Shown here piece by piece: positions 1 through 64,000 of a stretch of DNA of 64,000 bases. Made by a program: the position numbers and the translations under genes. This DNA is from Wocania ichthyoenteri Th78 (GTDB lineage Bacteria; Bacteroidota; Bacteroidia; Flavobacteriales; Flavobacteriaceae), in assembly GCF_000789235.1 (NCBI RefSeq), contig NZ_KN525716.1:1651674-1715673 (forward strand), written 5' to 3'. The notes beneath the pieces are model-generated. The model saw only the letters and a program-made list of their open reading frames with translations, did not search any database and was not told where the DNA came from. Numbering within the stretch: position 1 is the stretch's first letter; the number at the start of each line of letters is the position of its first letter.

Positions 1-2268
1 ATGCAATTGGTTGATGGTATGGATAACTCTACACCAGCATTAAACTTCCCAATAGGAAATTTAGTTGGTATGACAGAAACAGATGTTTTAAGTGTCGAGA
101 TTTTGCCAGGAGCGTCATCAGCACTTTATGGTGCCAATGCTTTTAATGGTATTTTATTTATGCGTAGTAAAAATCCTTTTGACCATCCAGGAATTAGCGC
201 CTCATTTAAAGGAGGAATTACATCTCAAGAAGCAGCTGGTGATAACCAATATGTAGATTACAGTATTAGAGCTGCTCATAAGTTTAGCGAAAAATTTGCC
301 GCCAAAGTTAATTTTGGGTACTTAAAAGGAACTGATTGGGCTGCAAATAGTATTGAAGACCAAGATATGGATGGTGGTACAAGAGCTACAAACATAAACT
401 ACAATGGGCTTAATGTATATGGCGACGAAGTATCAAGAAATTTAAAAGGTGTTGCTGCTTTACTAGAACAAGCCATTAATCCAGCTACGGGACAACCCTT
501 TTTGCCATCAGGAGCTAATGCATTAACCCCTTCTGTAAATATTAGTAGAACTGGATACAATGAGCAAGATTTAACCGATTATGAAGCTAAAAGTGTTAAA
601 GCAGATTGGGGCTTATACTTTAGGCCATGGGAAAACGATTTTGAAATATCTTATGTAGGTAAAGTAGGAACTGGTACCACGCTATATCAAGGCTTAAATA
701 GATATAATATTGAAAACTTTTTTCAAGAACAACATAAAATAGAATTACGTAACGACAACTTCTTTTTAAGAGGTTATGTAGTTGCTGATAGTGCTGGAGA
801 TTCTTACGACATGGTTTTCACAGGTATTAATATTAATAGAACTTGGAAACCAGATTTAAATTGGTTTGCAGAATATGCTGGAACTTATGTTCTAACAACG
901 CTTGGTGGCGGAACAAATGATCAAGCTCATGCTGCTGCAAGAGTTCAGGCAGAATCTGGGCGTTTTTTACCTGGCACTCCAGAATTTGAAGCCGCATTTA
1001 ACAGAAGTATAAATGATCCCGATTTAAGAACAGGATCTAAATTTCAAGATGCTTCTAAATATTATCACTCAGATGCAAATTACAACTTTAGTCATTTAAT
1101 TGATTTTGCAGAGATTCAAGTAGGTGGATCTTACAGACAATATAATTTAAATTCTTTTGGAACCATTTATACAGATTTTGATGGTCCTATAGATTATTCG
1201 GAATATGGTATTTATACTCAAATCCAAAAAAGCTTAGAATTAAGTGAAACTTTAGATTTAAAGCTTACGGGTTCTGTTCGTTATGATAAATCTGAATTTT
1301 TTGATGGTTTCTTCTCACCAAGAATTTCAGCAGGTTTAACTGTAAATAGAAATCATAATATTAGAGCTTCTGTTCAAACCGGATTTAGAAATCCAACAAC
1401 TCAAGATTTATTTATTGGGTTAGATGCTAATCGTGCTATACTAGTTGGTTCTGCACCTGAAAATCTAGACAGATATTCTAGAGATTATCCTGCAAATGAC
1501 GGAAATACTTATACTCAAACTGGTGCTGCTGCATACAATAACTCTTATTCTGAAAATTCTGTAATAGCGTATGAAGCTTCAGGAAATCTTAACGATTTGG
1601 TAGTTTCAAATCCAGATATAGTAAAACCTGAGCAAGTTACTTCAGCAGAAGTTGGTTATAGAGGGAAGCTTGATAAACTTATTGTAGATTTTAGCGCTTA
1701 TTACAACAGCTATAAAGATTTTATTTCTCAACAGTATGTGGTTTCACCATTATATGGAACCGTTGGTGAAACTTCTGGAGAAGGTGCTATTAATAACCGT
1801 GATTATATCACTTATAATGCATATACAAACTCTAAAGCCAATGTAAATTCTTATGGAGCTTCTCTTGGACTGTCTATTAAAGTACTTGGGAATTTTGATT
1901 TAGGAGGAAGTTACACCTATAGTAAATTAGATTTTGATCAAGCTGCATTTCCAGACTTTGTAACAAACTTTAATACACCTGAGCATAAATTTAAAGCCTC
2001 TTTTGGTAACACAAACTTGTTTAAAAACTTTGGCTTTAATATTAATTACAGATTTAGTGATGACTACTTCTGGGAAAACACATTTGCCACAGGTTTAGTA
2101 CCAGAATATCATGTGCTAGACGCACAAATAAACTTAAGAGTTCCAAGTTTTAAATCGACTTTTAAAGTCGGTGGAACAAACCTTTTAGGTGATGAGTATT
2201 TCTCAGCTGTAGGAACTGGTCATATTGGATCGATGTATTATATCTCTTGGACTATTAATAATTTATAA
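1..2268 (+). CDS. TonB-dependent outer-membrane receptor, 5'-truncated by the window edge
   Basis: This is the C-terminal 755 residues of a TonB-dependent receptor that would import a ligand across the outer membrane using TonB energy. The visible protein begins inside the plug domain (VDGMDN near residue 4, then EILPGASSALYGANAFNG near residues 33-50, the usual end-of-plug motif). It continues as a long Tyr/Asn/Gly-rich beta-barrel of alternating strands to the stop. The signal peptide, any carboxypeptidase-like repeat and the first half of the plug lie upstream of the window, so the ATG at base 1 is probably an internal methionine. A single base separates its stop from the likely start of the SGNH lipoprotein gene, so the two are probably cotranscribed. 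The ligand cannot be told from sequence. Confidence 0.9.
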   Translation: MQLVDGMDNSTPALNFPIGNLVGMTETDVLSVEILPGASSALYGANAFNGILFMRSKNPFDHPGISASFKGGITSQEAAGDNQYVDYSIRAAHKFSEKFAAKVNFGYLKGTDWAANSIEDQDMDGGTRATNINYNGLNVYGDEVSRNLKGVAALLEQAINPATGQPFLPSGANALTPSVNISRTGYNEQDLTDYEAKSVKADWGLYFRPWENDFEISYVGKVGTGTTLYQGLNRYNIENFFQEQHKIELRNDNFFLRGYVVADSAGDSYDMVFTGININRTWKPDLNWFAEYAGTYVLTTLGGGTNDQAHAAARVQAESGRFLPGTPEFEAAFNRSINDPDLRTGSKFQDASKYYHSDANYNFSHLIDFAEIQVGGSYRQYNLNSFGTIYTDFDGPIDYSEYGIYTQIQKSLELSETLDLKLTGSVRYDKSEFFDGFFSPRISAGLTVNRNHNIRASVQTGFRNPTTQDLFIGLDANRAILVGSAPENLDRYSRDYPANDGNTYTQTGAAAYNNSYSENSVIAYEASGNLNDLVVSNPDIVKPEQVTSAEVGYRGKLDKLIVDFSAYYNSYKDFISQQYVVSPLYGTVGETSGEGAINNRDYITYNAYTNSKANVNSYGASLGLSIKVLGNFDLGGSYTYSKLDFDQAAFPDFVTNFNTPEHKFKASFGNTNLFKNFGFNINYRFSDDYFWENTFATGLVPEYHVLDAQINLRVPSFKSTFKVGGTNLLGDEYFSAVGTGHIGSMYYISWTINNL

Positions 2269-2269
2269 A

Positions 2270-3871
2270 ATGAAAACTATTATGAATACTAAATATATAT
2301 GGCTATTAATAATCCTAATTGGGTTTTCAGCTTGTAACGAACCTGAAGATGTTTTAGAAGGCACAAGTGCTGAGCTAGAAGAAGTTGTAGAGTTGCCTAC
2401 ACTTACATCAGGATCAGCAGACTTTTCAAAATATGTGGCAGTTGGAGCTTCATTTACCGCAGGCTTTACAGATAGTGCATTATTTAAAGCTGCTCAAGAA
2501 AATTCATTTCCAAATATTTTAGCCAAACAATTTTCAAATGCTGGTGGTGGTTCTTTTACACAACCGCTTATGAATGACAACATTGGAGGAATTGCTGTTG
2601 GAGGTGTACAAATCCCAGGATCCTCTACTGGCCCAAGATTAGTTTTTGGCGGTGCTGGTCCTGTTCCATTATCTTCTATAATAGGTCCAGTTACATCTAC
2701 TACAGATTTACTAGTTAATAATCCATCAGGCTCTTTTAATAATATGGGAGTACCTGGTGCTAAAAGCTTTCATTTATTATTTGATGGCTATGGCAATATT
2801 GCCAATTTAGGTGTAAGTGCGAATCCTTATTTTGTAAGAATGGCATCTAGCCCAAGTGCAACTATGCTAGGTGATGCAATGGCGCAAAACCCAACATTTT
2901 TCACCTTATCTGAAATGGGTGGTAACGATGTATTAGGCTACGCACTTTCTGGTGGCGACGGTTCAAGTACAATAACACCTTCTGCTGGTCCTCCAGGAGT
3001 TGGTTTCGATCAAACCTTCGGATTTTTAGTAACAACCTTAACATCTGGCGGCGCCAAAGGCGTTGTTACAAACGTGCCATATGTAACAGATTTACCACAC
3101 TTTACAACCGTACCAAATAATGCGCTAGAAATTGATGCCGCAACAGCAGGTCAACTAACAGGCTTCTTTCAAGCAGTTGCAGGGATATTTACTCAAGTAT
3201 TAATTGCTCAAATGGTTCCCCCAGCACAAGCTCAGGCTATTGCTAGCCAATACGCCATACCGTTTAGTGAAGGAAAAAACAGATGGATTATAGATGTACC
3301 TGTTACCCCTACAAATCCATTAGGTTTCAGACAAATGACTGAAGATGAATTGCTTGTTTTAACTATAGATCAAGATGCATTGGCTCAAGGTTATGGGTCG
3401 GTAGCTTTATCTAATGAAGTACTTCAAGTTCTAGGTTTATTACAAGCTGGCGGCACACCAACGCCACAACAAGGCGCTTTGGTTATTGGAGCGGTTAATG
3501 GTATTGATGATGGAGATGCTTTAGATAGTGACGAACTTGCAGAAATAAAAAACGCAACAGATGCTTATAATGCAACTATAGCTGCGGTAGCAAACTCTAA
3601 CGAAAACATTGTTTTAGTCGATTTAAACAGCATTTTAGGTGAAGCTTCAACAACTGGTATTAAATCTGGAGACTTTACTTTAACTACCAATTTGGTTACT
3701 GGTGGCGCTATTGGATTAGACGGTATTCATCTAACTGCTAGAGGATATGCTGTAATGGCAAATGAATTTTTAAAAGCTATAGATCAAGCTTTTGGGTCTA
3801 ATTTTGAAGCTTCTGGTAATCTAGTAAATGCTGGTGATTACCCAACTAACTATCATCCAACGCTGCAATAA
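2270..3871 (+). CDS. SGNH/GDSL-family hydrolase lipoprotein
   Basis: The product is a 533-residue lipoprotein with an esterase/lipase-like SGNH fold. The start at 2270 gives a lipoprotein signal with lipobox GFSAC (Cys22). An upstream in-frame ATG at 2225 would overlap the receptor gene and bury the signal peptide. Block I appears as VGASFTAG with candidate nucleophile Ser61 (GAS instead of the canonical GDS). Block III is GGND (Asn219-Asp220), and block V is the Asp484-x-x-His487 pair near the C-terminus. It follows the TonB receptor with almost no gap, which suggests a coupled surface hydrolase and importer. The long Gly/Ser/Pro-rich insertion between blocks is typical of Bacteroidetes members. 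The substrate is unknown. Confidence 0.82.
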   Translation: MKTIMNTKYIWLLIILIGFSACNEPEDVLEGTSAELEEVVELPTLTSGSADFSKYVAVGASFTAGFTDSALFKAAQENSFPNILAKQFSNAGGGSFTQPLMNDNIGGIAVGGVQIPGSSTGPRLVFGGAGPVPLSSIIGPVTSTTDLLVNNPSGSFNNMGVPGAKSFHLLFDGYGNIANLGVSANPYFVRMASSPSATMLGDAMAQNPTFFTLSEMGGNDVLGYALSGGDGSSTITPSAGPPGVGFDQTFGFLVTTLTSGGAKGVVTNVPYVTDLPHFTTVPNNALEIDAATAGQLTGFFQAVAGIFTQVLIAQMVPPAQAQAIASQYAIPFSEGKNRWIIDVPVTPTNPLGFRQMTEDELLVLTIDQDALAQGYGSVALSNEVLQVLGLLQAGGTPTPQQGALVIGAVNGIDDGDALDSDELAEIKNATDAYNATIAAVANSNENIVLVDLNSILGEASTTGIKSGDFTLTTNLVTGGAIGLDGIHLTARGYAVMANEFLKAIDQAFGSNFEASGNLVNAGDYPTNYHPTLQ

Positions 3872-3893
3872 ACAATATAAAAAATATGATTGC

Positions 3894-3923
3894 AAAACAC
3901 CTTCTGCCTGAAGGTGTTTTTTT
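3894..3923 (+). terminator. Rho-independent terminator after the SGNH gene
   Basis: An 11-bp stem (AAAACACCTTC / GAAGGTGTTTT) with a TGCCT loop runs into a T tract, 22 bases after the SGNH stop codon. It isolates the receptor/hydrolase unit from atpD. Confidence 0.85.
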
Positions 3924-3970
3924 ATTCCAAAAAACCTGTAAAAACAACTTTCATTTTAAATTAAAAAATA

Positions 3971-3978
3971 TATCTTTG
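3971..3978 (+). promoter_or_regulatory. Bacteroidetes-type -7 box of the atpDC promoter
   Basis: TATCTTTG matches the Bacteroidetes primary-sigma -7 consensus TAnnTTTG and lies 60 bases before the atpD ATG, just after the upstream terminator. No clear -33 TTTG was seen at ideal spacing, so the match rests on the -7 box alone. Confidence 0.6.
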
Positions 3979-4035
3979 CACGCGAAAACTTGAAGTGTTT
4001 TCATAGAATTAAAACGCATAATATTAAACACATAA

Positions 4036-5547
<1,512 letters not shown>

Positions 5548-5570
5548 ACCAATTATCAATTTTAAAAACT

Positions 5571-5849
5571 ATGTATTTAGAAATTGTATCACCTGAAGCT
5601 ACTTTATTTAGCGGAGAAGTCACTAGTATTGCTGTCCCTGGAGTTAACGGTGATTTTGAAATGTTAAAAAATCACGCTCCTATTGTATCTTTATTGAAAG
5701 AAGGGTTTGTGAAAATTTCAGGAAATATTGAGGTGCATGAAGACGTTCAAGATAAATTTACTAAAGGTGATAAAGGAACAACTTTGTTAAAGATAAATTC
5801 TGGAACTTTAGAAATGAAAGATAATAAAGTGATTGTCTTAGCAGATTAA
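5571..5849 (+). CDS. atpC: F0F1 ATP synthase subunit epsilon (short form)
   Basis: The product is the epsilon subunit, which links the F1 rotor to the c-ring. It has the N-terminal beta-sandwich only (MYLEIVSPEATLFSGEVTSIAVPG, then DFEMLKNHAP). At 92 residues it lacks the C-terminal two-helix regulatory domain of the roughly 130-140-residue enterobacterial protein. It starts 23 bases after atpD, so the two are one transcript ending in the hairpin at 5872. The short form is normal for Bacteroidetes but implies no epsilon-helix inhibition of ATP hydrolysis. Confidence 0.93.
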   Translation: MYLEIVSPEATLFSGEVTSIAVPGVNGDFEMLKNHAPIVSLLKEGFVKISGNIEVHEDVQDKFTKGDKGTTLLKINSGTLEMKDNKVIVLAD

Positions 5850-5871
5850 ATGCAAAACATATATGTTCTAT

Positions 5872-5903
5872 AAAAAACGCGAAGTTAATACTTTGCGTTT
5901 TTT
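5872..5903 (+). terminator. Terminator of atpDC
   Basis: AAAAAACGCGAAG pairs with CTTTGCGTTTTTT (one G-U pair) around a TTAATA loop, with a T run, 22 bases after atpC. Confidence 0.85.
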
Positions 5904-6092
5904 TATTTCCATTATTTAATCACAATCTTAATATTTGCATTTATCTATTTTTAAGATATAAAGAGCCCTTCATGAATTTCAGTTTAAATCTTTTATTTAT
6001 TTAACAAAAATATTATATTATTATATCAATATTTTATTTTTTATAAAACATTCGCGAAAAAAAATGTAGTTTTATAAAAATTTACTGATTTA

Positions 6093-6662
6093 ATGAATAG
6101 CACTTCTCATGTAAATACTAAAGAATTTATTACTCGATTAAATAATGGAGACGTTCTTGCTTTTGAAGTATTGTTTAAATTATATCGATCAAAACTTTTA
6201 TATATAGCAATCCAATACATTTCGAATAAAGAAGACGCTGAAGAAATAATTCAAAATGTATTCGTCAAGGTTTGGTCTAAAAAAAATATCCAAACCAATA
6301 TTAATGGTTATTTATATCGTATAACAAAAAATGCTTGTTTAGATCATTTAAGATCAAAAAAACAGCAACTACACCTCGACAATAATTTATCCCAGCTGGA
6401 AGCCTCAATTAATTACACAGCATTATCTGATGATTCTGCCTCTTTAATTATAGAAAAAGAATTGAATGAAGCTATTTTAAATTCTATTGATTTACTCCCT
6501 CCTAAATGTAAAGATGTTTTTGTAAAGAGTCGTATTGAGGGTCTTAAACATAAAGAAATTTCTACTGAAATGAATATATCAACCAATACAGTTGAAAATC
6601 ATATTTCAAAAGCTCTTAAGCACTTAAAAGTATCTCTAAGAGAGTTTTTACCTTTTTTATAA
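6093..6662 (+). CDS. ECF RNA polymerase sigma factor (FecI-like, Bacteroidetes family)
   Basis: This is a 189-residue sigma-70 family factor of the extracytoplasmic-function type. Region 2 spans about residues 22-90 (FKLYRSKLLYIA, EDAEEIIQNVFVKVW, YLYRITKNACLDHLRS). Region 4 spans about 125-180 (LPPKCKDVFVKSRIEGLKHK followed by the helix-turn-helix MNISTNTVENHISKALKHLK). A FecR-type anti-sigma gene follows at 80 bases, then SusC with an STN domain. It therefore probably drives this glycan locus when released by the anti-sigma factor. The 190-bp upstream gap is very AT-rich, and no confident promoter could be picked in it. Confidence 0.93.
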   Translation: MNSTSHVNTKEFITRLNNGDVLAFEVLFKLYRSKLLYIAIQYISNKEDAEEIIQNVFVKVWSKKNIQTNINGYLYRITKNACLDHLRSKKQQLHLDNNLSQLEASINYTALSDDSASLIIEKELNEAILNSIDLLPPKCKDVFVKSRIEGLKHKEISTEMNISTNTVENHISKALKHLKVSLREFLPFL

Positions 6663-6741
6663 AAAATAAATTTTTCAAAAAAAACTAATTTCGACTAGTG
6701 GATAGCTATAACCTATTACGTCTTATATATAACAGCGCATT

Positions 6742-7722
6742 ATGAATAAAAAACAAATTATAAAATACATACAAAATGATATGAATTCTATCGAAAGGAG
6801 AAAAACGATAGAATGGATAAGGAAAAGCCCTGAAAATCAAAAAATGTATAACATATTGAAGGCCGAATATATCGCTTCTACATTTATAGATATTCCTAAT
6901 AATAATAATGATTTCTTTTTTGAAAGACTTAAAAACAATATTAAAAAAAGAAAATTTAGTAAAATAGTTTACGCTACTGCCTCATTAGTTATTTTGTTTG
7001 CTTTTTTATGGAATTTTCAATCTATAAAAAATACAGATAACATATCACCTCAAGAAATCTCAAACACAAATAATCTTAGTAAATTATTAGAAGTTAGCTT
7101 TATAACTGAAAGAGGTGATAAAAAAGAAATATACCTTCCAGATGGCTCTAAAATTGTTTTAAATGCAGATAGCGAACTAAGCTACCCAAAAGAATTTAAT
7201 GACAGTATTAGAGAGGTAACACTAGTAGGTGAAGCTTTTTTTGATATTAAAAGAGACATTAATAAGCCTTTTATTGTTAATACTAATAGTATTAAAATAC
7301 GTGTTTTAGGAACATCATTTAACGTAAAGTCATACTCAAATGATAAAAAAGTAGAAACCACATTAGTTACAGGTAAGGTCGAATTAATAAAAGATAAAGG
7401 AACTCCAATAATATTAGCCCCTTCTCAAAAAGCAGTTTTTCATAAAATAGAAAACACGTTAGAGATTGAAGAGGTTAAATCTCTAGATGTTGTTGCATGG
7501 AAAGATGGAACTTTAATTTTTGATAAAACCCCGTTACAAGAAGTGGTTACTGATTTAGAAAGAAAATATAATACTAAAATAATTATTAACTCTAAAACCC
7601 TCTTAAACTATGAATACACTGGTACATTTGACAACTTAAGTGTTGAGGATGTTCTTAAACTTTTAACAATATCATCTCCAATTACATACACAATTGATGA
7701 TGATAAAATAATACTAGAGTAA
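6742..7722 (+). CDS. FecR-family anti-sigma factor
   Basis: The product is a 326-residue single-pass inner-membrane regulator. Residues 1-70 are the cytoplasmic sigma-binding part, and a transmembrane helix lies at about 75-92 (KIVYATASLVILFAFLWN). A FecR beta-domain covers about 110-215 (GDKKEIYLPDGSKIVLNADSE, VTLVGEAFFDIKRD, FIVNTNSIKIRVLGTSFNVK). A C-terminal STN-like domain of the DUF4974 type covers about 255-326 (LQEVVTDLERKYNTKI). In the FecIR scheme the periplasmic end touches the STN domain of the partner SusC and passes on ligand occupancy. Confidence 0.93.
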   Translation: MNKKQIIKYIQNDMNSIERRKTIEWIRKSPENQKMYNILKAEYIASTFIDIPNNNNDFFFERLKNNIKKRKFSKIVYATASLVILFAFLWNFQSIKNTDNISPQEISNTNNLSKLLEVSFITERGDKKEIYLPDGSKIVLNADSELSYPKEFNDSIREVTLVGEAFFDIKRDINKPFIVNTNSIKIRVLGTSFNVKSYSNDKKVETTLVTGKVELIKDKGTPIILAPSQKAVFHKIENTLEIEEVKSLDVVAWKDGTLIFDKTPLQEVVTDLERKYNTKIIINSKTLLNYEYTGTFDNLSVEDVLKLLTISSPITYTIDDDKIILE

Positions 7723-7740
7723 GCTAATTTTATATAAACA

Positions 7741-7772
7741 ATAAAAGAGAATGCTATAACATTCCCTTTTAT
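7741..7772 (+). promoter_or_regulatory. Hairpin between fecR-type gene and susC
   Basis: A 12-bp stem with one mismatch (ATAAAAGaGAATG / CATTCcCTTTTAT) and a CTATAA loop lies in the 101-bp gap. The T run is part of the stem rather than following it, so it may be a weak terminator or attenuator separating the regulatory pair from susCD. Confidence 0.45.
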
Positions 7773-7823
7773 GATTAAAATTATCACTCTAGTAAGTAAT
7801 AACTAATAAAACTAAACAAAATT

Positions 7824-10800
7824 ATGAAAAAAACGGACACAAAAGTCTTGTCAAAAAAAATTCTTTTCCGAATTATGAAAATTTACACACTTTTGCTTTT
7901 TGTGACTATGGCTGAACTCTTTGCTGTAAATGCAAATGGACAGAATGTAACTATTAATGTAAGTAATACTGAATTAAAATCTGTTTTCAATAAAATTGAA
8001 AGTTTAACAGAATTTAACTTCTTTTACAATAATAGTTTAATCGATGTCTCAAAAAGAGTATCACTAAATGTTAATAATCAAGATTTAAACCAAGTTCTTG
8101 TAAACTTATTTGAAAAAACCAATATAGATTACAGACTTTTAAAAAATCAAATTGTATTATTTCCAAAAAATGACACAGCAATAATTAAAGTTATTGAAGA
8201 CCTAATAAAAGCTGAAAGCTCTGAAAGGGAATTTGAAACTTTAATTAAAAATGTACTTCAAAACGAAATAAAAGGTAAAATTACTGGTACAGACGGAATT
8301 CCACTTATTGGAGTAAATATTATAATTCAAAATACTACTACTGGGGCACAATCAGATTTTGATGGAAATTTTTCTATTCAAGCTAACAAAGGAGATGTTT
8401 TAGAATTTTCTTATTTAGGAATGAAAACCCAAACTATAACTGTTGAAGATTCTAATATAGTTAATGTTATTATGGAAGAAGATGCAGAAAGTTTAAGCGA
8501 AATAGTTGTAACAGCATTAGGTATTAAAAAATCCAGAAAGTCATTAACTTATGCCGCACAAGATATTAATGCAGATGAGTTAAATAAGGCAAAACAAACA
8601 AACCCAATTAATAGTCTATCGGGTAAAGTTTCAGGAGTATCTATTACTCGTAGTGCTTCAGGTGCTGGTGGGTCTGTTAAAGTAACTTTAAGAGGAAATT
8701 CTTCAATTGGAAACAATCAACCATTATATGTTGTAGACGGTGTTCCTTTATCTAACCCTTCATCTAGCCAACCAGGGGATACTTTTGGTGATATTAACGG
8801 GGGTAATAGAGACGGTGGAGACGCATTAGCTTTAATAAATCCAGATGACATTGAATCCCTAACAGTACTTAAAGGGGCTTCTGCTTCTGCCTTATATGGT
8901 AGTGCTGGTCTTAATGGAGTTATATTAATTACTACAAAAAAAGGGCGCTCAGGCAGTTTTATAGTAGATTTTTCTTCAAACCTAACTGTTGATAGTGTTG
9001 CTTATGCCATGGATTTTAATGATGAAGCACAAAGTAATATTGATGACTTTTTAGATTCTGGAGTTACAAATATTAACTCTTTGTCAGTTTCTGGAGGAAC
9101 CGAAACTGCTCAAACCTATTTTTCTTATAGTAATACTTTTGCAGATGGTGTATTGCCAACAAATAAATTAAAGCAACATACTTTTAATGTAAGAGAAACT
9201 GCAAAACTATTTGATGGTAAGTTAAATGTTAATGCTAGTGTTATGGCATCTACACAAAACATAAAAAATAGACCAATTTCTGGTTTGTACTTTAATCCAT
9301 TAGTTGGTGCTTACGCTTTTGAATCTGCTACAGAAATATTATCAGACTATTCTAACTTTGAAGCTTTAGATCCTAATAGAAATATTATGGCGCAAAGATG
9401 GTTTAGAGGGACTTCGGATATTGAACAAAATCCATACTGGGTAATAAACCGTAATGCTTCAGAAGACAATAGTAAAAAAATGGTTGCGTCTTTAAGTTTA
9501 GATTTTAAGATTAACGATTGGCTATCTCTACAAACTAGAGGGACTTATGACAAGTCATTATTCAATTTTGAAAGAAGAATTTATGCAACTACTGAAGCTA
9601 CCTTAGCGCCTGCTAATGGAAGATATGTAGTATTTGAAAATGATTATACACAATATTATGGTGATATAATAGCAAACATTAATACGCAAATTAATGAAGG
9701 CACTTCAATTAATGCCATTGTAGGAACAAGTACAACACGTACAACTACTGAAAACTTTACAGGAGACTCTGGAACTAATGGAGGCTTGCAATATGCAAAT
9801 GTCTTTTCATTTCAAAACTTTAATGGTAACCCTTCAGTAAACTTTAACCAAAATTCATTAGAAACAAGAGTGAATTCATTATTCGCAAGTGTTACAGTTG
9901 GCTTTAATGACAAATTTTTTGTTGATTTAACAGCAAGAAATGATTGGACATCTACATTACCAGCAGAAAACAATTCATTCTTTTATCCTTCTGTAGGTGT
10001 AACAGGTGTTTTAAGTGAGTTATTAGAGTTACCAGAAAATGTATCTTTTGCTAAAGTAAGAGCTTCTTATGCTGAAGTTGGTAATGGTTTTGCAGCGGAT
10101 CAAATATCACCCAACAATACTATTGTTTTTGGTGGTGGTGGTGTAAACTCAACAGATCCAATTAAACCTTTCCCAGGTTCTACTCCAAAGCCAGAAAGAC
10201 AAAAATCTTTCGAGATTGGTACTGAGTGGAAATTTAACAATAACAAATTTGGTATTGATTTAGGATATTATAACACTAAAACTACAGATCAGTATTATGC
10301 ATTCTCTACTTCTGTTTCTATTATAGGTGCACCTCAAGCATATTTGAATTCTGGAGAAATTTCTAATAAAGGTATAGAGGCATCAATCTATGCAATCCCT
10401 GTTCAAAAAGAAAATCTTAAATGGACAACGACTGTAAACTTTGCCTCTAATAAAAATAAAATTGAAAAAATCTATAATGGACAAGTGTTAGAAGGCTTAA
10501 TAGAACCTGAGTTCTTTACGCTTTCTGGTAAAGGTGTAAATACTTTCGGTTCTTATTTAGTTGAAGGCGGTTCTTTTGGTGATATCTATGCACAAGTTGT
10601 TAGTAGAAATGCTGATGGGCTTCCAATTATTGAAAGTGATGCCGTTATAGCTAATAACAATAATACAGTTGATGGTTTAACCAAAGTAGGTAATGCAAAT
10701 CCTGATTTTACATTAGGATGGAACAACTCATTTGAGTTTAAAAACATTACTGTAGATTTCTTAATTGATGGAAAATTTGGTGGCGAAACCATGAGTATGA

Positions 10801-11198
10801 CAGAAGCTATCGTTGAAGGATTTAGTAACAATTCTGCTAGAGAAACTGCAAATGGTTCAGTAAGTGTTCAAGCTGATGGATCAGTTTCTACTTTAACAGC
10901 TCAAGAATACTATGGTAAAGTAGGTGGAAGAAATGGTTTTACAGGAGAATATATCTATAGTGCAACAAATGTTAGATTAGCAGAGTTTGCATTAGGTTAT
11001 AACTTTAACCTTGCAGAAAACTCATTTTTCACAAGAGTAAAAGCTTCTTTAGTAGGAAACAATTTATTATTCTTCTACAAAGATGCGCCACATGACCCTA
11101 ATGTATCCTTAAGTACTGGGAATGCATTACAGGGGGTAGATGTTTTAGGTCTTCCTTCAACAAGAAGCATAGGATTAAACCTTAATTTAACATTCTAA
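7824..11198 (+). CDS. SusC/RagA-type TonB-linked outer-membrane protein with STN signalling domain
   Basis: This 1124-residue glycan importer forms the channel of a SusCD pair. The order is: long signal region to about residue 40 (ending AVNANGQN); STN domain about 45-112 (VTINVSNTELKSVFNKIE, YRLLKNQIVLFP); carboxypeptidase-like domain about 148-225 (EIKGKITGTDGIPLIGVNI); TonB-plug about 235-375 (PLYVVDGVPL, TVLKGASASALYG); and beta-barrel to the end (LNLNLTF, terminal aromatic). The STN domain marks it as a signal-transducing receptor for the upstream sigma/anti-sigma pair. I kept the first ATG because the KKILFRIMK stretch before the hydrophobic core is typical of these leaders. Confidence 0.96.
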   Translation: MKKTDTKVLSKKILFRIMKIYTLLLFVTMAELFAVNANGQNVTINVSNTELKSVFNKIESLTEFNFFYNNSLIDVSKRVSLNVNNQDLNQVLVNLFEKTNIDYRLLKNQIVLFPKNDTAIIKVIEDLIKAESSEREFETLIKNVLQNEIKGKITGTDGIPLIGVNIIIQNTTTGAQSDFDGNFSIQANKGDVLEFSYLGMKTQTITVEDSNIVNVIMEEDAESLSEIVVTALGIKKSRKSLTYAAQDINADELNKAKQTNPINSLSGKVSGVSITRSASGAGGSVKVTLRGNSSIGNNQPLYVVDGVPLSNPSSSQPGDTFGDINGGNRDGGDALALINPDDIESLTVLKGASASALYGSAGLNGVILITTKKGRSGSFIVDFSSNLTVDSVAYAMDFNDEAQSNIDDFLDSGVTNINSLSVSGGTETAQTYFSYSNTFADGVLPTNKLKQHTFNVRETAKLFDGKLNVNASVMASTQNIKNRPISGLYFNPLVGAYAFESATEILSDYSNFEALDPNRNIMAQRWFRGTSDIEQNPYWVINRNASEDNSKKMVASLSLDFKINDWLSLQTRGTYDKSLFNFERRIYATTEATLAPANGRYVVFENDYTQYYGDIIANINTQINEGTSINAIVGTSTTRTTTENFTGDSGTNGGLQYANVFSFQNFNGNPSVNFNQNSLETRVNSLFASVTVGFNDKFFVDLTARNDWTSTLPAENNSFFYPSVGVTGVLSELLELPENVSFAKVRASYAEVGNGFAADQISPNNTIVFGGGGVNSTDPIKPFPGSTPKPERQKSFEIGTEWKFNNNKFGIDLGYYNTKTTDQYYAFSTSVSIIGAPQAYLNSGEISNKGIEASIYAIPVQKENLKWTTTVNFASNKNKIEKIYNGQVLEGLIEPEFFTLSGKGVNTFGSYLVEGGSFGDIYAQVVSRNADGLPIIESDAVIANNNNTVDGLTKVGNANPDFTLGWNNSFEFKNITVDFLIDGKFGGETMSMTEAIVEGFSNNSARETANGSVSVQADGSVSTLTAQEYYGKVGGRNGFTGEYIYSATNVRLAEFALGYNFNLAENSFFTRVKASLVGNNLLFFYKDAPHDPNVSLSTGNALQGVDVLGLPSTRSIGLNLNLTF

Positions 11199-11208
11199 AA
11201 AAAATAAA

Positions 11209-12798
11209 ATGATGAAAAATATTAGTAAAATATTAGTATGTTTAACTGTATTGGGACTAGTCGGTACGTCTTGTAGTGATTTAGAACAATTCAATGTAAA
11301 CGAAAGAAATATTACACAAGAACAGTTGGAAGTAGATTTTCAGCATGTAGGCTCTAAATACAGACCTATCTTTGAAAGTATCTATCAATATAACCCAGCA
11401 TGGTCATACCAGCTTCAGCAAAACCTAAATGCCGATGTGTATTCAGGATATTTAACACCTCCAAGACCTTTTGTGGCAGGAGCAAATAATACCACTTATA
11501 GTTTAATAAGTGGTTGGAATAACTTTATTTGGAGTGTGCCTTATTCTAATGTAATGAATAATGTTGATGCAATAAGTAAGTTAACTGCTAGTGAATTTCC
11601 TACATTGCACGGTGTTGCATTAATATTAAAAGTAGAAGCAATGCACCGCGTATCTGATGTTTTTGGGCCAATTGTGTATACAAATTTTGGTGACTTAGCG
11701 AACGCAGGTATTTATGATTCTCAACAAGAGGCTTATAACACATTTTTCGCAGATTTAGATACTGCCATTGCAAATCTTATGGCAGATATAGATAGCCCTA
11801 GATTTGTCGCTTTCGATTTGTCTTATGGAGGGAATTATACCAATTGGGTAAAATTAGCTAATTCATTACGTTTACGTTTAGCAATTAGAATCTCAAAAGT
11901 TGATCCTGCAAAAGCAAAAACAGAAGGAGAAAAAGCATTATCTCAATCTTTAGGATTAATGGAAACAAATGCAGATGGTTTTTTTGTAAATAGCTCTTTA
12001 GATCATCCTCTTTCCGTTATAGATAATTCATGGGGAGACATTAGAGGAAATGCTTCAATGGAGTCTATTTTAGTAGGGTATAATGATAATAGAGCAGGAA
12101 GCTATTTTGATGCGCCAACGAGTGTTGCTGGTTCAATGAAAGGTATTCGTGGTGGATTACCATTATTACCTGGTTATGGAGACGAGCTTGAACAAAAAGC
12201 AGCCTATATTGGTTTTTCTGCAATTAATGACAATATTCATACGTCTTCAGTACAATTAATGACTACAGCTGAGGTTTATTTCTTAAAAGCAGAAGCAGCT
12301 TTAAGAGGATGGAATGGAGCAGGTGATGCTCAAGTTAATTATGAAATGGGAATTTCAACGTCGTTTGAACAACACGGAGCAAGTGGTGCTGCAGCTTATA
12401 TAGCTGATAACAGCTCTACTCCTGCAGATTATGTAGACCCTGTTAATCCTACTAATAATATAGCTGCAATGAGTAATATTACTATTGCTTGGAATGCTGC
12501 AGATGACAATGAAACTAAACTAGAAAAGATAATTACTCAAAAATGGATTGCCATGTTCCCAGAAGGGCAAGAAGCTTGGAGTGAATTTAGACGTACTGGA
12601 TACCCTAAAATTTTTCCAGTAGTAAGCAATCAAAGTGGAGGTGTTGTTGACACAAATATTCAAATTAGAAGAATTCCATTTGTTGATAGCGAATTATCTA
12701 CAAACCCTGAAGGTGTTTCTGGAGCAGTCTCTAAACTTGGAGGTCCTGATAATGCCGGCACACGTCTTTGGTGGGATACTGGTGCATCGAATTTTTAA
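11209..12798 (+). CDS. SusD/RagB-family glycan-binding lipoprotein
   Basis: The 529-residue surface lipoprotein forms the lid over the SusC channel and captures oligosaccharide. The lipobox is VGTSC (Cys22), followed by SDLE, a plausible surface-export signal. The sequence has the SusD-like helical TPR features of the RagB-type group (NNFIWSVPYSNVMNNVD, LILKVEAMHRVSDVFGPI, TTAEVYFLKAEAALRGWN, QKWIAMFPEGQEAWSEFRRT). It starts 10 bases after susC and ends before a strong terminator. Specificity is not readable, but the adjacent GH20 gene suggests an N-acetylhexosamine-containing ligand. Confidence 0.95.
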   Translation: MMKNISKILVCLTVLGLVGTSCSDLEQFNVNERNITQEQLEVDFQHVGSKYRPIFESIYQYNPAWSYQLQQNLNADVYSGYLTPPRPFVAGANNTTYSLISGWNNFIWSVPYSNVMNNVDAISKLTASEFPTLHGVALILKVEAMHRVSDVFGPIVYTNFGDLANAGIYDSQQEAYNTFFADLDTAIANLMADIDSPRFVAFDLSYGGNYTNWVKLANSLRLRLAIRISKVDPAKAKTEGEKALSQSLGLMETNADGFFVNSSLDHPLSVIDNSWGDIRGNASMESILVGYNDNRAGSYFDAPTSVAGSMKGIRGGLPLLPGYGDELEQKAAYIGFSAINDNIHTSSVQLMTTAEVYFLKAEAALRGWNGAGDAQVNYEMGISTSFEQHGASGAAAYIADNSSTPADYVDPVNPTNNIAAMSNITIAWNAADDNETKLEKIITQKWIAMFPEGQEAWSEFRRTGYPKIFPVVSNQSGGVVDTNIQIRRIPFVDSELSTNPEGVSGAVSKLGGPDNAGTRLWWDTGASNF

Positions 12799-12842
12799 AT
12801 AATCAAGTAGTTTTTATATTGAATTAAGTTTTGTTAATTTCT

Positions 12843-12872
12843 AAAAAGAGGAACTTAAGTTCCTCTTTTTTT
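12843..12872 (+). terminator. Terminator of susCD
   Basis: A perfect 14-bp inverted repeat (AAAAAGAGGAACTT / AAGTTCCTCTTTTT) with a T tail begins 45 bases after the susD stop. Confidence 0.88.
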
Positions 12873-12910
12873 AACAACAATTATTCTAAACTATATAACG
12901 CTCATATTTT

Positions 12911-13311
12911 ATGAAATTTTACACTATTATTTTAAGCAGTCTATTATATCTAACTTCTTGTAAAAAAAATCAATTACAAAAGAATAATGACTCTTTAAAA
13001 ATCAAAGATTTATCAAGAGCAAGTTTTATCTAGATTATTAATGATACACATTTTTCATTTTTCAATCAAGAACATAATAGCACTCAAAATTTTTATGGAG
13101 GTGCTGGCACATAAACTCTTAAAGGCAATACATATGTTGAAACCTTAAGTTATACTTCTATTAAAACTATAAAAATCACGAATTTCCTTTTACAATTCAA
13201 ATTAAAGGAGATACGCTTATTCATTCTGGTTTAGAAATTGTAAAAGAAGCAGATATAAATCGAGAAATAACTGAAAAACACATTAAGCTTAAAAATAACG
13301 TCGTACTATAA
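12911..13311 (+). pseudogene. Decayed small lipoprotein gene
   Basis: An ATG at 12911 opens a lipoprotein leader (lipobox LTSC, then KKNQ), but the frame meets TAG at 13031 and TAA at 13112. The coding sense continues between and after the stops (IINDTHFSFFNQEH, NFYGGAGT, TLKGNTYVETL). It then moves to the +2 frame near 13165 (YKNHEFPFTIQIKGDTLIHS) and ends at the TAA beginning at 13309. That TAA overlaps the ATG of the GH20 gene (TAATG). At the second stop a Tyr codon fits the pattern (GGAGTYTLKGNTY). I infer two nonsense mutations and one frameshift in what was a roughly 130-residue secreted protein. It resembles small Bacteroidetes proteins with a 'GGxYxLKxNTYxE' core. I cannot name the family with certainty. 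Confidence 0.75.
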
Positions 13312-15362
13312 TGAAAACGAATAACTCTATTTTATTTATATTATTATTTATATTATTAAAAGGCAATGCACAAGATTTAAATAGCACCCTTTATTTAATG
13401 CCATGGCCAAAAGAAATAAAAGAGACCTCGAGTAAATTTAATATTGATAGAAACATCTCCATTTCAATTTCAGGAAATAATCAAGATCGAGTTCATAATG
13501 CCTCAATTAACTTTTTAAGAAGACTTTCAAATAGAACAGGAATATTTTTAAATCAAGGTTTCCCTCTAGTTGATAATGCTGCTGCAAATATTAAAATAAT
13601 TTTTGATAAAAATGCAGATTTATCTATAGAGGATGACGAATCCTATACTCTCAACGTTTATCAAAACAACATTCTACTAAATGCTATTACAGATATAGGA
13701 GCTATTAGAGGTTTAGAAACATTACTTCAACTTACTAACTTTAATGAAAATGGATATTATTTTGAAGGTGTTTCTATAAAAGATTCTCCTAGATTTGTAT
13801 GGAGAGGCTTAATGATAGATGTTGCTAGACATTTTCAGCCTATTGAAGTGTTAAAAAGAAATTTAGATGCTATGGCATCTGTAAAAATGAATGTTTTTCA
13901 TTGGCATCTAACAGATGATCAGGGTTTTAGAGTAGAATCAAAAATTTACCCAAAACTTCATAAAATTGGTGGAGATGGGTTGTATTATACACAAGAACAA
14001 ATAAAAGATATTGTTAATTATGCTTCCAACTTAGGAATTAGAGTTATTCCCGAATTTGATGTTCCCGGTCATGCAACAGCAATATTGGCAGCATATCCAG
14101 AATTTGGTAGTGTTGATGGAGCTAAATATAGTGTTGAGCGTAATTCGGGGGTTTTCGATCCAACATTAAACCCAATAAAAGATGAGACTTACACTTTCTT
14201 AGAGAACCTATTCTCTGAGATGGCACCTTTATTTCCAGACGAATATTTTCATATTGGAGGCGATGAAAACGAAGGCAAACACTGGAATGAAAATGAAGAT
14301 ATCCAAGTATTTAAAAAGGAGCATGGTTTAAAAACTAATCATGATTTACAAACCTATTTTAATATTAAACTTGAAAGAATATTAAATAAATTAGGAAAAA
14401 AACTTATGGGGTGGGATGAAATTATGACTCCCAATATGCCTACAACTGCAGTAATTCATTCTTGGCGTGGAGAAAAAGAAGGATTCCCAAAAGGAGGCAC
14501 ATTAATAGACGCAACAAAAAATGGCTATAGCACAGTGCTTTCTGCAGGGTTTTATATAGATAGAATGTTATCTGTAGAACATCATTACACCTCAGAGCCT
14601 ATTGGAGATGTTAAACTTACTAAAGAAGAACGAGCAAGAATTCTTGGAGGCGAAGCTACTATGTGGAGCGAATTAGTAACTCCTTTTACTATTGATTCTA
14701 GAATTTGGCCTAGAACTGCAGCTATTGCAGAACGACTTTGGTCTAAAAAAGAAGTAAACAATATTGAAAATATGAAGTATCGTTTAAAAGAAGTTAGTTT
14801 TAGACTAGAAGAACTAGGGATGACACATATAAAGAATAGTGATGTTATTTTAAGAGGAATGACTAATAACCAAGATATCTCTTCTTTAAAAATTTTAAGG
14901 AATATTTGCGAACCTCTTAAAATATATTCAAGAAACAAAGGCGGAACAGAATATCAAACTTACTCGCCATTCACATTATTTGCAGATGCCTGTATTAATG
15001 ATGCTGAAGATGCTGTTATGTTTAATACTGAAGTTATAAAATATTTAAATGCACCTAATAAAAAAAGCTTAGATATTCTATTATCGCATTTAAATATTTG
15101 GAATAAAAATCATAATGCCTTTTCTCAAATAAAAGACAATCCTAATGTGAAAATTCTAGAAGAATTGTCTAAAAATCTATCTGAGGTATCACAGATATTA
15201 ATACCTACATTTTCAAACAAAAAAATATCGAGAGATACATTTACTTCTCTTCAAGAAAACATTAAAATTCTTAGCAAACCTTTTTCTGATACAGAGCTAG
15301 CAATACTAAATTCTTTAAACAAGTTAGTAGAATATAGTAAAACAAACTACTTGGTTAATTAA
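13311..15362 (+). CDS. Family 20 glycoside hydrolase (beta-N-acetylhexosaminidase)
   Basis: The enzyme removes terminal beta-linked GlcNAc/GalNAc by substrate-assisted catalysis. It has a signal peptide (about 1-20, ending GNAQD), a GH20b N-domain (about 25-160) and a TIM-barrel catalytic domain (about 163-500). Motifs include RGLMIDVARHFQP, NVFHWHLTDDQGFR, IPEFDVPGHA and HIGGDEN. The catalytic pair is Asp318-Glu319. Later motifs are MGWDEI, HSWRG and GGEATMWSE. Roughly 180 C-terminal residues form a helical extension. The ATG overlaps the stop of the decayed lipoprotein gene, so translation was probably coupled to it. Product targeting is periplasmic or outer-membrane; no lipobox is seen. 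Confidence 0.95.
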   Translation: MKTNNSILFILLFILLKGNAQDLNSTLYLMPWPKEIKETSSKFNIDRNISISISGNNQDRVHNASINFLRRLSNRTGIFLNQGFPLVDNAAANIKIIFDKNADLSIEDDESYTLNVYQNNILLNAITDIGAIRGLETLLQLTNFNENGYYFEGVSIKDSPRFVWRGLMIDVARHFQPIEVLKRNLDAMASVKMNVFHWHLTDDQGFRVESKIYPKLHKIGGDGLYYTQEQIKDIVNYASNLGIRVIPEFDVPGHATAILAAYPEFGSVDGAKYSVERNSGVFDPTLNPIKDETYTFLENLFSEMAPLFPDEYFHIGGDENEGKHWNENEDIQVFKKEHGLKTNHDLQTYFNIKLERILNKLGKKLMGWDEIMTPNMPTTAVIHSWRGEKEGFPKGGTLIDATKNGYSTVLSAGFYIDRMLSVEHHYTSEPIGDVKLTKEERARILGGEATMWSELVTPFTIDSRIWPRTAAIAERLWSKKEVNNIENMKYRLKEVSFRLEELGMTHIKNSDVILRGMTNNQDISSLKILRNICEPLKIYSRNKGGTEYQTYSPFTLFADACINDAEDAVMFNTEVIKYLNAPNKKSLDILLSHLNIWNKNHNAFSQIKDNPNVKILEELSKNLSEVSQILIPTFSNKKISRDTFTSLQENIKILSKPFSDTELAILNSLNKLVEYSKTNYLVN

Positions 15363-15365
15363 ATA

Positions 15366-18300
15366 CTATTCTACTTTAAGAATACTTAAAGCTCCATCTT
15401 TATTTAATGAAATAAGATGGAGTTTTTTATTAATTTCAATACTTTCTATTGATGTAGTCTCCTTACTCGTTAAACTTTCCTTTGATTTTACTAAAGATAA
15501 ATCGGTATTTAAAACATACCCTCTAGAAGCATCATAACGTATAGTTTCTACTTCTGCTCCATAATTATTACCAATTCCTAAAACTTCAATTTCAGAATCT
15601 TTATCAATATCTAAAAACTCAAAATCTAGTGTAGGTCCAAATTGTGCTTTATTAGGAAGCTTTTTAAAATCAAAATTTCCACCTCCATTATTTTGAATAT
15701 AAAATGAGTTAAAACTTGTTGCTTTTAGATGCAATGCGTTTTCTATATTTTCTTTGCCATAAACATCTAAAATGGTAGAGTTTGCAAATGCGTTATACGT
15801 GGGTATTCTTTCTTTTAAAAAAGGGGTTTGTTGTGTTGAACATTCTTTACCCCTTACAGGAAAAAGCTCGCCTTGGTATTCTTTGCTCAAAGCAATATCA
15901 TAACTTTTGTTGTCATCAAAATAATTAGCATATATATGAAGTGGCTTTTTTTCTGTTGGATGAAATTTATTGTTATCACCATAATTCCCAACAAAATAAT
16001 CTTCGTCTCCATCATTATCATAATCAATAGCTTTTATAGTTTGAAACCACCCTATTATATTATTTGATGGCAACTCTACTTTAATAAAAACACCTTCATT
16101 ATTATTAAAAACGGTTATGGGCATCCACTCACCTACAACTAATAAATCACTATCTCCATCTTTATCATAATCAGAAAACAAAGCGTCATTAATTAATCCT
16201 AATTGTTGTAATTCAGCACCTTTTTTTAAAGTAACATTTACAAATGTTCCATTTTTATTTTCTAATAAATACGATTCTGGAGCTATCGGGTATTTTCCTG
16301 AAACCACTCTGCCTCCAACAAATAAATCTAAATCGCCATCATTATCAAAATCGTTAGTAGCAATAGCTTTTGTAATGGTTAACATTTTGGGTAACTTTCC
16401 TTTTGAGAAATTCCCTTTTCCGTCATTAATATATAATCTATCTTGTAATAAACTACTTTTTTCTGGTAAACTATAATTTCCCGTAGCTATATATAAATCT
16501 AAATCGCCATCGTTATCTGCATCAAAAAACAAGGCATTATTATCATTATATTTTTTATCTGCATCAAATACTCTTTTACTTGATTGTATAAATTTTCCTG
16601 ATGTATTTTGAATATATAATGCCGCTGAAAAACCTTGTGTATTACCAATAAAAATATCGTCTAGCCCATCATTATTTACATCTGCAACTGCTAATGCATT
16701 ATCAATAGTCGATTGCTTTTGCGGTAATAATATTTGCAAATCGTAATCGTTAAAATCAACAGATTTGTGTATATAATTAATACCTAAATTTGATGCATTA
16801 ACAGTTTTAAATATCAAAGGTTTTTCTTGCTTATAAATTGCTTTTTTTTCGGCTTTATAATATGATAAGTTTACATGTTTATTTGCTTCAACTTGCATTA
16901 AAACCTGCGATTTATTATCATTCCAAACAACTTTTAAACTATCAATAATTTTAGAATTTCCTAAACCAAAAATTAAATTATAACTTACTGATGATTGATA
17001 GCCTCTGCTGGGATAAATTTCTTTTATTTGTTGTGTTCCGTTAGTATAAACTTTAACCTTAGCACCAATAGCGTTTTTGTTTTCATCATTCCCTTTTAAC
17101 GATACTTTTATATAGTTAGCCTTAGTCTTATTTCTGTATATAGATGCTTTTTCAGACTGATTATTAACAACCAAATCAAGATCACCATCGTTATCTAAAT
17201 CTACATAAGCAGCACCATTAGAATTAACTTTTTCATCTAATCCAAAATCTTTGGAAACATCTTTAAATGTATAATCAGCATTATTAGTAAACATGTAATT
17301 TGACAACTTAGTTGAAGGCATCATAGCAATAGCCTCTTCTAAAGTTACCTTTTTATGATTCATAATATTCTGGCGCATTTTAGTTCTAAAATCCTGATTT
17401 GACAAATCGTTTTCAATACCATTTGTTATAAAGATATCATTAAACCCATCGTTGTTAAAGTCTGCAATTAGTGGCGCCCAACTCCAATCTGTTTTTGCGA
17501 TTCCTGAAAGCTGACCGATTTCACTAAAAGACCCTTCACCATTATTAAGCTGCAACATATTAGACATATACTGATGATGATACCCAGATTTTACCATTAA
17601 GTTAAAATTTTCTGTACTCATGGTTGCCATATTTTCTTTTCCTCGTTTTCTATCGGCAGCCATCATATCTAAAACTAAAAGGTCTGGTAATAAATCATTA
17701 TTTATATCTGCAAAATCAGATCCCATACTGTTAGTCGAAATATGCTTAAAATAAGTTTTACTTGCATCTGTAAATGTACCATCATGATTATTGATATATA
17801 AAAAATCTGGTTCTAAAAAGTCGTTAGCTACATAAACATCTGGCCAATCATCATTATTAAAATCGCCTATTGAAGCGCTTAATCCCCAGGCTTTATTTGC
17901 TATTTTAGATTGTTCTGTAACATTAACAAATTTGCCGTTATCATTTCTAAATAAATGATCGGAGTCTTCTTGTGTTAATTGTTTTTGTAATGTGGGATTA
18001 ATAATTATGTTATTCTGAAAATCAATTCGATGATTTACTAAGTACATATCTAAATCGTCATCTTTATCATAATCAAAAAAATAAGCTTGTGTAGAAAAAC
18101 CATGTTGATCTAATCCATACTTTTTTGCTTCTTCTTTAAACGTATTGTTTTTTTGATTTATAAAAAGTTTGTTTTGTCTTAGTCTAGAATCTTTTATAGA
18201 TCCTGATTTACAAACATACATATCTAACCAACCATCGTTATTAATATCGACCATTGTTACTCCTGTAGACCAACCATCATTATCTTTTACATTTGCTTTC

Positions 18301-18626
18301 TCTGTAATATCTTCAAAAACAAAATCCCCTTTGTTTAAATACAGTTTATTAGACTCTTGGTTTGATACAAAATAAATATCTTCCAACCCATCGTTATTAA
18401 TATCTCCAACGGCTACGCCTCCACCATTGTAAATGTATGAATAGTTTAAAAAGTTGAAATATAAATTTTCGGTGACTTTATTTTGAAAACTCACATTAGA
18501 ATGCGACTCAGGAATGGAAGTAAAAACGGTAGTTTCATCACCTTTAAAAGGCGAGGTATTATCATCTTTTTTACAGTTAAAATAAAATGATAGTATTAAT
18601 ATGAAAATTAGAGTTTTTAAGCGCAT
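15366..18626 (-). CDS. FG-GAP/VCBS-repeat lipoprotein with ASPIC/UnbV domain (CRTAC1-like)
   Basis: This is a 1086-residue surface lipoprotein (Cys18 after SFYFN, followed by KKDD). Many FG-GAP/VCBS calcium-binding repeats read like GDINNDGLEDIYF, VDINNDGWLDMYV, ADFNNDGFNDIFI and VDLDNDGDLDLVV, forming beta-propeller blades from about residue 70 to 500. An ASPIC/UnbV domain follows (about 515-585, IGAKVKVYTNG, IYPSRGYQSS). A second propeller array covers about 610-960. Such proteins are frequent companions of SusCD loci in marine Flavobacteriia, and their biochemical role is unresolved. The gene converges on the GH20 gene with stops 3 bases apart. Confidence 0.9.
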   Translation of the reverse strand: MRLKTLIFILILSFYFNCKKDDNTSPFKGDETTVFTSIPESHSNVSFQNKVTENLYFNFLNYSYIYNGGGVAVGDINNDGLEDIYFVSNQESNKLYLNKGDFVFEDITEKANVKDNDGWSTGVTMVDINNDGWLDMYVCKSGSIKDSRLRQNKLFINQKNNTFKEEAKKYGLDQHGFSTQAYFFDYDKDDDLDMYLVNHRIDFQNNIIINPTLQKQLTQEDSDHLFRNDNGKFVNVTEQSKIANKAWGLSASIGDFNNDDWPDVYVANDFLEPDFLYINNHDGTFTDASKTYFKHISTNSMGSDFADINNDLLPDLLVLDMMAADRKRGKENMATMSTENFNLMVKSGYHHQYMSNMLQLNNGEGSFSEIGQLSGIAKTDWSWAPLIADFNNDGFNDIFITNGIENDLSNQDFRTKMRQNIMNHKKVTLEEAIAMMPSTKLSNYMFTNNADYTFKDVSKDFGLDEKVNSNGAAYVDLDNDGDLDLVVNNQSEKASIYRNKTKANYIKVSLKGNDENKNAIGAKVKVYTNGTQQIKEIYPSRGYQSSVSYNLIFGLGNSKIIDSLKVVWNDNKSQVLMQVEANKHVNLSYYKAEKKAIYKQEKPLIFKTVNASNLGINYIHKSVDFNDYDLQILLPQKQSTIDNALAVADVNNDGLDDIFIGNTQGFSAALYIQNTSGKFIQSSKRVFDADKKYNDNNALFFDADNDGDLDLYIATGNYSLPEKSSLLQDRLYINDGKGNFSKGKLPKMLTITKAIATNDFDNDGDLDLFVGGRVVSGKYPIAPESYLLENKNGTFVNVTLKKGAELQQLGLINDALFSDYDKDGDSDLLVVGEWMPITVFNNNEGVFIKVELPSNNIIGWFQTIKAIDYDNDGDEDYFVGNYGDNNKFHPTEKKPLHIYANYFDDNKSYDIALSKEYQGELFPVRGKECSTQQTPFLKERIPTYNAFANSTILDVYGKENIENALHLKATSFNSFYIQNNGGGNFDFKKLPNKAQFGPTLDFEFLDIDKDSEIEVLGIGNNYGAEVETIRYDASRGYVLNTDLSLVKSKESLTSKETTSIESIEINKKLHLISLNKDGALSILKVE
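15392..15428 (+). terminator. Terminator of the GH20 gene, inside the convergent gene
   Basis: The stem CTCCATCTT / AAGATGGAG is followed by TTTTTT on the plus strand. It lies within the last 20 codons of the minus-strand FG-GAP gene, so one stretch serves as codons on one strand and a terminator on the other. Confidence 0.75.
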
Positions 18627-18710
18627 TCGTTGCTTTTTGAATAGCTTTAAAAATAAGAATATTTTGGCAAATTTATATCAAAAAGATAAGATTAAAATAG
18701 ATATTAAAGA

Positions 18711-19151
18711 CTATACTTTTTTAATCACATTAGTTACAATACCCCAAATTAAAAAATTATTCTCTTCAGTAATATTAATTATTGGATAATCTGGATTTTC
18801 TGGTTGTAACCATACTTCATTATTCGAAACACGTAAACGCTTTACCGTAAACTCGCCATCTAAAAAGCACACCGCAATTTTATTATTTGTTGGCTCTAAG
18901 CTTCTATCAATAACCAGCAAATCATTATCTTCTAACCCTGCACCAATCATAGATTGTCCGCTTACTCGCGCATAAAAAGTAGCCTCTTTGTTTTTAACTA
19001 ACTCTTCGTCTAATGATAAACGCTGTTCTTTAAAATCGTCAGCTGGCGACGGAAAACCTGCCGAAATTCCTGCATCAAATAATTGTGCTGCTGCACCCTC
19101 GACAGTTTCTGGAGTAAAGAAGGTTAAACTTCCTAATTTATGTGCTATCAT
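18711..19151 (-). CDS. umuD: UmuD-like S24 peptidase, translesion polymerase accessory subunit
   Basis: This 146-residue LexA/UmuD-type protein self-cleaves on RecA filaments and activates the error-prone polymerase. The likely cleavage site is Ala31-Gly32 (GISAGFPSPADDF). The serine-lysine dyad is Ser67 (VSGQSM) and Lys104 (FTVKRL). There is no helix-turn-helix, which separates it from LexA. It lies 42 bases downstream of umuC on the same strand, the reverse of the usual umuD-umuC order. Confidence 0.93.
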   Translation of the reverse strand: MIAHKLGSLTFFTPETVEGAAAQLFDAGISAGFPSPADDFKEQRLSLDEELVKNKEATFYARVSGQSMIGAGLEDNDLLVIDRSLEPTNNKIAVCFLDGEFTVKRLRVSNNEVWLQPENPDYPIINITEENNFLIWGIVTNVIKKV

Positions 19152-19172
19152 AATTCTTAATTTAATTTGTTG

Positions 19173-19204
19173 TTGTGAGGAATAAAATAATATTTATTTC
19201 ACAA
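19173..19204. promoter_or_regulatory. Dyad TTGTGA-N20-TCACAA at the umuC/umuD junction
   Basis: Six-base arms TTGTGA (19173-19178) and TCACAA (19199-19204) flank 20 AT-rich bases that include the umuC stop codon, just upstream of the umuD start. It could be an operator for a separate umuD promoter or chance in AT-rich DNA. No binding protein is known to me. Confidence 0.3.
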
Positions 19205-20453
19205 CTATAATATCGTTAATGTTTGTTGTATATCTTGGTGACAATCGCTCTTGACGCATTTTCCACGTACGTTTTAAATCTTGATTTGCTATTTTAATTT
19301 TATAATCGCCATACTTCGTGTTAAGATCATCAATGGCATGCATTAAATATTTGTGTTTTGGGTTTTCGTACTCGAACATATTAAGCTGAAAATTATCAGT
19401 TGGCACCAACCCAGAAACAATAACACCTGCGCGCTTATATTTAATGCCGTTTTTAAAAATGGAAGTTACTGCTTTTACTGCCTGATTACTAATAATTAAA
19501 GAGGAATTGGTTGGATATGGTAAGCTTACTACAGTACTGCCTCTATGTTGTTCTGAGTCTTTTTTGTGCCTATCGCTACTTAGTATAACAATAATAATAT
19601 GACAACTAGAACCTTGTTTTCGTAATTTTTCGGCACAACTCGTTGCAAAGGTTGAAATGCGTTCTTTTATATAATTTATATCATCGTATGTATAATCAAA
19701 ACTACGTGTTGTTGCTATGGCACGTTTTGTTTTAAGTTCGTCTAGTTTTAAAGTTGGAATGCCTTCTAAATCCCGTTTTAATCGTGATTCGATAATAGAG
19801 AAATTTTTACTAATCCAATCATCAGGAAGTTGCGTAAAATCAAAAGCCGTTTTACAACCTTTAACTTTTAAACGCTTGGTTAAACCTCGTCCTATTCCCC
19901 AAACGTCTTCAATTTTAATCCATTTTAAAGCTTTTATCCGTTTTTCTTCAGTGTCAATTATATAAACACCATTGGTTTCTTTTGGGAATTTTCGCGCTAC
20001 TTTATTAGCTACTTTACTCAATGCTTTGGTTGGTGCTATACCAACACAGGTAGGAATACCTGTCCATTTTAAAATGCGTTTTCTTATTTGATTTCCGTAG
20101 TCATCGTAATTATAATCTTCTTTAAAGCTTCTAAATTCTAAAAAAGATTCATCTATACTGTACAGCTCAACATCTGGCGTAAACTGTTTTAAAATAGACA
20201 TCACACGACTACTCATATCACCATATAATGGGTAGTTTGAGGATAACACAGAAATGCCATTGGTTTTACAAAAGGTTTCCCATTTAAAAATAGGCGCTCC
20301 CATCGGTAAATTCAACGCTTTTGCTTCGTCACTTCGTGAGATTACACAACCATCGTTATTAGATAGAATAGCGACTGGTTTTCCTTTTAAATTAGGGTTA
20401 AAAACACGTTCACAAGAAGCATAGAAATTATTACAATCTACTAGTGCAAACAT
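19194..20453 (-). CDS. umuC: Y-family DNA polymerase V catalytic subunit
   Basis: The product is a 419-residue translesion polymerase. The Y-family palm metals are carried by Asp6 (MFALVDCNNFYASCERVF) and Asp101-Glu102 (LYSIDESFLEF). Other motifs are SNNDGCVISRSDEAK, VGIAPTKALSKVANKVA and GIGRGLTKRL (helix-hairpin-helix). The little-finger domain follows from about residue 235 and the DUF4113-like tail ends RQERLSPRYTT. The short leader contains TATCTTTA on the minus strand (20459-20466), 5 bases upstream of the ATG, a close -7 box, so the mRNA may be nearly leaderless. Confidence 0.95.
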   Translation of the reverse strand: MFALVDCNNFYASCERVFNPNLKGKPVAILSNNDGCVISRSDEAKALNLPMGAPIFKWETFCKTNGISVLSSNYPLYGDMSSRVMSILKQFTPDVELYSIDESFLEFRSFKEDYNYDDYGNQIRKRILKWTGIPTCVGIAPTKALSKVANKVARKFPKETNGVYIIDTEEKRIKALKWIKIEDVWGIGRGLTKRLKVKGCKTAFDFTQLPDDWISKNFSIIESRLKRDLEGIPTLKLDELKTKRAIATTRSFDYTYDDINYIKERISTFATSCAEKLRKQGSSCHIIIVILSSDRHKKDSEQHRGSTVVSLPYPTNSSLIISNQAVKAVTSIFKNGIKYKRAGVIVSGLVPTDNFQLNMFEYENPKHKYLMHAIDDLNTKYGDYKIKIANQDLKRTWKMRQERLSPRYTTNINDIIVVK

Positions 20454-20531
20454 AATTGTAAAGATACAAGAAAAATTGTCTTTTAAAACCTGACAGGTCT
20501 TTGTATATTTAGATTGTGCAAAAAAATTGAA

Positions 20532-20569
20532 TAGTGAAAGCCCGATCCCTTTTCGGGGTAACGCCCAAA
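20532..20569. repeat. 38-bp dispersed repeat, copy 1
   Basis: The segment starts TAGTGAAAGCCCG and ends GGGTAACGCCCAAA. It matches 62053-62090 at 33 of 38 positions. It lies 5 bases downstream of the hupE-like stop, the same relation as the second copy has to mgtE. It contains a small CCC/GGG hairpin. Confidence 0.75.
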
Positions 20570-20574
20570 AATAT

Positions 20575-21165
20575 TTATGCTAAAAAGTCGCTATTTAGCA
20601 GCATAGGTATTACCAATCCTACAACAATAGCCGATATGATCATAATCCAATCACGCTTGGTAAACCTAAATATGGTTTGCACAACGTAGCTTAAAAACAG
20701 TACGATAAATACAATAATAACTTGGGCAAGTTCGATACCTAAGGCAAATTCTAGTAATAAAACAAGTTTATTATCGGTAGCACCTAATAACATTTTAAAT
20801 TCGCGTGCAAAGCCTAAACCGTGTACTAAACCAAAAAATAATGAGGTTAAAAATAGTATACCTATTTTTTCTTTTTGTGCACCTTTACCAGCTGTAAACA
20901 CATTATATAATGCCACAATTAAAATAGTAATGGGTATTAAAAACTCAACAACCTGACCATTAACACTAACCACATTATAGGCTGCTAAAACAAGTGATAG
21001 GGTGTGCCCCAATGTGAATATAGAAACGAGTAACAATACACGTTTCCAGTCTTTAAAAACATACGGAATAGTGAGCACTATTAAAAACAAAACGTGGTCG
21101 TAAGCATTAATATCGAGTACGTGATTAATGCCGTATTTTACGTTAAATAAAAAATTATCGAACAT
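20575..21165 (-). CDS. HupE/UreJ-family membrane protein
   Basis: This 196-residue integral membrane protein has about six or seven helices and the family signature histidines: GINHVLDINAYDHVLF near the N-terminus, FTLGHTLSL at about 50-58, and LVHGLGFA at about 115-122. Members are associated with nickel, cobalt or metal handling in hydrogenase and urease clusters, but no such cluster is present here, so the substrate stays open. It precedes umuC on the same strand with about 120 bases between and is probably a separate unit. Confidence 0.85.
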   Translation of the reverse strand: MFDNFLFNVKYGINHVLDINAYDHVLFLIVLTIPYVFKDWKRVLLLVSIFTLGHTLSLVLAAYNVVSVNGQVVEFLIPITILIVALYNVFTAGKGAQKEKIGILFLTSLFFGLVHGLGFAREFKMLLGATDNKLVLLLEFALGIELAQVIIVFIVLFLSYVVQTIFRFTKRDWIMIISAIVVGLVIPMLLNSDFLA

Positions 21166-21287
21166 ATTAATTAAGATTTAGGGTTATTCAAATATACAAA
21201 TAAAACCCATTGTGCTTTTTAATTTATTTGTTTAAGCTTAATATCTGCTCAAACAAACTTCAGTAAAAAAAATTTATTCTCGATACT

Positions 21288-21315
21288 AATTTCACTCATA
21301 AAGATTAGTGAAATT
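21288..21315. terminator. Hairpin downstream of the epimerase gene
   Basis: Nine-base arms AATTTCACT / AGTGAAATT flank a 10-base loop. On the minus strand it follows the epimerase stop and is followed by an A/T stretch ending in eight Ts. It could be that gene's terminator. It also resembles decayed copies of the intergenic repeats seen near 58.5 kb. Confidence 0.5.
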
Positions 21316-21336
21316 CTCTCGAATTGACAAACTTTC

Positions 21337-22299
21337 TTATTTTACAGTGGTATTGTATTTTTTTTCTAATTGAAATAGCATTTTTTTAGTAATGTCTTCA
21401 AGAGAAAAAGTATATTTCCAATTCCAACCTTCTCTTGCCTCTTCGTCGTTTATGCTTTTTGGCCAACTGTCTGCAATGGCTTGTCTATAATCTGGTGTAT
21501 AGCTTATTTCAAATTCTGGAATATGCTGTTTTATTGATGCCGCAACTTCTTTTGGCGTAAAACTTATTGCTGCTAAATTGTAGGAAGACCTTATTTTTAC
21601 AACATCATTATCTGCGCTCATAATATCTATGGTGGCTTTAATGGCATCATCCATAAACATCATAGGCAGTTTGGTGTTTTCTGTTAAAAAACAATCGTAC
21701 TTTTTATCGATAACTGCTTTATGATAAATATCTACTGCATAATCTGTTGTACCACCACCGGGTTGTGTTTTCCAACTAATAATTCCTGGATAACGTAAAC
21801 TCCTTACATCTACTCCATATTTTTGATTGTAATATTCGCACCAACGCTCCCCGACTTGTTTTGTAATACCATAAACGGTTGTAGGTTCCATGGTTGTATA
21901 TTGTGGTGTGCTTTCGGTTGGTGTTGATGGACCGAAAACTGCAATGCTGGAAGGCCAAAATATCTGTTTTATAAACTTTGCTTTTGCTAAATTTAATACA
22001 TGAAATAAAGAATTCATATTCAAATCCCAGGCTTTCATAGGGAATTTTTCTCCTGTGGCACTTAATATAGCCGCCATTAAATAAATAGTGTCTATATTAT
22101 ATTTTTCTACACACCCCTTAATACTGGCATAATCTTGAGCATCAACAATTTCAAAAAATCCGGAGTTAACAATATCTAAATTACTATAGCTTATATCGCT
22201 TGCAATAACATTTTCATCGCCATAAATGCTTCTAAGCTTAAATGTTAATTCGGAACCTATTTGTCCGCAAGCACCAATAATTAAAATTTTTGGGTTCAT
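21337..22299 (-). CDS. NAD-dependent epimerase/dehydratase of the L-threonine 3-dehydrogenase type
   Basis: This 320-residue extended short-chain dehydrogenase has the nucleotide-binding motif GACGQIGSEL (residues 9-18) and the catalytic Tyr143-x3-Lys147 (YGITK), with the upstream Ser in WPSSIAVFGP. The segment LRYPGIISWKTQPGGGTTDYAVDIY is cut here to its landmarks RYPGIIS and GGGTTDYAV, which are typical of SDR-type threonine dehydrogenases. These oxidise L-threonine to 2-amino-3-ketobutyrate. No glycine C-acetyltransferase gene is nearby, so the pathway assignment rests on sequence type alone. Confidence 0.85.
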   Translation of the reverse strand: MNPKILIIGACGQIGSELTFKLRSIYGDENVIASDISYSNLDIVNSGFFEIVDAQDYASIKGCVEKYNIDTIYLMAAILSATGEKFPMKAWDLNMNSLFHVLNLAKAKFIKQIFWPSSIAVFGPSTPTESTPQYTTMEPTTVYGITKQVGERWCEYYNQKYGVDVRSLRYPGIISWKTQPGGGTTDYAVDIYHKAVIDKKYDCFLTENTKLPMMFMDDAIKATIDIMSADNDVVKIRSSYNLAAISFTPKEVAASIKQHIPEFEISYTPDYRQAIADSWPKSINDEEAREGWNWKYTFSLEDITKKMLFQLEKKYNTTVK

Positions 22300-22422
22300 T
22301 TAAAACACTGTTTATTAAGAATAAATCAAAAATAATAAGATTTGATTGATAATAATTCATTTTAAATGTGAAAATTTTTTAATTAGACGTTTGATTATTT
22401 TACTTAAAACAAACTATTCCTA

Positions 22423-22430
22423 TATCTTTG
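22423..22430 (+). promoter_or_regulatory. -7 box upstream of the small lipoprotein gene
   Basis: TATCTTTG is an exact TAnnTTTG match, 25 bases before the ATG at 22456. Confidence 0.55.
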
Positions 22431-22455
22431 TATAGCATCCAAAACATGTAGCCGT

Positions 22456-22980
22456 ATGAACATTAAATTTTTGAGTATTATAAGTATTTTTATAATAATG
22501 ACTTCATGTAAAAAAGCTGAAGAAAATAACGCTTTAGATACTGCTACCCCTAAGAACACTAATCAACAATTATCTGAAAGCGACATATCAAAACTTAATT
22601 ATCTTGATTTTGGTTTAGATGAAAAAACAGAACGCGTTATTGAAAACTGGCAAGAATATTATCAGCTTCAAGACGTAGTAAACAATGTGAAAAAAGGTGA
22701 TTTAGGTTTTTTTAAAAATAATGAAGAAATCATTAAAACACTTTTAACAGATTTAAAAAAGAATATTCCAGCACCTGTAAATACATCTGCTACTTTAGCT
22801 AGAATACAGGTTTTAGAAACTAAAATTTATAAATTAGAAAGCCTATCGAATCTAGATACAACAACTAAAGATGAGCTTAATTCTACTATAAAAGAATTTT
22901 TAGTTTCTATCTCTAACTTAAACTTTCAAATGAATAAAAAACTGGAAAAAGACAGTCAAAATATTCAAAAACCACAATAA
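22456..22980 (+). CDS. Hypothetical lipoprotein
   Basis: The 174-residue lipoprotein has lipobox MTSC (Cys18) and a KK-acidic start to the mature protein. The remainder is Lys/Glu/Asn-rich and mostly helical (LARIQVLETKIYKLESLSNL looks like a coiled coil near residues 115-135). I do not recognise a domain. It has its own -7 box and ends 35 bases before a large palindromic terminator shared with the convergent TPR gene. Confidence 0.75.
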   Translation: MNIKFLSIISIFIIMTSCKKAEENNALDTATPKNTNQQLSESDISKLNYLDFGLDEKTERVIENWQEYYQLQDVVNNVKKGDLGFFKNNEEIIKTLLTDLKKNIPAPVNTSATLARIQVLETKIYKLESLSNLDTTTKDELNSTIKEFLVSISNLNFQMNKKLEKDSQNIQKPQ

Positions 22981-23014
22981 AACTAAAATCTAGCAATCAC
23001 AAATTCTTTCAAAT

Positions 23015-23055
23015 AAAGAAGCACAGTTTCTAAATTTAGAAACTGTGCTTCTTTT
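23015..23055. terminator. Bidirectional terminator, 20-bp perfect inverted repeat
   Basis: AAAGAAGCACAGTTTCTAAA at 23015-23034 is followed directly by its exact reverse complement at 23035-23054. The ends are A-rich on one side and T-rich on the other. It sits between convergent genes and would terminate both. Confidence 0.9.
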
Positions 23056-23069
23056 ATAATTTTTTATTC

Positions 23070-23783
23070 CTAATTTTTTGGTTGTGTAGCAGCCTGCGTT
23101 AGCGCTTGCTTTTGTCTTAATAATTCAGTTTTTGTTAACTGTATTAAATTAAAATTAGGTGCTGTTTTTAGAGTGGCATCTAAAATATCTACTGCCTTAT
23201 CAATATTTGCATTTTTATCTTGGTTATAGACAACTAAAGCGTTTAAATACATAAAAGCAGCTTTTAAAGACACTTGATAAGGTTGCTGTGTTTCGTAAAA
23301 CGCTTTTGTCATATCATCTTTAGCATTAGCAATGCCATAAGTAATATGTTTAGAAGCTTCTGTAAATTTTTGAGTTTGCAAGCTTAATTCTGCTAACTCA
23401 TAAGCAATAAGTGCATTTGGATTTCTTTTAAATAATTCCTCAAAATGACCAATAGCTAATGCTGGTCTTTTAACCGATTTTAAAGACAATGCTTTAACCT
23501 CAACTGCAATATCGGAATCTCCAACATTTTTTTCAACACCAATAGTATTCAATGCCTGTATATACTTGCCTTCACTCATATAAACATAAGCTAAAGTGTC
23601 TTTCCTTGCCACAGATGGCGACAACACATTTAAATGTGTCATAGCGCTAATCATACCTTGCATATCGCCTTGAGCCCTCATTTGTTTATAATAAGCCTCA
23701 TAATGTTTTATTAAATCTGGGTTGCTTTGTGCATTCATTTGAAAACAACCAACTAATAAAACCAACATTAAAAATCGTTTCAT
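23070..23783 (-). CDS. Secreted TPR-like hypothetical protein
   Basis: The product is a 237-residue exported protein. The start at 23783 gives a clean signal peptide (MKRFLMLVLLVGCFQMNAQS); an upstream in-frame ATG adds 14 residues with no benefit. The mature part is all-helical with tetratricopeptide-like pairs (YVYMSEGKYIQALNTIG, AIGHFEELFKRNPNALIAYE, VDILDATLKTAPNFNL). No catalytic motif is seen. It is probably a periplasmic scaffold protein of unknown role. Confidence 0.8.
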   Translation of the reverse strand: MKRFLMLVLLVGCFQMNAQSNPDLIKHYEAYYKQMRAQGDMQGMISAMTHLNVLSPSVARKDTLAYVYMSEGKYIQALNTIGVEKNVGDSDIAVEVKALSLKSVKRPALAIGHFEELFKRNPNALIAYELAELSLQTQKFTEASKHITYGIANAKDDMTKAFYETQQPYQVSLKAAFMYLNALVVYNQDKNANIDKAVDILDATLKTAPNFNLIQLTKTELLRQKQALTQAATQPKN

Positions 23784-23960
23784 CTTTGTTTTTTTAAATT
23801 TTGCTAAAACTATAAAAATTAACACTTAATACCTTAAAAGAATGCAAATTATTTTAATAATTATACGATGCTGGATTTAAATCTACTTATAAGTAGTTCT
23901 TCTCCTTTAGGAAAACTCAAAAAAATTAAGTACATTTAAGATTACTAAATTTTATTTATT

Positions 23961-24428
23961 ATGGGAATTAAAAGTTTTCAAGGCGCAAGAAGGCAACAAG
24001 CTAATACAACAGACACGACACCATTAAAGGTTAGTGATTATATGACAACGAATTTGATTACGTTTACCCCAGACCAAACGATTGAAAGTGTGATGCAATC
24101 GTTAATTAAAAACAGGATTTCTGGTGGACCTGTAGTTAATGACAAAAATGAATTGATTGGTATTATTTCTGAAGGTGATTGTATTAAGCAAATTAGTGAA
24201 AGTCGATACTACAACATGCCAATGCAAGATAAAACCATTGAAAAACATATGGCTTTAAATGTTGAAACTATAGATGGAAATATGAATATTTTTGATGCTG
24301 CCAATAAGTTTTTACAAGCAAAAAGACGTCGTTTTCCTATTGTTGAAAATGGTAAACTAGTTGGTCAAATAAGTCAGAAAGATGTACTTAAAGCTGCTAT
24401 GGCTTTAAAAGGGCAAAATTGGAAATAA
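23961..24428 (+). CDS. CBS-domain pair protein
   Basis: This 155-residue soluble protein is made of two CBS motifs (about 25-85, VSDYMTTNLITFTPDQTIES and GIISEGDCIK; about 92-150, VETIDGNMNIFDAANKFL and QISQKDVLKA). Such pairs bind adenine nucleotides and act as energy or ligand sensors. The partner is not evident. It ends 2 bases from the convergent GIDE-like gene, with no separate terminator. Confidence 0.9.
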   Translation: MGIKSFQGARRQQANTTDTTPLKVSDYMTTNLITFTPDQTIESVMQSLIKNRISGGPVVNDKNELIGIISEGDCIKQISESRYYNMPMQDKTIEKHMALNVETIDGNMNIFDAANKFLQAKRRRFPIVENGKLVGQISQKDVLKAAMALKGQNWK

Positions 24429-24430
24429 AC

Positions 24431-25111
24431 TTATCTGCTATTATTTAAATGATTAGATGCTTTTGGGTGATCAGTAATAATCAGTTTTTGCTTATCATTA
24501 CTTTCTAAAGCTACAATTTTAGAATAGGAATATTCTGGAATTGGCTCGCTCAACGTTTTACATTTTACAATTCCGGCTACCGTAACCTTTTCTCCAACTT
24601 CAATAATACCTTCTTTATAACGTAATTGTTTATTAAAGCCAAAAAAGTTAGTACTATCTATATTATATGCTTTAAGTAAAGCTTCAAATTCTGGTGTTGG
24701 GTCGCTAAAAGTACCAGATGATACTTTTTTATCAATCACTAAATGACTTATAAAATTTTTAGGGTTTACACTTGGTTTTATAATTGCATAGCTTCCGTTT
24801 TGTTCAATAAAAAAATCTTGTATTCGTAGCTCGTTTACTATGGTTTTCCAATGCGAACTCTTGCCGCTACTTACCCTTTTTTCAATTTTAATAGTATAAA
24901 AAATACATTTTCTTTTACTTAAAGGCGCAATTAAAGGCTCTTTAACATGTAGGGCTTTCCCATAAACTTTAATAAACTCATTTGTTTTTAAACTCGCTAT
25001 GGCTTTTTGTCTCGTTTTAGAAAGTTTTCTTAATATAATTTGTTTGGGATTAAAATAATACACACAAAAAGCAATAATTACAACAACTATAATAATTATA
25101 ATAGAGAGCAT
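24431..25111 (-). CDS. Membrane-anchored GIDE/BAM-domain-like protein
   Basis: The 226-residue protein has one N-terminal transmembrane helix (about 2-20, nearly all Ile/Val) and then a beta-rich cytoplasmic or periplasmic domain. The domain order (VYGKALHVKEPLIAPLSKRKC, then KRVSSGKSSHWKT, FFIEQNGSYAIIKP, EGIIEVGEKVTVAGIVK) resembles the GIDE/BAM domain, which in eukaryotes sits beside the RING finger of the MAPL/MUL1 ubiquitin ligase. No RING or zinc site is present in this protein. It is last in a run with a zinc-ribbon gene and a GNAT gene. Function in bacteria is unknown, and the domain call is from memory of the pattern. Confidence 0.6.
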   Translation of the reverse strand: MLSIIIIIVVVIIAFCVYYFNPKQIILRKLSKTRQKAIASLKTNEFIKVYGKALHVKEPLIAPLSKRKCIFYTIKIEKRVSSGKSSHWKTIVNELRIQDFFIEQNGSYAIIKPSVNPKNFISHLVIDKKVSSGTFSDPTPEFEALLKAYNIDSTNFFGFNKQLRYKEGIIEVGEKVTVAGIVKCKTLSEPIPEYSYSKIVALESNDKQKLIITDHPKASNHLNNSR

Positions 25112-25182
25112 AGGTTAAATAAAAGGTTCGTTAAAAGTTAGTTTACACTTAATTAGTAATACTTTTTTAAAAAAGTTACAGT

Positions 25183-25533
25183 TTAATTCTCTCTTTTCAC
25201 CAAAGCATAATAATCACCTTCAAGAGGTAAATAGCCTTGGTTGTAAACAAAATAATAAATAGTACCTGCTTTTGTAGTATATATACTTGTAAAGTAATTA
25301 AAATCAAATCCTTTTTCAATAAGTTTTGCTCGCGAGGCCTTTGTTTTTTGATCTGGATTTAGGGCTTCTAAAATTCTATAATTTTTACGAAGCCTATTAT
25401 TGGTGTTTCTAATTAAGTTTTTGTGGTCTTTGTTAATATTGTTGTTATAGGCATTTCTACATCCATCACTACAGAATTTTTTATCGATTCTGCCAATAAT
25501 TTTATCACCACATTCTGGACATTTCTTTTCCAT
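25183..25533 (-). CDS. Small zinc-ribbon protein
   Basis: A 116-residue protein opens with a four-cysteine treble-clef/zinc-ribbon (CPECGDKIIGRIDKKFCSDGC, landmarks Cys5, Cys8, Cys21, Cys25), of the kind annotated DUF2116-like. A basic Asn/Lys-rich helix and a short C-terminal beta domain (YFVYNQGYLPLEGDYYALV) follow. It starts 2 bases after the GNAT stop, so it is translationally close-coupled. The partner or nucleic acid it binds is unknown. Confidence 0.75.
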   Translation of the reverse strand: MEKKCPECGDKIIGRIDKKFCSDGCRNAYNNNINKDHKNLIRNTNNRLRKNYRILEALNPDQKTKASRAKLIEKGFDFNYFTSIYTTKAGTIYYFVYNQGYLPLEGDYYALVKREN

Positions 25534-25535
25534 AA

Positions 25536-26066
25536 TTATTCGTTTTGAATTTTATACCAACGCAAGTTTAATTGCTCTTGTTCAAAATAAAAATCTTCAA
25601 TATAATGCAATCCAATTTTTAAAAGTGCATGGTGCGACGCTTGATTTCCTATTTCAGTTGTAGCATATAATTCTGGTAATTTTAAAACATTAAAAGCATA
25701 ATTAACTGCTGCTTTTCCAGATTCGGTTGCATAACCTTTTCTCCAATATTTTGGTATAAGTCTGTAACCAACATCGTAATATTTAGTAAAGCCATTCATA
25801 TTATATTCTGTATTTAATCGTACTCCAGACCAGCCAATAAAATTGCCTGAAGACTTTTCAATAGCAGCAAACCTGCCAATACCGCGTTCTTTATATTGAT
25901 TGAAAACACTATCGAGTATTTTTTGAGATTCTTCAATAGTTTTAACTGGTTTGTTTCCTAAATATTTATGAACTTCAGGATTAGAATCTAACTCAAACAT
26001 ACCATCTAAATCAGTTTGTCTTAATTCTCTTAAAATTAATCTTTCGGTTTCAATGTTGAATTTCAT
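25536..26066 (-). CDS. GNAT-family N-acetyltransferase (RimJ/RimL-like)
   Basis: The product is a 176-residue acetyltransferase. The start at 26066 (MKFNIETERLILREL) matches the family N-terminus. An in-frame ATG at 26150 would take coding into the inserted mobile element and is rejected. Motifs are ETERLILREL, GYRLIPKYWRKGYATE (acetyl-CoA loop) and HHALLKIG. The mobile element begins 36 bases upstream of the start and may have displaced the original promoter. Confidence 0.88.
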   Translation of the reverse strand: MKFNIETERLILRELRQTDLDGMFELDSNPEVHKYLGNKPVKTIEESQKILDSVFNQYKERGIGRFAAIEKSSGNFIGWSGVRLNTEYNMNGFTKYYDVGYRLIPKYWRKGYATESGKAAVNYAFNVLKLPELYATTEIGNQASHHALLKIGLHYIEDFYFEQEQLNLRWYKIQNE

Positions 26067-26094
26067 TTTTAATTGGATCTTGTTATATAGATGC

Positions 26095-26102
26095 CAATAT
26101 AA
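26095..26102. repeat. Target-site duplication, left copy
   Basis: CAATATAA here is repeated exactly at 29020-29027, outside the other end of the mobile element. Eight bases is the size expected for IS1595-family insertion. Confidence 0.85.
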
Positions 26103-26126
26103 GGGATTTATATACCTGTTTACACC
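26103..26126 (+). repeat. Left terminal inverted repeat
   Basis: The 24 bases start GGGATTTATATA and end CTGTTTACACC. They pair with 28996-29019 at 19 of 24 positions. The inner nine bases GTTTACACC are identical and recur in the internal promoter dyad. Confidence 0.88.
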
Positions 26127-26127
26127 G

Positions 26128-26146
26128 TTTTCGGGCTTTCCGAAAA
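26128..26146. other. Hairpin just inside the left end
   Basis: Seven-base arms TTTTCGG / CCGAAAA with a GCTTT loop lie 1 base inside the terminal repeat. It may limit read-through into or out of the element, as subterminal hairpins do in other insertion sequences; this role is inference. Confidence 0.4.
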
Positions 26147-26224
26147 TCAATTCAATTTACGGAATTATTTTATTTTGGAAAGGAGGAGGTGTTTTAGATG
26201 AGTAATTTAGAACTTATTTTAACC

Positions 26225-26827
26225 CTAATTTATACTATCCAATTTTGTTGCGGTGTCAGTTTGGCTATTGTGCATGTCTTTTGTTCCAGCTTCAGCATCA
26301 GGAGAATTGGTTTGTTCATGTTGTTGACTTTCATTCCTGTATTCGGGTACTATTTCGTTTGGCTGTGGCTTAAAGTAATTGGGGAATACAATAGGAATAA
26401 CTATTGATAACAGGGCTATAAAAAGAGATGCAAAAGCTAAATAGGTAGCGTTCATTGAAGACCTTCTTGTTCTTTTAACAATATATCTATTTAGCGCATC
26501 GCCTTTTATGTATGATTTGGATGCATTATACTGTTTATAATCCCTATACGTTATTTTATTCAAGTAATAATTTGAATTGCTTGCTGTATTCAAACCTAAA
26601 ATTTTTGGCTCTACTTTATTATTATAAAAATTTGAATAGAACCATATCACAAAGTTAATTTCAAAATCTTCGTTGCTAATATCTATTTTTAACTTCTCCA
26701 CAACTTCATCAAAAGAAATGCCCTTCTCATTAGAATTATAGCCCATTTCGAGTGTTTTCATATAAACACTATTCTCGATGTCCTTTTGAGTTAGCTTTTC
26801 AATTAACTTTTTAAAACTAATTTTCAT
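26225..26827 (-). CDS. Hypothetical membrane-anchored cargo protein
   Basis: A 200-residue protein is encoded divergently from the transposase inside the element. Residues 1-115 are charged and helical (FKKLIEKLTQKDIENSVYMK, FDEVVEKLKIDI) with a possible small winged-helix character. One strong transmembrane helix lies at about 127-150 (YLAFASLFIALLSIVIPIVF), and the last 50 residues are a hydrophilic Gln/Glu/Thr tail. I recognise no family. The basic stretch VKRTRRSS before the helix predicts a cytoplasmic N-terminus. It shares its upstream control region with the transposase. Confidence 0.7.
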   Translation of the reverse strand: MKISFKKLIEKLTQKDIENSVYMKTLEMGYNSNEKGISFDEVVEKLKIDISNEDFEINFVIWFYSNFYNNKVEPKILGLNTASNSNYYLNKITYRDYKQYNASKSYIKGDALNRYIVKRTRRSSMNATYLAFASLFIALLSIVIPIVFPNYFKPQPNEIVPEYRNESQQHEQTNSPDAEAGTKDMHNSQTDTATKLDSIN

Positions 26828-26860
26828 AACGATTCAAAATAATTAAAATATTAGTTCTTT

Positions 26861-26890
26861 TTTACACCAAATATTTGTTTATTGTGTAAA
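26861..26890. promoter_or_regulatory. TTTACAC/GTGTAAA dyad over the transposase promoter
   Basis: Arms TTTACAC (26861-26867) and GTGTAAA (26884-26890) are separated by 16 bases, in the divergent promoter region. The same TTTACACC core forms the inner end of both terminal repeats, so the transposase or another element protein may bind here and repress its own transcription. The right arm falls between a TTTG (26874-26877) and the -7 box. Confidence 0.55.
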
Positions 26891-26897
26891 TAACTAC

Positions 26898-26905
26898 TAT
26901 ATTTG
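26898..26905 (+). promoter_or_regulatory. -7 box of the transposase promoter
   Basis: TATATTTG matches TAnnTTTG exactly, 21 bases before the transposase ATG. A TTTG at 26874-26877 is 20 bases upstream and can serve as the -33 element. Confidence 0.7.
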
Positions 26906-26926
26906 AATATCTAAATAACCAATCAG

Positions 26927-27853
26927 ATGTTCAATAAAGAAGTAAAATCAATAATAGACTTAATACAAGCGTTCCCAACAGAACAAGCTTGTATAGACCA
27001 TTTAGAGTTATTGCGTTGGAACGGAAACGTTGTAAGTCCTTTTGATGCTACTTCTAAAGTATATAACTGTAAAGGAAACAAATATAAATGTAAAAATACA
27101 GGAAAATACTTCAATGTTAAGACCAATACCATTTTTGATAATACTAAAATGGAATTACAAAAGTGGTTTATGGCTATTTGGTTGGTTACTTCACATAAAA
27201 AAGGCATTTCATCTTTACAATTAGGTCGTGATTTAGGGATTACTCAAAAATCAGCGTGGTTTATGCTACAACGTATTAGAAACTGTTTTGGATTGAATGA
27301 AGATAACAACGATAAGTTACAAGGAGAAGTTGAAATTGACGAAACTTATGTAGGTGGTAAAAACGGAAACAGAAGCACAAAGATTAGAGCTGACAAATCA
27401 GAAGCAACAAAAGAACATTACAAAAAATCGGCCGTTTTAGGGATGGTTGAACGTGGTGGCGATGTTAGAGCAATGCATGTTGTAGATGCTACGGAATTAT
27501 CTTTAATACCGCCAATAGTAAACAACATATCGTATGATGCTACTATTTATTCAGATGAATTAAAGGCTTACAATAAATTAGAGCGTGTTTACGACCATAA
27601 AACAGTAAAACATGGTAGAGGTGAATACGTGAGAGGTAGAGTATCTACAAACTCAATAGAGAGTTTTTGGGCGTTGTTAAAGCGTGGTATTTATGGTATT
27701 TATCATTTCACATCTAAAAAACATTTACAGTTTTATGTTGATGAATTTGTATTTAGATACAATACTAGAAAATCTTCTGAAAGTGATAGATTTAATTTAC
27801 TTTTGTGTAATATAGAGAATAGAATAACTTATAAAGAATTGATTAGTGAGTAA
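26927..27853 (+). CDS. IS1595-family transposase (ISXO2-like DDE domain)
   Basis: This 308-residue transposase has an N-terminal zinc-ribbon-like region (about 15-75, landmarks Cys18, Cys44, Cys50, and KYFNVKTNTIFDNTKM). A helix-turn-helix segment follows (about 95-115, ISSLQLGRDLGITQKSAWFM). The catalytic core has Asp138 (EIDETYVGGKNGN), Asp210 (IYSDELKAY) and Glu245 (STNSIESFWALLKRG). The order and the motif VGGKNGN are typical of the IS1595/ISXO2 group. The reading frame is intact. Its stop overlaps the KilA-N start by 8 bases. Confidence 0.95.
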   Translation: MFNKEVKSIIDLIQAFPTEQACIDHLELLRWNGNVVSPFDATSKVYNCKGNKYKCKNTGKYFNVKTNTIFDNTKMELQKWFMAIWLVTSHKKGISSLQLGRDLGITQKSAWFMLQRIRNCFGLNEDNNDKLQGEVEIDETYVGGKNGNRSTKIRADKSEATKEHYKKSAVLGMVERGGDVRAMHVVDATELSLIPPIVNNISYDATIYSDELKAYNKLERVYDHKTVKHGRGEYVRGRVSTNSIESFWALLKRGIYGIYHFTSKKHLQFYVDEFVFRYNTRKSSESDRFNLLLCNIENRITYKELISE

Positions 27854-28832
27854 GGTAAAAAAAATAGTAGTTGAGGGAATTCCTGTTTCTTTAACTGAAA
27901 TTGGAAATGAAGATTATATCTGCTTAACAGATATGATTAAGGCAAAAGACGGAGATTTCTTTACAAGTGATTGGTTAAGAAACGTTAACACTCTTGAATA
28001 CCTTTCAGCTTGGGAGACAATGAATAACCCAGATTTTAATTATGGCGAATACGCCCTAATTAGACAGTCTTCTGGCACTAACACATTTAAAATCAGCGTT
28101 AAAGAATGGGTTTTAAAAACTAATTCTATCGGTATTACAGCGCAAGCTGGAAGATATGGAGGAACTTATGCTCACAAAGATATAGCGTTTAATTTTGGAA
28201 TGTGGATAAGCCCAATGTTCCAGCTTTACATAGTTAAAGAGTATCAAAGGTTAAAAACCATTGAAAATGACACTCTTAATTTAGAATGGGATATAAAGAG
28301 AGTTTTAAGCAAGGTTAACTACCACCTACACACTGATGCAATACTAAAGCATATAATACCAAAATCAACACTTCCAGATAGTAAAAAAGGAATTGAATAC
28401 GCGAAAGAAGCGGACTTATTAAATTTAGCTTTGTTTGGATGTACAGCAAGAGAATGGAGAGATGCAAATCCTGCTCACGCAAAAAACAAATTAAATGTTA
28501 GAGATTTTGCAAGTATACATGAGTTGAATGTAATGTCTAATTTACAGTCTTTCAATGCAGAAATGATAAAAAAAGATGTTTCTAAATCGGCTAGATATAA
28601 AATTTTATTAAAGGCAGCGCAAGAACAATTAGAGCAGCTCAAAAAGATAGATATATTAAAGGCTGTTAGGAGACAAAATGATACTACTTACATTGAAGCT
28701 AAAGAAAAAACAGGCGAGGAATTAGAACAGGAAACTTCAAAAAACATATTAGATAAAAATAAAAAGGCTTTATCTGACTTCAATAAAAAATTAAAACAAG
28801 GATTGAATTACAATCCTAAAGACGAAAAATAA
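27846..28832 (+). CDS. KilA-N domain protein, passenger of the mobile element
   Basis: A 328-residue protein starts at GTG 27846, within the last codons of the transposase (GTGAGTAA overlap), so translation is probably coupled. The KilA-N DNA-binding domain covers about 5-135 (EDYICLTDMIKAKDG, SDWLRNVNTLEYL, AGRYGGTYAHKDIAFNFGMW, LYIVKEYQRLK). The remaining 190 residues are helical and lysine-rich (AEMIKKDVSKSARYKILLKA, EELEQETSKNILDKNKKALS). KilA-N proteins are common in phages and nucleocytoplasmic viruses. Here the role may be target choice, regulation of the element or a host-takeover function; none can be shown from sequence. Confidence 0.92.
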   Translation: MSKVKKIVVEGIPVSLTEIGNEDYICLTDMIKAKDGDFFTSDWLRNVNTLEYLSAWETMNNPDFNYGEYALIRQSSGTNTFKISVKEWVLKTNSIGITAQAGRYGGTYAHKDIAFNFGMWISPMFQLYIVKEYQRLKTIENDTLNLEWDIKRVLSKVNYHLHTDAILKHIIPKSTLPDSKKGIEYAKEADLLNLALFGCTAREWRDANPAHAKNKLNVRDFASIHELNVMSNLQSFNAEMIKKDVSKSARYKILLKAAQEQLEQLKKIDILKAVRRQNDTTYIEAKEKTGEELEQETSKNILDKNKKALSDFNKKLKQGLNYNPKDEK

Positions 28833-28995
28833 TAACGTTCATTGAAAAGTAAGAACCTAATTAGACTTTACAAGTCGGCAAGACGCTCAATCTTGGATTA
28901 CTGCTGAATTAGTGGCGGTCGATAGAGAGGATTAGACAACTTACATACTTCAAAAAAAGCACTATTTCTAAGTGCGAAATTAAACTTTACTTTCT

Positions 28996-29019
28996 GGTGT
29001 AAACTTATATATAGTTCCC
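28996..29019 (-). repeat. Right terminal inverted repeat
   Basis: Read inward on the minus strand, it starts GGGAACTATATA and ends GTTTACACC, matching the left end at 19 of 24 positions. The 163 bases between the KilA-N stop and this repeat hold no gene that I can support. Confidence 0.88.
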
Positions 29020-29027
29020 CAATATAA
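29020..29027. repeat. Target-site duplication, right copy
   Basis: CAATATAA is an exact duplicate of 26095-26102. Confidence 0.85.
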
Positions 29028-29041
29028 GAAAAAATTATTCG

Positions 29042-29072
29042 TTTACAAACGACTACAAGCATTTACAAACGA
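29042..29072. repeat. Paired direct repeat upstream of ssb
   Basis: TTTACAAACGA occurs at 29042-29052 and 29062-29072, spaced exactly 20 bases (about two helical turns), about 110-140 bases before the ssb ATG. The phasing suggests a protein-binding pair, but no factor is known to me. Confidence 0.4.
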
Positions 29073-29180
29073 TTTTAAGTAAGTAATAACCGAATAACTT
29101 TTGGAAGGCATCGCATATTTGCCCTGTCGAAACATAAGAACTCGATAGTATTAACTGTTTAACGATTAAAATTTAAAATT

Positions 29181-29516
29181 ATGAACACACTTAGAAACAG
29201 AGTACAGTTGATTGGTAACTTAGGAAACGATCCAGAAATCATCAATCTAGAATCAGGGAAAACATTAGCCAAATTTAATATTGCTACCAACGAAAGCTAC
29301 ACCAATAATAAAGGTGAAAAAATTACAGACACGCAATGGCATAATGTAGTTGCTTGGGGAAAAACGGCTCAAATAATTGAAAAATATGTAACCAAAGGAA
29401 AAGAAGTTGCTATTGAAGGTAAATTAACATCACGTAGTTACGACGATAAAGAAGGCAACAAGCGCTATATAACAGAGGTAGTTTGTAGCGAATTATTGAT
29501 GCTTGGAAAACAATAA
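29181..29516 (+). CDS. ssb: Single-stranded DNA-binding protein, short form
   Basis: The 111-residue OB-fold protein begins MNTLRNRVQLIGNLGNDPEI, with WHNVVAWGKTAQIIEKYVTKG in the middle and SRSYDDKEGNKRYITEVV near the end. It stops at LLMLGKQ directly after the OB fold, so it lacks the disordered linker and acidic C-terminal tip used to recruit partner proteins. A short SSB like this is often a second, specialised copy in Bacteroidetes. It lies next to the mobile element insertion site, whose right end is about 150 bases upstream. Confidence 0.93.
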   Translation: MNTLRNRVQLIGNLGNDPEIINLESGKTLAKFNIATNESYTNNKGEKITDTQWHNVVAWGKTAQIIEKYVTKGKEVAIEGKLTSRSYDDKEGNKRYITEVVCSELLMLGKQ

Positions 29517-29531
29517 ACTAACTTATTAGTA

Positions 29532-31124
29532 TTAAGTGAAGCTTCTATTTTTAATAGAAGTTTCACTATTTTTTACATTATCGACATTAAAATATCCTCC
29601 TTTATTTTCTTTTCTATCTAAAGATTGATTAATTATTAAATGCGCTACATTTATCATGTTTCTTAATTCGCAAAGCGATGTAGAAATTTTTGATGCTTTA
29701 TAAAAATCTTCAACCTCATTATAAATTAAATCGAGATGTGTAATGGCTTTAGTTAATCTGCTATTGCTACGAACTATCCCTACATAATCTCGCATTAAAG
29801 CTTGTAATTGGCGTAAATTATGCTGAATTAAAACATACTCTTTTGGGTTACTAGTACCTTCATCATTCCAATTAGGAATATTCAAATCTATAGACTCATT
29901 GTTAGCCTTACTAAGGTATTTAAAAATATTATGAGCATATACTAAAGCTTCTAATAACGAATTTGACGCCAGCCTATTAGCTCCATGAAGTCCCGTTCTT
30001 GTACATTCGCCACAGGCAAATAAATTTGGGACAGACGTTTTTCCATCTTTATCAACATCAATGCCTCCACATAAATAGTGTGATGCTGGCACTACTGGAA
30101 TCCAATCGGTTTCAATATTAATATTATGCTTTTTACATTTTTTATAAATATTAGGGAAGTGTTTTTTAAACGCCATCATATCTAAATGTGTACAATCTAA
30201 AAACACATGAGTATCTCCTGTTTTCTTTAATTCGTTATCTATACTTTGCGATACAATATCTCTGGAGGCAAGTTCAGCTCGCTCATCATAATTTGGCATA
30301 AAACGTTCTCCTGCTTTATTACGCAAATAAGCTCCAAAACCTCTTACGGCTTCAGATATTAAAAATGACGATTTACCATCTGCATGAAATAAAGCTGTAG
30401 GATGAAATTGTACAAATTCCATATCTAAGATCTTTGCTTTTGCTCTGTACGCCATCGCAATACCATCGCCAGTTGCAATTACAGGATTTGTTGTATGCCC
30501 ATAAACCCAACCTATTCCACCGGAAGCCAATAATGTACTATCTGCTTTTATAGTAAAAATTGTTTCCGTTTTTTGGTCTAAAACATAAGCGCCATAACAT
30601 GCATCTTTATTTGGTTTTTTATGTGTTAAATGATGATTTGTAATTAAATCTATAGCAAAATGATGCGGTAAAATAGTAATATTTTGTAGTTGATGCACTC
30701 GGGTTAATAAAGCACGCTCAATTTCTGCTCCTGTAATATCTTTATGATGCACTACACGATATTCTGAATGCCCACCTTCTTTTCCTAAATCTAAATTTCC
30801 GCTCGTATCAAAATCAAAATTAGTACCCCAAGCCATAAGTTCTTCTAGGCGTTTTGGCCCTTCTTTTACAACCATTTCAACAACAGATGCATCACAAAGT
30901 CCGTCACCAGCAATTAAGGTGTCTTTAATATGTTTTTTGAAAGAATCTTTTTTAGCATTTAGAACAACTGCAACACCTCCTTGAGCATATTTTGTGTTGG
31001 ATTCATCTTCGCTAGCTTTAGTGATTATGGTTATTGTTCGATCTGGAAATTTTTCAGCAATTTTAACCGAAAATGTTAAACCTGCTATACCCGAACCAAT
31101 AACTAAATAATTTGTAGTCATCAT
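29532..31124 (-). CDS. nadB: L-aspartate oxidase
   Basis: This 530-residue FAD flavoprotein oxidises L-aspartate to iminoaspartate, the first step of de novo NAD synthesis. The FAD loop is VIGSGIAGL at the N-terminus. Other family motifs are SNTKYAQGGVAVV, GGHSEYRVVHHKDITG, MEFVQFHPTA, SHYLCGGIDVD and the Arg-rich GLHGANRLASNSLLEALV near residue 385. It begins 2 bases after the nadA stop, so the pair is one operon. Either of two adjacent ATGs could be the start. Confidence 0.96.
   Translation of the reverse strand: MMTTNYLVIGSGIAGLTFSVKIAEKFPDRTITIITKASEDESNTKYAQGGVAVVLNAKKDSFKKHIKDTLIAGDGLCDASVVEMVVKEGPKRLEELMAWGTNFDFDTSGNLDLGKEGGHSEYRVVHHKDITGAEIERALLTRVHQLQNITILPHHFAIDLITNHHLTHKKPNKDACYGAYVLDQKTETIFTIKADSTLLASGGIGWVYGHTTNPVIATGDGIAMAYRAKAKILDMEFVQFHPTALFHADGKSSFLISEAVRGFGAYLRNKAGERFMPNYDERAELASRDIVSQSIDNELKKTGDTHVFLDCTHLDMMAFKKHFPNIYKKCKKHNINIETDWIPVVPASHYLCGGIDVDKDGKTSVPNLFACGECTRTGLHGANRLASNSLLEALVYAHNIFKYLSKANNESIDLNIPNWNDEGTSNPKEYVLIQHNLRQLQALMRDYVGIVRSNSRLTKAITHLDLIYNEVEDFYKASKISTSLCELRNMINVAHLIINQSLDRKENKGGYFNVDNVKNSETSIKNRSFT
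29535..29567. terminator. Bidirectional terminator overlapping the nadB 3' end
   Basis: A 15-bp stem with one G-U pair (AGTGAAGCTTCTATT / AATAGAAGTTTCACT) and a TTT loop is followed on the plus strand by ATTTTTT. It ends ssb transcripts and encodes the last residues of NadB on the minus strand. Confidence 0.8.
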
Positions 31125-31126
31125 AG

Positions 31127-32053
31127 TTATTTTGATAACTCTAACATACGTTCTATAGGTAATAGCGCACGCTCAATAATAGCTTTATCAACTTCAATTT
31201 GTGGCGATTCGTTAAGTAAACAATCGTATAGTTTTTGAAGTGTATTCATTTTCATAAAATGACACTCACTACAAGCACAAGTATTATCTTCTTTCGCAGG
31301 TGCAGGAATTAATTCTGTGTTAGGCATTTCTTCTTGCATTTTATGTAAAATACCAGCTTCTGTTGCCACAATAAATTTTTGATCTTGATGTGTTTTTACA
31401 TAATTAATCATACCCGAAGTAGAGCCTATATAAGTGGCTGTATTTAAAATATGCTCTTCAGATTCTGGATGTGCAATAATTTTATAATCAGGGTGTTTTT
31501 TATGAAGCTCTATTAATTTATCCATTGAAAATGCTTCGTGCACTATACAACTACCATCCCAAAGCAACATATCTCGCCCCGTTTCTTTAATGATGTAAGC
31601 GCCTAAATTTTTATCGGGTGCAAAAATAATTGGGGTTTCTTTTGGAATAGATTCTACAATTTTTAATGCGTTTGAAGAAGTACAAACAATATCGCTTAAC
31701 GCTTTTATCTCTGCCGAACAATTTACATAGGTAATCACTACATGATTGGGATGAGCTTTAGTAAACTTCTCGAAAGCTTCTGGCGGACAAGAATCTGCCA
31801 ACGAACAGCCTGCGTTTAAATCGGGCAACACAACTGTTTTATTTGGACTTAATATTTTTGCTGTTTCTGCCATAAAATGCACACCAGCAAAAACAATAAC
31901 CTCAGCATCGGTTTCGGCTGCTTTTTGCGACAAACCTAGACTATCTCCCACATAGTCGGCTATATCTTGTATTTCTGGAACTTGATAATAATGTGCAAGA
32001 ATTACTGCATTCTTTTCTTTTTTTAATCGATTTATTTCTTTTACTAAGTCCAT
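31127..32053 (-). CDS. nadA: Quinolinate synthase
   Basis: This 308-residue [4Fe-4S] enzyme condenses iminoaspartate with dihydroxyacetone phosphate to quinolinate. Visible signatures are [21 protein letters not shown], the cluster cysteines in [31 protein letters not shown] and the C-terminal [17 protein letters not shown]. It lies immediately upstream of nadB, the enzyme that feeds it. Confidence 0.97.
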
Positions 32054-32109
32054 TTAATTCTATTAATTTTCAATATTCTACAAATATCTTAATTAACTTT
32101 TTATTAAAC

Positions 32110-33915
32110 TTAAACAACTGACAACTTTTTAATTTCTAAATGAATCTCATTTAAAGTTAATTCGCTTTTTTCTAATTCATTTAAAGCGGTTGTTTTAATG
32201 TCTTCAAACACGTCCTTTAAGCTTTTAAATAAGTTTTGATAATATAAAACGCCTGCTTTCATATTATTAGTAAAAGTTAAAAGATATTTTTCTTCTTTTT
32301 TATTAAAAGACTCTTTGGCTTCGTCTAACTTATTTTTTAAGAAGTCAATATAAATGTGCAACTCTTTAACAAATAAGTTTGGACGATCGTTTCTGCTTAT
32401 CATATTAGCTCTTCCGTAAATATGATCGGTCATGTCTTTTAAACTCATAATTTTAGAATAATATGCCATATTTGGTCCTGGGCAAATGGAGACACCTTCG
32501 CCTTCAACTTTAGTGTCCAAGTTATATTTTAATAAAGCAGATGTACCTAAACCAACACAAGTACAAGATTTTTCGATAATTTTATGGTACTGATTTTCAT
32601 ACGCTTCTTCAGAAAGCTGTTGTTCTTTTAAAGCTTTTATTTTTAAATGTTGATACTCTCTAGATGCTGTACAAATACCAGTCTCTTTAAATTCTTTATT
32701 AAGCGCTACAAACTTTTTAGGGCACGAACTCCCTGGTCTTCCTTTATCAATTAAAACCTGTCTTTCAGTATCTTTAGTATTATCTTTAAGATTATTAAAT
32801 GGCACTCCTAAAGGCGAAATATCGCTTAGATACAAATCTTCTTCTTTAGCTTCTGCTAATTTGCTTAAAGTTTTTTCATCAACGGTTGTGGCTTCTGGCA
32901 CAAGTAAAAAAGGTGATCCCCAGCCTATGGAATCTAAATTATAATGATCTAACAAAAACTCATGCTCTTCCTCTGTTCCAACACCTCCTTGAGCTGAAAT
33001 TTGTATTTGTAATGATGTTTTAGGAACAACTCGTCCTTGATTTTGCAATTCTTGATTAAGTAATTCTTGAATTGATGTTTTTAAATCTTCCCGTTTTTCT
33101 TTAAACTCTGCTAAAACAGGGCCTAAAAGATAGCCGTCTGTTGCAAAAGCATGTCCACCACAATTTAATCCAGATTCTATTCTATATTCAGAAACCCACA
33201 AGCCTTTTTTTGCTAAAAATTTACCTTGTATTAATGCCGATCTATAATCGCTAACTTTTAAAATAATTTTCTTTTTAAACACCCCATTTTCATCAGGAAA
33301 AAAATCATTAAACTGAGACATGTAACTATACAATCTTGGGTTCATTCCAGCAGAAAACACAACAGAAGAATTAAGTTTACTATTAGCAAAACCCCTTAAA
33401 GCAGCATGGGCATCGTTATATTCTGTGGGTAGTTTTTCACTATTTTTATAATTGTCCTTATCTACTTTGGTCATTATATTCACATCTATACTGCCGATTG
33501 ATAAATTGCTAGTTACCCAATTTTTAATGTCTGAAAAATTAAATTCCTTAGACGTTATTTTTTTAAATTCAGTCTTTATTTTAGAACCATCTGGTAACAT
33601 ATTAATGTAGGCTAATAAATCGTCACTTTTTTCAGCGGTTAACTGTTTTAATGATTCAAACTTTTTATCAGCTAAATCGTTTATTAAATTTAGATACGAG
33701 GTAATTCTTTTTGCTCTAAAATCGTCTATTTTATCTGTAATCTCAGTATAAGGTATTTTAAATTTTTCGCTGTACATTTTTCTTAATTTCTCTAATAGAA
33801 TGTCGTCTACTAAAGAGATTACCGAATCCATACCGTACTGCGCCACTTTTAAGGGTGTGTCTATTGTAAAACCAATTCCCATTACAGGAATATGAAACGA
33901 ATGTGCTTTTTTCAT
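32110..33915 (-). CDS. Uncharacterised 601-residue protein upstream of nadA
   Basis: I do not recognise a named family. The start at 33915 (MKKAHSFHIPVMGIGFTID) is preferred over an ATG 12 codons earlier. The opening IPVMGIGFTIDTPLKVA and the later blocks SGLNCGGHAFATDGYLLGP, ISAQGGVGTEEEHEFLL and SIGWGSPFLLVPEATTVD recall a TIM-barrel flavoenzyme such as nitronate monooxygenase. Conserved-looking cysteines (SSCPKKF, GICTASRE, SCTCVGLGTSALL, SICPGPNMAYYS) suggest a metal or Fe-S site. A helical tail of about 90 residues ends it. It sits 56 bases before nadA on the same strand, so it may be cotranscribed with nadAB. Confidence 0.8.
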   Translation of the reverse strand: MKKAHSFHIPVMGIGFTIDTPLKVAQYGMDSVISLVDDILLEKLRKMYSEKFKIPYTEITDKIDDFRAKRITSYLNLINDLADKKFESLKQLTAEKSDDLLAYINMLPDGSKIKTEFKKITSKEFNFSDIKNWVTSNLSIGSIDVNIMTKVDKDNYKNSEKLPTEYNDAHAALRGFANSKLNSSVVFSAGMNPRLYSYMSQFNDFFPDENGVFKKKIILKVSDYRSALIQGKFLAKKGLWVSEYRIESGLNCGGHAFATDGYLLGPVLAEFKEKREDLKTSIQELLNQELQNQGRVVPKTSLQIQISAQGGVGTEEEHEFLLDHYNLDSIGWGSPFLLVPEATTVDEKTLSKLAEAKEEDLYLSDISPLGVPFNNLKDNTKDTERQVLIDKGRPGSSCPKKFVALNKEFKETGICTASREYQHLKIKALKEQQLSEEAYENQYHKIIEKSCTCVGLGTSALLKYNLDTKVEGEGVSICPGPNMAYYSKIMSLKDMTDHIYGRANMISRNDRPNLFVKELHIYIDFLKNKLDEAKESFNKKEEKYLLTFTNNMKAGVLYYQNLFKSLKDVFEDIKTTALNELEKSELTLNEIHLEIKKLSVV

Positions 33916-34168
33916 ACTTGCTTTGTTAATCGTCAAATATATTCTGTTCAACCAGTATAGAACATGACATATATCATATTCTAAATAATGAATAAATCAA
34001 AATCGTTTCTTCAATACCATTAGAAAGATACATGGATCGTGTCTGTTTTTTTTAATTATTCTTAATTAGAATCTATCAAACTATAAAAATTGATAAAACT
34101 TACACGCGCCTATGCTGTTTCATTAAAGCTTTAGTATTTTTACAGTTAATTTTCATTAGATTGATATT

Positions 34169-36760
34169 ATGTCTGTAGAACCAAAATTAGTCCGATTTAA
34201 ACAAAACGTATTGTCAAAATTCCAAATATATAATAGTATATTTATGACATTGCCTTTTGATTCTATTACAAAAACAGGAGTGTTACTTCCTTTATTTCAT
34301 GAAACTTGTAAAAAAGGATTTGCAAATGAAGACGACCCAACAACCATTGTAGATACCTTCTTTAAAAAATACCAAGCACGTAGAAACAAACAAAGTCAAA
34401 TAAATTTATTGTTCCGTTTTATTCAATATATTGAAAGGCAAGTCGTTTTGTTTGATGCTATTGAAGATGCCGCATTCCCTATTGTAAATAATATGGAAGG
34501 TATTGGTACTTTGAGAAACCTTAAAGGAGCCGCAATTGCAGAAAACAAATTAGAGGATTTACAAGCTTATCTTGAAGAATTTAAAGTTCGTATTGTTTTA
34601 ACAGCGCATCCAACGCAATTTTATCCTGGTTCGGTTTTAGGAATTATTACCGATTTAACTGAAGCCATAAAAGACAACAATCTTTCTGAAATTAATAACT
34701 TATTTGCGCAATTAGGAAAAACACCGTTTTTTAAACGTGAAAAACCAACACCATACGACGAAGCAAAAAGTTTAATATGGTACTTAGAAAATGTTTTTTA
34801 CACATCGTTTGGCGAAATTTATAATTACATCCAACAAAACATTTATGATGATGGCAAAAAACATAACGAAATTATAAATATTGGCTTTTGGCCTGGTGGA
34901 GACCGAGACGGAAACCCATTTGTAAAACCAAAAACGACAATTAAAGTTGCTAATAAATTAAAAAAAGCGATTCTTAAAAAATACTATGGGGATCTTAAAG
35001 ATTTAAGACGTAAACTTACTTTTAAAGGTGTTGAAGAACGGATTATTAAGTTAGAAACTATCTTATACAATTATAGCATCAATTTAAAAACCAAAAAAAC
35101 TATTTCTTCAAAAGAACTTATAAAAGAGCTATTGAGCATAAGAAACCTTATTATTAAAGAACACCAATCGTTATACGTTAGCGAAATTAACAACTTAATA
35201 AATAGAATTCATCTATTTGGATACCATTTTGCTACTTTAGATATTAGACAAGATAGTAGAATTCATCACAGTGTTTTCACCACAGTTATAGATCATTTAA
35301 TTGAAAACGAAAGCGATGCTTTCCCTAAAAACTATAATGAGTTATCTGAAAAAGATCAAATAAAAATATTATCTGAAGTCGATGGCGAATCGATAGATAT
35401 TGATGCTTTTGAAGATGAAATGGTGTATAATACTTTAAAAACTATTGAAACTATAAAAGACATTCAAACTACCAATGGCGAACAAGGAGCAAATCGATAT
35501 ATTATAAGTAACAACCAAACAGCTTTAAATGTTATGCAGCTCTTTGCAATGCTTAAAATAGTAGCTTTTAAAGATAAACTAACTGTTGACGTTGTGCCTC
35601 TTTTTGAGACCATTACCGATTTAGAAAATGCGCCAGCTGTTATGGAGGAGCTATACACAAATCCTGCTTATATGTCTCATTTAAAAAGTCGAGGAAATAA
35701 ACAAACTATTATGCTTGGGTTTTCAGATGGCACAAAAGATGGTGGTTATTTAATGGCAAACTGGGGTATTTTTAAAGCCAAAGAATTGCTAACAGAAATA
35801 TCTAGAAAGTATGACATTACGGCTATATTTTTTGATGGTCGCGGCGGACCACCTGCTAGAGGTGGCGGAAAAACACATCAATTTTACTCGTCTTTAGGCC
35901 CAACTATTGAAGATAAAGAAGTGCAACTTACCATACAAGGGCAAACTATAAGCTCTAATTTTGGCACGTTAGACTCATCACAATATAATTTAGAACAGCT
36001 TATTAGTTCTGGTATTATTAACCGTATTGGAAAGGATAGACAAGAAATGTCTGCCGACAATAAATTAGTTATGACTGATTTGGCTGAAACTAGTTATCAA
36101 ACATATAAAAACTTTAAAAATCATCCGATGTTTATTCCGTATTTAGAGCGCATGAGTACTTTAAAATACTATGCAAAAACAAATATTGGAAGCAGACCAT
36201 CAAAAAGAGGGACTTCAGATAAGTTAGTATTTGCAGATTTAAGAGCTATTCCTTTTGTGGGTTCATGGAGTCAATTAAAACAAAATGTCCCTGGTTTTTT
36301 TGGTGTTGGTACGGCGCTTAAAAAATATGAAGATGCTGGCGAGTTTAATAAAGTAGTACAACTATATAACAACTCAAAATTCTTTAAAACCTTACTAGAA
36401 AATAGTATGATGTCTTTGACTAAATCGTTTTTCGATTTAACAAAATACATGTCTAAAGATGAAGAATTTGGCGGTTTTTGGAATATTATTCACGATGAAT
36501 ACACTACCACTAAAAGATTACTTTTAAAACTTACAGGATATAAAACATTAATGGAAAATGAACCTTCTGGAAAAGCATCTATTGAAGTTAGAGAATCGAT
36601 TGTTCTACCGTTGTTAACCATACAACAGTATGCACTTAAAAAAATTCAGGAATTAGAAAAAGCAGGTGTTAGCGATGATAATGAAGAAAAGAAAATTTTC
36701 GAAAAAATAGTAACACGTTCGCTTTTTGGAAATATTAATGCAAGTAGGAATTCGGCTTAA
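34169..36760 (+). CDS. ppc: Phosphoenolpyruvate carboxylase
   Basis: The 863-residue enzyme adds bicarbonate to PEP to give oxaloacetate, an anaplerotic step. The catalytic His147 lies in VLTAHPTQFYPG. GFWPGGDRDGNPFV binds PEP, the mobile loop is FFDGRGGPPARGGGKTH, and LRAIPFVGSWSQLKQNVPGF follows. The C-terminus reads NASRNSA rather than the usual RNTG, a small deviation. The 210-base leader is AT-rich. It ends about 110 bases before a strong terminator. Confidence 0.96.
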   Translation: MSVEPKLVRFKQNVLSKFQIYNSIFMTLPFDSITKTGVLLPLFHETCKKGFANEDDPTTIVDTFFKKYQARRNKQSQINLLFRFIQYIERQVVLFDAIEDAAFPIVNNMEGIGTLRNLKGAAIAENKLEDLQAYLEEFKVRIVLTAHPTQFYPGSVLGIITDLTEAIKDNNLSEINNLFAQLGKTPFFKREKPTPYDEAKSLIWYLENVFYTSFGEIYNYIQQNIYDDGKKHNEIINIGFWPGGDRDGNPFVKPKTTIKVANKLKKAILKKYYGDLKDLRRKLTFKGVEERIIKLETILYNYSINLKTKKTISSKELIKELLSIRNLIIKEHQSLYVSEINNLINRIHLFGYHFATLDIRQDSRIHHSVFTTVIDHLIENESDAFPKNYNELSEKDQIKILSEVDGESIDIDAFEDEMVYNTLKTIETIKDIQTTNGEQGANRYIISNNQTALNVMQLFAMLKIVAFKDKLTVDVVPLFETITDLENAPAVMEELYTNPAYMSHLKSRGNKQTIMLGFSDGTKDGGYLMANWGIFKAKELLTEISRKYDITAIFFDGRGGPPARGGGKTHQFYSSLGPTIEDKEVQLTIQGQTISSNFGTLDSSQYNLEQLISSGIINRIGKDRQEMSADNKLVMTDLAETSYQTYKNFKNHPMFIPYLERMSTLKYYAKTNIGSRPSKRGTSDKLVFADLRAIPFVGSWSQLKQNVPGFFGVGTALKKYEDAGEFNKVVQLYNNSKFFKTLLENSMMSLTKSFFDLTKYMSKDEEFGGFWNIIHDEYTTTKRLLLKLTGYKTLMENEPSGKASIEVRESIVLPLLTIQQYALKKIQELEKAGVSDDNEEKKIFEKIVTRSLFGNINASRNSA

Positions 36761-36870
36761 CGGTTATGTAAAATGTAAATCGACTAAGTAGGTTTTCGAT
36801 AGAAAATTTAAACATACTGTCTCAGTAATTAACAATACAAATTCATTTTTTAATTTCCAGGTAACACCAT

Positions 36871-36901
36871 AAAAATCGCGGTTTTGTAACCGCGATTTTT
36901 T
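36871..36901. terminator. Terminator downstream of ppc
   Basis: A 13-bp perfect stem AAAAATCGCGGTT / AACCGCGATTTTT with a TTGT loop and T tail. Its symmetry would also terminate transcripts of the small minus-strand gene at 36981. Confidence 0.92.
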
Positions 36902-36980
36902 CATTTTTAAAATTAGGTTTTAAAAATTATCAATTTTTTACATCTATTGTTTTTATTTGTTTTTCAGAATACAAATAATC

Positions 36981-37079
36981 CTATTTAGATTTCTTTAACC
37001 TCTTTTCTTCTTTTTTTTCTTTTGGAGTTTTAGTAGGTTCTTTTTTAACGTTCTTTTTTGAATCTTTCCCTTTTGCCAT
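36981..37079 (-). CDS. Lysine-rich 32-residue protein
   Basis: An ATG at 37079 and TAG at 36981 bound a 32-codon frame starting MAKGKDSKKNVKK and ending EEKRLKKSK. About half of the residues are Lys/Arg and most of the rest Glu/Thr/Pro, so it is basic and disordered. It lies between two terminators (36871-36901 and 37175-37206), so it would need its own promoter. Similar tiny MAKG-starting Lys-rich proteins are, as far as I recall, widespread in Flavobacteriia. Function is unknown; nucleic-acid or ribosome association is a guess from charge. Confidence 0.6.
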   Translation of the reverse strand: MAKGKDSKKNVKKEPTKTPKEKKEEKRLKKSK

Positions 37080-37174
37080 GATATTTTCTTTTTTAAATGT
37101 TTATTAGGTTTAAATGTAAGCAATAAATCATATACGGTTTTAAGTTTAAATTTGATAATAATCAGAAAGCAAAA

Positions 37175-37206
37175 AAAAAGGTCTCACATAAAGTCAGACC
37201 TTTTTT
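37175..37206. terminator. Terminator of the porin/P-II/amt unit
   Basis: AAAAAGGTCT pairs with AGACCTTTTT around an 11-base loop, with T/A tails in both directions, 23 bases after the amt stop on the minus strand. Confidence 0.85.
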
Positions 37207-37228
37207 CAATACTTCTACCCCCAATAGT

Positions 37229-38470
37229 TTAATGCTCATTCAATCTAAAATCTGGATAAGCATCCATACCATGTTCATGTGCATCTAAACCTTCTAATTC
37301 TTCTCTTTCAGAAACTCTTATTCCCATTGTTTTCTTCAATACTATAAAGATTATAAAAGAGGAAATGATACAAATAGCAGCATAAGAAACCACGCCAATT
37401 AATTGACTAACAAATTGACTCCAACCTGCTAATGCTCCAAATATTCCAACTGCTAATGTTCCCCAAATACCACAAATTAAGTGTACTGCTATGGCACCAA
37501 CAGGATCATCTAGTTTCAATCTATCAATACAACTCACTGCAAATACTATAATAGCTCCTGCAATAGCACCAATTAAAATAGCATTGGTCGGACTCATTTG
37601 GTCTGCACCTGCAGTAATAGCAACTAGCCCACCTAGAATACCGTTTAAAAACATAGTTAAGTCTAAATTTTTATGACAAATTGTTGATACTAACATAGCT
37701 ACTACACCTCCAGCAGCCGCTGCTAAACAAGTTGTTACTAATGTTAAAGATGTTAAACTAGGATCTGCAGATAGCACAGAACCACCGTTAAACCCAAACC
37801 AACCTAACCAAAGTATTATTACACCAGCAGTTGCTAAAGGAATATTATGCCCAGGAATGGCTTGTGGTTTTCCGTTTTTAAATTTACCAATTCTAGACCC
37901 TAATAACCAAACGGCTACTAATGCTGCCCAACCACCAACGGAATGCACTAATGTAGAACCTGCAAAATCGTAAAAGGGTGTCTCTAATGTTTGCAAAAAT
38001 CCACCGCCCCATTTCCATGATCCAGCAATTGGATATATAAATCCAACATATACAATTGTGAAAATCATAAATGGTAAAATTTTCATACGTTCTGCTACTG
38101 CTCCAGAAACAATGGTTGCTGCTGTTGCTGCAAACATGCCTTGAAATAAGAAATCTGTCCAATAGGTATAGCCTTGATTATAACCTAAATCTAAAGTTCC
38201 TGTATTAGTAAGTGGAGAATCTAACCCAAATCCGGCAAATCCAAATATTCCCCAATCACCAGATTCAAACCCTGGATACATTAAGTTAAAGCCAACCAAA
38301 CAGTATAAAAGCAGTCCAACTGTAATGATAAAAATATTTTTAAAAAGTATGTTTAATGTGTTTTTTTGTCTTGTTAATCCTATTTCTAAAAATGCAAAAC
38401 CTAAGTGCATAAAGAAAACGAGTGCTGTACAGATCATCATCCATACATTATTTATTGTAAGTAATTCCAT
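37229..38470 (-). CDS. amt: Ammonium transporter
   Basis: This 413-residue Amt/Rh channel has eleven predicted helices and moves ammonium or ammonia across the inner membrane. The family pore histidines occur in FAGSTLVHSVGGWAALVA and VGAIAVHLICGIWGTLAV. GLDAHEHGMDAYPDF is the short acidic/His tail typical of Bacteroidetes Amt proteins. It begins 24 bases after the P-II gene, so the P-II protein very likely plugs this channel when nitrogen is plentiful. Confidence 0.96.
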   Translation of the reverse strand: MELLTINNVWMMICTALVFFMHLGFAFLEIGLTRQKNTLNILFKNIFIITVGLLLYCLVGFNLMYPGFESGDWGIFGFAGFGLDSPLTNTGTLDLGYNQGYTYWTDFLFQGMFAATAATIVSGAVAERMKILPFMIFTIVYVGFIYPIAGSWKWGGGFLQTLETPFYDFAGSTLVHSVGGWAALVAVWLLGSRIGKFKNGKPQAIPGHNIPLATAGVIILWLGWFGFNGGSVLSADPSLTSLTLVTTCLAAAAGGVVAMLVSTICHKNLDLTMFLNGILGGLVAITAGADQMSPTNAILIGAIAGAIIVFAVSCIDRLKLDDPVGAIAVHLICGIWGTLAVGIFGALAGWSQFVSQLIGVVSYAAICIISSFIIFIVLKKTMGIRVSEREELEGLDAHEHGMDAYPDFRLNEH

Positions 38471-38494
38471 AATATTTTTATTGTTTGATGATTA

Positions 38495-38833
38495 TTATCT
38501 TAAAGTATCTCCGCCTTTTTCTCCTGTTCGTATTCTGTAGCATTCCTTGACATCGGAAACAAATATTTTTCCGTCTCCTACATCACCTGTTCTTGCTGCT
38601 TTTAAAATGGTTTGAACGGTTATTTCTTCAAAATCATCATTTACAACAATTGCTAAATGCCTCCGTTGTATATCACTTGTACTATAAGACACGCCTCTGT
38701 ATACATGCCCTTCTTTTTCATTCCCTAACCCTGTTACATCCCAGTAAGAGAAAAAATTCACACCAACTTCGTGCAAGGCATCTCTAACTGCACTATACTT
38801 GGATTTTCTAATAATTGCTTCAATTTTTTTCAT
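38495..38833 (-). CDS. glnK: P-II nitrogen regulatory protein
   Basis: The 112-residue trimeric sensor reads 2-oxoglutarate and ATP/ADP. The N-strand is MKKIEAIIRKSKYSAVRDAL, the end-of-sheet signature is TGDVGDGKIFV, and the C-terminus is IRTGEKGGDTL. The T-loop reads GHVYRGVSYSTSDIQRR, with Tyr50 in the position normally uridylylated (Tyr51). The rest of the loop differs from the common EYMVDFLPK form, so modification and partners may differ. It is encoded between the OmpL-like porin and amt. Confidence 0.94.
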   Translation of the reverse strand: MKKIEAIIRKSKYSAVRDALHEVGVNFFSYWDVTGLGNEKEGHVYRGVSYSTSDIQRRHLAIVVNDDFEEITVQTILKAARTGDVGDGKIFVSDVKECYRIRTGEKGGDTLR

Positions 38834-38854
38834 GATTAAATGCTTGTTTTTTTC

Positions 38855-38874
38855 ATTTCCTCGTAGGAGGAAAT
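38855..38874. other. Intercistronic hairpin between porin and glnK
   Basis: Perfect eight-base arms ATTTCCTC / GAGGAAAT with a 4-base loop lie in the 59-bp gap between the porin stop and glnK start. It may act as a partial terminator or mRNA stabiliser that sets the porin to P-II/Amt ratio. Confidence 0.5.
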
Positions 38875-38892
38875 CTCATATTATTTATTATA

Positions 38893-39882
38893 TTAAAATG
38901 TATAGATAGCGGCTAATGTAAATGATGCTAAACTGCTAGTAGGTTCGAAATCTGCATTCCAATACACATCATCAGAATGACTATCTAATCTTAATTCAGG
39001 CTTAATTATTAAATCTTCAACCGTATAACTTCCTGTTAATGTTACAGCAAAAACACTAGGCTCATCAACCAAAACACCATCATTTAACCAATTAAAATAT
39101 TCGCCCCTTAAACCAATTGAGAAATCATCAGAAGTCATTAATTGTGGATATAGAGCAACACCATAAAATCCATTTCCGTCATTACTTGCATAAGCACCAT
39201 TAAGGCCTAAGAAAAATGAGTCTGTAAGATCTACACCTCCTGTATAATCTATCTCAAAACCTAATCCAGCCTTGTCATATAATAAATTAAGAAATTGACC
39301 AGAAACTCCTAATTGAGCTCCAACAGCGTAACTACCATCAGGATTAAATTCAGTAACATCGGTTTGATTCATTAATCCTAACATTAAGCTAATATCGTCG
39401 CTAAATGTAAAATCTACTTTAATTCCTGTATGCGAAAAAGGACCATTAGAAAATAGATACGACGTGCTGTAGTTAAAATTTACAGCAGGCGCAATAACTT
39501 CGTAGCCTAAAAAAGTATTAAACTTACCCATGGTTAATTTTACCGATTCGCTTAAATTCAAATAAGCATAAATTTGATTAAGCACTGTTGCACTTGCTGC
39601 CTCACCTCGTGGGCCAAAAACTAAATCGGCAACAAAACCAACTTTTTTCCCCTCATAAGAAGCAATAAGATTTGCCATGCCTAATGAAAACCCTGGAGAA
39701 TCTGCAAACGATGTTCCTGGAGATACATAACTATCATCATTAGGAGCATTTAAATTTGCGCTATAAAACGCATCTACACTACCATTAAAGGCAAACTTCT
39801 TTTTATTAGCTTCTTCTTGAGCAAATAATACAGTTGCAAAAAAAAGCATTGAAAGTGTTGTAATTCTTTTCATAATGTTCAA
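38893..39882 (-). CDS. OmpL-like outer-membrane porin (BBP2 type)
   Basis: This 329-residue beta-barrel has a signal peptide (to about residue 21, LFAQEE) and alternating barrel strands: GSVDAFYSANLNAPNDDSY, LGMANLIASYEGKKVGFVAD, GKFNTFLGYEVIAPAVNFNY, FTLAAIYTF ending in Phe. This is the putative porin-2/OmpL-like family that accompanies amt-glnK in Flavobacteriia. It probably lets small nitrogen compounds cross the outer membrane. A -7 box TAGTTTTG lies on the minus strand at 39924-39931. A second ATG three codons in (39873) is equally possible as start. Confidence 0.88.
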   Translation of the reverse strand: MNIMKRITTLSMLFFATVLFAQEEANKKKFAFNGSVDAFYSANLNAPNDDSYVSPGTSFADSPGFSLGMANLIASYEGKKVGFVADLVFGPRGEAASATVLNQIYAYLNLSESVKLTMGKFNTFLGYEVIAPAVNFNYSTSYLFSNGPFSHTGIKVDFTFSDDISLMLGLMNQTDVTEFNPDGSYAVGAQLGVSGQFLNLLYDKAGLGFEIDYTGGVDLTDSFFLGLNGAYASNDGNGFYGVALYPQLMTSDDFSIGLRGEYFNWLNDGVLVDEPSVFAVTLTGSYTVEDLIIKPELRLDSHSDDVYWNADFEPTSSLASFTLAAIYTF

Positions 39883-39923
39883 TTTTTAGTTATTAGTCCC
39901 TTATTTTTTATCTTAGAACAATT

Positions 39924-39931
39924 CAAAACTA
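39924..39931 (-). promoter_or_regulatory. -7 box of the porin/glnK/amt promoter
   Basis: On the minus strand the sequence reads TAGTTTTG, an exact TAnnTTTG match, 41 bases before the porin ATG. The nearer nitrogen-region dyad (39948-39966) overlaps where the -33 element would sit. Confidence 0.55.
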
Positions 39932-39947
39932 TATAAAAAATATTTTA

Positions 39948-39966
39948 ACCCTTTAAAAAATAGGGT
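39948..39966. promoter_or_regulatory. Dyad ACCCT-N9-AGGGT, copy 1
   Basis: ACCCT (39948-39952) and AGGGT (39962-39966) flank nine A/T bases; TATTTTA precedes it as in copy 2. It lies in the divergent spacer, next to the porin promoter. Confidence 0.5.
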
Positions 39967-40000
39967 CAATAGCTTAATTTTTATATATTTTAATATTTTA

Positions 40001-40019
40001 ACCCTATTTTTTTATGGGT
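40001..40019. promoter_or_regulatory. Dyad ACCCT-N9-TGGGT, copy 2
   Basis: The same design as 39948-39966, with the first seven upstream bases TATTTTA also conserved. The centre-to-centre distance is 53 bases, close to five DNA turns, which favours cooperative binding. The rest of the 450-bp spacer (39883-40332) is AT-rich. It contains a TATTTTTG -7-like box near 40187 and no gene that I can see. Confidence 0.5.
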
Positions 40020-40332
40020 ATTATGTTTTTTAACTATATTTTTAATATTTTCACAATCTATTTTTTGAATTATTATTAGCTTTTTTCTTTTTAATTGATT
40101 TTATTTTTATTAAAATGAATATTTGTTATCATTAATTCATAGGTCTATATTTATTATTAAATATTATGGATTGAATATTTATTAAAATATTTTTGTTTAA
40201 TTGATATATAGTTAGTTTTCCATTGGCTAAATTTTCAAAATCGGAATAATGATTCACCCCATATTGTTATTCAAACTCTAGTGCATATCTTAGCTTATTA
40301 ACTCACGTTTTTTAACTTAAAATTTGCTGATT

Positions 40333-43300
40333 ATGCTGAAGAAACAAGGACTCTATTTACCTGAATTTGAACATGAAAATTGTGGTGCAGGTTTTATATG
40401 TAATCTTAAGGGAGAAAAAACCAATCAAATTATACACGATGCTTTAGAGATTTTAGTAAAACTAGAGCACAGAGGTGGTGTAAGTGCTGATGGAAAAACA
40501 GGTGATGGCGCTGGACTTTTAATTGATATACCGCACGCCTATTTTCAAAGAGTTTGCGATTTTAAAATACCAGTTCAAGGAAAATATGCAGTCGGTATGG
40601 TGTTTTTACCAAAAAACGTCAACCAATATAAATTCTGTAAAGATACTTTCGAAAAAGAAATAGTTGCACAAGGGCTTTCCGTTTTAGGATGGAGACAAGT
40701 TCCTGTGGATTCTTCTCATTTAGGCGAAATCGCATTAGCATCAGAACCTAATATTGAGCAACTTTTTATTGAAAAAACAAATGATATTTCTGAAGATGTA
40801 TTCAAAGCAAAACTATACGCAGCTCGTAAAATAACAGAGCATATCATTGCAGGCTCTAAAATGTCTCAAGTATCGTATTTCTACGTGTCAAGTTTATCGA
40901 CTACCACATTAATTTATAAAGGCATAATTATGCCTGAAGACATTGGTCCTTACTATAAAGACTTACAAGAAACAGATTTAGTTACGCGATTGGCTTTGGT
41001 GCATCAGCGTTTTTCTACTAACACCATGCCCACATGGGAATTAGCACAACCGTTTAGGTTTATGTGTCAAAACGGAGAAATAAATACACTTCGTGGTAAT
41101 GTGAGTAGAATGCGTGTTCGCGAAGAAATCATGAAAAGTGAGGTTTTCGGTCCTCAAATTGATAAATTATTCCCAATAATATTACCAGGAAAATCAGATT
41201 CTGCATCTATGGATATGGTTGTAGAATTACTAACACACACTGGCCGTTCGCTACCAGAAGTCATGATGATGATGATTCCTGAAGCTTGGGAAAAACACAA
41301 AACCATGTCGCCAGAACGTAAAGCATTTTACGAATATAATGCCTGTATTATGGAACCTTGGGATGGACCAGCATCAGTACCATTTACAGATGGCAATTAT
41401 ATTGGTGCTTTACTAGATAGAAATGGACTGAGACCTTCAAGATACACAGTTACCAAAAGCGGTAAATTGATTATGTCGTCTGAAATTGGTGTGGTAGACA
41501 TTGCCCCAGAAGATGTTGAAAGCCATGGCCGTTTAGAACCAGGAAAAATGTTTTTGGTAGACATGAACGAAGGTCGCATTATAAATGATGAAGAAATAAA
41601 AAGTAAAATTGTTTCAGAAAGACCTTATCAAGAATGGTTAGATAAAACTAGACTGCACTTAAAAGATATTCCTTATAACAATGAAACATGTCCGATAGAA
41701 ACCATAGACATTAAAACAAGACAGCGCTTGTTTAACTATACATTTGAAGACATTCAAGAAGTTATCACACCAATGGCTGTTGTTGGTAAAGAAGCCTTAG
41801 GGTCTATGGGTATAGATACGCCTTTAGCTGTTTTATCAGATAAACCTCAACTTATTTCAAACTATTTCAAACAACTATTCGCACAGGTTACCAATCCGCC
41901 TTTAGATGGTATTCGCGAAGAAATTGTAACAGACATAAGCTTATCTCTTGGTAAAGACAGAAACATATTCAGCATTACCGAAAGACAATGTAGAAAACTA
42001 AAAATTCAAAATCCTGTAATTTCTAATGCCGATTTAGAAAAAATAAGATGCATTTCGGTTGAAAGTTTTAAAGCCGAAACCATAGAAATGCTATATCCAA
42101 AAGCAAAAGGGCTTAACGGACTTGAAGATGCTTTAGATAATATTATCGTTCAAATTGAAAAGGCTCTTGATAGAAAAACAAATATTATCATTTTATCAGA
42201 TAGAGGTGTTAATAAAAAGTTAGCTCCTATTCCGTGTTTACTAGCATGTTCGTATGTAAACCATCAAATGAATCGTTTACGTAAGCGTTCTTACTTCGAT
42301 ATTATTATTGAATCTGCAGAACCTCGCGAACCACATCATTTTGCTACTTTATTTGGTTATGGCGCAAGTGCCGTTAATCCTTATATGGTGAATGAAATTA
42401 TTAGAATGCAAGTAAAAGAAGGCTTTATTGAAGGTATGGACGAGCAAAAAGCCGTTGATAATTTCAACAAAGCCATTGGAAAAGGCATCTTAAAAATAAT
42501 GAACAAAATAGGAATCTCAACACTGCATTCGTACAGAGGTTCTCAAATTTTTGAAATTGTAGGTTTCAATTCTCAATTTGTTGAAAAATATTTCCCTTAC
42601 ACTGCTTCAAGAATTGAAGGCATTGGATTATATGAAATTGAAAAAGAAATTAACGAACGCTACAAATATGCCTATCCAGATAAATTAATAGATAAACGTT
42701 TAGGCTTAAATATAGGTGGCGATTATAGGTGGAGACGCAATGGCGAACGTCACATGTTTAACCCAACAACCGTTGCAAAACTGCAACAAGCGGTGAGGCT
42801 GAGCGATCAAGCAAGTTATAATGTTTACGCAAAAGCCATCAATGAGCAGTCTGAAAATTTAATGACCATTCGTGGTTTATTTGAATTTGATAATTTAGAC
42901 CCAATTCCTTTAGATGAAGTTGAGCCTTGGACAGAAATCGTAAAACGATTTAAAACAGGAGCCATGTCTTACGGGTCTATTTCTAGAGAGGCACACGAAA
43001 ATTTAGCCATTGCCATGAATCGTATTGGAGGAAAATCCAATTCTGGCGAAGGTGGCGAAGACAGAAAACGTTTTCAACCAGACGTTAATGGAGACAGCCG
43101 AAACTCTGCAATAAAGCAAGTGGCTTCTGGTCGTTTTGGAGTGACTTCGCATTACTTAACCAATGCCAAAGAGATTCAAATTAAAATGGCTCAAGGTGCA
43201 AAACCTGGAGAAGGTGGTCAATTACCTGGAGAAAAAGTATTACCGTGGATTGCCGCAGCACGTAACTCAACACCATTTGTAGGGTTAATTTCTCCACCAC

Positions 43301-44844
43301 CACACCACGATATTTATTCCATTGAAGATTTAGCGCAATTAATTTACGATTTAAAAAATGCCAATCGCGAAGCACGAATTAATGTAAAGTTAGTGTCGGA
43401 AGTTGGAGTTGGCACTATTGCAGCTGGTGTTGCAAAAGCAAAAGCAGATGTGGTTTTAATAGCTGGTTACGATGGTGGTACAGGAGCATCACCACTTACC
43501 TCTTTAAAACATGCAGGCCTTCCTTGGGAACTTGGTTTAGCCGAAGCCCAACAAACACTAGTTTTAAATAAACTAAGAAGCAGAATTGTTGTAGAATGTG
43601 ACGGACAATTAAAAACCGGACGCGATGTTGCTATTGCAACATTATTAGGCGCCGAAGAATTTGGTTTCGCCACAGCACCATTAGTAGCATCAGGTTGTAT
43701 TATGATGCGTAAATGCCACTTAAATACCTGTCCTGTTGGTATCGCTACTCAAGATAAAGAGTTGCGTAAAAACTTTAAAGGTACGCCAGAACACGTTATT
43801 AATTTCTTCTATTATATCGCTGAAGAGTTAAGAGGCATTATGGCACAATTAGGGTTTAGAACCATGGATGAAATGATTGGTCAAACTCATAAAATAAACG
43901 CCAATAAAGCTATTACACATTATAAAGCAAAAGGCTTAGATTTATCTTCAATCTTACACAGACCTGCAATTTATAGTGAATTGGATGTAAAAAATTCTGA
44001 AAAGCAAGATCATGTTTTAGATGATGTTATGGATTTTCAAATTTTGAAAGATTCTCATCGCGCGCTTTACAGAAAAGAAAAAATGACATTAGCCTACCCA
44101 ATCAATAATACTAATAGAACGGTTGGTGCTATAGTTAGTAACGAGATTTCTAAAAAATACGGACACCTTGGGTTGCCTGAAGATACATTAAATATTAATT
44201 TTAATGGTTCCGCAGGACAAAGTTTCGGAGCTTTTGGAGCACACGGATTAACTTTTAAATTAGAAGGAAATACTAACGATTATTTAGGAAAAGGATTGTC
44301 TGGAGCTAAACTAATCGTGAAGAAACCAGCAAAAGCAACCTTTATAGCAGAAAACAACATCATTGTTGGTAACGTTTGTCTGTTTGGTGCTGTTGAAGGT
44401 GAAGCTTACATCAATGGAATTGCTGGCGAACGTTTTGCAGTACGTAACTCTGGCGCAACAGCAGTAGTTGAAGGTGTTGGAGATCATTGTTGCGAATATA
44501 TGACTGGTGGAAAAGTAATTGTTTTAGGTAAAACAGGACGAAATTTTGCTGCTGGAATGAGTGGTGGAATTGCTTATGTTTACGATCCTGAAAACAAATT
44601 CACTAACGGACTGTGTAATACTGAAACTATTGAATTTGAAGATATTTTAGCAGAAGATGCTAATGATTTAAAAAGATTAATTGAGAATCATGTAGGTTAC
44701 ACTGGTAGTAATAGAGGTAAAGAAATATTAGCAAATTGGGAATCTAGTTTGAATCATTTTGTTAGAGTGATGCCTACTGAATACAAACGCGCATTAAAAC
44801 GCTTGGAGACAGAAGAACAAATGGTTGAAGAATTAACAGCATAA
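40333..44844 (+). CDS. gltB: Glutamate synthase, large subunit
   Basis: The 1503-residue GOGAT alpha subunit transfers the glutamine amide to 2-oxoglutarate. I chose ATG 40333 ([20 protein letters not shown]), because an upstream TTG start adds nothing and the 16-residue propeptide then frees Cys17 as the N-terminal nucleophile. Domains are class II amidotransferase (about 17-420), central domain (about 460-745), FMN-binding synthase domain (about 800-1180) with the [3Fe-4S] cysteines Cys1122, Cys1128 and Cys1133 ([13 protein letters not shown]), and the GXGXG helix domain (about 1240-1440). gltD follows 4 bases later. Confidence 0.97.
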
Positions 44845-44848
44845 TACA

Positions 44849-46312
44849 ATGGGAAAAGTAACAGGTTTTAAAGAGTTTGAAAGACAAGATGAAATATACA
44901 CCCCTGTAAAGGATCGTGTAAAACACTATAAGGAATTTACAGTACCTCTTTCAGAAGATGAACAAACAAAGCAAGGGTCTCGCTGTATGGATTGTGGCAT
45001 TCCGTTTTGCCATAGTGGTTGCCCATTAGGGAATTTAATTCCAGATTTTAATCACATGGTACATCAAGGTGAGTGGCAAAAAGCTTCTTGGATATTGCAT
45101 TCCACAAATAATTTTCCAGAATTTACAGGAAGATTATGTCCTGCACCATGCGAACAAGCTTGTGTTTTAGGCATTATAGAAGACCCTATTTCTATAGAAA
45201 ATATCGAAAAAAATATTGTTGAGCGTGCTTTTGCAGCAGGTTGGATAAAACCACAACCTCCAAAAGTTAGAACCGGAAAAACCATTGCCATTGTAGGCTC
45301 TGGACCAGCTGGTTTAGCAGCAGCCCAACAATTAAATAGAGCGGGACACACCGTTACTGTTTTTGAACGCGATGATGAAATTGGCGGATTATTACGTTAC
45401 GGCATTCCAAACTTTAAAATGGAAAAAGGTATTATTGATAGACGTGTAGCCATTTTAGAAGCTGAGGGTATTACCTTTAAAACCAATGTAAATGTTGGAG
45501 TTAATTATGATGTAAAAGAATTAAGAGCTTTTGATTCCATAGTTTTATGTGGTGGTGCAACAGAACGACGTAGCTTACCTACTCCAGGTATTGATGCCGA
45601 TGGCGTTGTACAAGCCATGGATTTTTTAACACAGCAAACCAAAGTTTTATTTGGAAAAAAAGTAGAAAATCAAGTATTAGCAACCGATAAAAACGTAATT
45701 GTTATTGGAGGAGGCGATACAGGTTCAGATTGTGTGGGGACATCAAATCGTCAAGGAGCAAAATCGGTGGTGAATTTCGAAATCATGCCAAAACCACCAG
45801 GATATCGATCACCTACTACACCTTGGCCTTATTGGCCTTTACAGTTAAAAACTTCTTCTTCTCATAAAGAAGGTGTAGAGCGTAATTGGTTAATAAACAC
45901 CAAAGAATTTATAACCGATAAAAACGGAAAACTTACTGCTCTAAAAACTATAAATGTAGAATGGGAAATGATTCCAGGAGAACGCCCTAAACTTATAGAA
46001 ATTGAAGGCACAGAAAAAACATGGCCTTGTGATTTAGCATTATTAGCTTTAGGTTTTACAGGACCAGAAAGCACTTTAGCTGATAAGCTTGGAATTAAGA
46101 CTGATGCGCGTTCTAATTACAAAGCAGAATACGGAAAATACCAAACCAATATACCAAACATATTTACTGCTGGTGATATGCGTCGTGGACAATCCTTAAT
46201 TGTTTGGGCTATTTCTGAAGGTAGAGAAGCTGCTCGACAAGTTGATATTTATTTAATGGGGAAATCTGATTTACCTACTAAAAATGCAGATGGAGATTTG
46301 GTTGGGGTTTAG
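44849..46312 (+). CDS. gltD: Glutamate synthase, small subunit
   Basis: The 487-residue GOGAT beta subunit passes NADPH electrons to GltB. The N-terminal [4Fe-4S] segment is SRCMDCGIPFCHSGCPLGN with further cysteines in GRLCPAPCEQACVLG. The FAD loop is IAIVGSGPAGLAAAQQLNRA and the NADPH loop is NVIVIGGGDTGSDCVGTSNR. It ends 25 bases before a terminator and forms one operon with gltB. Confidence 0.97.
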   Translation: MGKVTGFKEFERQDEIYTPVKDRVKHYKEFTVPLSEDEQTKQGSRCMDCGIPFCHSGCPLGNLIPDFNHMVHQGEWQKASWILHSTNNFPEFTGRLCPAPCEQACVLGIIEDPISIENIEKNIVERAFAAGWIKPQPPKVRTGKTIAIVGSGPAGLAAAQQLNRAGHTVTVFERDDEIGGLLRYGIPNFKMEKGIIDRRVAILEAEGITFKTNVNVGVNYDVKELRAFDSIVLCGGATERRSLPTPGIDADGVVQAMDFLTQQTKVLFGKKVENQVLATDKNVIVIGGGDTGSDCVGTSNRQGAKSVVNFEIMPKPPGYRSPTTPWPYWPLQLKTSSSHKEGVERNWLINTKEFITDKNGKLTALKTINVEWEMIPGERPKLIEIEGTEKTWPCDLALLALGFTGPESTLADKLGIKTDARSNYKAEYGKYQTNIPNIFTAGDMRRGQSLIVWAISEGREAARQVDIYLMGKSDLPTKNADGDLVGV

Positions 46313-46337
46313 TTATATTTATAATTTCCTAATATTA

Positions 46338-46385
46338 AGAAAGAGACTGACCAAAATAATTGTTTTTGTTAGTCTCTTTCTAGTT
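46338..46385 (+). terminator. Terminator of gltBD
   Basis: AGAAAGAGACT (46338-46348) pairs with AGTCTCTTTCT (46371-46381) around a 22-base loop, followed by a short T stretch. Confidence 0.75.
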
Positions 46386-46551
46386 TTAGCTTTGTTTCAA
46401 AAGAAGTACCGCTGGTAATAGCGGTGTTGCAACACAATTAAAAAGATTTTCTCTGTAAAAATAAGTAGGAGTTTTGGGTGTACTTGTTAACAGCAAGTTT
46501 TAGTCAAAGTTATTTTGGTATCAAAAATAATAGACTACGTCATTTCGACGA

Positions 46552-47430
46552 ATGGAGAAATCATATAATTTAGCAGAAAACGAAGAATACTTTACTAGAA
46601 TGAAACATATTAGACCAAAACCAATAAAATCAATACAAACATCTTTTAATTTTGAAAATGTTTCGTATGATGACATGCCTGAAGCAAGTAAAAAAGTTGC
46701 TAATGAATATCTTAAATCTGATTCTTATGACGATTCTCATGATTTAGCTGTACATACGTCTAATAAAAAACTTGTATTCGGATTTGATTATTTGTACAAA
46801 GGAAAAAGAAAGTTCATTCCAGAGCTAGACCCATGCTTGATATACTTTTCAAACGCTCAAATGTTTTCTAAAATGATTTATCAATACAAAAAAGAACTCT
46901 TAAACAAATCTTCTGAGATTGGTAATTTAGGGAAGAATGAAGAACAGCAAACAATAGATGATACAATAAAACAATTTGAAACTTTCTTTCAATTTGCATC
47001 CAACTATATAATAATGTTAAGTTCATCTTTAGAAGCTTTCTTAAACAAAACAATACCAATTAGTGAAATTTATATTACTAAAAATGGTGATGAAAAAGAT
47101 ATTGAATGGATTCGCAAAAGCAGTATAGAATTTAAAATGTCAAAAATAATCCCGAAATGTACTAGAAAAGATTTTGAAAAAGAGTATCCAAACAAATATG
47201 ATTCAATTCTAAAAATAAAAAACTTTAGAAATGATTTGATACATCTAAACCCTAAAACAGAAATCACTAATACAAAATATAAAGAGTTTTATAGAAAAGT
47301 AATTGATTTCGAATATAGTTCGTCAATATACTTAATCAGAGATTATATGAATTTTCATGAAGATGGTTTGATTGAAGAATGCCCATGTGGAGATGATATT
47401 TTTTTTGACATCATTAAGATTAAAAAATAA
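46552..47430 (+). CDS. HEPN-like hypothetical protein
   Basis: A 292-residue protein is made mostly of helices. Residues 136-240 contain a HEPN-like bundle ([21 protein letters not shown]) with the motif Arg226-Asn-Asp-Leu-Ile-His231 (FRNDLIHL). This fits the R-x4-6-H signature of HEPN domains, many of which are RNases. The C-terminus has a CPCGDD segment. The ATG lies at the end of a short intergenic element of the GTCATTTCGAC...GGAGAAATC kind, so Met17 (TRMKHIRPK) could be the real start. It stands alone between the gltBD terminator and the EcKinase gene. A defence or toxin role is possible, not shown. Confidence 0.7.
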
Positions 47431-47444
47431 AAACCACATTTCCC

Positions 47445-47452
47445 TACCTTTG
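47445..47452 (+). promoter_or_regulatory. -7 box abutting the EcKinase-like gene
   Basis: TACCTTTG matches TAnnTTTG and ends 7 bases before the ATG at 47460. Transcription starting a few bases downstream of the box would give a leaderless or nearly leaderless mRNA. Confidence 0.6.
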
Positions 47453-47459
47453 CCTCCCT

Positions 47460-48407
47460 ATGAACAGCCATTTCAAATCAATAATTCTTCAAAGCACTGG
47501 TGCATCATCTTTATCTGAAAAAGAACTCATTCAAGAATTATGGAGTGGCTATGGTAAAATTATTCGTGTTGCATTAGAAAACACTTCTACAGAAAGTGTT
47601 GTTGTTAAACATGTGCAATTGCCTAGAAACCATAATCATCCAAGAGGATGGAATACAGATATTGGGCATCAAAGAAAATTGAAATCGTATCAAGTAGAAA
47701 CTACGTGGTATGAGCAATATAGCAAATATAGTATGGCACGTTTACCAAAATGTTTTGCTATTGAAAATAAAGATGATGAAACACTTATAGTACTCGAAGA
47801 TTTAAATAAAGTTGGTTTTTCATTGCGAAAACAAAATGTAGATTGGAAAGATATTGACAAATGCTTAGAGTGGTTGGCTCAATTTCATGCGAGTTATTTA
47901 GGCGAGATCCCTAACGGAATTTGGGAGGTTGGTACCTATTGGCATTTGGAAACTAGACCTCAAGAATTAGAGGTTTTAGAAGACACCCAATTAAAAAACG
48001 CTGCTGCTGCCATTAGCAACAAATTGAATAATTGTAACTTTAAAACCTTTGTACATGGCGATGCAAAATTGGCAAACTTTTGTTTTTCTGAAAACGGACA
48101 AGTTGCCGGCGTAGATTTTCAATATGTAGGCGGTGGCTGTGGCATAAAAGATGTTGCCTATTTTATTGGAAGTTGCCTTAATGAAAGTGATTGTGAACGT
48201 TTAGAATCAAAACTATTAGACACCTATTTTACACACTTAGAAAAAGCCCTTGGCAAAAAAAATGAAGCACTTGAAAAAGAATGGCGATCTTTATATTATG
48301 TGGCTTGGGCAGATTTTCATCGATTTTTAAAAGGCTGGAGCCCTGGCCATTGGAAAATTAATAGTTATAGCGAACGCATAACGGCTAAAGTCATTAAAAA
48401 CCTATAA
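47460..48407 (+). CDS. EcKinase-like aminoglycoside-phosphotransferase-fold kinase
   Basis: This 315-residue kinase-fold protein is of the ecdysteroid-kinase-like/DUF1679 type. The catalytic loop is [13 protein letters not shown] (His199, Asp201, Asn206) and the metal-binding Asp219 is in [10 protein letters not shown]. The upstream ATP-binding lobe includes [10 protein letters not shown] and the linker [11 protein letters not shown]. The natural substrate in bacteria is unknown. Its stop is 2 bases from the next ATG, so it is coupled to the CysQ-like phosphatase. A kinase beside a phosphatase suggests linked turnover of a phosphorylated small molecule. Confidence 0.8.
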
Positions 48408-48409
48408 TA

Positions 48410-49240
48410 ATGGATTTAAATCATTTAGCAAATATAGCCATTGAAGCGGCACTTTCTGCTGGAAAAATTATTCAGAAACATCTAAATGATAACCTTATTG
48501 TAGAGCAAAAAGAAGGTGGTTCTAATTATGCTTCTCAGGTAGTGACAAAAGTAGATCGTGAATGTGAACATATTATTTTATCGCATTTAATACCCACTTG
48601 TAAAGTGTTTGATATAGGCTTATTATCAGAAGAAACAGATGATGATAAAAGCCGATTTGAAAAAAATTTCTTTTGGTGTATAGACCCTTTAGATGGTACA
48701 CTAGCATTTATTAATAAACAACCTGGATTTTCTGTATCTATTGCTTTAGTTGCTAAAGATGGAACGCCTGTAATTGGCGTTGTGTTTAATCCTAGCACTG
48801 AAACACTATATCATGCTATAAAAGGAAAGGGCGCTTATAAAAATAGAAGTCCTTGGCATATTAAAAACACGAATGACTATTTAACTTACGTGACCGATAA
48901 AAAATTAAAAGACACTCCTAAGTCTTCTAAAATACAAAGCATACTTAACACACATAAAACCAATTTAGAATTAAAAGACATTAAAGAAATTTCAGGAGCA
49001 GGCGCAGTACTAAATGTCATTTTAGTTTTAGAAAACGGGCCTGCATGTTTTTTAAAACTACCTAAAGATGACCTAGGAGGAGGCAGTATTTGGGACTTTG
49101 CAGCCACAGCTTGTATTTACCACGAACTGGGGTTACTGGCAACAAACTTTAAAGGTGAACTATTAGATTTAAATAAAAAAGATGGTGCTTTTATGAATCA
49201 TCAAGGGGTTTATTATTCCAATTTAAAAAAACGTGAATGA
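48410..49240 (+). CDS. Inositol-monophosphatase-family phosphatase, CysQ-like
   Basis: This 276-residue lithium-sensitive-type phosphatase has metal ligands Glu74-Glu75 (LLSEETDDD), Asp92 and Asp95 (WCIDPLDGT), and Trp228-Asp229 (GGGSIWDFAA). CysQ members remove the 3'-phosphate of adenosine 3',5'-bisphosphate, while others act on inositol phosphates. The absence of sulfate-assimilation genes here leaves the substrate open. It is tightly coupled to the kinase upstream. Confidence 0.82.
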   Translation: MDLNHLANIAIEAALSAGKIIQKHLNDNLIVEQKEGGSNYASQVVTKVDRECEHIILSHLIPTCKVFDIGLLSEETDDDKSRFEKNFFWCIDPLDGTLAFINKQPGFSVSIALVAKDGTPVIGVVFNPSTETLYHAIKGKGAYKNRSPWHIKNTNDYLTYVTDKKLKDTPKSSKIQSILNTHKTNLELKDIKEISGAGAVLNVILVLENGPACFLKLPKDDLGGGSIWDFAATACIYHELGLLATNFKGELLDLNKKDGAFMNHQGVYYSNLKKRE

Positions 49241-49266
49241 CTACCAGTATTCAATAATATAAAAGA

Positions 49267-50277
49267 TTACTGTTCCGCCTTACGCATAAACTCCTCACAT
49301 TTTTCTACCATGTTTTTACTGCCACAAACAAATGGTACACGTTGGTGCAACTCGGTTGGCACCACATCCATAGTTCGTGTAAACCCATCACTAGATTTTC
49401 CATTAGCTTGCTCTGCTAAAAAAGCCATAGGATTACATTCATATAACAAACGTAGTTTTCCATTAGGATTTTTTGAGCTTTGTGGATATAAATAAATACC
49501 GCCTTTAATCATATTTCTGTGAAAATCAGAAACCAAAGATCCTATATATCTCGATGTATACGGTCTGTCTTCTTCTTCTTGTTGACAATATTTAATATAA
49601 TTTTTTATACCCTGAGGGAAGTGAATATAGTTCCCTTCATTTACAGAATAAATATTGCCATCTTCGGGAAATTGCATATCCGGATGTGATAAATAAAATG
49701 ATCCTATAGCTGGGTTTAATGTAAATCCATTTACACCGTCACCAGTGGTATAAACAAGCATCGTAGATGTCCCATAAACCACATAACCTGCTGCTACTTG
49801 TTGGCTTCCTTTTTGAAGGAAATCTGCTAAAGTAACTGGAGTTCCAACTGGAGTTACCCGTCTATAAACAGAAAAGATAGTTCCTACGGAAACATTAACA
49901 TCGATATTCGATGAGCCATCTAATGGGTCAATTAAAACAATATATTTATTCTGATTATTTTCATCTTGACTATTAATCGAAATAAAGTCATCTTCCTCCT
50001 CACTTGCAATCCCACAAACAATATTTCTTTTAGTTAGTGTTTGTATAAATTTTTCATTCGCATAAACATCTAGTTTTTGTTGATCTTCACCTTGAATATT
50101 TGTATCGCCTGCAGCACCAATTATATCAACCAATCCTGCTTTATTAACTTCATGGTTTACAACCTTTGCTGCCAATCGAATAGAATTAATAAGTCGAGAT
50201 AATTCGCCCGAACTATACTTAAACGACGTTTGATTTTCAATAATAAACTCACCTAAAGTTTGATTTTTTCTAGACAT
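49267..50277 (-). CDS. fbp: Class I fructose-1,6-bisphosphatase
   Basis: This 336-residue gluconeogenic enzyme hydrolyses fructose 1,6-bisphosphate. The start at 50277 ([16 protein letters not shown]) fits the family; an ATG 8 codons earlier is less likely. Metal and substrate motifs are [50 protein letters not shown] and [19 protein letters not shown]. It is convergent with the phosphatase gene and divergent from the GNAT gene. Confidence 0.97.
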
Positions 50278-50373
50278 GAAAACGTTTTTTTGTTTGTGCA
50301 AATATCTGTTAATTTTTAACTAACTACAACGTTTTCGTAAAAGATTAATGTGTTTAAATATTTAACTTTAAAC

Positions 50374-50381
50374 TATATTTG
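50374..50381 (+). promoter_or_regulatory. -7 box of the GNAT/aspartokinase/olsF run
   Basis: TATATTTG is an exact TAnnTTTG match, 16 bases before the ATG at 50398. No strong -33 element was found. Confidence 0.6.
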
Positions 50382-50397
50382 ATATTATTTTAAAAAT

Positions 50398-50877
50398 ATG
50401 AAATATAATATAAGAAACGCTAACAAGAATGATATGGCAGAAGTTCTTGAATTAATAAAAGAACTAGCTCATTTCGAAAAAGAAGCTGATGCTGTTGAAG
50501 TTACTGTTGAAGATTTACAAAGAGATGGTTATGGAGAAAATCCCAGATTTCATTGCTTTGTTGCAGAAGTAGATTCAAAAATAGAAGGCATTGCTTTAGT
50601 ATACAACCGCTACTCCACATGGAAAGGAAGGGTTTTACACCTTGAAGATTTAGTGGTAAGCAAAAAAATGAGAGGTGCTGGCATAGGTACTGCTCTTTTA
50701 GATGAAGTTGTTAAATATGGGTACCATTTGGGTGTAAAACGCATTAATTGGGAAGTGTTAGATTGGAACGAACCAGCCATTACTCTCTACGAAAAAAAAG
50801 GTGCTGATGTAAAACGCGATTGGGATGTGGTGCATTTAAATGAAATGGGGATTAAAAATTATGTAGCAAACCTATAA
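50398..50877 (+). CDS. GNAT-family N-acetyltransferase
   Basis: The 159-residue acetyltransferase reads like the diamine/small-molecule group. Motifs are MKYNIRNANKNDMAEVLELI, the acetyl-CoA strand VLHLEDLVVSKKMRGAGIGT and RINWEVLDWNEPAITLYEKKG, the last typical of spermidine- or thialysine-acetyltransferase-like proteins. The acceptor is not known. The aspartokinase ATG follows 1 base after its stop. Confidence 0.9.
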   Translation: MKYNIRNANKNDMAEVLELIKELAHFEKEADAVEVTVEDLQRDGYGENPRFHCFVAEVDSKIEGIALVYNRYSTWKGRVLHLEDLVVSKKMRGAGIGTALLDEVVKYGYHLGVKRINWEVLDWNEPAITLYEKKGADVKRDWDVVHLNEMGIKNYVANL

Positions 50878-50878
50878 T

Positions 50879-52129
50879 ATGCAAGTATTCAAATTTGGTG
50901 GTGCATCGGTTAAGGACGCAAATGGTGTAAAAAACTTAGCGACGGTGTTACAAAAAGTGGGGTATAAAAATACTTTAATTGTAGTTTCGGCAATGGGAAA
51001 AACCACCAACGCTATCGAGCTTGTTTTAAAAAATTATTTTGAAAATAAAGCTGAATTACAAAGTTCGCTACAGGAGGTTAAAAAATTTCATAATGAAATT
51101 TTATTAGATTTATTTGATAATGAAAATCATCCAGTCTTTAAAAAAATAACAACACTTTTTGGTGAATTAACTAGTTTTTTTAAAACCAATAAATCACCTG
51201 ATTACAACTTTGTTTACGATCAAACCATTGGTTATGGCGAACTCATTTCGACCACTATTATAAGCGAATACTTAAACACAATTGGCATAAAAAACAATTG
51301 GATAGATGTACGCAATCAAATAAAAACCGATAATTATTACAGGCGAGCGAATGTGAATTGGGACGACACACAACGCTTAATAACCTCACAATTCAACAAA
51401 AATGTTTTAAATATTACACAAGGTTTTTTAGGAAGTGATTCCAATAATTTTACAACTACCCTTGGAAGAGAAGGAAGCGACTATACCGCAGCCATTTATG
51501 CTTATTGTTTAAATGCCGAAAGCGTTACCATATGGAAAGATGTTCCGGGGGTTTTAAATGCAGATCCGCGTTATTTTGAAAATGCACAATTACTTAATAA
51601 AATATCGTATCGAGAGGCTATAGAATTGGCTTTTTACGGTGCCTCAGTTATTCACCCAAAAACATTACAACCTCTACAAGGAAAAGAAATTCCGCTTTAT
51701 GTTAAATCCTTTTTAAATCCTGATAAAATAGGTACAATGGTTGGTAAAAACACCACTTTAAAACCTATGATTCCTTGCTTTATTGTTAAGAAAAACCAAG
51801 TCCTTATTTCTTTATCATCTTTAGATTTTTCATATATCGTAGAAGACAATATTAGCGCTATTTTTAAGTTATTACACCAATATAAAATGAAGGTAGATGT
51901 TATTCAAAATTCAGCCATCAGTTTTTCAGTTTGTGTAGATAATATTTATAACAATCTCGATAAATTATTACATCATTTAAAAGCAAAATTTAAAGTAACT
52001 TGCAACGAAAATGTATCACTTTACACAATTCGTCATTATAATGACAATGCCATAAAGCAAATTGAAACTGGTAAAACCGTGTTATTAAAACAATTAACAC
52101 AAGAAACAATTCAAGTAGTAACTAAATAG
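50879..52129 (+). CDS. Aspartate kinase
   Basis: This 416-residue monofunctional aspartokinase phosphorylates aspartate, the entry to lysine, threonine and methionine. The N-terminus MQVFKFGGASV and the ATP/aspartate motifs TTLGREGSDYTAA, VTIWKDVPGVLNADPRYF and AIELAFYGASVIHPKTLQPL are clear. About 115 C-terminal residues form an ACT-like regulatory part (VLISLSSLDFSYIVEDNISA). It sits between the GNAT and OlsF genes with 1- and 22-base gaps. Confidence 0.95.
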   Translation: MQVFKFGGASVKDANGVKNLATVLQKVGYKNTLIVVSAMGKTTNAIELVLKNYFENKAELQSSLQEVKKFHNEILLDLFDNENHPVFKKITTLFGELTSFFKTNKSPDYNFVYDQTIGYGELISTTIISEYLNTIGIKNNWIDVRNQIKTDNYYRRANVNWDDTQRLITSQFNKNVLNITQGFLGSDSNNFTTTLGREGSDYTAAIYAYCLNAESVTIWKDVPGVLNADPRYFENAQLLNKISYREAIELAFYGASVIHPKTLQPLQGKEIPLYVKSFLNPDKIGTMVGKNTTLKPMIPCFIVKKNQVLISLSSLDFSYIVEDNISAIFKLLHQYKMKVDVIQNSAISFSVCVDNIYNNLDKLLHHLKAKFKVTCNENVSLYTIRHYNDNAIKQIETGKTVLLKQLTQETIQVVTK

Positions 52130-52151
52130 TTTATTTAGTACATTTACACTC

Positions 52152-53981
52152 ATGACCAAACAACAAGATACTGGACTTGTAACCGCCAAAGAAGTAGCCA
52201 AAGCCATACAATTAGACAAATATGGTTTTATAGGTACTTTTATTGGTTGGCTTTTAATGAAAGTTCTTAAAATATCTACACTTAATAAATTTTACAATAG
52301 AAATAAGCACCTAAAAGACATCGAGTTTTTGGATAGCATATTAAATGAATTTCAAATAAAGTTTGAAATCCCAGAAGAAGACTTAAAACGACTTCCTAAA
52401 GATGGTGCTTATATTACAATTTCTAATCATCCGCTTGGAGGTATTGATGGAATTTTACTTTTAAAATTGATGCTAGAGCAACGCAAAGATTTTAAAATCA
52501 TAGCCAACTTTTTACTACATCGAATTGAGCCGATGAAACCTTACATTATGCCTGTAAATCCTTTTGAAGATAGGAAAGATGTAAAATCTAGTATTGCTGG
52601 TTTTAAAAACTCTATTCTGCATTTAAGAGAAGGCCATCCGCTTGGGGTATTTCCTGCAGGAGAAGTTTCAACTTATCGAGATGGTAAGTTAGTAGTTGAT
52701 AAACCATGGGAAGAAGCAGCTATGAAACTTATCAAAAAAGCTGAAGTCCCTGTAGTTCCCATTTATTTTCATGCTAAAAACAGTAAGTTATTTTATAAGC
52801 TTTCTAAAATTAGTGATACGTTTAGAACCGCAAAGTTACCCTCAGAAGTTTTAACACAGAAAAGGCGTGTTATTAAAGTTAGAATAGGGAAGCCTATTTC
52901 TGTAAACGACCAAAAAGAACACACAACACTTAATGAATTTACGGATTTTTTAAGACGAAAAACCTATATGCTTTCCAATGCTTTTGAGGATAAATCGAAA
53001 ATATTAGATAATATTTCGTCAACACTTAAAGTACCAAAAGCACCTAAAAAAATTGTAACTCCTGTTAATTCAGAAATCATGATTTCTGAAGTTGAAGCAC
53101 TTAAAAAAGAAGATTGCAAACTACTTACTAGTAAAAATTACGAAGTGTATTTAGCGCCTGCTAAAAGTATACCTAACATATTAAGAGAAATTGGGCGTTT
53201 ACGAGAAATCACCTTTCGGGAAGTGGGTGAAGGCACCAATGAATCTATCGATTTAGATGGTTTTGACACCTATTACCACCACATGTTTTTATGGGATAAC
53301 GAAAACAATTTAATAGCCGGTGCCTATAGAATGGGATTGGGTTCTCAAATCTTTGAACGTTATGGAATTGATGGTTTTTATTTACAAGACTTGTTTCGGT
53401 TTGAACCCGAATTATATAAAATGATGAGCCAATCCATAGAAATGGGACGCGCTTTTATTATAAAGGAATACCAGCAAAAACCAATGCCTTTATTTTTACT
53501 TTGGAAAGGTATTGTGCATACCACCTTACGCTATCCAGAACACAAATTTTTAATTGGTGGTGTAAGTATCAGTAATCAGTTTTCAAATTTCTCAAAATCA
53601 TTGATGATTGAATTTATGAAATCACATTATTACGACCCTTATATTGCACAATATGTGCATCCAAAAAAGGAATTTAAGGTGAAATTAAAAGATGCCGATA
53701 AAGAGTTTGTATTTGATGAAACCGAAGCCGATTTAAATAAATTCGACAAAATTATTGATGAGGTCGAACCAGGAGCATTACGCTTACCTGTACTCCTTAA
53801 AAAGTACATAAAACAAAATGCACGATTAGTAGCTTTTAATGTTGACCCATTATTTAATAATGCTGTTGACGGACTTATGTACATTAAAATTGCAGACTTG
53901 CCCGAAAGCACGGTACGACCTGTTATGGAGGAGTTTCAAGCAGAGTTGGAGCGCAAGTTTGTTGAGAATAATGGTGGTTAG
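52152..53981 (+). CDS. olsF: Bifunctional ornithine-lipid synthase (OlsF-like)
   Basis: The 609-residue fusion has an N-terminal PlsC-type acyltransferase (about 80-280) with SNHPLGGIDG (His93, Asp99; the usual H-x4-D is H-x5-D here) and FPAGEVSTY. The C-terminal acetyltransferase-like N-acyltransferase domain (about 310-500) has REITFREVGEGTNES, FLWDNENNLIAGAYRMG, SQSIEMGRAFI and GGVSISNQFSNFSK. OlsF, described in Serratia and Flavobacterium johnsoniae, acylates ornithine at both N and O to make phosphorus-free membrane lipid. Single-domain neighbours are absent, which agrees with one bifunctional enzyme. Confidence 0.85.
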   Translation: MTKQQDTGLVTAKEVAKAIQLDKYGFIGTFIGWLLMKVLKISTLNKFYNRNKHLKDIEFLDSILNEFQIKFEIPEEDLKRLPKDGAYITISNHPLGGIDGILLLKLMLEQRKDFKIIANFLLHRIEPMKPYIMPVNPFEDRKDVKSSIAGFKNSILHLREGHPLGVFPAGEVSTYRDGKLVVDKPWEEAAMKLIKKAEVPVVPIYFHAKNSKLFYKLSKISDTFRTAKLPSEVLTQKRRVIKVRIGKPISVNDQKEHTTLNEFTDFLRRKTYMLSNAFEDKSKILDNISSTLKVPKAPKKIVTPVNSEIMISEVEALKKEDCKLLTSKNYEVYLAPAKSIPNILREIGRLREITFREVGEGTNESIDLDGFDTYYHHMFLWDNENNLIAGAYRMGLGSQIFERYGIDGFYLQDLFRFEPELYKMMSQSIEMGRAFIIKEYQQKPMPLFLLWKGIVHTTLRYPEHKFLIGGVSISNQFSNFSKSLMIEFMKSHYYDPYIAQYVHPKKEFKVKLKDADKEFVFDETEADLNKFDKIIDEVEPGALRLPVLLKKYIKQNARLVAFNVDPLFNNAVDGLMYIKIADLPESTVRPVMEEFQAELERKFVENNGG

Positions 53982-54003
53982 CTAAATCTTATTCTAACCC
54001 GTT

Positions 54004-55329
54004 TTAATTTGAAAACTGCACATCAAAATCTAATATTTGTTGCTTTAATTTTTTAACAAGTTCAGGATTTTTATTTGCAACATTAACTTGCTCTTCTATA
54101 TCATTTTCCAAATTATAAAGAGCTACTTGAAATTCACCCTCTTTTTCTAAATTCCAACCTAGACTTTTTAAGATGTGTAATTTCCATTTTCCATGACGCA
54201 CAGCTTCTAATTCGCCATTTCTACCGTAAAAATAAAGTGATCGTTCCCCTAAGCTTATAGCTTTAGGATACATTAAAAATTCTAAAATATTATCGCCATC
54301 TAAATCCTTTGATTCATTAAAATTAGCATTACAAATACTGACAAAAGTTGGAAACAAATCCAATGTAGTTACCATTTCTGAACTTACAATACCTGATGGA
54401 ATTTTATTTGGCCATGTAATAATTCCAGGAACCCGTTGTCCGCCTTCCCATGTTTGCGCTTTATGCCCCTTTAAAGGATTAGCCGAACCTATTTCTGGAC
54501 CATTATCCGAAGTAAAAACAATTATAGTGTTTTCATAAATGCCTGCTTCCTTTAAAGCTTTAACGATTTCGCCAGCACTCCAATCGAGTTCCATAATAAC
54601 ATCTCCATATAAACCCAGTTTACTTTTACCTAAAAACTGCTCTGAAGCATATAATGGAGTGTGAGGCATATTATGTGCTAAATACATAAAAAAGGGTTGG
54701 TCTTTTTTTCTATTCTTTATTTGTTGAACCGCTTCTTCTGTATACATTTTAGTTAAATATCTTTGATCTAAACCTTTGTCTATTAATTTTTTATTTCTAT
54801 AAAACGGTAAAGGTGGTGACTGATAATCTATATGAGAATAATAATAATTATCCATATCATTAGAGTAAGGCACACCATAAAACTCATCAAAGCCTTGATT
54901 ATTGGGCATATACTTTTCTTTATGTCCTAAATGCCATTTCCCAATACAAGACGTTGTATAGCCATTATCTTTGAGTAACTCTGCCAAAGTATATTCTTTA
55001 GGGTCTAAACCTTCTTCAGAAAAAGGAGAAAGTACACCTTTGTGTAAATTAACACGCTTAGGATATTTACCTGTAAGTAATCCTGCCCTAGAAGGCGTAC
55101 AAACTGTTGCTGGCACATAAAAATCTGTAAACTTAATACCGTCGTTGGCTAAGGCATCAAAATTAGGTGTTTCAAAACCTACAGCTCCATAAGAACCTGT
55201 GTCTGCATATCCTTGGTCGTCTGTAAAAAAGATAATGATATTTGGTTTATCATTATTTACTTTTTCTTGGCAAGCATTTAGCAGTATTCCTAATAGAAAA
55301 ACATTTAAAGCAAAAGTTAAAGTTTTCAT
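54004..55329 (-). CDS. Sulfatase lipoprotein (S1-type, arylsulfatase-like)
   Basis: This 441-residue lipoprotein (lipobox LLNAC, Cys20) belongs to the formylglycine sulfatase family. The maturation motif is Cys77-Thr-Pro-Ser-Arg81 (PATVCTPSRAGLLTGKYP), and the metal aspartates are in FFTDDQGYAD (Asp37, Asp38). VFTSDNGPE and GKWHLGH complete the active site. Cys-type formylglycine needs a maturase encoded elsewhere. It probably desulfates algal or host glycans from the periplasm or surface. It stands alone and ends 22 bases from olsF, convergently. Confidence 0.94.
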   Translation of the reverse strand: MKTLTFALNVFLLGILLNACQEKVNNDKPNIIIFFTDDQGYADTGSYGAVGFETPNFDALANDGIKFTDFYVPATVCTPSRAGLLTGKYPKRVNLHKGVLSPFSEEGLDPKEYTLAELLKDNGYTTSCIGKWHLGHKEKYMPNNQGFDEFYGVPYSNDMDNYYYSHIDYQSPPLPFYRNKKLIDKGLDQRYLTKMYTEEAVQQIKNRKKDQPFFMYLAHNMPHTPLYASEQFLGKSKLGLYGDVIMELDWSAGEIVKALKEAGIYENTIIVFTSDNGPEIGSANPLKGHKAQTWEGGQRVPGIITWPNKIPSGIVSSEMVTTLDLFPTFVSICNANFNESKDLDGDNILEFLMYPKAISLGERSLYFYGRNGELEAVRHGKWKLHILKSLGWNLEKEGEFQVALYNLENDIEEQVNVANKNPELVKKLKQQILDFDVQFSN

Positions 55330-55449
55330 TTATTAAAATAAAGTTTATAACAATACTACTTAAAAAAAGAATTATAAACAAAAAGCTCTATTTGTTCTAT
55401 TTTGAAAAAATTTCAAATAGAATGTACGTGAAAATTTATAAAAGTGTGA

Positions 55450-55875
55450 TTAAACTAAATTATACTCCTCTACAAAATCCTTAAAATACCCCTTAATTTC
55501 TTCTCGTGCTTTTAAAAACGCTGCATGCTTTTCTGCTTCAGTTCCAATAACTTTTGATGGATCGAAAAAATTATGATGCAATCTCGTTGCATTTTTACTT
55601 GGGATATACGGACAGTTTTCATTGGCATGATCGCAAACCGTAATAATATAATCGAAATCTACATCAGCATATTCATCTACATGATTTGAAGTGTGATGAT
55701 CAATATTTAATCCATCTTCTTTCATAATAGCTAAAGCTCCAGGATTTAATCCGTGGGTTTCAATACCTGCACTATATACTTTTACCGTGCTGTTATCTAA
55801 AAAATGATTTAAATATCCATGTGCCATTTGGCTTCGGCATGAATTTCCTGTGCATAATACTAGAATGTTTTTCAT
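55450..55875 (-). CDS. arsC: Arsenate reductase, thioredoxin-coupled LMW-PTP type
   Basis: The 141-residue enzyme reduces arsenate to arsenite. The phosphatase-like loop is Cys8-TGNSC-Arg14-Ser15, and the relay cysteines are Cys81 and Cys88 (ITVCDHANENCPY). This pattern matches the Cys10/Cys82/Cys89 relay of the staphylococcal enzyme. NFFDPSK carries the general-acid Asp. It is the last gene of an arsR-DUF6428-arsC run on the minus strand. An arsenite efflux gene is not recognisable next to it. Confidence 0.93.
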   Translation of the reverse strand: MKNILVLCTGNSCRSQMAHGYLNHFLDNSTVKVYSAGIETHGLNPGALAIMKEDGLNIDHHTSNHVDEYADVDFDYIITVCDHANENCPYIPSKNATRLHHNFFDPSKVIGTEAEKHAAFLKAREEIKGYFKDFVEEYNLV

Positions 55876-56035
55876 TTAAAAAGTCTTCTTTTTATTTCCG
55901 CAAAGGCAGAAATTTTTTTTTAATTTAACTTTATTTATTTTGTCGCTAATACACGAATCAACTATTTAGAGCTTAATAGAAATCAACGTCAAACTGAACT
56001 CGTTTCTGTTTCTTATAATACTAATTATAGGATGA

Positions 56036-56063
56036 GATTCTGAAATAAATTCAGAATGACGAA
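56036..56063. repeat. 28-bp intergenic repeat, type B copy 1
   Basis: An imperfect palindrome starting GATTCTGAAATAAATTC and ending AATGACGAA, 24 of 28 bases identical to 61806-61833. It lies 3' of the DUF6428 gene. Confidence 0.65.
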
Positions 56064-56068
56064 ATTAT

Positions 56069-56566
56069 TTAACAACAATTTCCATCAGGCGTACAACATG
56101 GCTCATCGTTAGCTAAAACTAATTCTTTTTCTTCAGATACTCCGCAAGTTCTTTTAGCTTTGCAATCTGTTTTTTCAATGGCTAATTTAACTATTAAGTC
56201 ATTACCTCGTATTTCAAAATCGTTAACAAATAGTTGGGCTGTATTAAACGTAGCGTTGCTATATTCAAATTTCACCTCAGCATCTAAAATATAAGATTTC
56301 ATAGTGCCAACTTTTTTAAGAATAGCCATGGCTTTGTAAACCGACATGTATTCTGTTTTACCAATCTCATTTGGGCTTTCCCAAAGTTGAATAATGGTCT
56401 CTTTCCATGCATCGGTTTGTGAGCCACAGTCAACTGAATCTATTGAAACATGTTTTACTTCGGTTATATGATAATTAGCACCAACTAATTTATTTGGCGC
56501 ATATTCAAACAATAAATATTTGTCTTTGTTTTGTTCTAAAACGGTAAATAATTCTTGTGTTTTCAT
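56069..56566 (-). CDS. DUF6428-family protein of the arsenic operon
   Basis: A 165-residue soluble protein of unknown function lies between arsR and arsC. The opening MKTQELFTVLEQNKDKYLLF and the block GANYHITEVKHVSIDSVDCG are distinctive. The C-terminal third is cysteine-rich (KTDCKAKRTCG and the end CCTPDGNCC), which could bind a soft metal or metalloid. I take the family name from memory of the pattern. Position suggests an arsenic-linked role. Confidence 0.75.
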   Translation of the reverse strand: MKTQELFTVLEQNKDKYLLFEYAPNKLVGANYHITEVKHVSIDSVDCGSQTDAWKETIIQLWESPNEIGKTEYMSVYKAMAILKKVGTMKSYILDAEVKFEYSNATFNTAQLFVNDFEIRGNDLIVKLAIEKTDCKAKRTCGVSEEKELVLANDEPCCTPDGNCC

Positions 56567-56623
56567 AATAAATCTATTTAATTATTTTATAATTGAAAAT
56601 ATATTTGATGATGTATTAAAAGG

Positions 56624-56648
56624 CCTTTCGACTGCGCTCAAGGTGACA
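56624..56648. repeat. Diverged copy of the type A intergenic hairpin
   Basis: It begins CCTTTCGACTGCGCTC and ends AAGGTGACA. It shares the TTCGACTGCGCTCA core with the repeats at 61745 and 63476, with compensating changes in the outer stem (CCTT/AAGG). Confidence 0.65.
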
Positions 56649-56664
56649 TCTTCATAAAATTTAA

Positions 56665-56988
56665 TTAACAACAGTTTAATTTTGTGGTATTAAAGAATGC
56701 ATTTAATTGCTTTTGTAAAGCAGTCCATCGCTCTATATTAATACAATAGCACATACTTTTACCTTCAACCTCTCCCTTAAGCAATCCAATGCTTTTTAGT
56801 TCTTTTAAGTGTTGAGAGATTGTGGCTTGCGCTAAACCTATTTCTTCAACTAAATCGTTACAAATACATGCATTCTGATTGCTTATATATTGTAAAATAG
56901 CCACACGAGCAGGATGCCCAAGTACTTTAAAAAGTTGCGCTAAGTCGTTTTGTTGTTCAGTAAATATTTGTGATTTTGTAATTCCCAT
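56665..56988 (-). CDS. arsR: ArsR-family metalloregulator
   Basis: This 107-residue winged-helix repressor has the thiol sensor Cys41-x-Cys43 (NQNACICNDLVEEI) beside helix 3, DNA-recognition AQATISQHLKELKSIGLL, and more cysteines at MCYCIN and the C-terminal NCC. Members release DNA on arsenite or another thiophilic ion. It is first in the run with the DUF6428 gene and arsC, so it probably represses that operon. Confidence 0.93.
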   Translation of the reverse strand: MGITKSQIFTEQQNDLAQLFKVLGHPARVAILQYISNQNACICNDLVEEIGLAQATISQHLKELKSIGLLKGEVEGKSMCYCINIERWTALQKQLNAFFNTTKLNCC

Positions 56989-57093
56989 AACAATACATTT
57001 TAATATTGCAATATTACGATGTTAAATTAAATTAAAAAAGCCAAAATGTATTTATTTTGGCTTTCTGTATTTTATATATTGACTTTCAAAGGA

Positions 57094-57540
57094 TTAAAAC
57101 CAAGGTTTTTTACCAACTTGATAGGTGTTATAAAATTCTTCGTCAGATTTTGTAAGATAGATGATACCTTCAATTAGTCCAACAATTCCAGCTAAACTAG
57201 CTCCAATACCGCAGGTAATAAATCCTAAAACTAATGTTATAACTAAAAGAATAATACCTTCTTTATTATAACCTAGAATAAACTTGTGGATACCTAAAGA
57301 ACCTAGTAGAATAGCTAAAACACCAGCTAACACTTTTTTGTTTTCGCCTGAAGCGAAAGTTTCTTTGGCACTTTCGGTAAATTCTGAAGCTGTTTCTTTA
57401 GCTTCATTAGCAAACTCTTTTGCTTTTTCTTTCGCTTCTTCGGCAAATTCACCTGCTTTATCGGCAGCTTTTTTTGCACCTTCTTTAGCATCGCCTAACA
57501 TATCGTTTAGGTCATCACTTAAATTTTTTTCGTCAGACAT
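57094..57540 (-). CDS. TM2-domain protein with amphipathic N-terminal repeats
   Basis: The 148-residue protein has about 65 N-terminal residues of Lys/Glu/Ala heptad-like helix (KAADKAGEFAEEAKEKAKEF, ANEAKETASEFTESAKETF). A TM2 domain follows: two helices at about 73-90 (VLAGVLAILLGSLGIHKFIL) and 95-125 (GIILLVITLVLGFITCGIG). Function is unknown; the N-terminal part could lie on the membrane surface or form a coiled coil. Confidence 0.88.
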   Translation of the reverse strand: MSDEKNLSDDLNDMLGDAKEGAKKAADKAGEFAEEAKEKAKEFANEAKETASEFTESAKETFASGENKKVLAGVLAILLGSLGIHKFILGYNKEGIILLVITLVLGFITCGIGASLAGIVGLIEGIIYLTKSDEEFYNTYQVGKKPWF

Positions 57541-57677
57541 ATTATTTAATATTTTGGTTTGATTATAAAATTAATAAAAATGTTTAATAAAATCTAAATT
57601 ACATTGGCTTTAGATTGATATTCAACTAATAAGTCTATAAACAACAGTTATTGTTACAAACACTTATAAATAATAAA

Positions 57678-58442
57678 CTACCTAAATAACATAACAATAC
57701 CGCCTATAGCCGTAACAATTAAAATAAACCGCCTATAATTTATATTTGAAATTAATTTCACAATGTATGCTCCTAAGAAAAAGCCCAAAATAACAGCAGG
57801 AATTAATACCGAATTTAAAACTAAAGATTCTGGAGTAACCGTTTTCCAAATAAAAATATGAAAAGGTAGTTTAAACACATTTATAATAAAAAATAACCAT
57901 GCAGCAGTACCTATAAATTCATTCTTAGGAAAACGCATGGCTAAAAAATAAATATTAGAAATTGGGCCTGCTAAATTACCAATCATTGTAGTAAAGCCTG
58001 CTAAAAACCCTGTGCCAATAGAAAATAATTTATGGGTTGGTACTTTGGTTGATTTTCTGTTTTCTGTATAAAACATAATAATAACAGAAGCAATAATTAT
58101 TATTGCCATTAGTTTTTTAAAAATGTCTTCGGAAATATCGTTTCCAACCCAAACACCTACTAAAACACCAACAATCATAAATGGTATTAGTTTTTTTACA
58201 ATGTTCCATTGAGCGTGCCTATTATAATAAATTACCGCAAAAACATCTGCCACAATAAGCATAGGAAGCAATATACCTGTTGATGCTTTTTCGCCAAAAA
58301 CGAAAGCAAGAACGACTACAATAATGATTCCTATACCTTTAATTCCTGATTTAGATAAACCCAATAAAAAAACTGCAAAACCAATGGCCATCCATTGCAA
58401 TGCAGTTAAATGATAAGATTGAAGAATTTCTAGATAAGTCAA
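57678..58442 (-). CDS. TauE/SafE-family anion exporter
   Basis: The 254-residue membrane protein has about eight helices of the sulfite/sulfoacetate exporter family. Landmarks are GFAVFLLGLSKSGIKGIGI near the N-terminus (the duplicated family motif), LAGFTTMIGNLAGPISNIY in the second half, and the C-terminal YRRFILIVTAIGGIVML. The substrate is an organic or sulfur anion by family. It is not clearly linked to neighbours. Confidence 0.85.
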   Translation of the reverse strand: MTYLEILQSYHLTALQWMAIGFAVFLLGLSKSGIKGIGIIIVVVLAFVFGEKASTGILLPMLIVADVFAVIYYNRHAQWNIVKKLIPFMIVGVLVGVWVGNDISEDIFKKLMAIIIIASVIIMFYTENRKSTKVPTHKLFSIGTGFLAGFTTMIGNLAGPISNIYFLAMRFPKNEFIGTAAWLFFIINVFKLPFHIFIWKTVTPESLVLNSVLIPAVILGFFLGAYIVKLISNINYRRFILIVTAIGGIVMLFR

Positions 58443-58506
58443 TATAGCTTAAATAATAAAAAGGCAAATTACGGGAATTTTTCAAATTCTACATAAAGAT
58501 TCTCGA

Positions 58507-58546
58507 TTTCACTTCGACTTCACTCAGTGACCACGCGGGAATGACA
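58507..58546. repeat. Decayed type A intergenic repeat
   Basis: TTTCACTTCGACTTCACTC and the following GTGACC...GGGAATGACA resemble the TTCGACTGCGCTCAGTGTGACA core with several changes. It sits in the gap between the VOC and TauE genes. Confidence 0.45.
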
Positions 58547-58597
58547 ATTTCATTTGAAATCTCTTCACTAAAAAAGCTAAGAGAAATTTTTTATCAT

Positions 58598-58984
58598 TTA
58601 CAAAAAAGCACTATCTATTGGCTCCCAAAGTTCTATTTTATTACCATCGTTATCTAAAATCCAACCAAATTTTCCATATTCAAACTCCTGCATTTCCCCA
58701 ACAATAGTTACGCCCTCATCTTTTAAAACTTTTAATAATTCCTCTAAATTCTCAACTCTATAGTTAAACATAAAGTCTTTTTTTGATGGCTCATAATATT
58801 TTGTGTCTTCTGGAAATGCACTCCATTGTGTTGTACAATCTTTTCCGTCTTTATCCTTCCACTTAAAGGTACAGCCGTAATCATCGGTATTAAAACCTAG
58901 ATGTTTTTTATACCAATCTTTAGTTTTGCTTGGGTTTTTTGTTTTAAAAAATAGTCCTCCAATTCCTGTTACTCTATTTTTCAT
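58598..58984 (-). CDS. VOC-superfamily (glyoxalase-like) protein
   Basis: This 128-residue protein has two beta-alpha-beta-beta-beta modules (MKNRVTGIGGLFFKTKNPSK, then MFNYRVENLEELLKVLKDEG and FGWILDNDGNKIELWEP). The metal/substrate end motif DNDGNKIELWEP is that of the dioxygenase/glyoxalase group. Its ATG overlaps the stop of the DUF1801 gene (ATGA), so they are cotranslated. The reaction is unknown. Confidence 0.88.
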   Translation of the reverse strand: MKNRVTGIGGLFFKTKNPSKTKDWYKKHLGFNTDDYGCTFKWKDKDGKDCTTQWSAFPEDTKYYEPSKKDFMFNYRVENLEELLKVLKDEGVTIVGEMQEFEYGKFGWILDNDGNKIELWEPIDSAFL

Positions 58985-59445
58985 TTTTTTCTGTTTTTAA
59001 TCGCATTTTCATAAATCTCAATCCATTCTTCTGTGCTTATTTTTGCGGTTAATTCGCCTATAAGCTCAAAAGGAATATCATTCATTTTTTTTAATCTAAT
59101 GCAACTCTTACCTATATCTAATTTGTACTTACAGCGTTTCGCATACTCAGTTGTAAACCAATCATAGATTTCTTTTTTAGCGTAAATAACCATACTATAA
59201 ACAGCTATAAAGTTTTTTTGTGATGCTAAATTCATAAACGGTAAAGGCAAACTCATATCGCAATGATATCCACTTGGGTATACCGAATGTGGTATGACAT
59301 AACCCAACATACCATAACTCATTTGCTCTTCTACGCCTTTAGGAAGGTTACTTAAAATTTTCTGCCTTAATTTTTCAATAACCTCTTTTCTGTCTTTCGG
59401 AAGTTCATCTAAATATTGTTGTGGCGTGCTCGCTTTTGATTGCAT
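58981..59445 (-). CDS. DUF1801-family protein
   Basis: The 154-residue protein has the DUF1801/YdhG fold signature (YLDELPKDRKEVIEKLRQ, EQMSYGMLGYVIP, KCIRLKKMN-like SCIRLKKMNDIPFE). Function is unknown. It forms part of the VOC/DUF4199/DUF1801/VOC run and overlaps the following gene by 4 bases. Confidence 0.85.
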   Translation of the reverse strand: MQSKASTPQQYLDELPKDRKEVIEKLRQKILSNLPKGVEEQMSYGMLGYVIPHSVYPSGYHCDMSLPLPFMNLASQKNFIAVYSMVIYAKKEIYDWFTTEYAKRCKYKLDIGKSCIRLKKMNDIPFELIGELTAKISTEEWIEIYENAIKNRKK

Positions 59446-59450
59446 GATTC

Positions 59451-59912
59451 TTAATTTTTACGTTGAAGTATTAATCCTGATATTAAAGAAATAATAAATC
59501 CTATTACAGTTACTAAAGCAAGCATAAATAAAGCTCCCATTCCACTTGTCATTTCAATAACCTCATCACCTCTTCCTTCATCAATTAGCATTTGCGCATA
59601 GTCTTTAAAGAAATTGGGGTTTAAAAAAGTAGTATATATATAATCTGCAATTCCTATACCTATTCCTACCAATAATGATATTAGCAGACCAATTATTATA
59701 GCTTTACCCAATGAAATAACACCTTGATTAATATTATCTCGGTAATGCTTTATTCCAAAATAAATGAATGATAAAGAAATGAATATCGAAATGTAACCTA
59801 ATATTTCAAGAACACTGAAACTTAAATTTTTTGCAAATGCTAAGTGAGATAAAAAGATAACAAATCCTGTTATTGCTCCAAAAAGACCGTATTTAATTAT
59901 TGTAGATTTCAT
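59451..59912 (-). CDS. DUF4199-family membrane protein
   Basis: A 153-residue protein with four predicted helices (IIKYGLFGAITGFVIFL, YISIFISLSFIYFGIKHYRD, IIIGLLISLLVGIGIGIAD, LFMLALVTVIGFIISLISG). The FIYFGIKHYRDN motif between helices 2 and 3 is typical of DUF4199. No function is known. It is in the operon with VOC and LuxR-type genes. Confidence 0.85.
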   Translation of the reverse strand: MKSTIIKYGLFGAITGFVIFLSHLAFAKNLSFSVLEILGYISIFISLSFIYFGIKHYRDNINQGVISLGKAIIIGLLISLLVGIGIGIADYIYTTFLNPNFFKDYAQMLIDEGRGDEVIEMTSGMGALFMLALVTVIGFIISLISGLILQRKN

Positions 59913-59928
59913 TTTTGTCTATATTAGT

Positions 59929-60300
59929 TTATACATGCTGATCGATAAGAATGGTATTCCCATCGGGATCAAACAACACGAGACTTGCAGGACCATCACT
60001 ATTTTCATCGGCTTCTCTTTCTAGCTTTATTGATTTAGATTTTAAATGCTTTTGAATATCGCGAACATCGGTAAAATCATCTAATTTATTTGCGCTTTCA
60101 TCCCAACCTGGATTAAAGGTTAAAATATTTTGCTCAAACATCCCTTGAAAAAGACTAATTAATGCATTGCCATTTTTCATGATTAAATAATTCATTTCAA
60201 TAGCGCCTGCAAAAACACTAAACCCAAGATTTTCGTAAAATGCTTTTGATTCATTTAAGTCTTTTACACTTAAGCTTACAGAAAATGCTCCTAATTCCAT
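59929..60300 (-). CDS. VOC-superfamily protein, second copy
   Basis: The 123-residue glyoxalase-fold protein opens MELGAFSVSLSVKDLNESKA, has FYENLGFSVFAG, and ends FDPDGNTILIDQHV. It lies 16 bases upstream of the DUF4199 gene. It is only distantly similar to the other VOC protein of this operon, so this is not a recent duplication. Substrate is unknown. Confidence 0.88.
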   Translation of the reverse strand: MELGAFSVSLSVKDLNESKAFYENLGFSVFAGAIEMNYLIMKNGNALISLFQGMFEQNILTFNPGWDESANKLDDFTDVRDIQKHLKSKSIKLEREADENSDGPASLVLFDPDGNTILIDQHV

Positions 60301-60381
60301 ATGATTCTATTTTAAAAGATTAATAACACCTATAAAAGTAGTTTAAGTCTCTTCTTTAGAGCTCATACTAAAGTACGAATT

Positions 60382-60792
60382 TTAAATAATTTGTAGATTT
60401 TTTGCTATCTGCAACGCCTGAGTGCGACGTTTGGCATTTAATTTAACTAGCAAATTTGAAACATGTGTTTTTATGGTACTTTCTGAAAGAAATAATTTAT
60501 CGGCTATTTCTTGGTTTGATAATCCGAGAGAAATGTGTTGTAAAACTTCATATTCTCGATTGGTAATTCCTAAATCATCAATTTTTTTATGATTGATTTC
60601 TATCGAAACTTTGTTGTGTTTTTGAAGACTTTTTTTATTAATATAAATGCCTATAAAAAAGAAAACAATAGCAATAATAGCAACTATTATTTCTGTTTTT
60701 AAATCCCCTGAAACGATGGCGTATTTACCAATTTGAAACAATAGCAACAAAGCTAAAATTAGAAGCGCGAATACTAAAACGGTTTTCTTCAT
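60382..60792 (-). CDS. Membrane-anchored LuxR-type transcription regulator
   Basis: A 136-residue protein has two transmembrane helices (about 5-22, VLVFALLILALLLLFQIG; about 35-51, IIVAIIAIVFFFIGIYI) directly joined to a LuxR/NarL helix-turn-helix (about 72-134, LGITNREYEVLQHISLGLSNQEIADKLF; recognition segment SESTIKTHVSNLLVKLN). No receiver domain is present. A DNA-binding protein held at the membrane is unusual. It starts 9 bases after the dehydrogenase stop and heads the VOC/DUF operon, which it may control. Confidence 0.87.
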   Translation of the reverse strand: MKKTVLVFALLILALLLLFQIGKYAIVSGDLKTEIIVAIIAIVFFFIGIYINKKSLQKHNKVSIEINHKKIDDLGITNREYEVLQHISLGLSNQEIADKLFLSESTIKTHVSNLLVKLNAKRRTQALQIAKNLQII

Positions 60793-60801
60793 AAGCGAAA
60801 G

Positions 60802-61737
60802 TTAACAAAATTTCGCTTTAATTTTATCTACAATAGTTTGTGCTAACTTTTCTTTGCTTTCAACAGTCCAACCCGCAACATGGGGCGTTAATAAAATATT
60901 TTCGGCTTGTATTAAATATTGAAATGCCTCTGGCATAGTTGAAGAAAATAAGTTTTCGAATGATGCTTTTTCGTATTCTAAAACATCTAATCCAGCACCT
61001 AAAACTTTACCAGATTGTAATGCCGAAACCAAATGGTTAGTCACCACACTTTTACCGCGTGCCGTATTAATTAACCAAAACGATTTTGCAAATTGATTGA
61101 TAAAAGTGTCATTAACCATGTTAGTGGTTAAAGGTGTTTCTGGCGTGTGCAAACTTAAAACATCTACTTTTTGTTGTAGTTCTTTTAATGAAACCTGTTT
61201 CGCATTCTCATCTCCAACCTGGTCTTTAATATCATAACATAAAACAGTTACATCAAAACCACGTAACTTTTTTGCAAAAGCTTTTCCCATATTGCCATAA
61301 CCAATAAGTCCAACTGTTTTTCCATCGAGTTCTAAACCACGATTTTCTTCACGCAACCATTTGCCAGCTCTAACTTCTTTATTCGCTTTATTTAATTTAT
61401 TAAATAGTGAGAGTAGCATTGCCAAACTATGTTCGCCAACTGCATTACTGTTGCCTTCTGGTGCTGCAATTAGTGTAATTCCCTTTTGCTCGGCGTAATC
61501 GCAATCTATGTTTTCTAAGCCTGCACCAACGCGTCCTATAAATTTTAAGTTAGTTGCGGCATCTAAAAAAGTTTTGTCTATTGAAAAACGACTGCGAATA
61601 ATGAATCCGTCGTATTTATGAATTTTGGCTTTAATGTCTTCTTTTGAAGCTGTGTAATCTTCATCGTTTGTAAATCCTAAATCGTTTAGTTGATTTATTA
61701 ATAATTCGTGATTGGTATCGAGATGTAGAATTTTCAT
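60802..61737 (-). CDS. D-2-hydroxyacid dehydrogenase (phosphoglycerate-dehydrogenase-like)
   Basis: This 311-residue NAD-dependent enzyme has VGRVGAGLENID-like RVGAGLENIDCDYAEQKG, the dinucleotide loop GLIGYGNMGKAFAKKLRG, the catalytic Arg in LINTARGKSVV, Glu in LDVLEYEKASFE and His in LLTPHVAGW. It lacks the C-terminal ACT domain of larger SerA proteins. It probably acts on 3-phosphoglycerate or a related acid; a serine-pathway partner is not adjacent. Confidence 0.88.
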   Translation of the reverse strand: MKILHLDTNHELLINQLNDLGFTNDEDYTASKEDIKAKIHKYDGFIIRSRFSIDKTFLDAATNLKFIGRVGAGLENIDCDYAEQKGITLIAAPEGNSNAVGEHSLAMLLSLFNKLNKANKEVRAGKWLREENRGLELDGKTVGLIGYGNMGKAFAKKLRGFDVTVLCYDIKDQVGDENAKQVSLKELQQKVDVLSLHTPETPLTTNMVNDTFINQFAKSFWLINTARGKSVVTNHLVSALQSGKVLGAGLDVLEYEKASFENLFSSTMPEAFQYLIQAENILLTPHVAGWTVESKEKLAQTIVDKIKAKFC

Positions 61738-61744
61738 AAGGTTG

Positions 61745-61772
61745 AGACACTTCGACTGCGCTCAGTGTGACA
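61745..61772. repeat. 28-bp type A intergenic repeat, copy 1
   Basis: AGACACTTCGACTGCGCTC followed by AGTGTGACA is identical over 28 bases to 63476-63503. It forms an imperfect CACT/AGTG hairpin. It begins 7 bases upstream of the dehydrogenase start codon (minus strand). Confidence 0.8.
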
Positions 61773-61805
61773 TATTAGTTATTAATTCAAAGATATAATT
61801 AATGG

Positions 61806-61833
61806 GATACTGAAACAAGTTCAGCATGACGAA
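61806..61833. repeat. 28-bp intergenic repeat, type B copy 2
   Basis: GATACTGAAACAAGTTCAGC followed by ATGACGAA matches 56036-56063 at 24 of 28. The 363-bp gap 61738-62100 holds this, the type A repeat and the 38-bp repeat. Its two short open frames (61 and 67 codons) run through repeat sequence and are not supported as genes. Confidence 0.65.
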
Positions 61834-62052
61834 AGTTATATTTTTGGATATTGTGCATATGTCTTTTCGTGTTGTATGTTTCCTGTATGTGCCGTATTTA
61901 GTTTTTCGAATAATAGCACATGTACTTCTTCTCCATTTTTTGTACAAGGATTATGTTCGACTCCTTTAGGCATTCGACTTAGCTCAATGCAAGAGTTTTG
62001 CGTTAGGGATTGAACGGTATGTTTGAGCTCGCTGACCATAGGAGGCAGCGAG

Positions 62053-62090
62053 TAGTGAAAGCCCGCCTCCTTTTTTGGGTAACGCCCAAA
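62053..62090. repeat. 38-bp dispersed repeat, copy 2
   Basis: TAGTGAAAGCCCG at the start and GGGTAACGCCCAAA at the end, 33 of 38 identical to 20532-20569. It lies 10 bases downstream of the mgtE stop. An outer GGAGGC...GCCTCC pairing just beside it could extend the structure. Confidence 0.75.
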
Positions 62091-62100
62091 TGAAAAAGAA

Positions 62101-63474
62101 CTAAATGCCTAATATCATTTTTGCTATCATGAAATATAGAAGAATACCTAATATATCGTTGCTTGTAGTAATAAATGGGCCTGTGGCTATAGCAGGATCA
62201 ATGCCTTTTTTATTTAAAAATAATGGCACAAATGTACCTATTAAACCTGCAACTATAATTACGGCAACTAACGACACTGAGATTGCTAATGCTAAATCAA
62301 TTTTTGATTCGTAAACCCACACAAAAAAGAAAAGAAAAACAGCCAAAATAAAACCATTAAGTGCCGCTAAAAGCATTTCTTTAATAAGTCTGCTATTAAC
62401 ACTTCCCTTTACATCGTCATTAGCTAAACCTTGAACTATAATAGCACTGGATTGCACACCCACATTTCCTGCCATAGCTGCAATTAACGGTGTGAAAAAG
62501 AATAATTTAAAAGCATCTCCTGTAAAAGATTCTTCGAAACCACCCATAATTAAAAAGGCTCCAATACCTCCAATAAGCCCTAAAAACAGCCATGGAATAC
62601 GTGCTCTAGTAAGTTGTAAAATACTATCATCGGCTTCTACTCCTTGTGTAATACCTGCTGCCAATTGGTAGTCTTTATCGGCTTCTTCTCTTAATACGTC
62701 TACGATGTCATCAATGGTGATTCTGCCTAAAAGAATATGGTTGTCGTCTAACACTGGAATCGCTTCCAAATCGTATTTTGCCATAATTTTAGCAACATCT
62801 TCTACATCGTCATGAACATTAACATAATCTACATTAACTTTAACTAAGTCTGCTATTTTTTGGTCGCTTTTAGCAACAATTAAATCTTTTAATGATAGAC
62901 GACCAATAAGCTTTTCTTCCTTATTTACTACATAAATAGAATGTACTCTTGTTACTTCTTTGGCTTGTCCACGAATTCTACGCATACAACCTGCAACAGT
63001 CCAAGTTTCGTAAACTTTAACCAGCTCTTTTGCCATAAGTCCACCGGCAGTATCTTCATCATAAGCTAAAAGTTCTTGAATCTCAGATTTATGCTCTTCA
63101 TCTTCAATTTGAGAAATAACCGCTTCCTGTCGTTCTTCTGAAAGTTCGGAAATAATATCTGCGGCATCATCGGTATCTAACTCCTCTACTTCTTCGGCAA
63201 TTTCTTTTGCTGATAGATTTTTTAAAACCTTTTCTCGATTATCTTCATCGAGCTCCATTAATATTTCTGAAGTGGTTTCAGAATCTAATAGTTTAATAAC
63301 ATACACCGCTTCTTCCAGATTTAACTCATCTAGAATTTCGGCTATATCGGCATGATGAAACTCATTAAGAAGTGTACGGAGTTCCTTATCGTTATTAACT
63401 TCAATAAGTTGCTCTACTTGCTTTACAAGCTCTTTTGTTAGTTCGAATTGTATGTTTTCTTTTTCTTCGGACAT
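62101..63474 (-). CDS. mgtE: MgtE-family magnesium transporter
   Basis: This 457-residue Mg2+ channel has an N-terminal superhelical sensor (about 20-130, repeated LLNEFHHADIAEILDELNL-like units), a CBS pair (about 135-255, VHSIYVVNKEEKLIGRLSLK, DLEAIPVLDDNHILLGRI), then five membrane helices from about 285. The pore segment has MAGNVGVQSSAIIVQGL and IDPAIATGPFITTSNDILG. Its start codon lies 1 base from the 28-bp repeat at 63476. Confidence 0.95.
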   Translation of the reverse strand: MSEEKENIQFELTKELVKQVEQLIEVNNDKELRTLLNEFHHADIAEILDELNLEEAVYVIKLLDSETTSEILMELDEDNREKVLKNLSAKEIAEEVEELDTDDAADIISELSEERQEAVISQIEDEEHKSEIQELLAYDEDTAGGLMAKELVKVYETWTVAGCMRRIRGQAKEVTRVHSIYVVNKEEKLIGRLSLKDLIVAKSDQKIADLVKVNVDYVNVHDDVEDVAKIMAKYDLEAIPVLDDNHILLGRITIDDIVDVLREEADKDYQLAAGITQGVEADDSILQLTRARIPWLFLGLIGGIGAFLIMGGFEESFTGDAFKLFFFTPLIAAMAGNVGVQSSAIIVQGLANDDVKGSVNSRLIKEMLLAALNGFILAVFLFFFVWVYESKIDLALAISVSLVAVIIVAGLIGTFVPLFLNKKGIDPAIATGPFITTSNDILGILLYFMIAKMILGI

Positions 63475-63475
63475 A

Positions 63476-63503
63476 AGACACTTCGACTGCGCTCAGTGTG
63501 ACA
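63476..63503. repeat. 28-bp type A intergenic repeat, copy 2
   Basis: Identical over 28 bases to 61745-61772 and in the same relation to a minus-strand start codon, that of mgtE. It fills most of the 38-bp gap between rsmA and mgtE. Confidence 0.8.
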
Positions 63504-63512
63504 ATTAATGGA

Positions 63513-64000
63513 TTATAAAATATCGTTTTCAATTAATTGCGTAAGCTCGATAAAGGCTTCTACACTTAATTGTTCTGGTCGTTTGCCAAATATAACATTT
63601 GCTTTTAAATTATCGGATAAATTGAATGTTTTTAAACTGTTCCGAAGTGTTTTTCTCCGTTGTTGAAAGGCTGTTTTTACTGTTTTAAACAATAGTTTTT
63701 CGTCGCATGGTAAGGTGTAATTTTCTTTTCTAGTAAGTCTTAAAACACCTGATTCTACTTTTGGTGGTGGATTAAAGACCGAAGGTGGTACCGTAAATAA
63801 ATACTCTGCATTATAAAAAACTTGTGTTAAAACAGATAGAATACCATAAACTTTACTGCCTTCTTTTGAGCAAATACGTTGCGCTACTTCTTTTTGAAAC
63901 ATGCCTGAAAATTCTGGAATTTGATCGCGCATTTCTAAAGCTTTAAAAACGATTTGCGTTGAGATATTGTATGGGAAGTTACCAATAATAGCAAATGGTT
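63513..64000 (-). CDS. rsmA: 16S rRNA dimethyladenosine transferase, C-terminal part
   Basis: This is the last 162 residues of KsgA/RsmA, which dimethylates two adenosines near the 3' end of 16S rRNA. The methyltransferase motif [10 protein letters not shown] is visible at about 63965-63990, read in from the window edge. It is followed by [10 protein letters not shown] and the C-terminal helical domain [15 protein letters not shown] and [14 protein letters not shown]. The SAM-binding N-terminal half lies beyond 64000. It precedes mgtE on the minus strand with only the repeat between them. Confidence 0.93.

Follow-up and report, generated by a model that had tools for sequence, protein, structure and literature searches.

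An IS1595-type transposon beside ssb with a two-gene core whose accessory gene exchanges its body and keeps its tail

The window, the whole stretch of 64,000 nt of Wocania ichthyoenteri Th78 DNA that was analysed, contains a complete IS1595-family transposon of 2917 bp (26103-29019, by direct reading of the sequence; all coordinates are positions within the window). Across the 83 related loci listed, the recurring core consists of two genes, a transposase and a coupled accessory gene that bears a conserved tail. The KilA-N body of the accessory protein in the window belongs to a set of at least five bodies that can replace one another. The group provides a small two-gene transposon in which the body of the partner protein is naturally exchanged and the connector is kept.

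The element and its ends

The features of the element and its surroundings are collected in Table 1. Its ends, GGGATTTATATACCTGTTTACACC and GGGAACTATATATAAGTTTACACC, match at 19 of 26 positions over 26 bp and are flanked by an exact 8-bp duplication. The transposase matches PF12762 (E 4.5e-41) and NF033547, the IS1595 model (E 1.9e-59), and its residues D138, D210 and E245 are invariant across 11 aligned sequences, as are C22, H25, C48 and C55; the zinc-ribbon profile PF12760 reaches E 0.0016 in the N-terminus, with 18.8 bits below the cut-off of 25.4. The preliminary description, which had recognized a complete IS1595-type element with an intact DDE transposase, was correct in both respects.

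Table 1. Features of the transposon and its insertion site (window coordinates)
Feature	Position	Strand	Evidence
8-bp target duplication, left copy CAATATAA	26095..26102	.	sequence reading, rule-based end search
Left terminal inverted repeat	26103..26126	+	sequence reading, rule-based end search
Divergent gene (200 aa, a single predicted membrane helix) in a variable cargo slot	26225..26827	-	hydrophobicity
IS1595-family DDE transposase, 308 aa, D138 D210 E245	26927..27853	+	PF12762, NF033547, alignment
Accessory gene: KilA-N body (PADLOC candidate PDC-S22) and conserved C-terminal tail	27846..28832	+	PF04383, PADLOC
Tail LSDFNKKLKQGLNYNPKDEK	28770..28829	+	block common to L045 begins at most 1 base from first tail codon
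Right terminal inverted repeat	28996..29019	-	sequence reading, rule-based end search
8-bp target duplication, right copy CAATATAA	29020..29027	.	sequence, end search, empty-site CAATATA
Conserved repeat CGTTTACAAACGACTACAAGCATTTACAAACG, presumed attachment landmark	29040..29071	+	12 bp from duplication
Host ssb gene, recurrent neighbour	29181..29516	+	PF00436, E 5.1e-34

With the IS1595 family (ISXO2-like; NF033547, PF12762) the element shares the DDE transposase, imperfect ends starting with GG and the 8-bp duplication. PMC5704250 describes members with passenger genes, MTnSag1 and tISCpe8. The group of the window element differs from the family in having a core coupled second gene, with an exchangeable body and a fixed tail, and a fixed site on the side of ssb.

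Ends in relatives were mapped by a rule that required an exact 8-bp duplication and inverted ends with a score of at least 20, the best pair being taken. The rule succeeded in 61 of the 83 related loci among the matches listed but in only 1 of 249 shuffled loci, so the mapped ends are not due to chance. Of 534 confirmed relatives the scan retained the best 80, and the 83-locus set therefore leans to close relatives. The closest of those listed, L045, has a transposase 94% identical to that of the window, and the first 46 bp of the two elements are 96% identical. The right end of another relative, L101, is of the sequence type found in more distant elements and may represent a tandem case.

The window element gave one match only in its own genome, and 23 of the 27 genomes with any match contained one. 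Relatives occupy differing insertion sites, and empty sites occur in same-genus genomes. Two such genomes (G392 and G240), which lack the element, carry a single CAATATA immediately before the corresponding ssb repeat; its distance to the repeat is a few bases shorter than that in the window. The comparison with empty sites that had been proposed thus favours the right-hand boundary and the duplication as mapped but not the left flank, because the left flanks of these genomes do not align with that of the window. An Rfam search of 25500-29600 yielded no match. Four ORFs of at least 69 aa were scanned in the element: the IS1595 and KilA-N genes and two without a significant match. The 69-aa ORF at 26198-26407 lies antisense within the membrane gene, had no significant match and was taken to be a chance ORF.

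The accessory gene and exchange of its body

The KilA-N gene begins, as originally described, with a GTG within the stop region of the transposase gene; the overlap is 8 nt (GTGAGTAA), and the protein matches PF04383 (E 3.9e-21). Its AlphaFold model is poor (mean pLDDT 61.8), with residues 268-328 below 50. In 50 of the 83 loci among the matches listed the second gene likewise starts 8 nt before the transposase stop. No other ORF of at least 60 aa is found in 12 of the 61 elements with mapped ends, and the second gene is therefore core. The view that the passengers are not random cargo holds for the KilA-N gene, since a tail-bearing, transposase-coupled gene is a core feature of the group; it does not hold for the membrane gene, which is variable cargo.

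Among the 80 bodies scanned from the matches listed, 26 were P63C, 16 RhuM, 11 KilA-N, 3 HTH/M78 and 2 Bro-N. In L045 a P63C body replaces the KilA-N body. The exchanged segment runs from the end of the transposase to the first codon of the tail, and in the group as a whole bodies are swapped as cassettes within these limits. On a transposase tree of 77 of the 83 loci (L097, L107, L131, L157, L159 and L161 were left out), in which 21 of 74 inner branches were open and the bootstrap had not converged, body class required 36 changes. The labels were BLAST clusters, with Bro-N assigned by eye to seven short proteins, two of which Pfam supports. Shuffled labels gave a mean of 46 changes and in none of 200 shuffles a value as low as 36. 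Exchange is accordingly frequent yet not free, because body classes are more strongly clustered on the tree than labels assigned at random.

The accessory protein might be a regulator whose body binds the ends or the promoter of the element and whose tail binds the transposase, such that transposition and copy number are kept low. The translational coupling of the two genes and the single match in most genomes are consistent with such a role, as is the similarity of KilA-N and Bro-N bodies to phage transcription-regulator and anti-repressor families. Arguing against it is the comparison of the window with L045, in which the body has changed to that of an unrelated family although 90-96% identity is preserved in the ends and the promoter. 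We regard a regulator of this kind as quite improbable.

The conserved tail

The tail comprises about 17 residues (LSDFNKKLKKGLxYNPK) and is present in 68 of the 83 loci among the matches listed, 55 of them by a tighter pattern. Among 1089 control ORFs one carried it, and that ORF is a truncated accessory remnant. The 15 loci listed as tail-less by pattern include some with looser or displaced forms and three cut by a contig end; L164 and L166 have no accessory gene of the tail-bearing kind. All six KilA-N, RhuM and P63C homologues directly downstream of a transposase carry the tail, whereas none of the 28 other homologue rows does; the latter represent 27 distinct genes (row L227 re-measured the L219 gene) and include several copies with internal stops. 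A search of plasmids with the tail peptide alone, with the low-complexity filter on, gave no match, a result that is uninformative at this setting.

The motif occurs at the C-terminal end, internally (L108), at the N-terminal end (L114) and on a separate protein of 66 aa (L115), which suggests that it acts as a peptide. Among codon differences in the tail the synonymous share is 43%, versus 19% of possible changes, in pairs that are non-independent. The tail could have been a mere consequence of conservation at the DNA end of the element. This possibility is ruled out by the distance between the tail stop and the right end, which is as short as 45 bp in L126 and as long as 4838 bp in L129 with a median of 737 bp, and by the other positions of the motif in proteins.

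Sixty-three elements had both tail and transposase, and after near-copies were collapsed 55 remained for a Mantel comparison. The distance between tails rose with that between transposases (r 0.50, p 0.0002) and showed no correlation with body class (r -0.02, p 0.62). Similarity among tails tracks the transposase rather than the class of body. Co-inheritance through linkage alone would also yield the correlation with the transposase.

RhuM proteins located off these transposons end with a similar SDFDKxxK stretch, and the tail may therefore have been taken over from RhuM and have a different partner. This resemblance would also fit docking of the tail on a host protein of the replication or degradation machinery instead of on the transposase. 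However, none of the 28 other homologue rows has the complete tail, and variants of the tail go with particular groups of transposases, as illustrated by the VPPPKK-like tails of L168, L169, L173 and L174, which fall in one well-supported transposase clade. We consider a host docking partner quite unlikely.

Insertion upstream of ssb

Thirteen Flavobacteriaceae elements with mapped ends adjoin the conserved repeat upstream of ssb. In 12 of them the spacing to the repeat is 11-12 bp (plus the 8-bp duplication), and in 12 of the 13 the right end is proximal. All four more distant elements at ssb are also right-proximal, with a spacing of 9-12 bp. The sequence TTTACA is present both in the end repeat and in the ssb repeat. 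A fixed site of this kind provides a genetic landmark for studies of target choice by an IS1595 element.

The preliminary description had raised the possibility that the KilA-N protein guides transposition. For the ssb site this is unsupported: the site is used by KilA-N, RhuM, P63C, Bro-N and HTH/M78 elements and by four distant tail-less elements, which rules out its selection by the accessory body. The same conclusion follows from two HTH/M78 accessories with a mutual identity of 88%, one at ssb (L117) and the other at a Band_7 gene (L155). Site selection may instead depend separately on the transposase itself, or on a host factor at the repeat, and the site would serve as a fixed, probably harmless chromosomal home.

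Tn7 inserts in a fixed orientation and at a fixed spacing at a chromosomal landmark and has a further route to foreign DNA, its targeting proteins being TnsD and TnsE. Oriented insertion at a fixed distance from a conserved site is a Tn7-like trait of the window group (12 of 13 elements), and a second route to foreign DNA may be another. Unlike Tn7, the element has a single DDE transposase, with no TnsB-type transposase accompanied by a TnsC AAA+ protein and TnsA among the four scanned ORFs of at least 69 aa, and its landmark is the repeat upstream of ssb.

A docking model and the defence alternative

In the model that we favour, the tail would act as a docking peptide for the cognate transposase, and the body (KilA-N, BstA, RhuM, Bro-N and P63C families) would be a DNA- or phage-sensing module or a defence domain. 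Binding would couple the transposase to whatever the body recognizes, most likely replicating foreign DNA; it may also, or instead, restrain the body until needed. That such docking and sensing operate together with a swappable two-gene core and a separate choice of the ssb site is, in our estimate, an even call. If the tail does bind the transposase, the group would be a naturally occurring set of modular adaptors for a DDE transposase. An extended version, in which the transposon has two routes like Tn7, the ssb home and docked phage-directed adaptors delivering the transposase to incoming phage or plasmid DNA for a hop or an attack, appears rather unlikely.

The bodies could alternatively function in defence alone, as abortive-infection or candidate single-gene defence proteins that repay the host for retaining the transposon. 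The transposase or the element DNA would silence or license them through the tail, in the manner of the aba DNA element that acts on BstA; the element would be addictive and the accessory protein would have no role in transposition. Representative bodies match the PADLOC families BstA, PD-Lambda-2_B and the candidates PDC-S05, PDC-S13 and PDC-S22. PMC8585504 describes BstA as a protein with a KilA-N-like domain that moves to phage replication sites and blocks replication. The accessory protein of L135 matches BstA (PADLOC 7.4e-15; phrog_6287 1.5e-43). The window protein resembles BstA in its KilA-N type but differs in its extra tail, its location on a transposon and its PADLOC match, which is to PDC-S22 only and not to the BstA profile. 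Matches of KilA-N, RhuM and Bro-N accessories to PDC-S22, PDC-S05 and PDC-S13 span most of each protein as far as the tail; what sets the accessories apart from these families is their tail and their coupling with a transposase. In a PADLOC survey the 25 of 52 families listed were all PDC-S05 or S23, the other matches coming from representatives.

In favour of defence, body turnover fits an arms race, and further cargo includes a NYN/HEC-09 gene and an N6 methylase. However, the PDC families are candidates only, neither of the two individually scanned members of P63C, the commonest body among the matches listed, had a PADLOC match, and defence alone leaves unexplained why the tail follows the transposase. 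Defence as the sole function is possible but on balance doubtful. In the docking model too, the phage-sensing role of the bodies remains a candidate role because of the missing PADLOC match of P63C and the lack of a PHROG match of RhuM (L102). If the tail binds the transposase, the candidate families PDC-S05, S13 and S22, along with relatives of BstA and PD-Lambda-2, would be tied to one transposon lineage, which would suggest a route by which they spread. In the open-licence PMC literature searched no paper joins KilA-N and IS1595, and the titles and abstract beginnings among the matches listed contain no report of a coupled gene with a swappable body or of an IS1595 system at an ssb site.

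Variable cargo and viral contigs

The opposing gene was correctly described as encoding a protein with one membrane helix, since its 200-aa ORF has one hydrophobic stretch. The protein had no significant match in Pfam, NCBIfam or PADLOC and a weak PHROG match (E 0.01). Its proposed membership in a stable three-gene module was not borne out: the body is interchangeable and the membrane gene is variable cargo, which occupies side slots. The gene is replaced in L045, and its slot lacks an ORF of at least 60 aa in 33 of the 61 elements with mapped ends. Divergent one-helix genes recur in the slot of the window element and its close relatives L100-L103, but those of L100-L103 have no BLAST match to that of the window or to one another at E 1e-3. 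L103 has the gene order of the window element and a KilA-N protein 93% identical to that of the window, but the membrane genes share no BLAST match. Weak homologues of the membrane protein were present in 3 of 396 other family genomes, with no transposase match in the fetched loci.

Transposase matches in viral sequences were confined to 15 loci on viral contigs (putative phage) and two phage records, and transfer to phages is thus only a possibility; a gene with the tail pattern is present in 8 of the 15 viral-contig loci.

The second gene as part of the core of the element

The IS1595-family element at 26103-29019, reported in the preliminary description, was borne out by direct reading of the sequence, and its features are listed in the table. 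The 200-residue divergent protein gave no significant match in Pfam, NCBIfam or PADLOC. The window's own 3.95-Mb genome contains one match to the element. The IS1595 family and its passenger genes are already known (PMC5704250).

Features of the element in the window
Feature	Position or sequence	Basis
Target duplications	CAATATAA, flanking 26103-29019	sequence
Element ends	GGG at start	sequence
Transposase	26927-27853	PF12762 and NF033547
KilA-N (second) gene	27846-28832	PF04383
Divergent gene, 200 aa	26225-26827	single hydrophobic stretch

KilA-N homologues were found in 21 of 397 genomes of the family, and 27 of the 397 have a transposase match at E 1e-30. Scanning named genomes, with alignment of the transposase, confirmed 534 relatives, the best 80 of which, together with the window, its closest relative L045 and the locus L097, form a set of 83 loci. 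Ends were mapped by one rule for every locus, an exact 8-bp duplication plus inverted ends, which succeeded in 61 of the 83 loci (80 being the best of 534) and yielded element sizes of 2014-6831 bp; 1 of 249 shuffled control loci passed.

The gene coupled to the transposase belongs to the core of this element group. In 50 of the 83 loci (80 the best of the 534) its start precedes the end of the transposase stop by 8 nt, and in 69 it starts at the stop or at most 60 nt before it. Among the 61 elements whose ends were mapped, twelve lack any ORF of at least 60 aa beyond the transposase and the coupled gene(s). The body of this gene nevertheless varies: among 80 second-gene proteins, Pfam gave matches to P63C (26), RhuM (16), KilA-N (11), HTH_26 (3), Bro-N (2) and M78 (2).

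A fixed tail on an exchangeable body

When all 80 accessory proteins were aligned, the sole continuous majority consensus was a short tail, LSDFNKxLKxxLxxNPK. It was recognized by pattern in 68 of the 83 loci (80 from the best of 534) and by a tighter pattern in 55. Of the 15 loci that failed the pattern, three lie at a contig end and several have looser ends; in L108 the tail is internal and in L114 N-terminal, both outside the 68, and no tail-type accessory gene was seen at L164 and L166. In L110, L117 and L155 the tail is borne by the gene that follows an HTH/M78 gene of 397-398 aa, and in L115 by a 66-aa gene. The operon gene ahead of the latter (L115:7921-8718) resembles a proteasome-type hydrolase by eye, with a Pfam E of only 0.15.

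The tail pattern matched one of 1089 other ORFs from these loci, a truncated accessory gene that is the relic of an older insertion. A control drew on KilA-N, RhuM and P63C homologues from family genomes (34 rows): the tail was present in all six directly downstream of the transposase (that of L004 split into two frames) and in none of the other 28, which represent 27 distinct genes, some of them interrupted by stops. A related SDFDK stretch, perhaps the origin of the tail, is found at the end of several RhuM proteins that are not on these transposons.

The transposases of the window and L045 are 94% identical, and the elements align in three blocks, the first 46 bp (96%), 26841-27843 (90%) and 28769-29019 (92%), with no alignment between them. 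The middle block ends just short of the accessory start (27846) and the last begins one base ahead of the first tail codon (28770); from these boundaries it follows that the body and the left cargo have each been replaced. Around the window's transposase, the smallest well-supported grouping has four members, whose elements carry KilA-N, P63C, short Bro-N-like and RhuM bodies. A 77-row transposase tree requires 36 changes of body label, the minimum possible being 8, and the labels nevertheless cluster more than expected by chance (mean of 46 changes on shuffling; none of 200 shuffles was as low as 36). Tail distance tracks transposase distance (r 0.50, p 0.0002) and is not correlated with body class (r -0.02, p 0.62), which shows that tail and transposase travel together; such a correlation is not proof of contact. 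In the literature searched, no report was found of a core gene with an exchangeable body and a fixed tail, nor of an ssb insertion site for such elements.

Body families and a possible mechanism

The window's body matches the PADLOC candidate PDC-S22 (9.4e-113) over residues 1-278, ending before the tail. The RhuM body of L102 matches PDC-S05 (5e-147) and has no PHROG match, the Bro-N body of L120 matches PDC-S13 (3.8e-97), and the HTH/M78 body of L110 PD-Lambda-2_B (3.6e-21); the PDC families are candidate defence families only, PDC-S22 being included in a survey (PMC12813430). The P63C bodies of L116 and L045 have no PADLOC match; the best PHROG for L116 is a function-unknown family (7.7e-118), alongside a weak anti-repressor match (5.3e-6). 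The L135 body matches BstA in PADLOC (7.4e-15) and phrog_6287 (1.5e-43). BstA, according to PMC8585504, relocates to phage replication sites and blocks replication, and its system has a DNA element for self-immunity.

In the reading favoured here, the tail would dock on its cognate transposase, and the body, judging from its families, would be a module sensing foreign DNA or phage. Such an arrangement could either steer transposition or arm a defence.

Insertion beside ssb

An ssb gene lies within the fetched DNA of 20 of the 83 loci (80 taken as the best of 534); in most of the set no ssb was seen there. Upstream of ssb, all 13 of these elements with mapped ends abut a conserved repeat, CGTTTACAAACGACTACAAACATTTACAAACG; the adjoining DNA agrees with it at 23-31 of 32 positions, compared with at most 19 at other elements. 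The spacing from duplication to repeat is 11-12 bp in 12 of the 13 and 2 bp in L100, and the right end is nearer the repeat in all except L108. In L100 and L116 the element is located between the repeat and ssb; in the others it is on the far side of the repeat. This repeat belongs to the host and also occurs in relatives without the element; with up to 3 mismatches allowed, the window's genome contains a single copy.

The distant ssb-site elements of L087, L088 and L089 and the second element of L097, with transposases 42-44% identical, have a different end sequence and no tail was found in them; their spacing is 9-12 bp with the right end proximal. Another six distant elements included in that test were not at the repeat. 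Across the elements, then, it is not the body that determines the site, and ssb is home for only part of the group. L106, L109 and, in opposite orientation, L155 lie upstream of the same Band_7/SPFH-domain gene, which is a second recurrent target. Since TTTACA is common to the ends and the repeat at a similar distance from the cut, recognition of the ssb repeat by the transposase itself is plausible.

Additional observations

In many family genomes examined, with or without the element, a periodic CGxxTACAAA repeat precedes ssb by roughly 100-150 bp (29040-29071 in the window; L180-L202) and is perhaps a regulatory site for some factor. L102 retains, about 0.9-1.2 kb before the transposase, a truncated RhuM accessory gene with an intact tail, left behind by an earlier insertion at this ssb site. 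In L101 the best-scoring right end has the sequence type seen in the more distant elements at ssb, so the insertion there may be tandem or composite. In L087 (7686-10801) about 2.8 kb of DNA apparently divides ssb into two parts (residues 1-57 and 54-110) and contains another ssb-like ORF (8126-8455), perhaps an ssb-interrupting element that supplies its own ssb.

The same element type occurs in Streptococcus species (L151-L154, L157, L163), with an accessory body of 151-152 aa and no clear family (L151 scanned). Their divergent gene, of 756-775 aa, is highly variable (24.6% identity between L152 and L154), and that of L151 has no BLAST match. A RadC/JAB-like gene, so named by eye, adjoins or lies within the elements of L107, L110 and L111 (136-144 aa, 61-67% identical).
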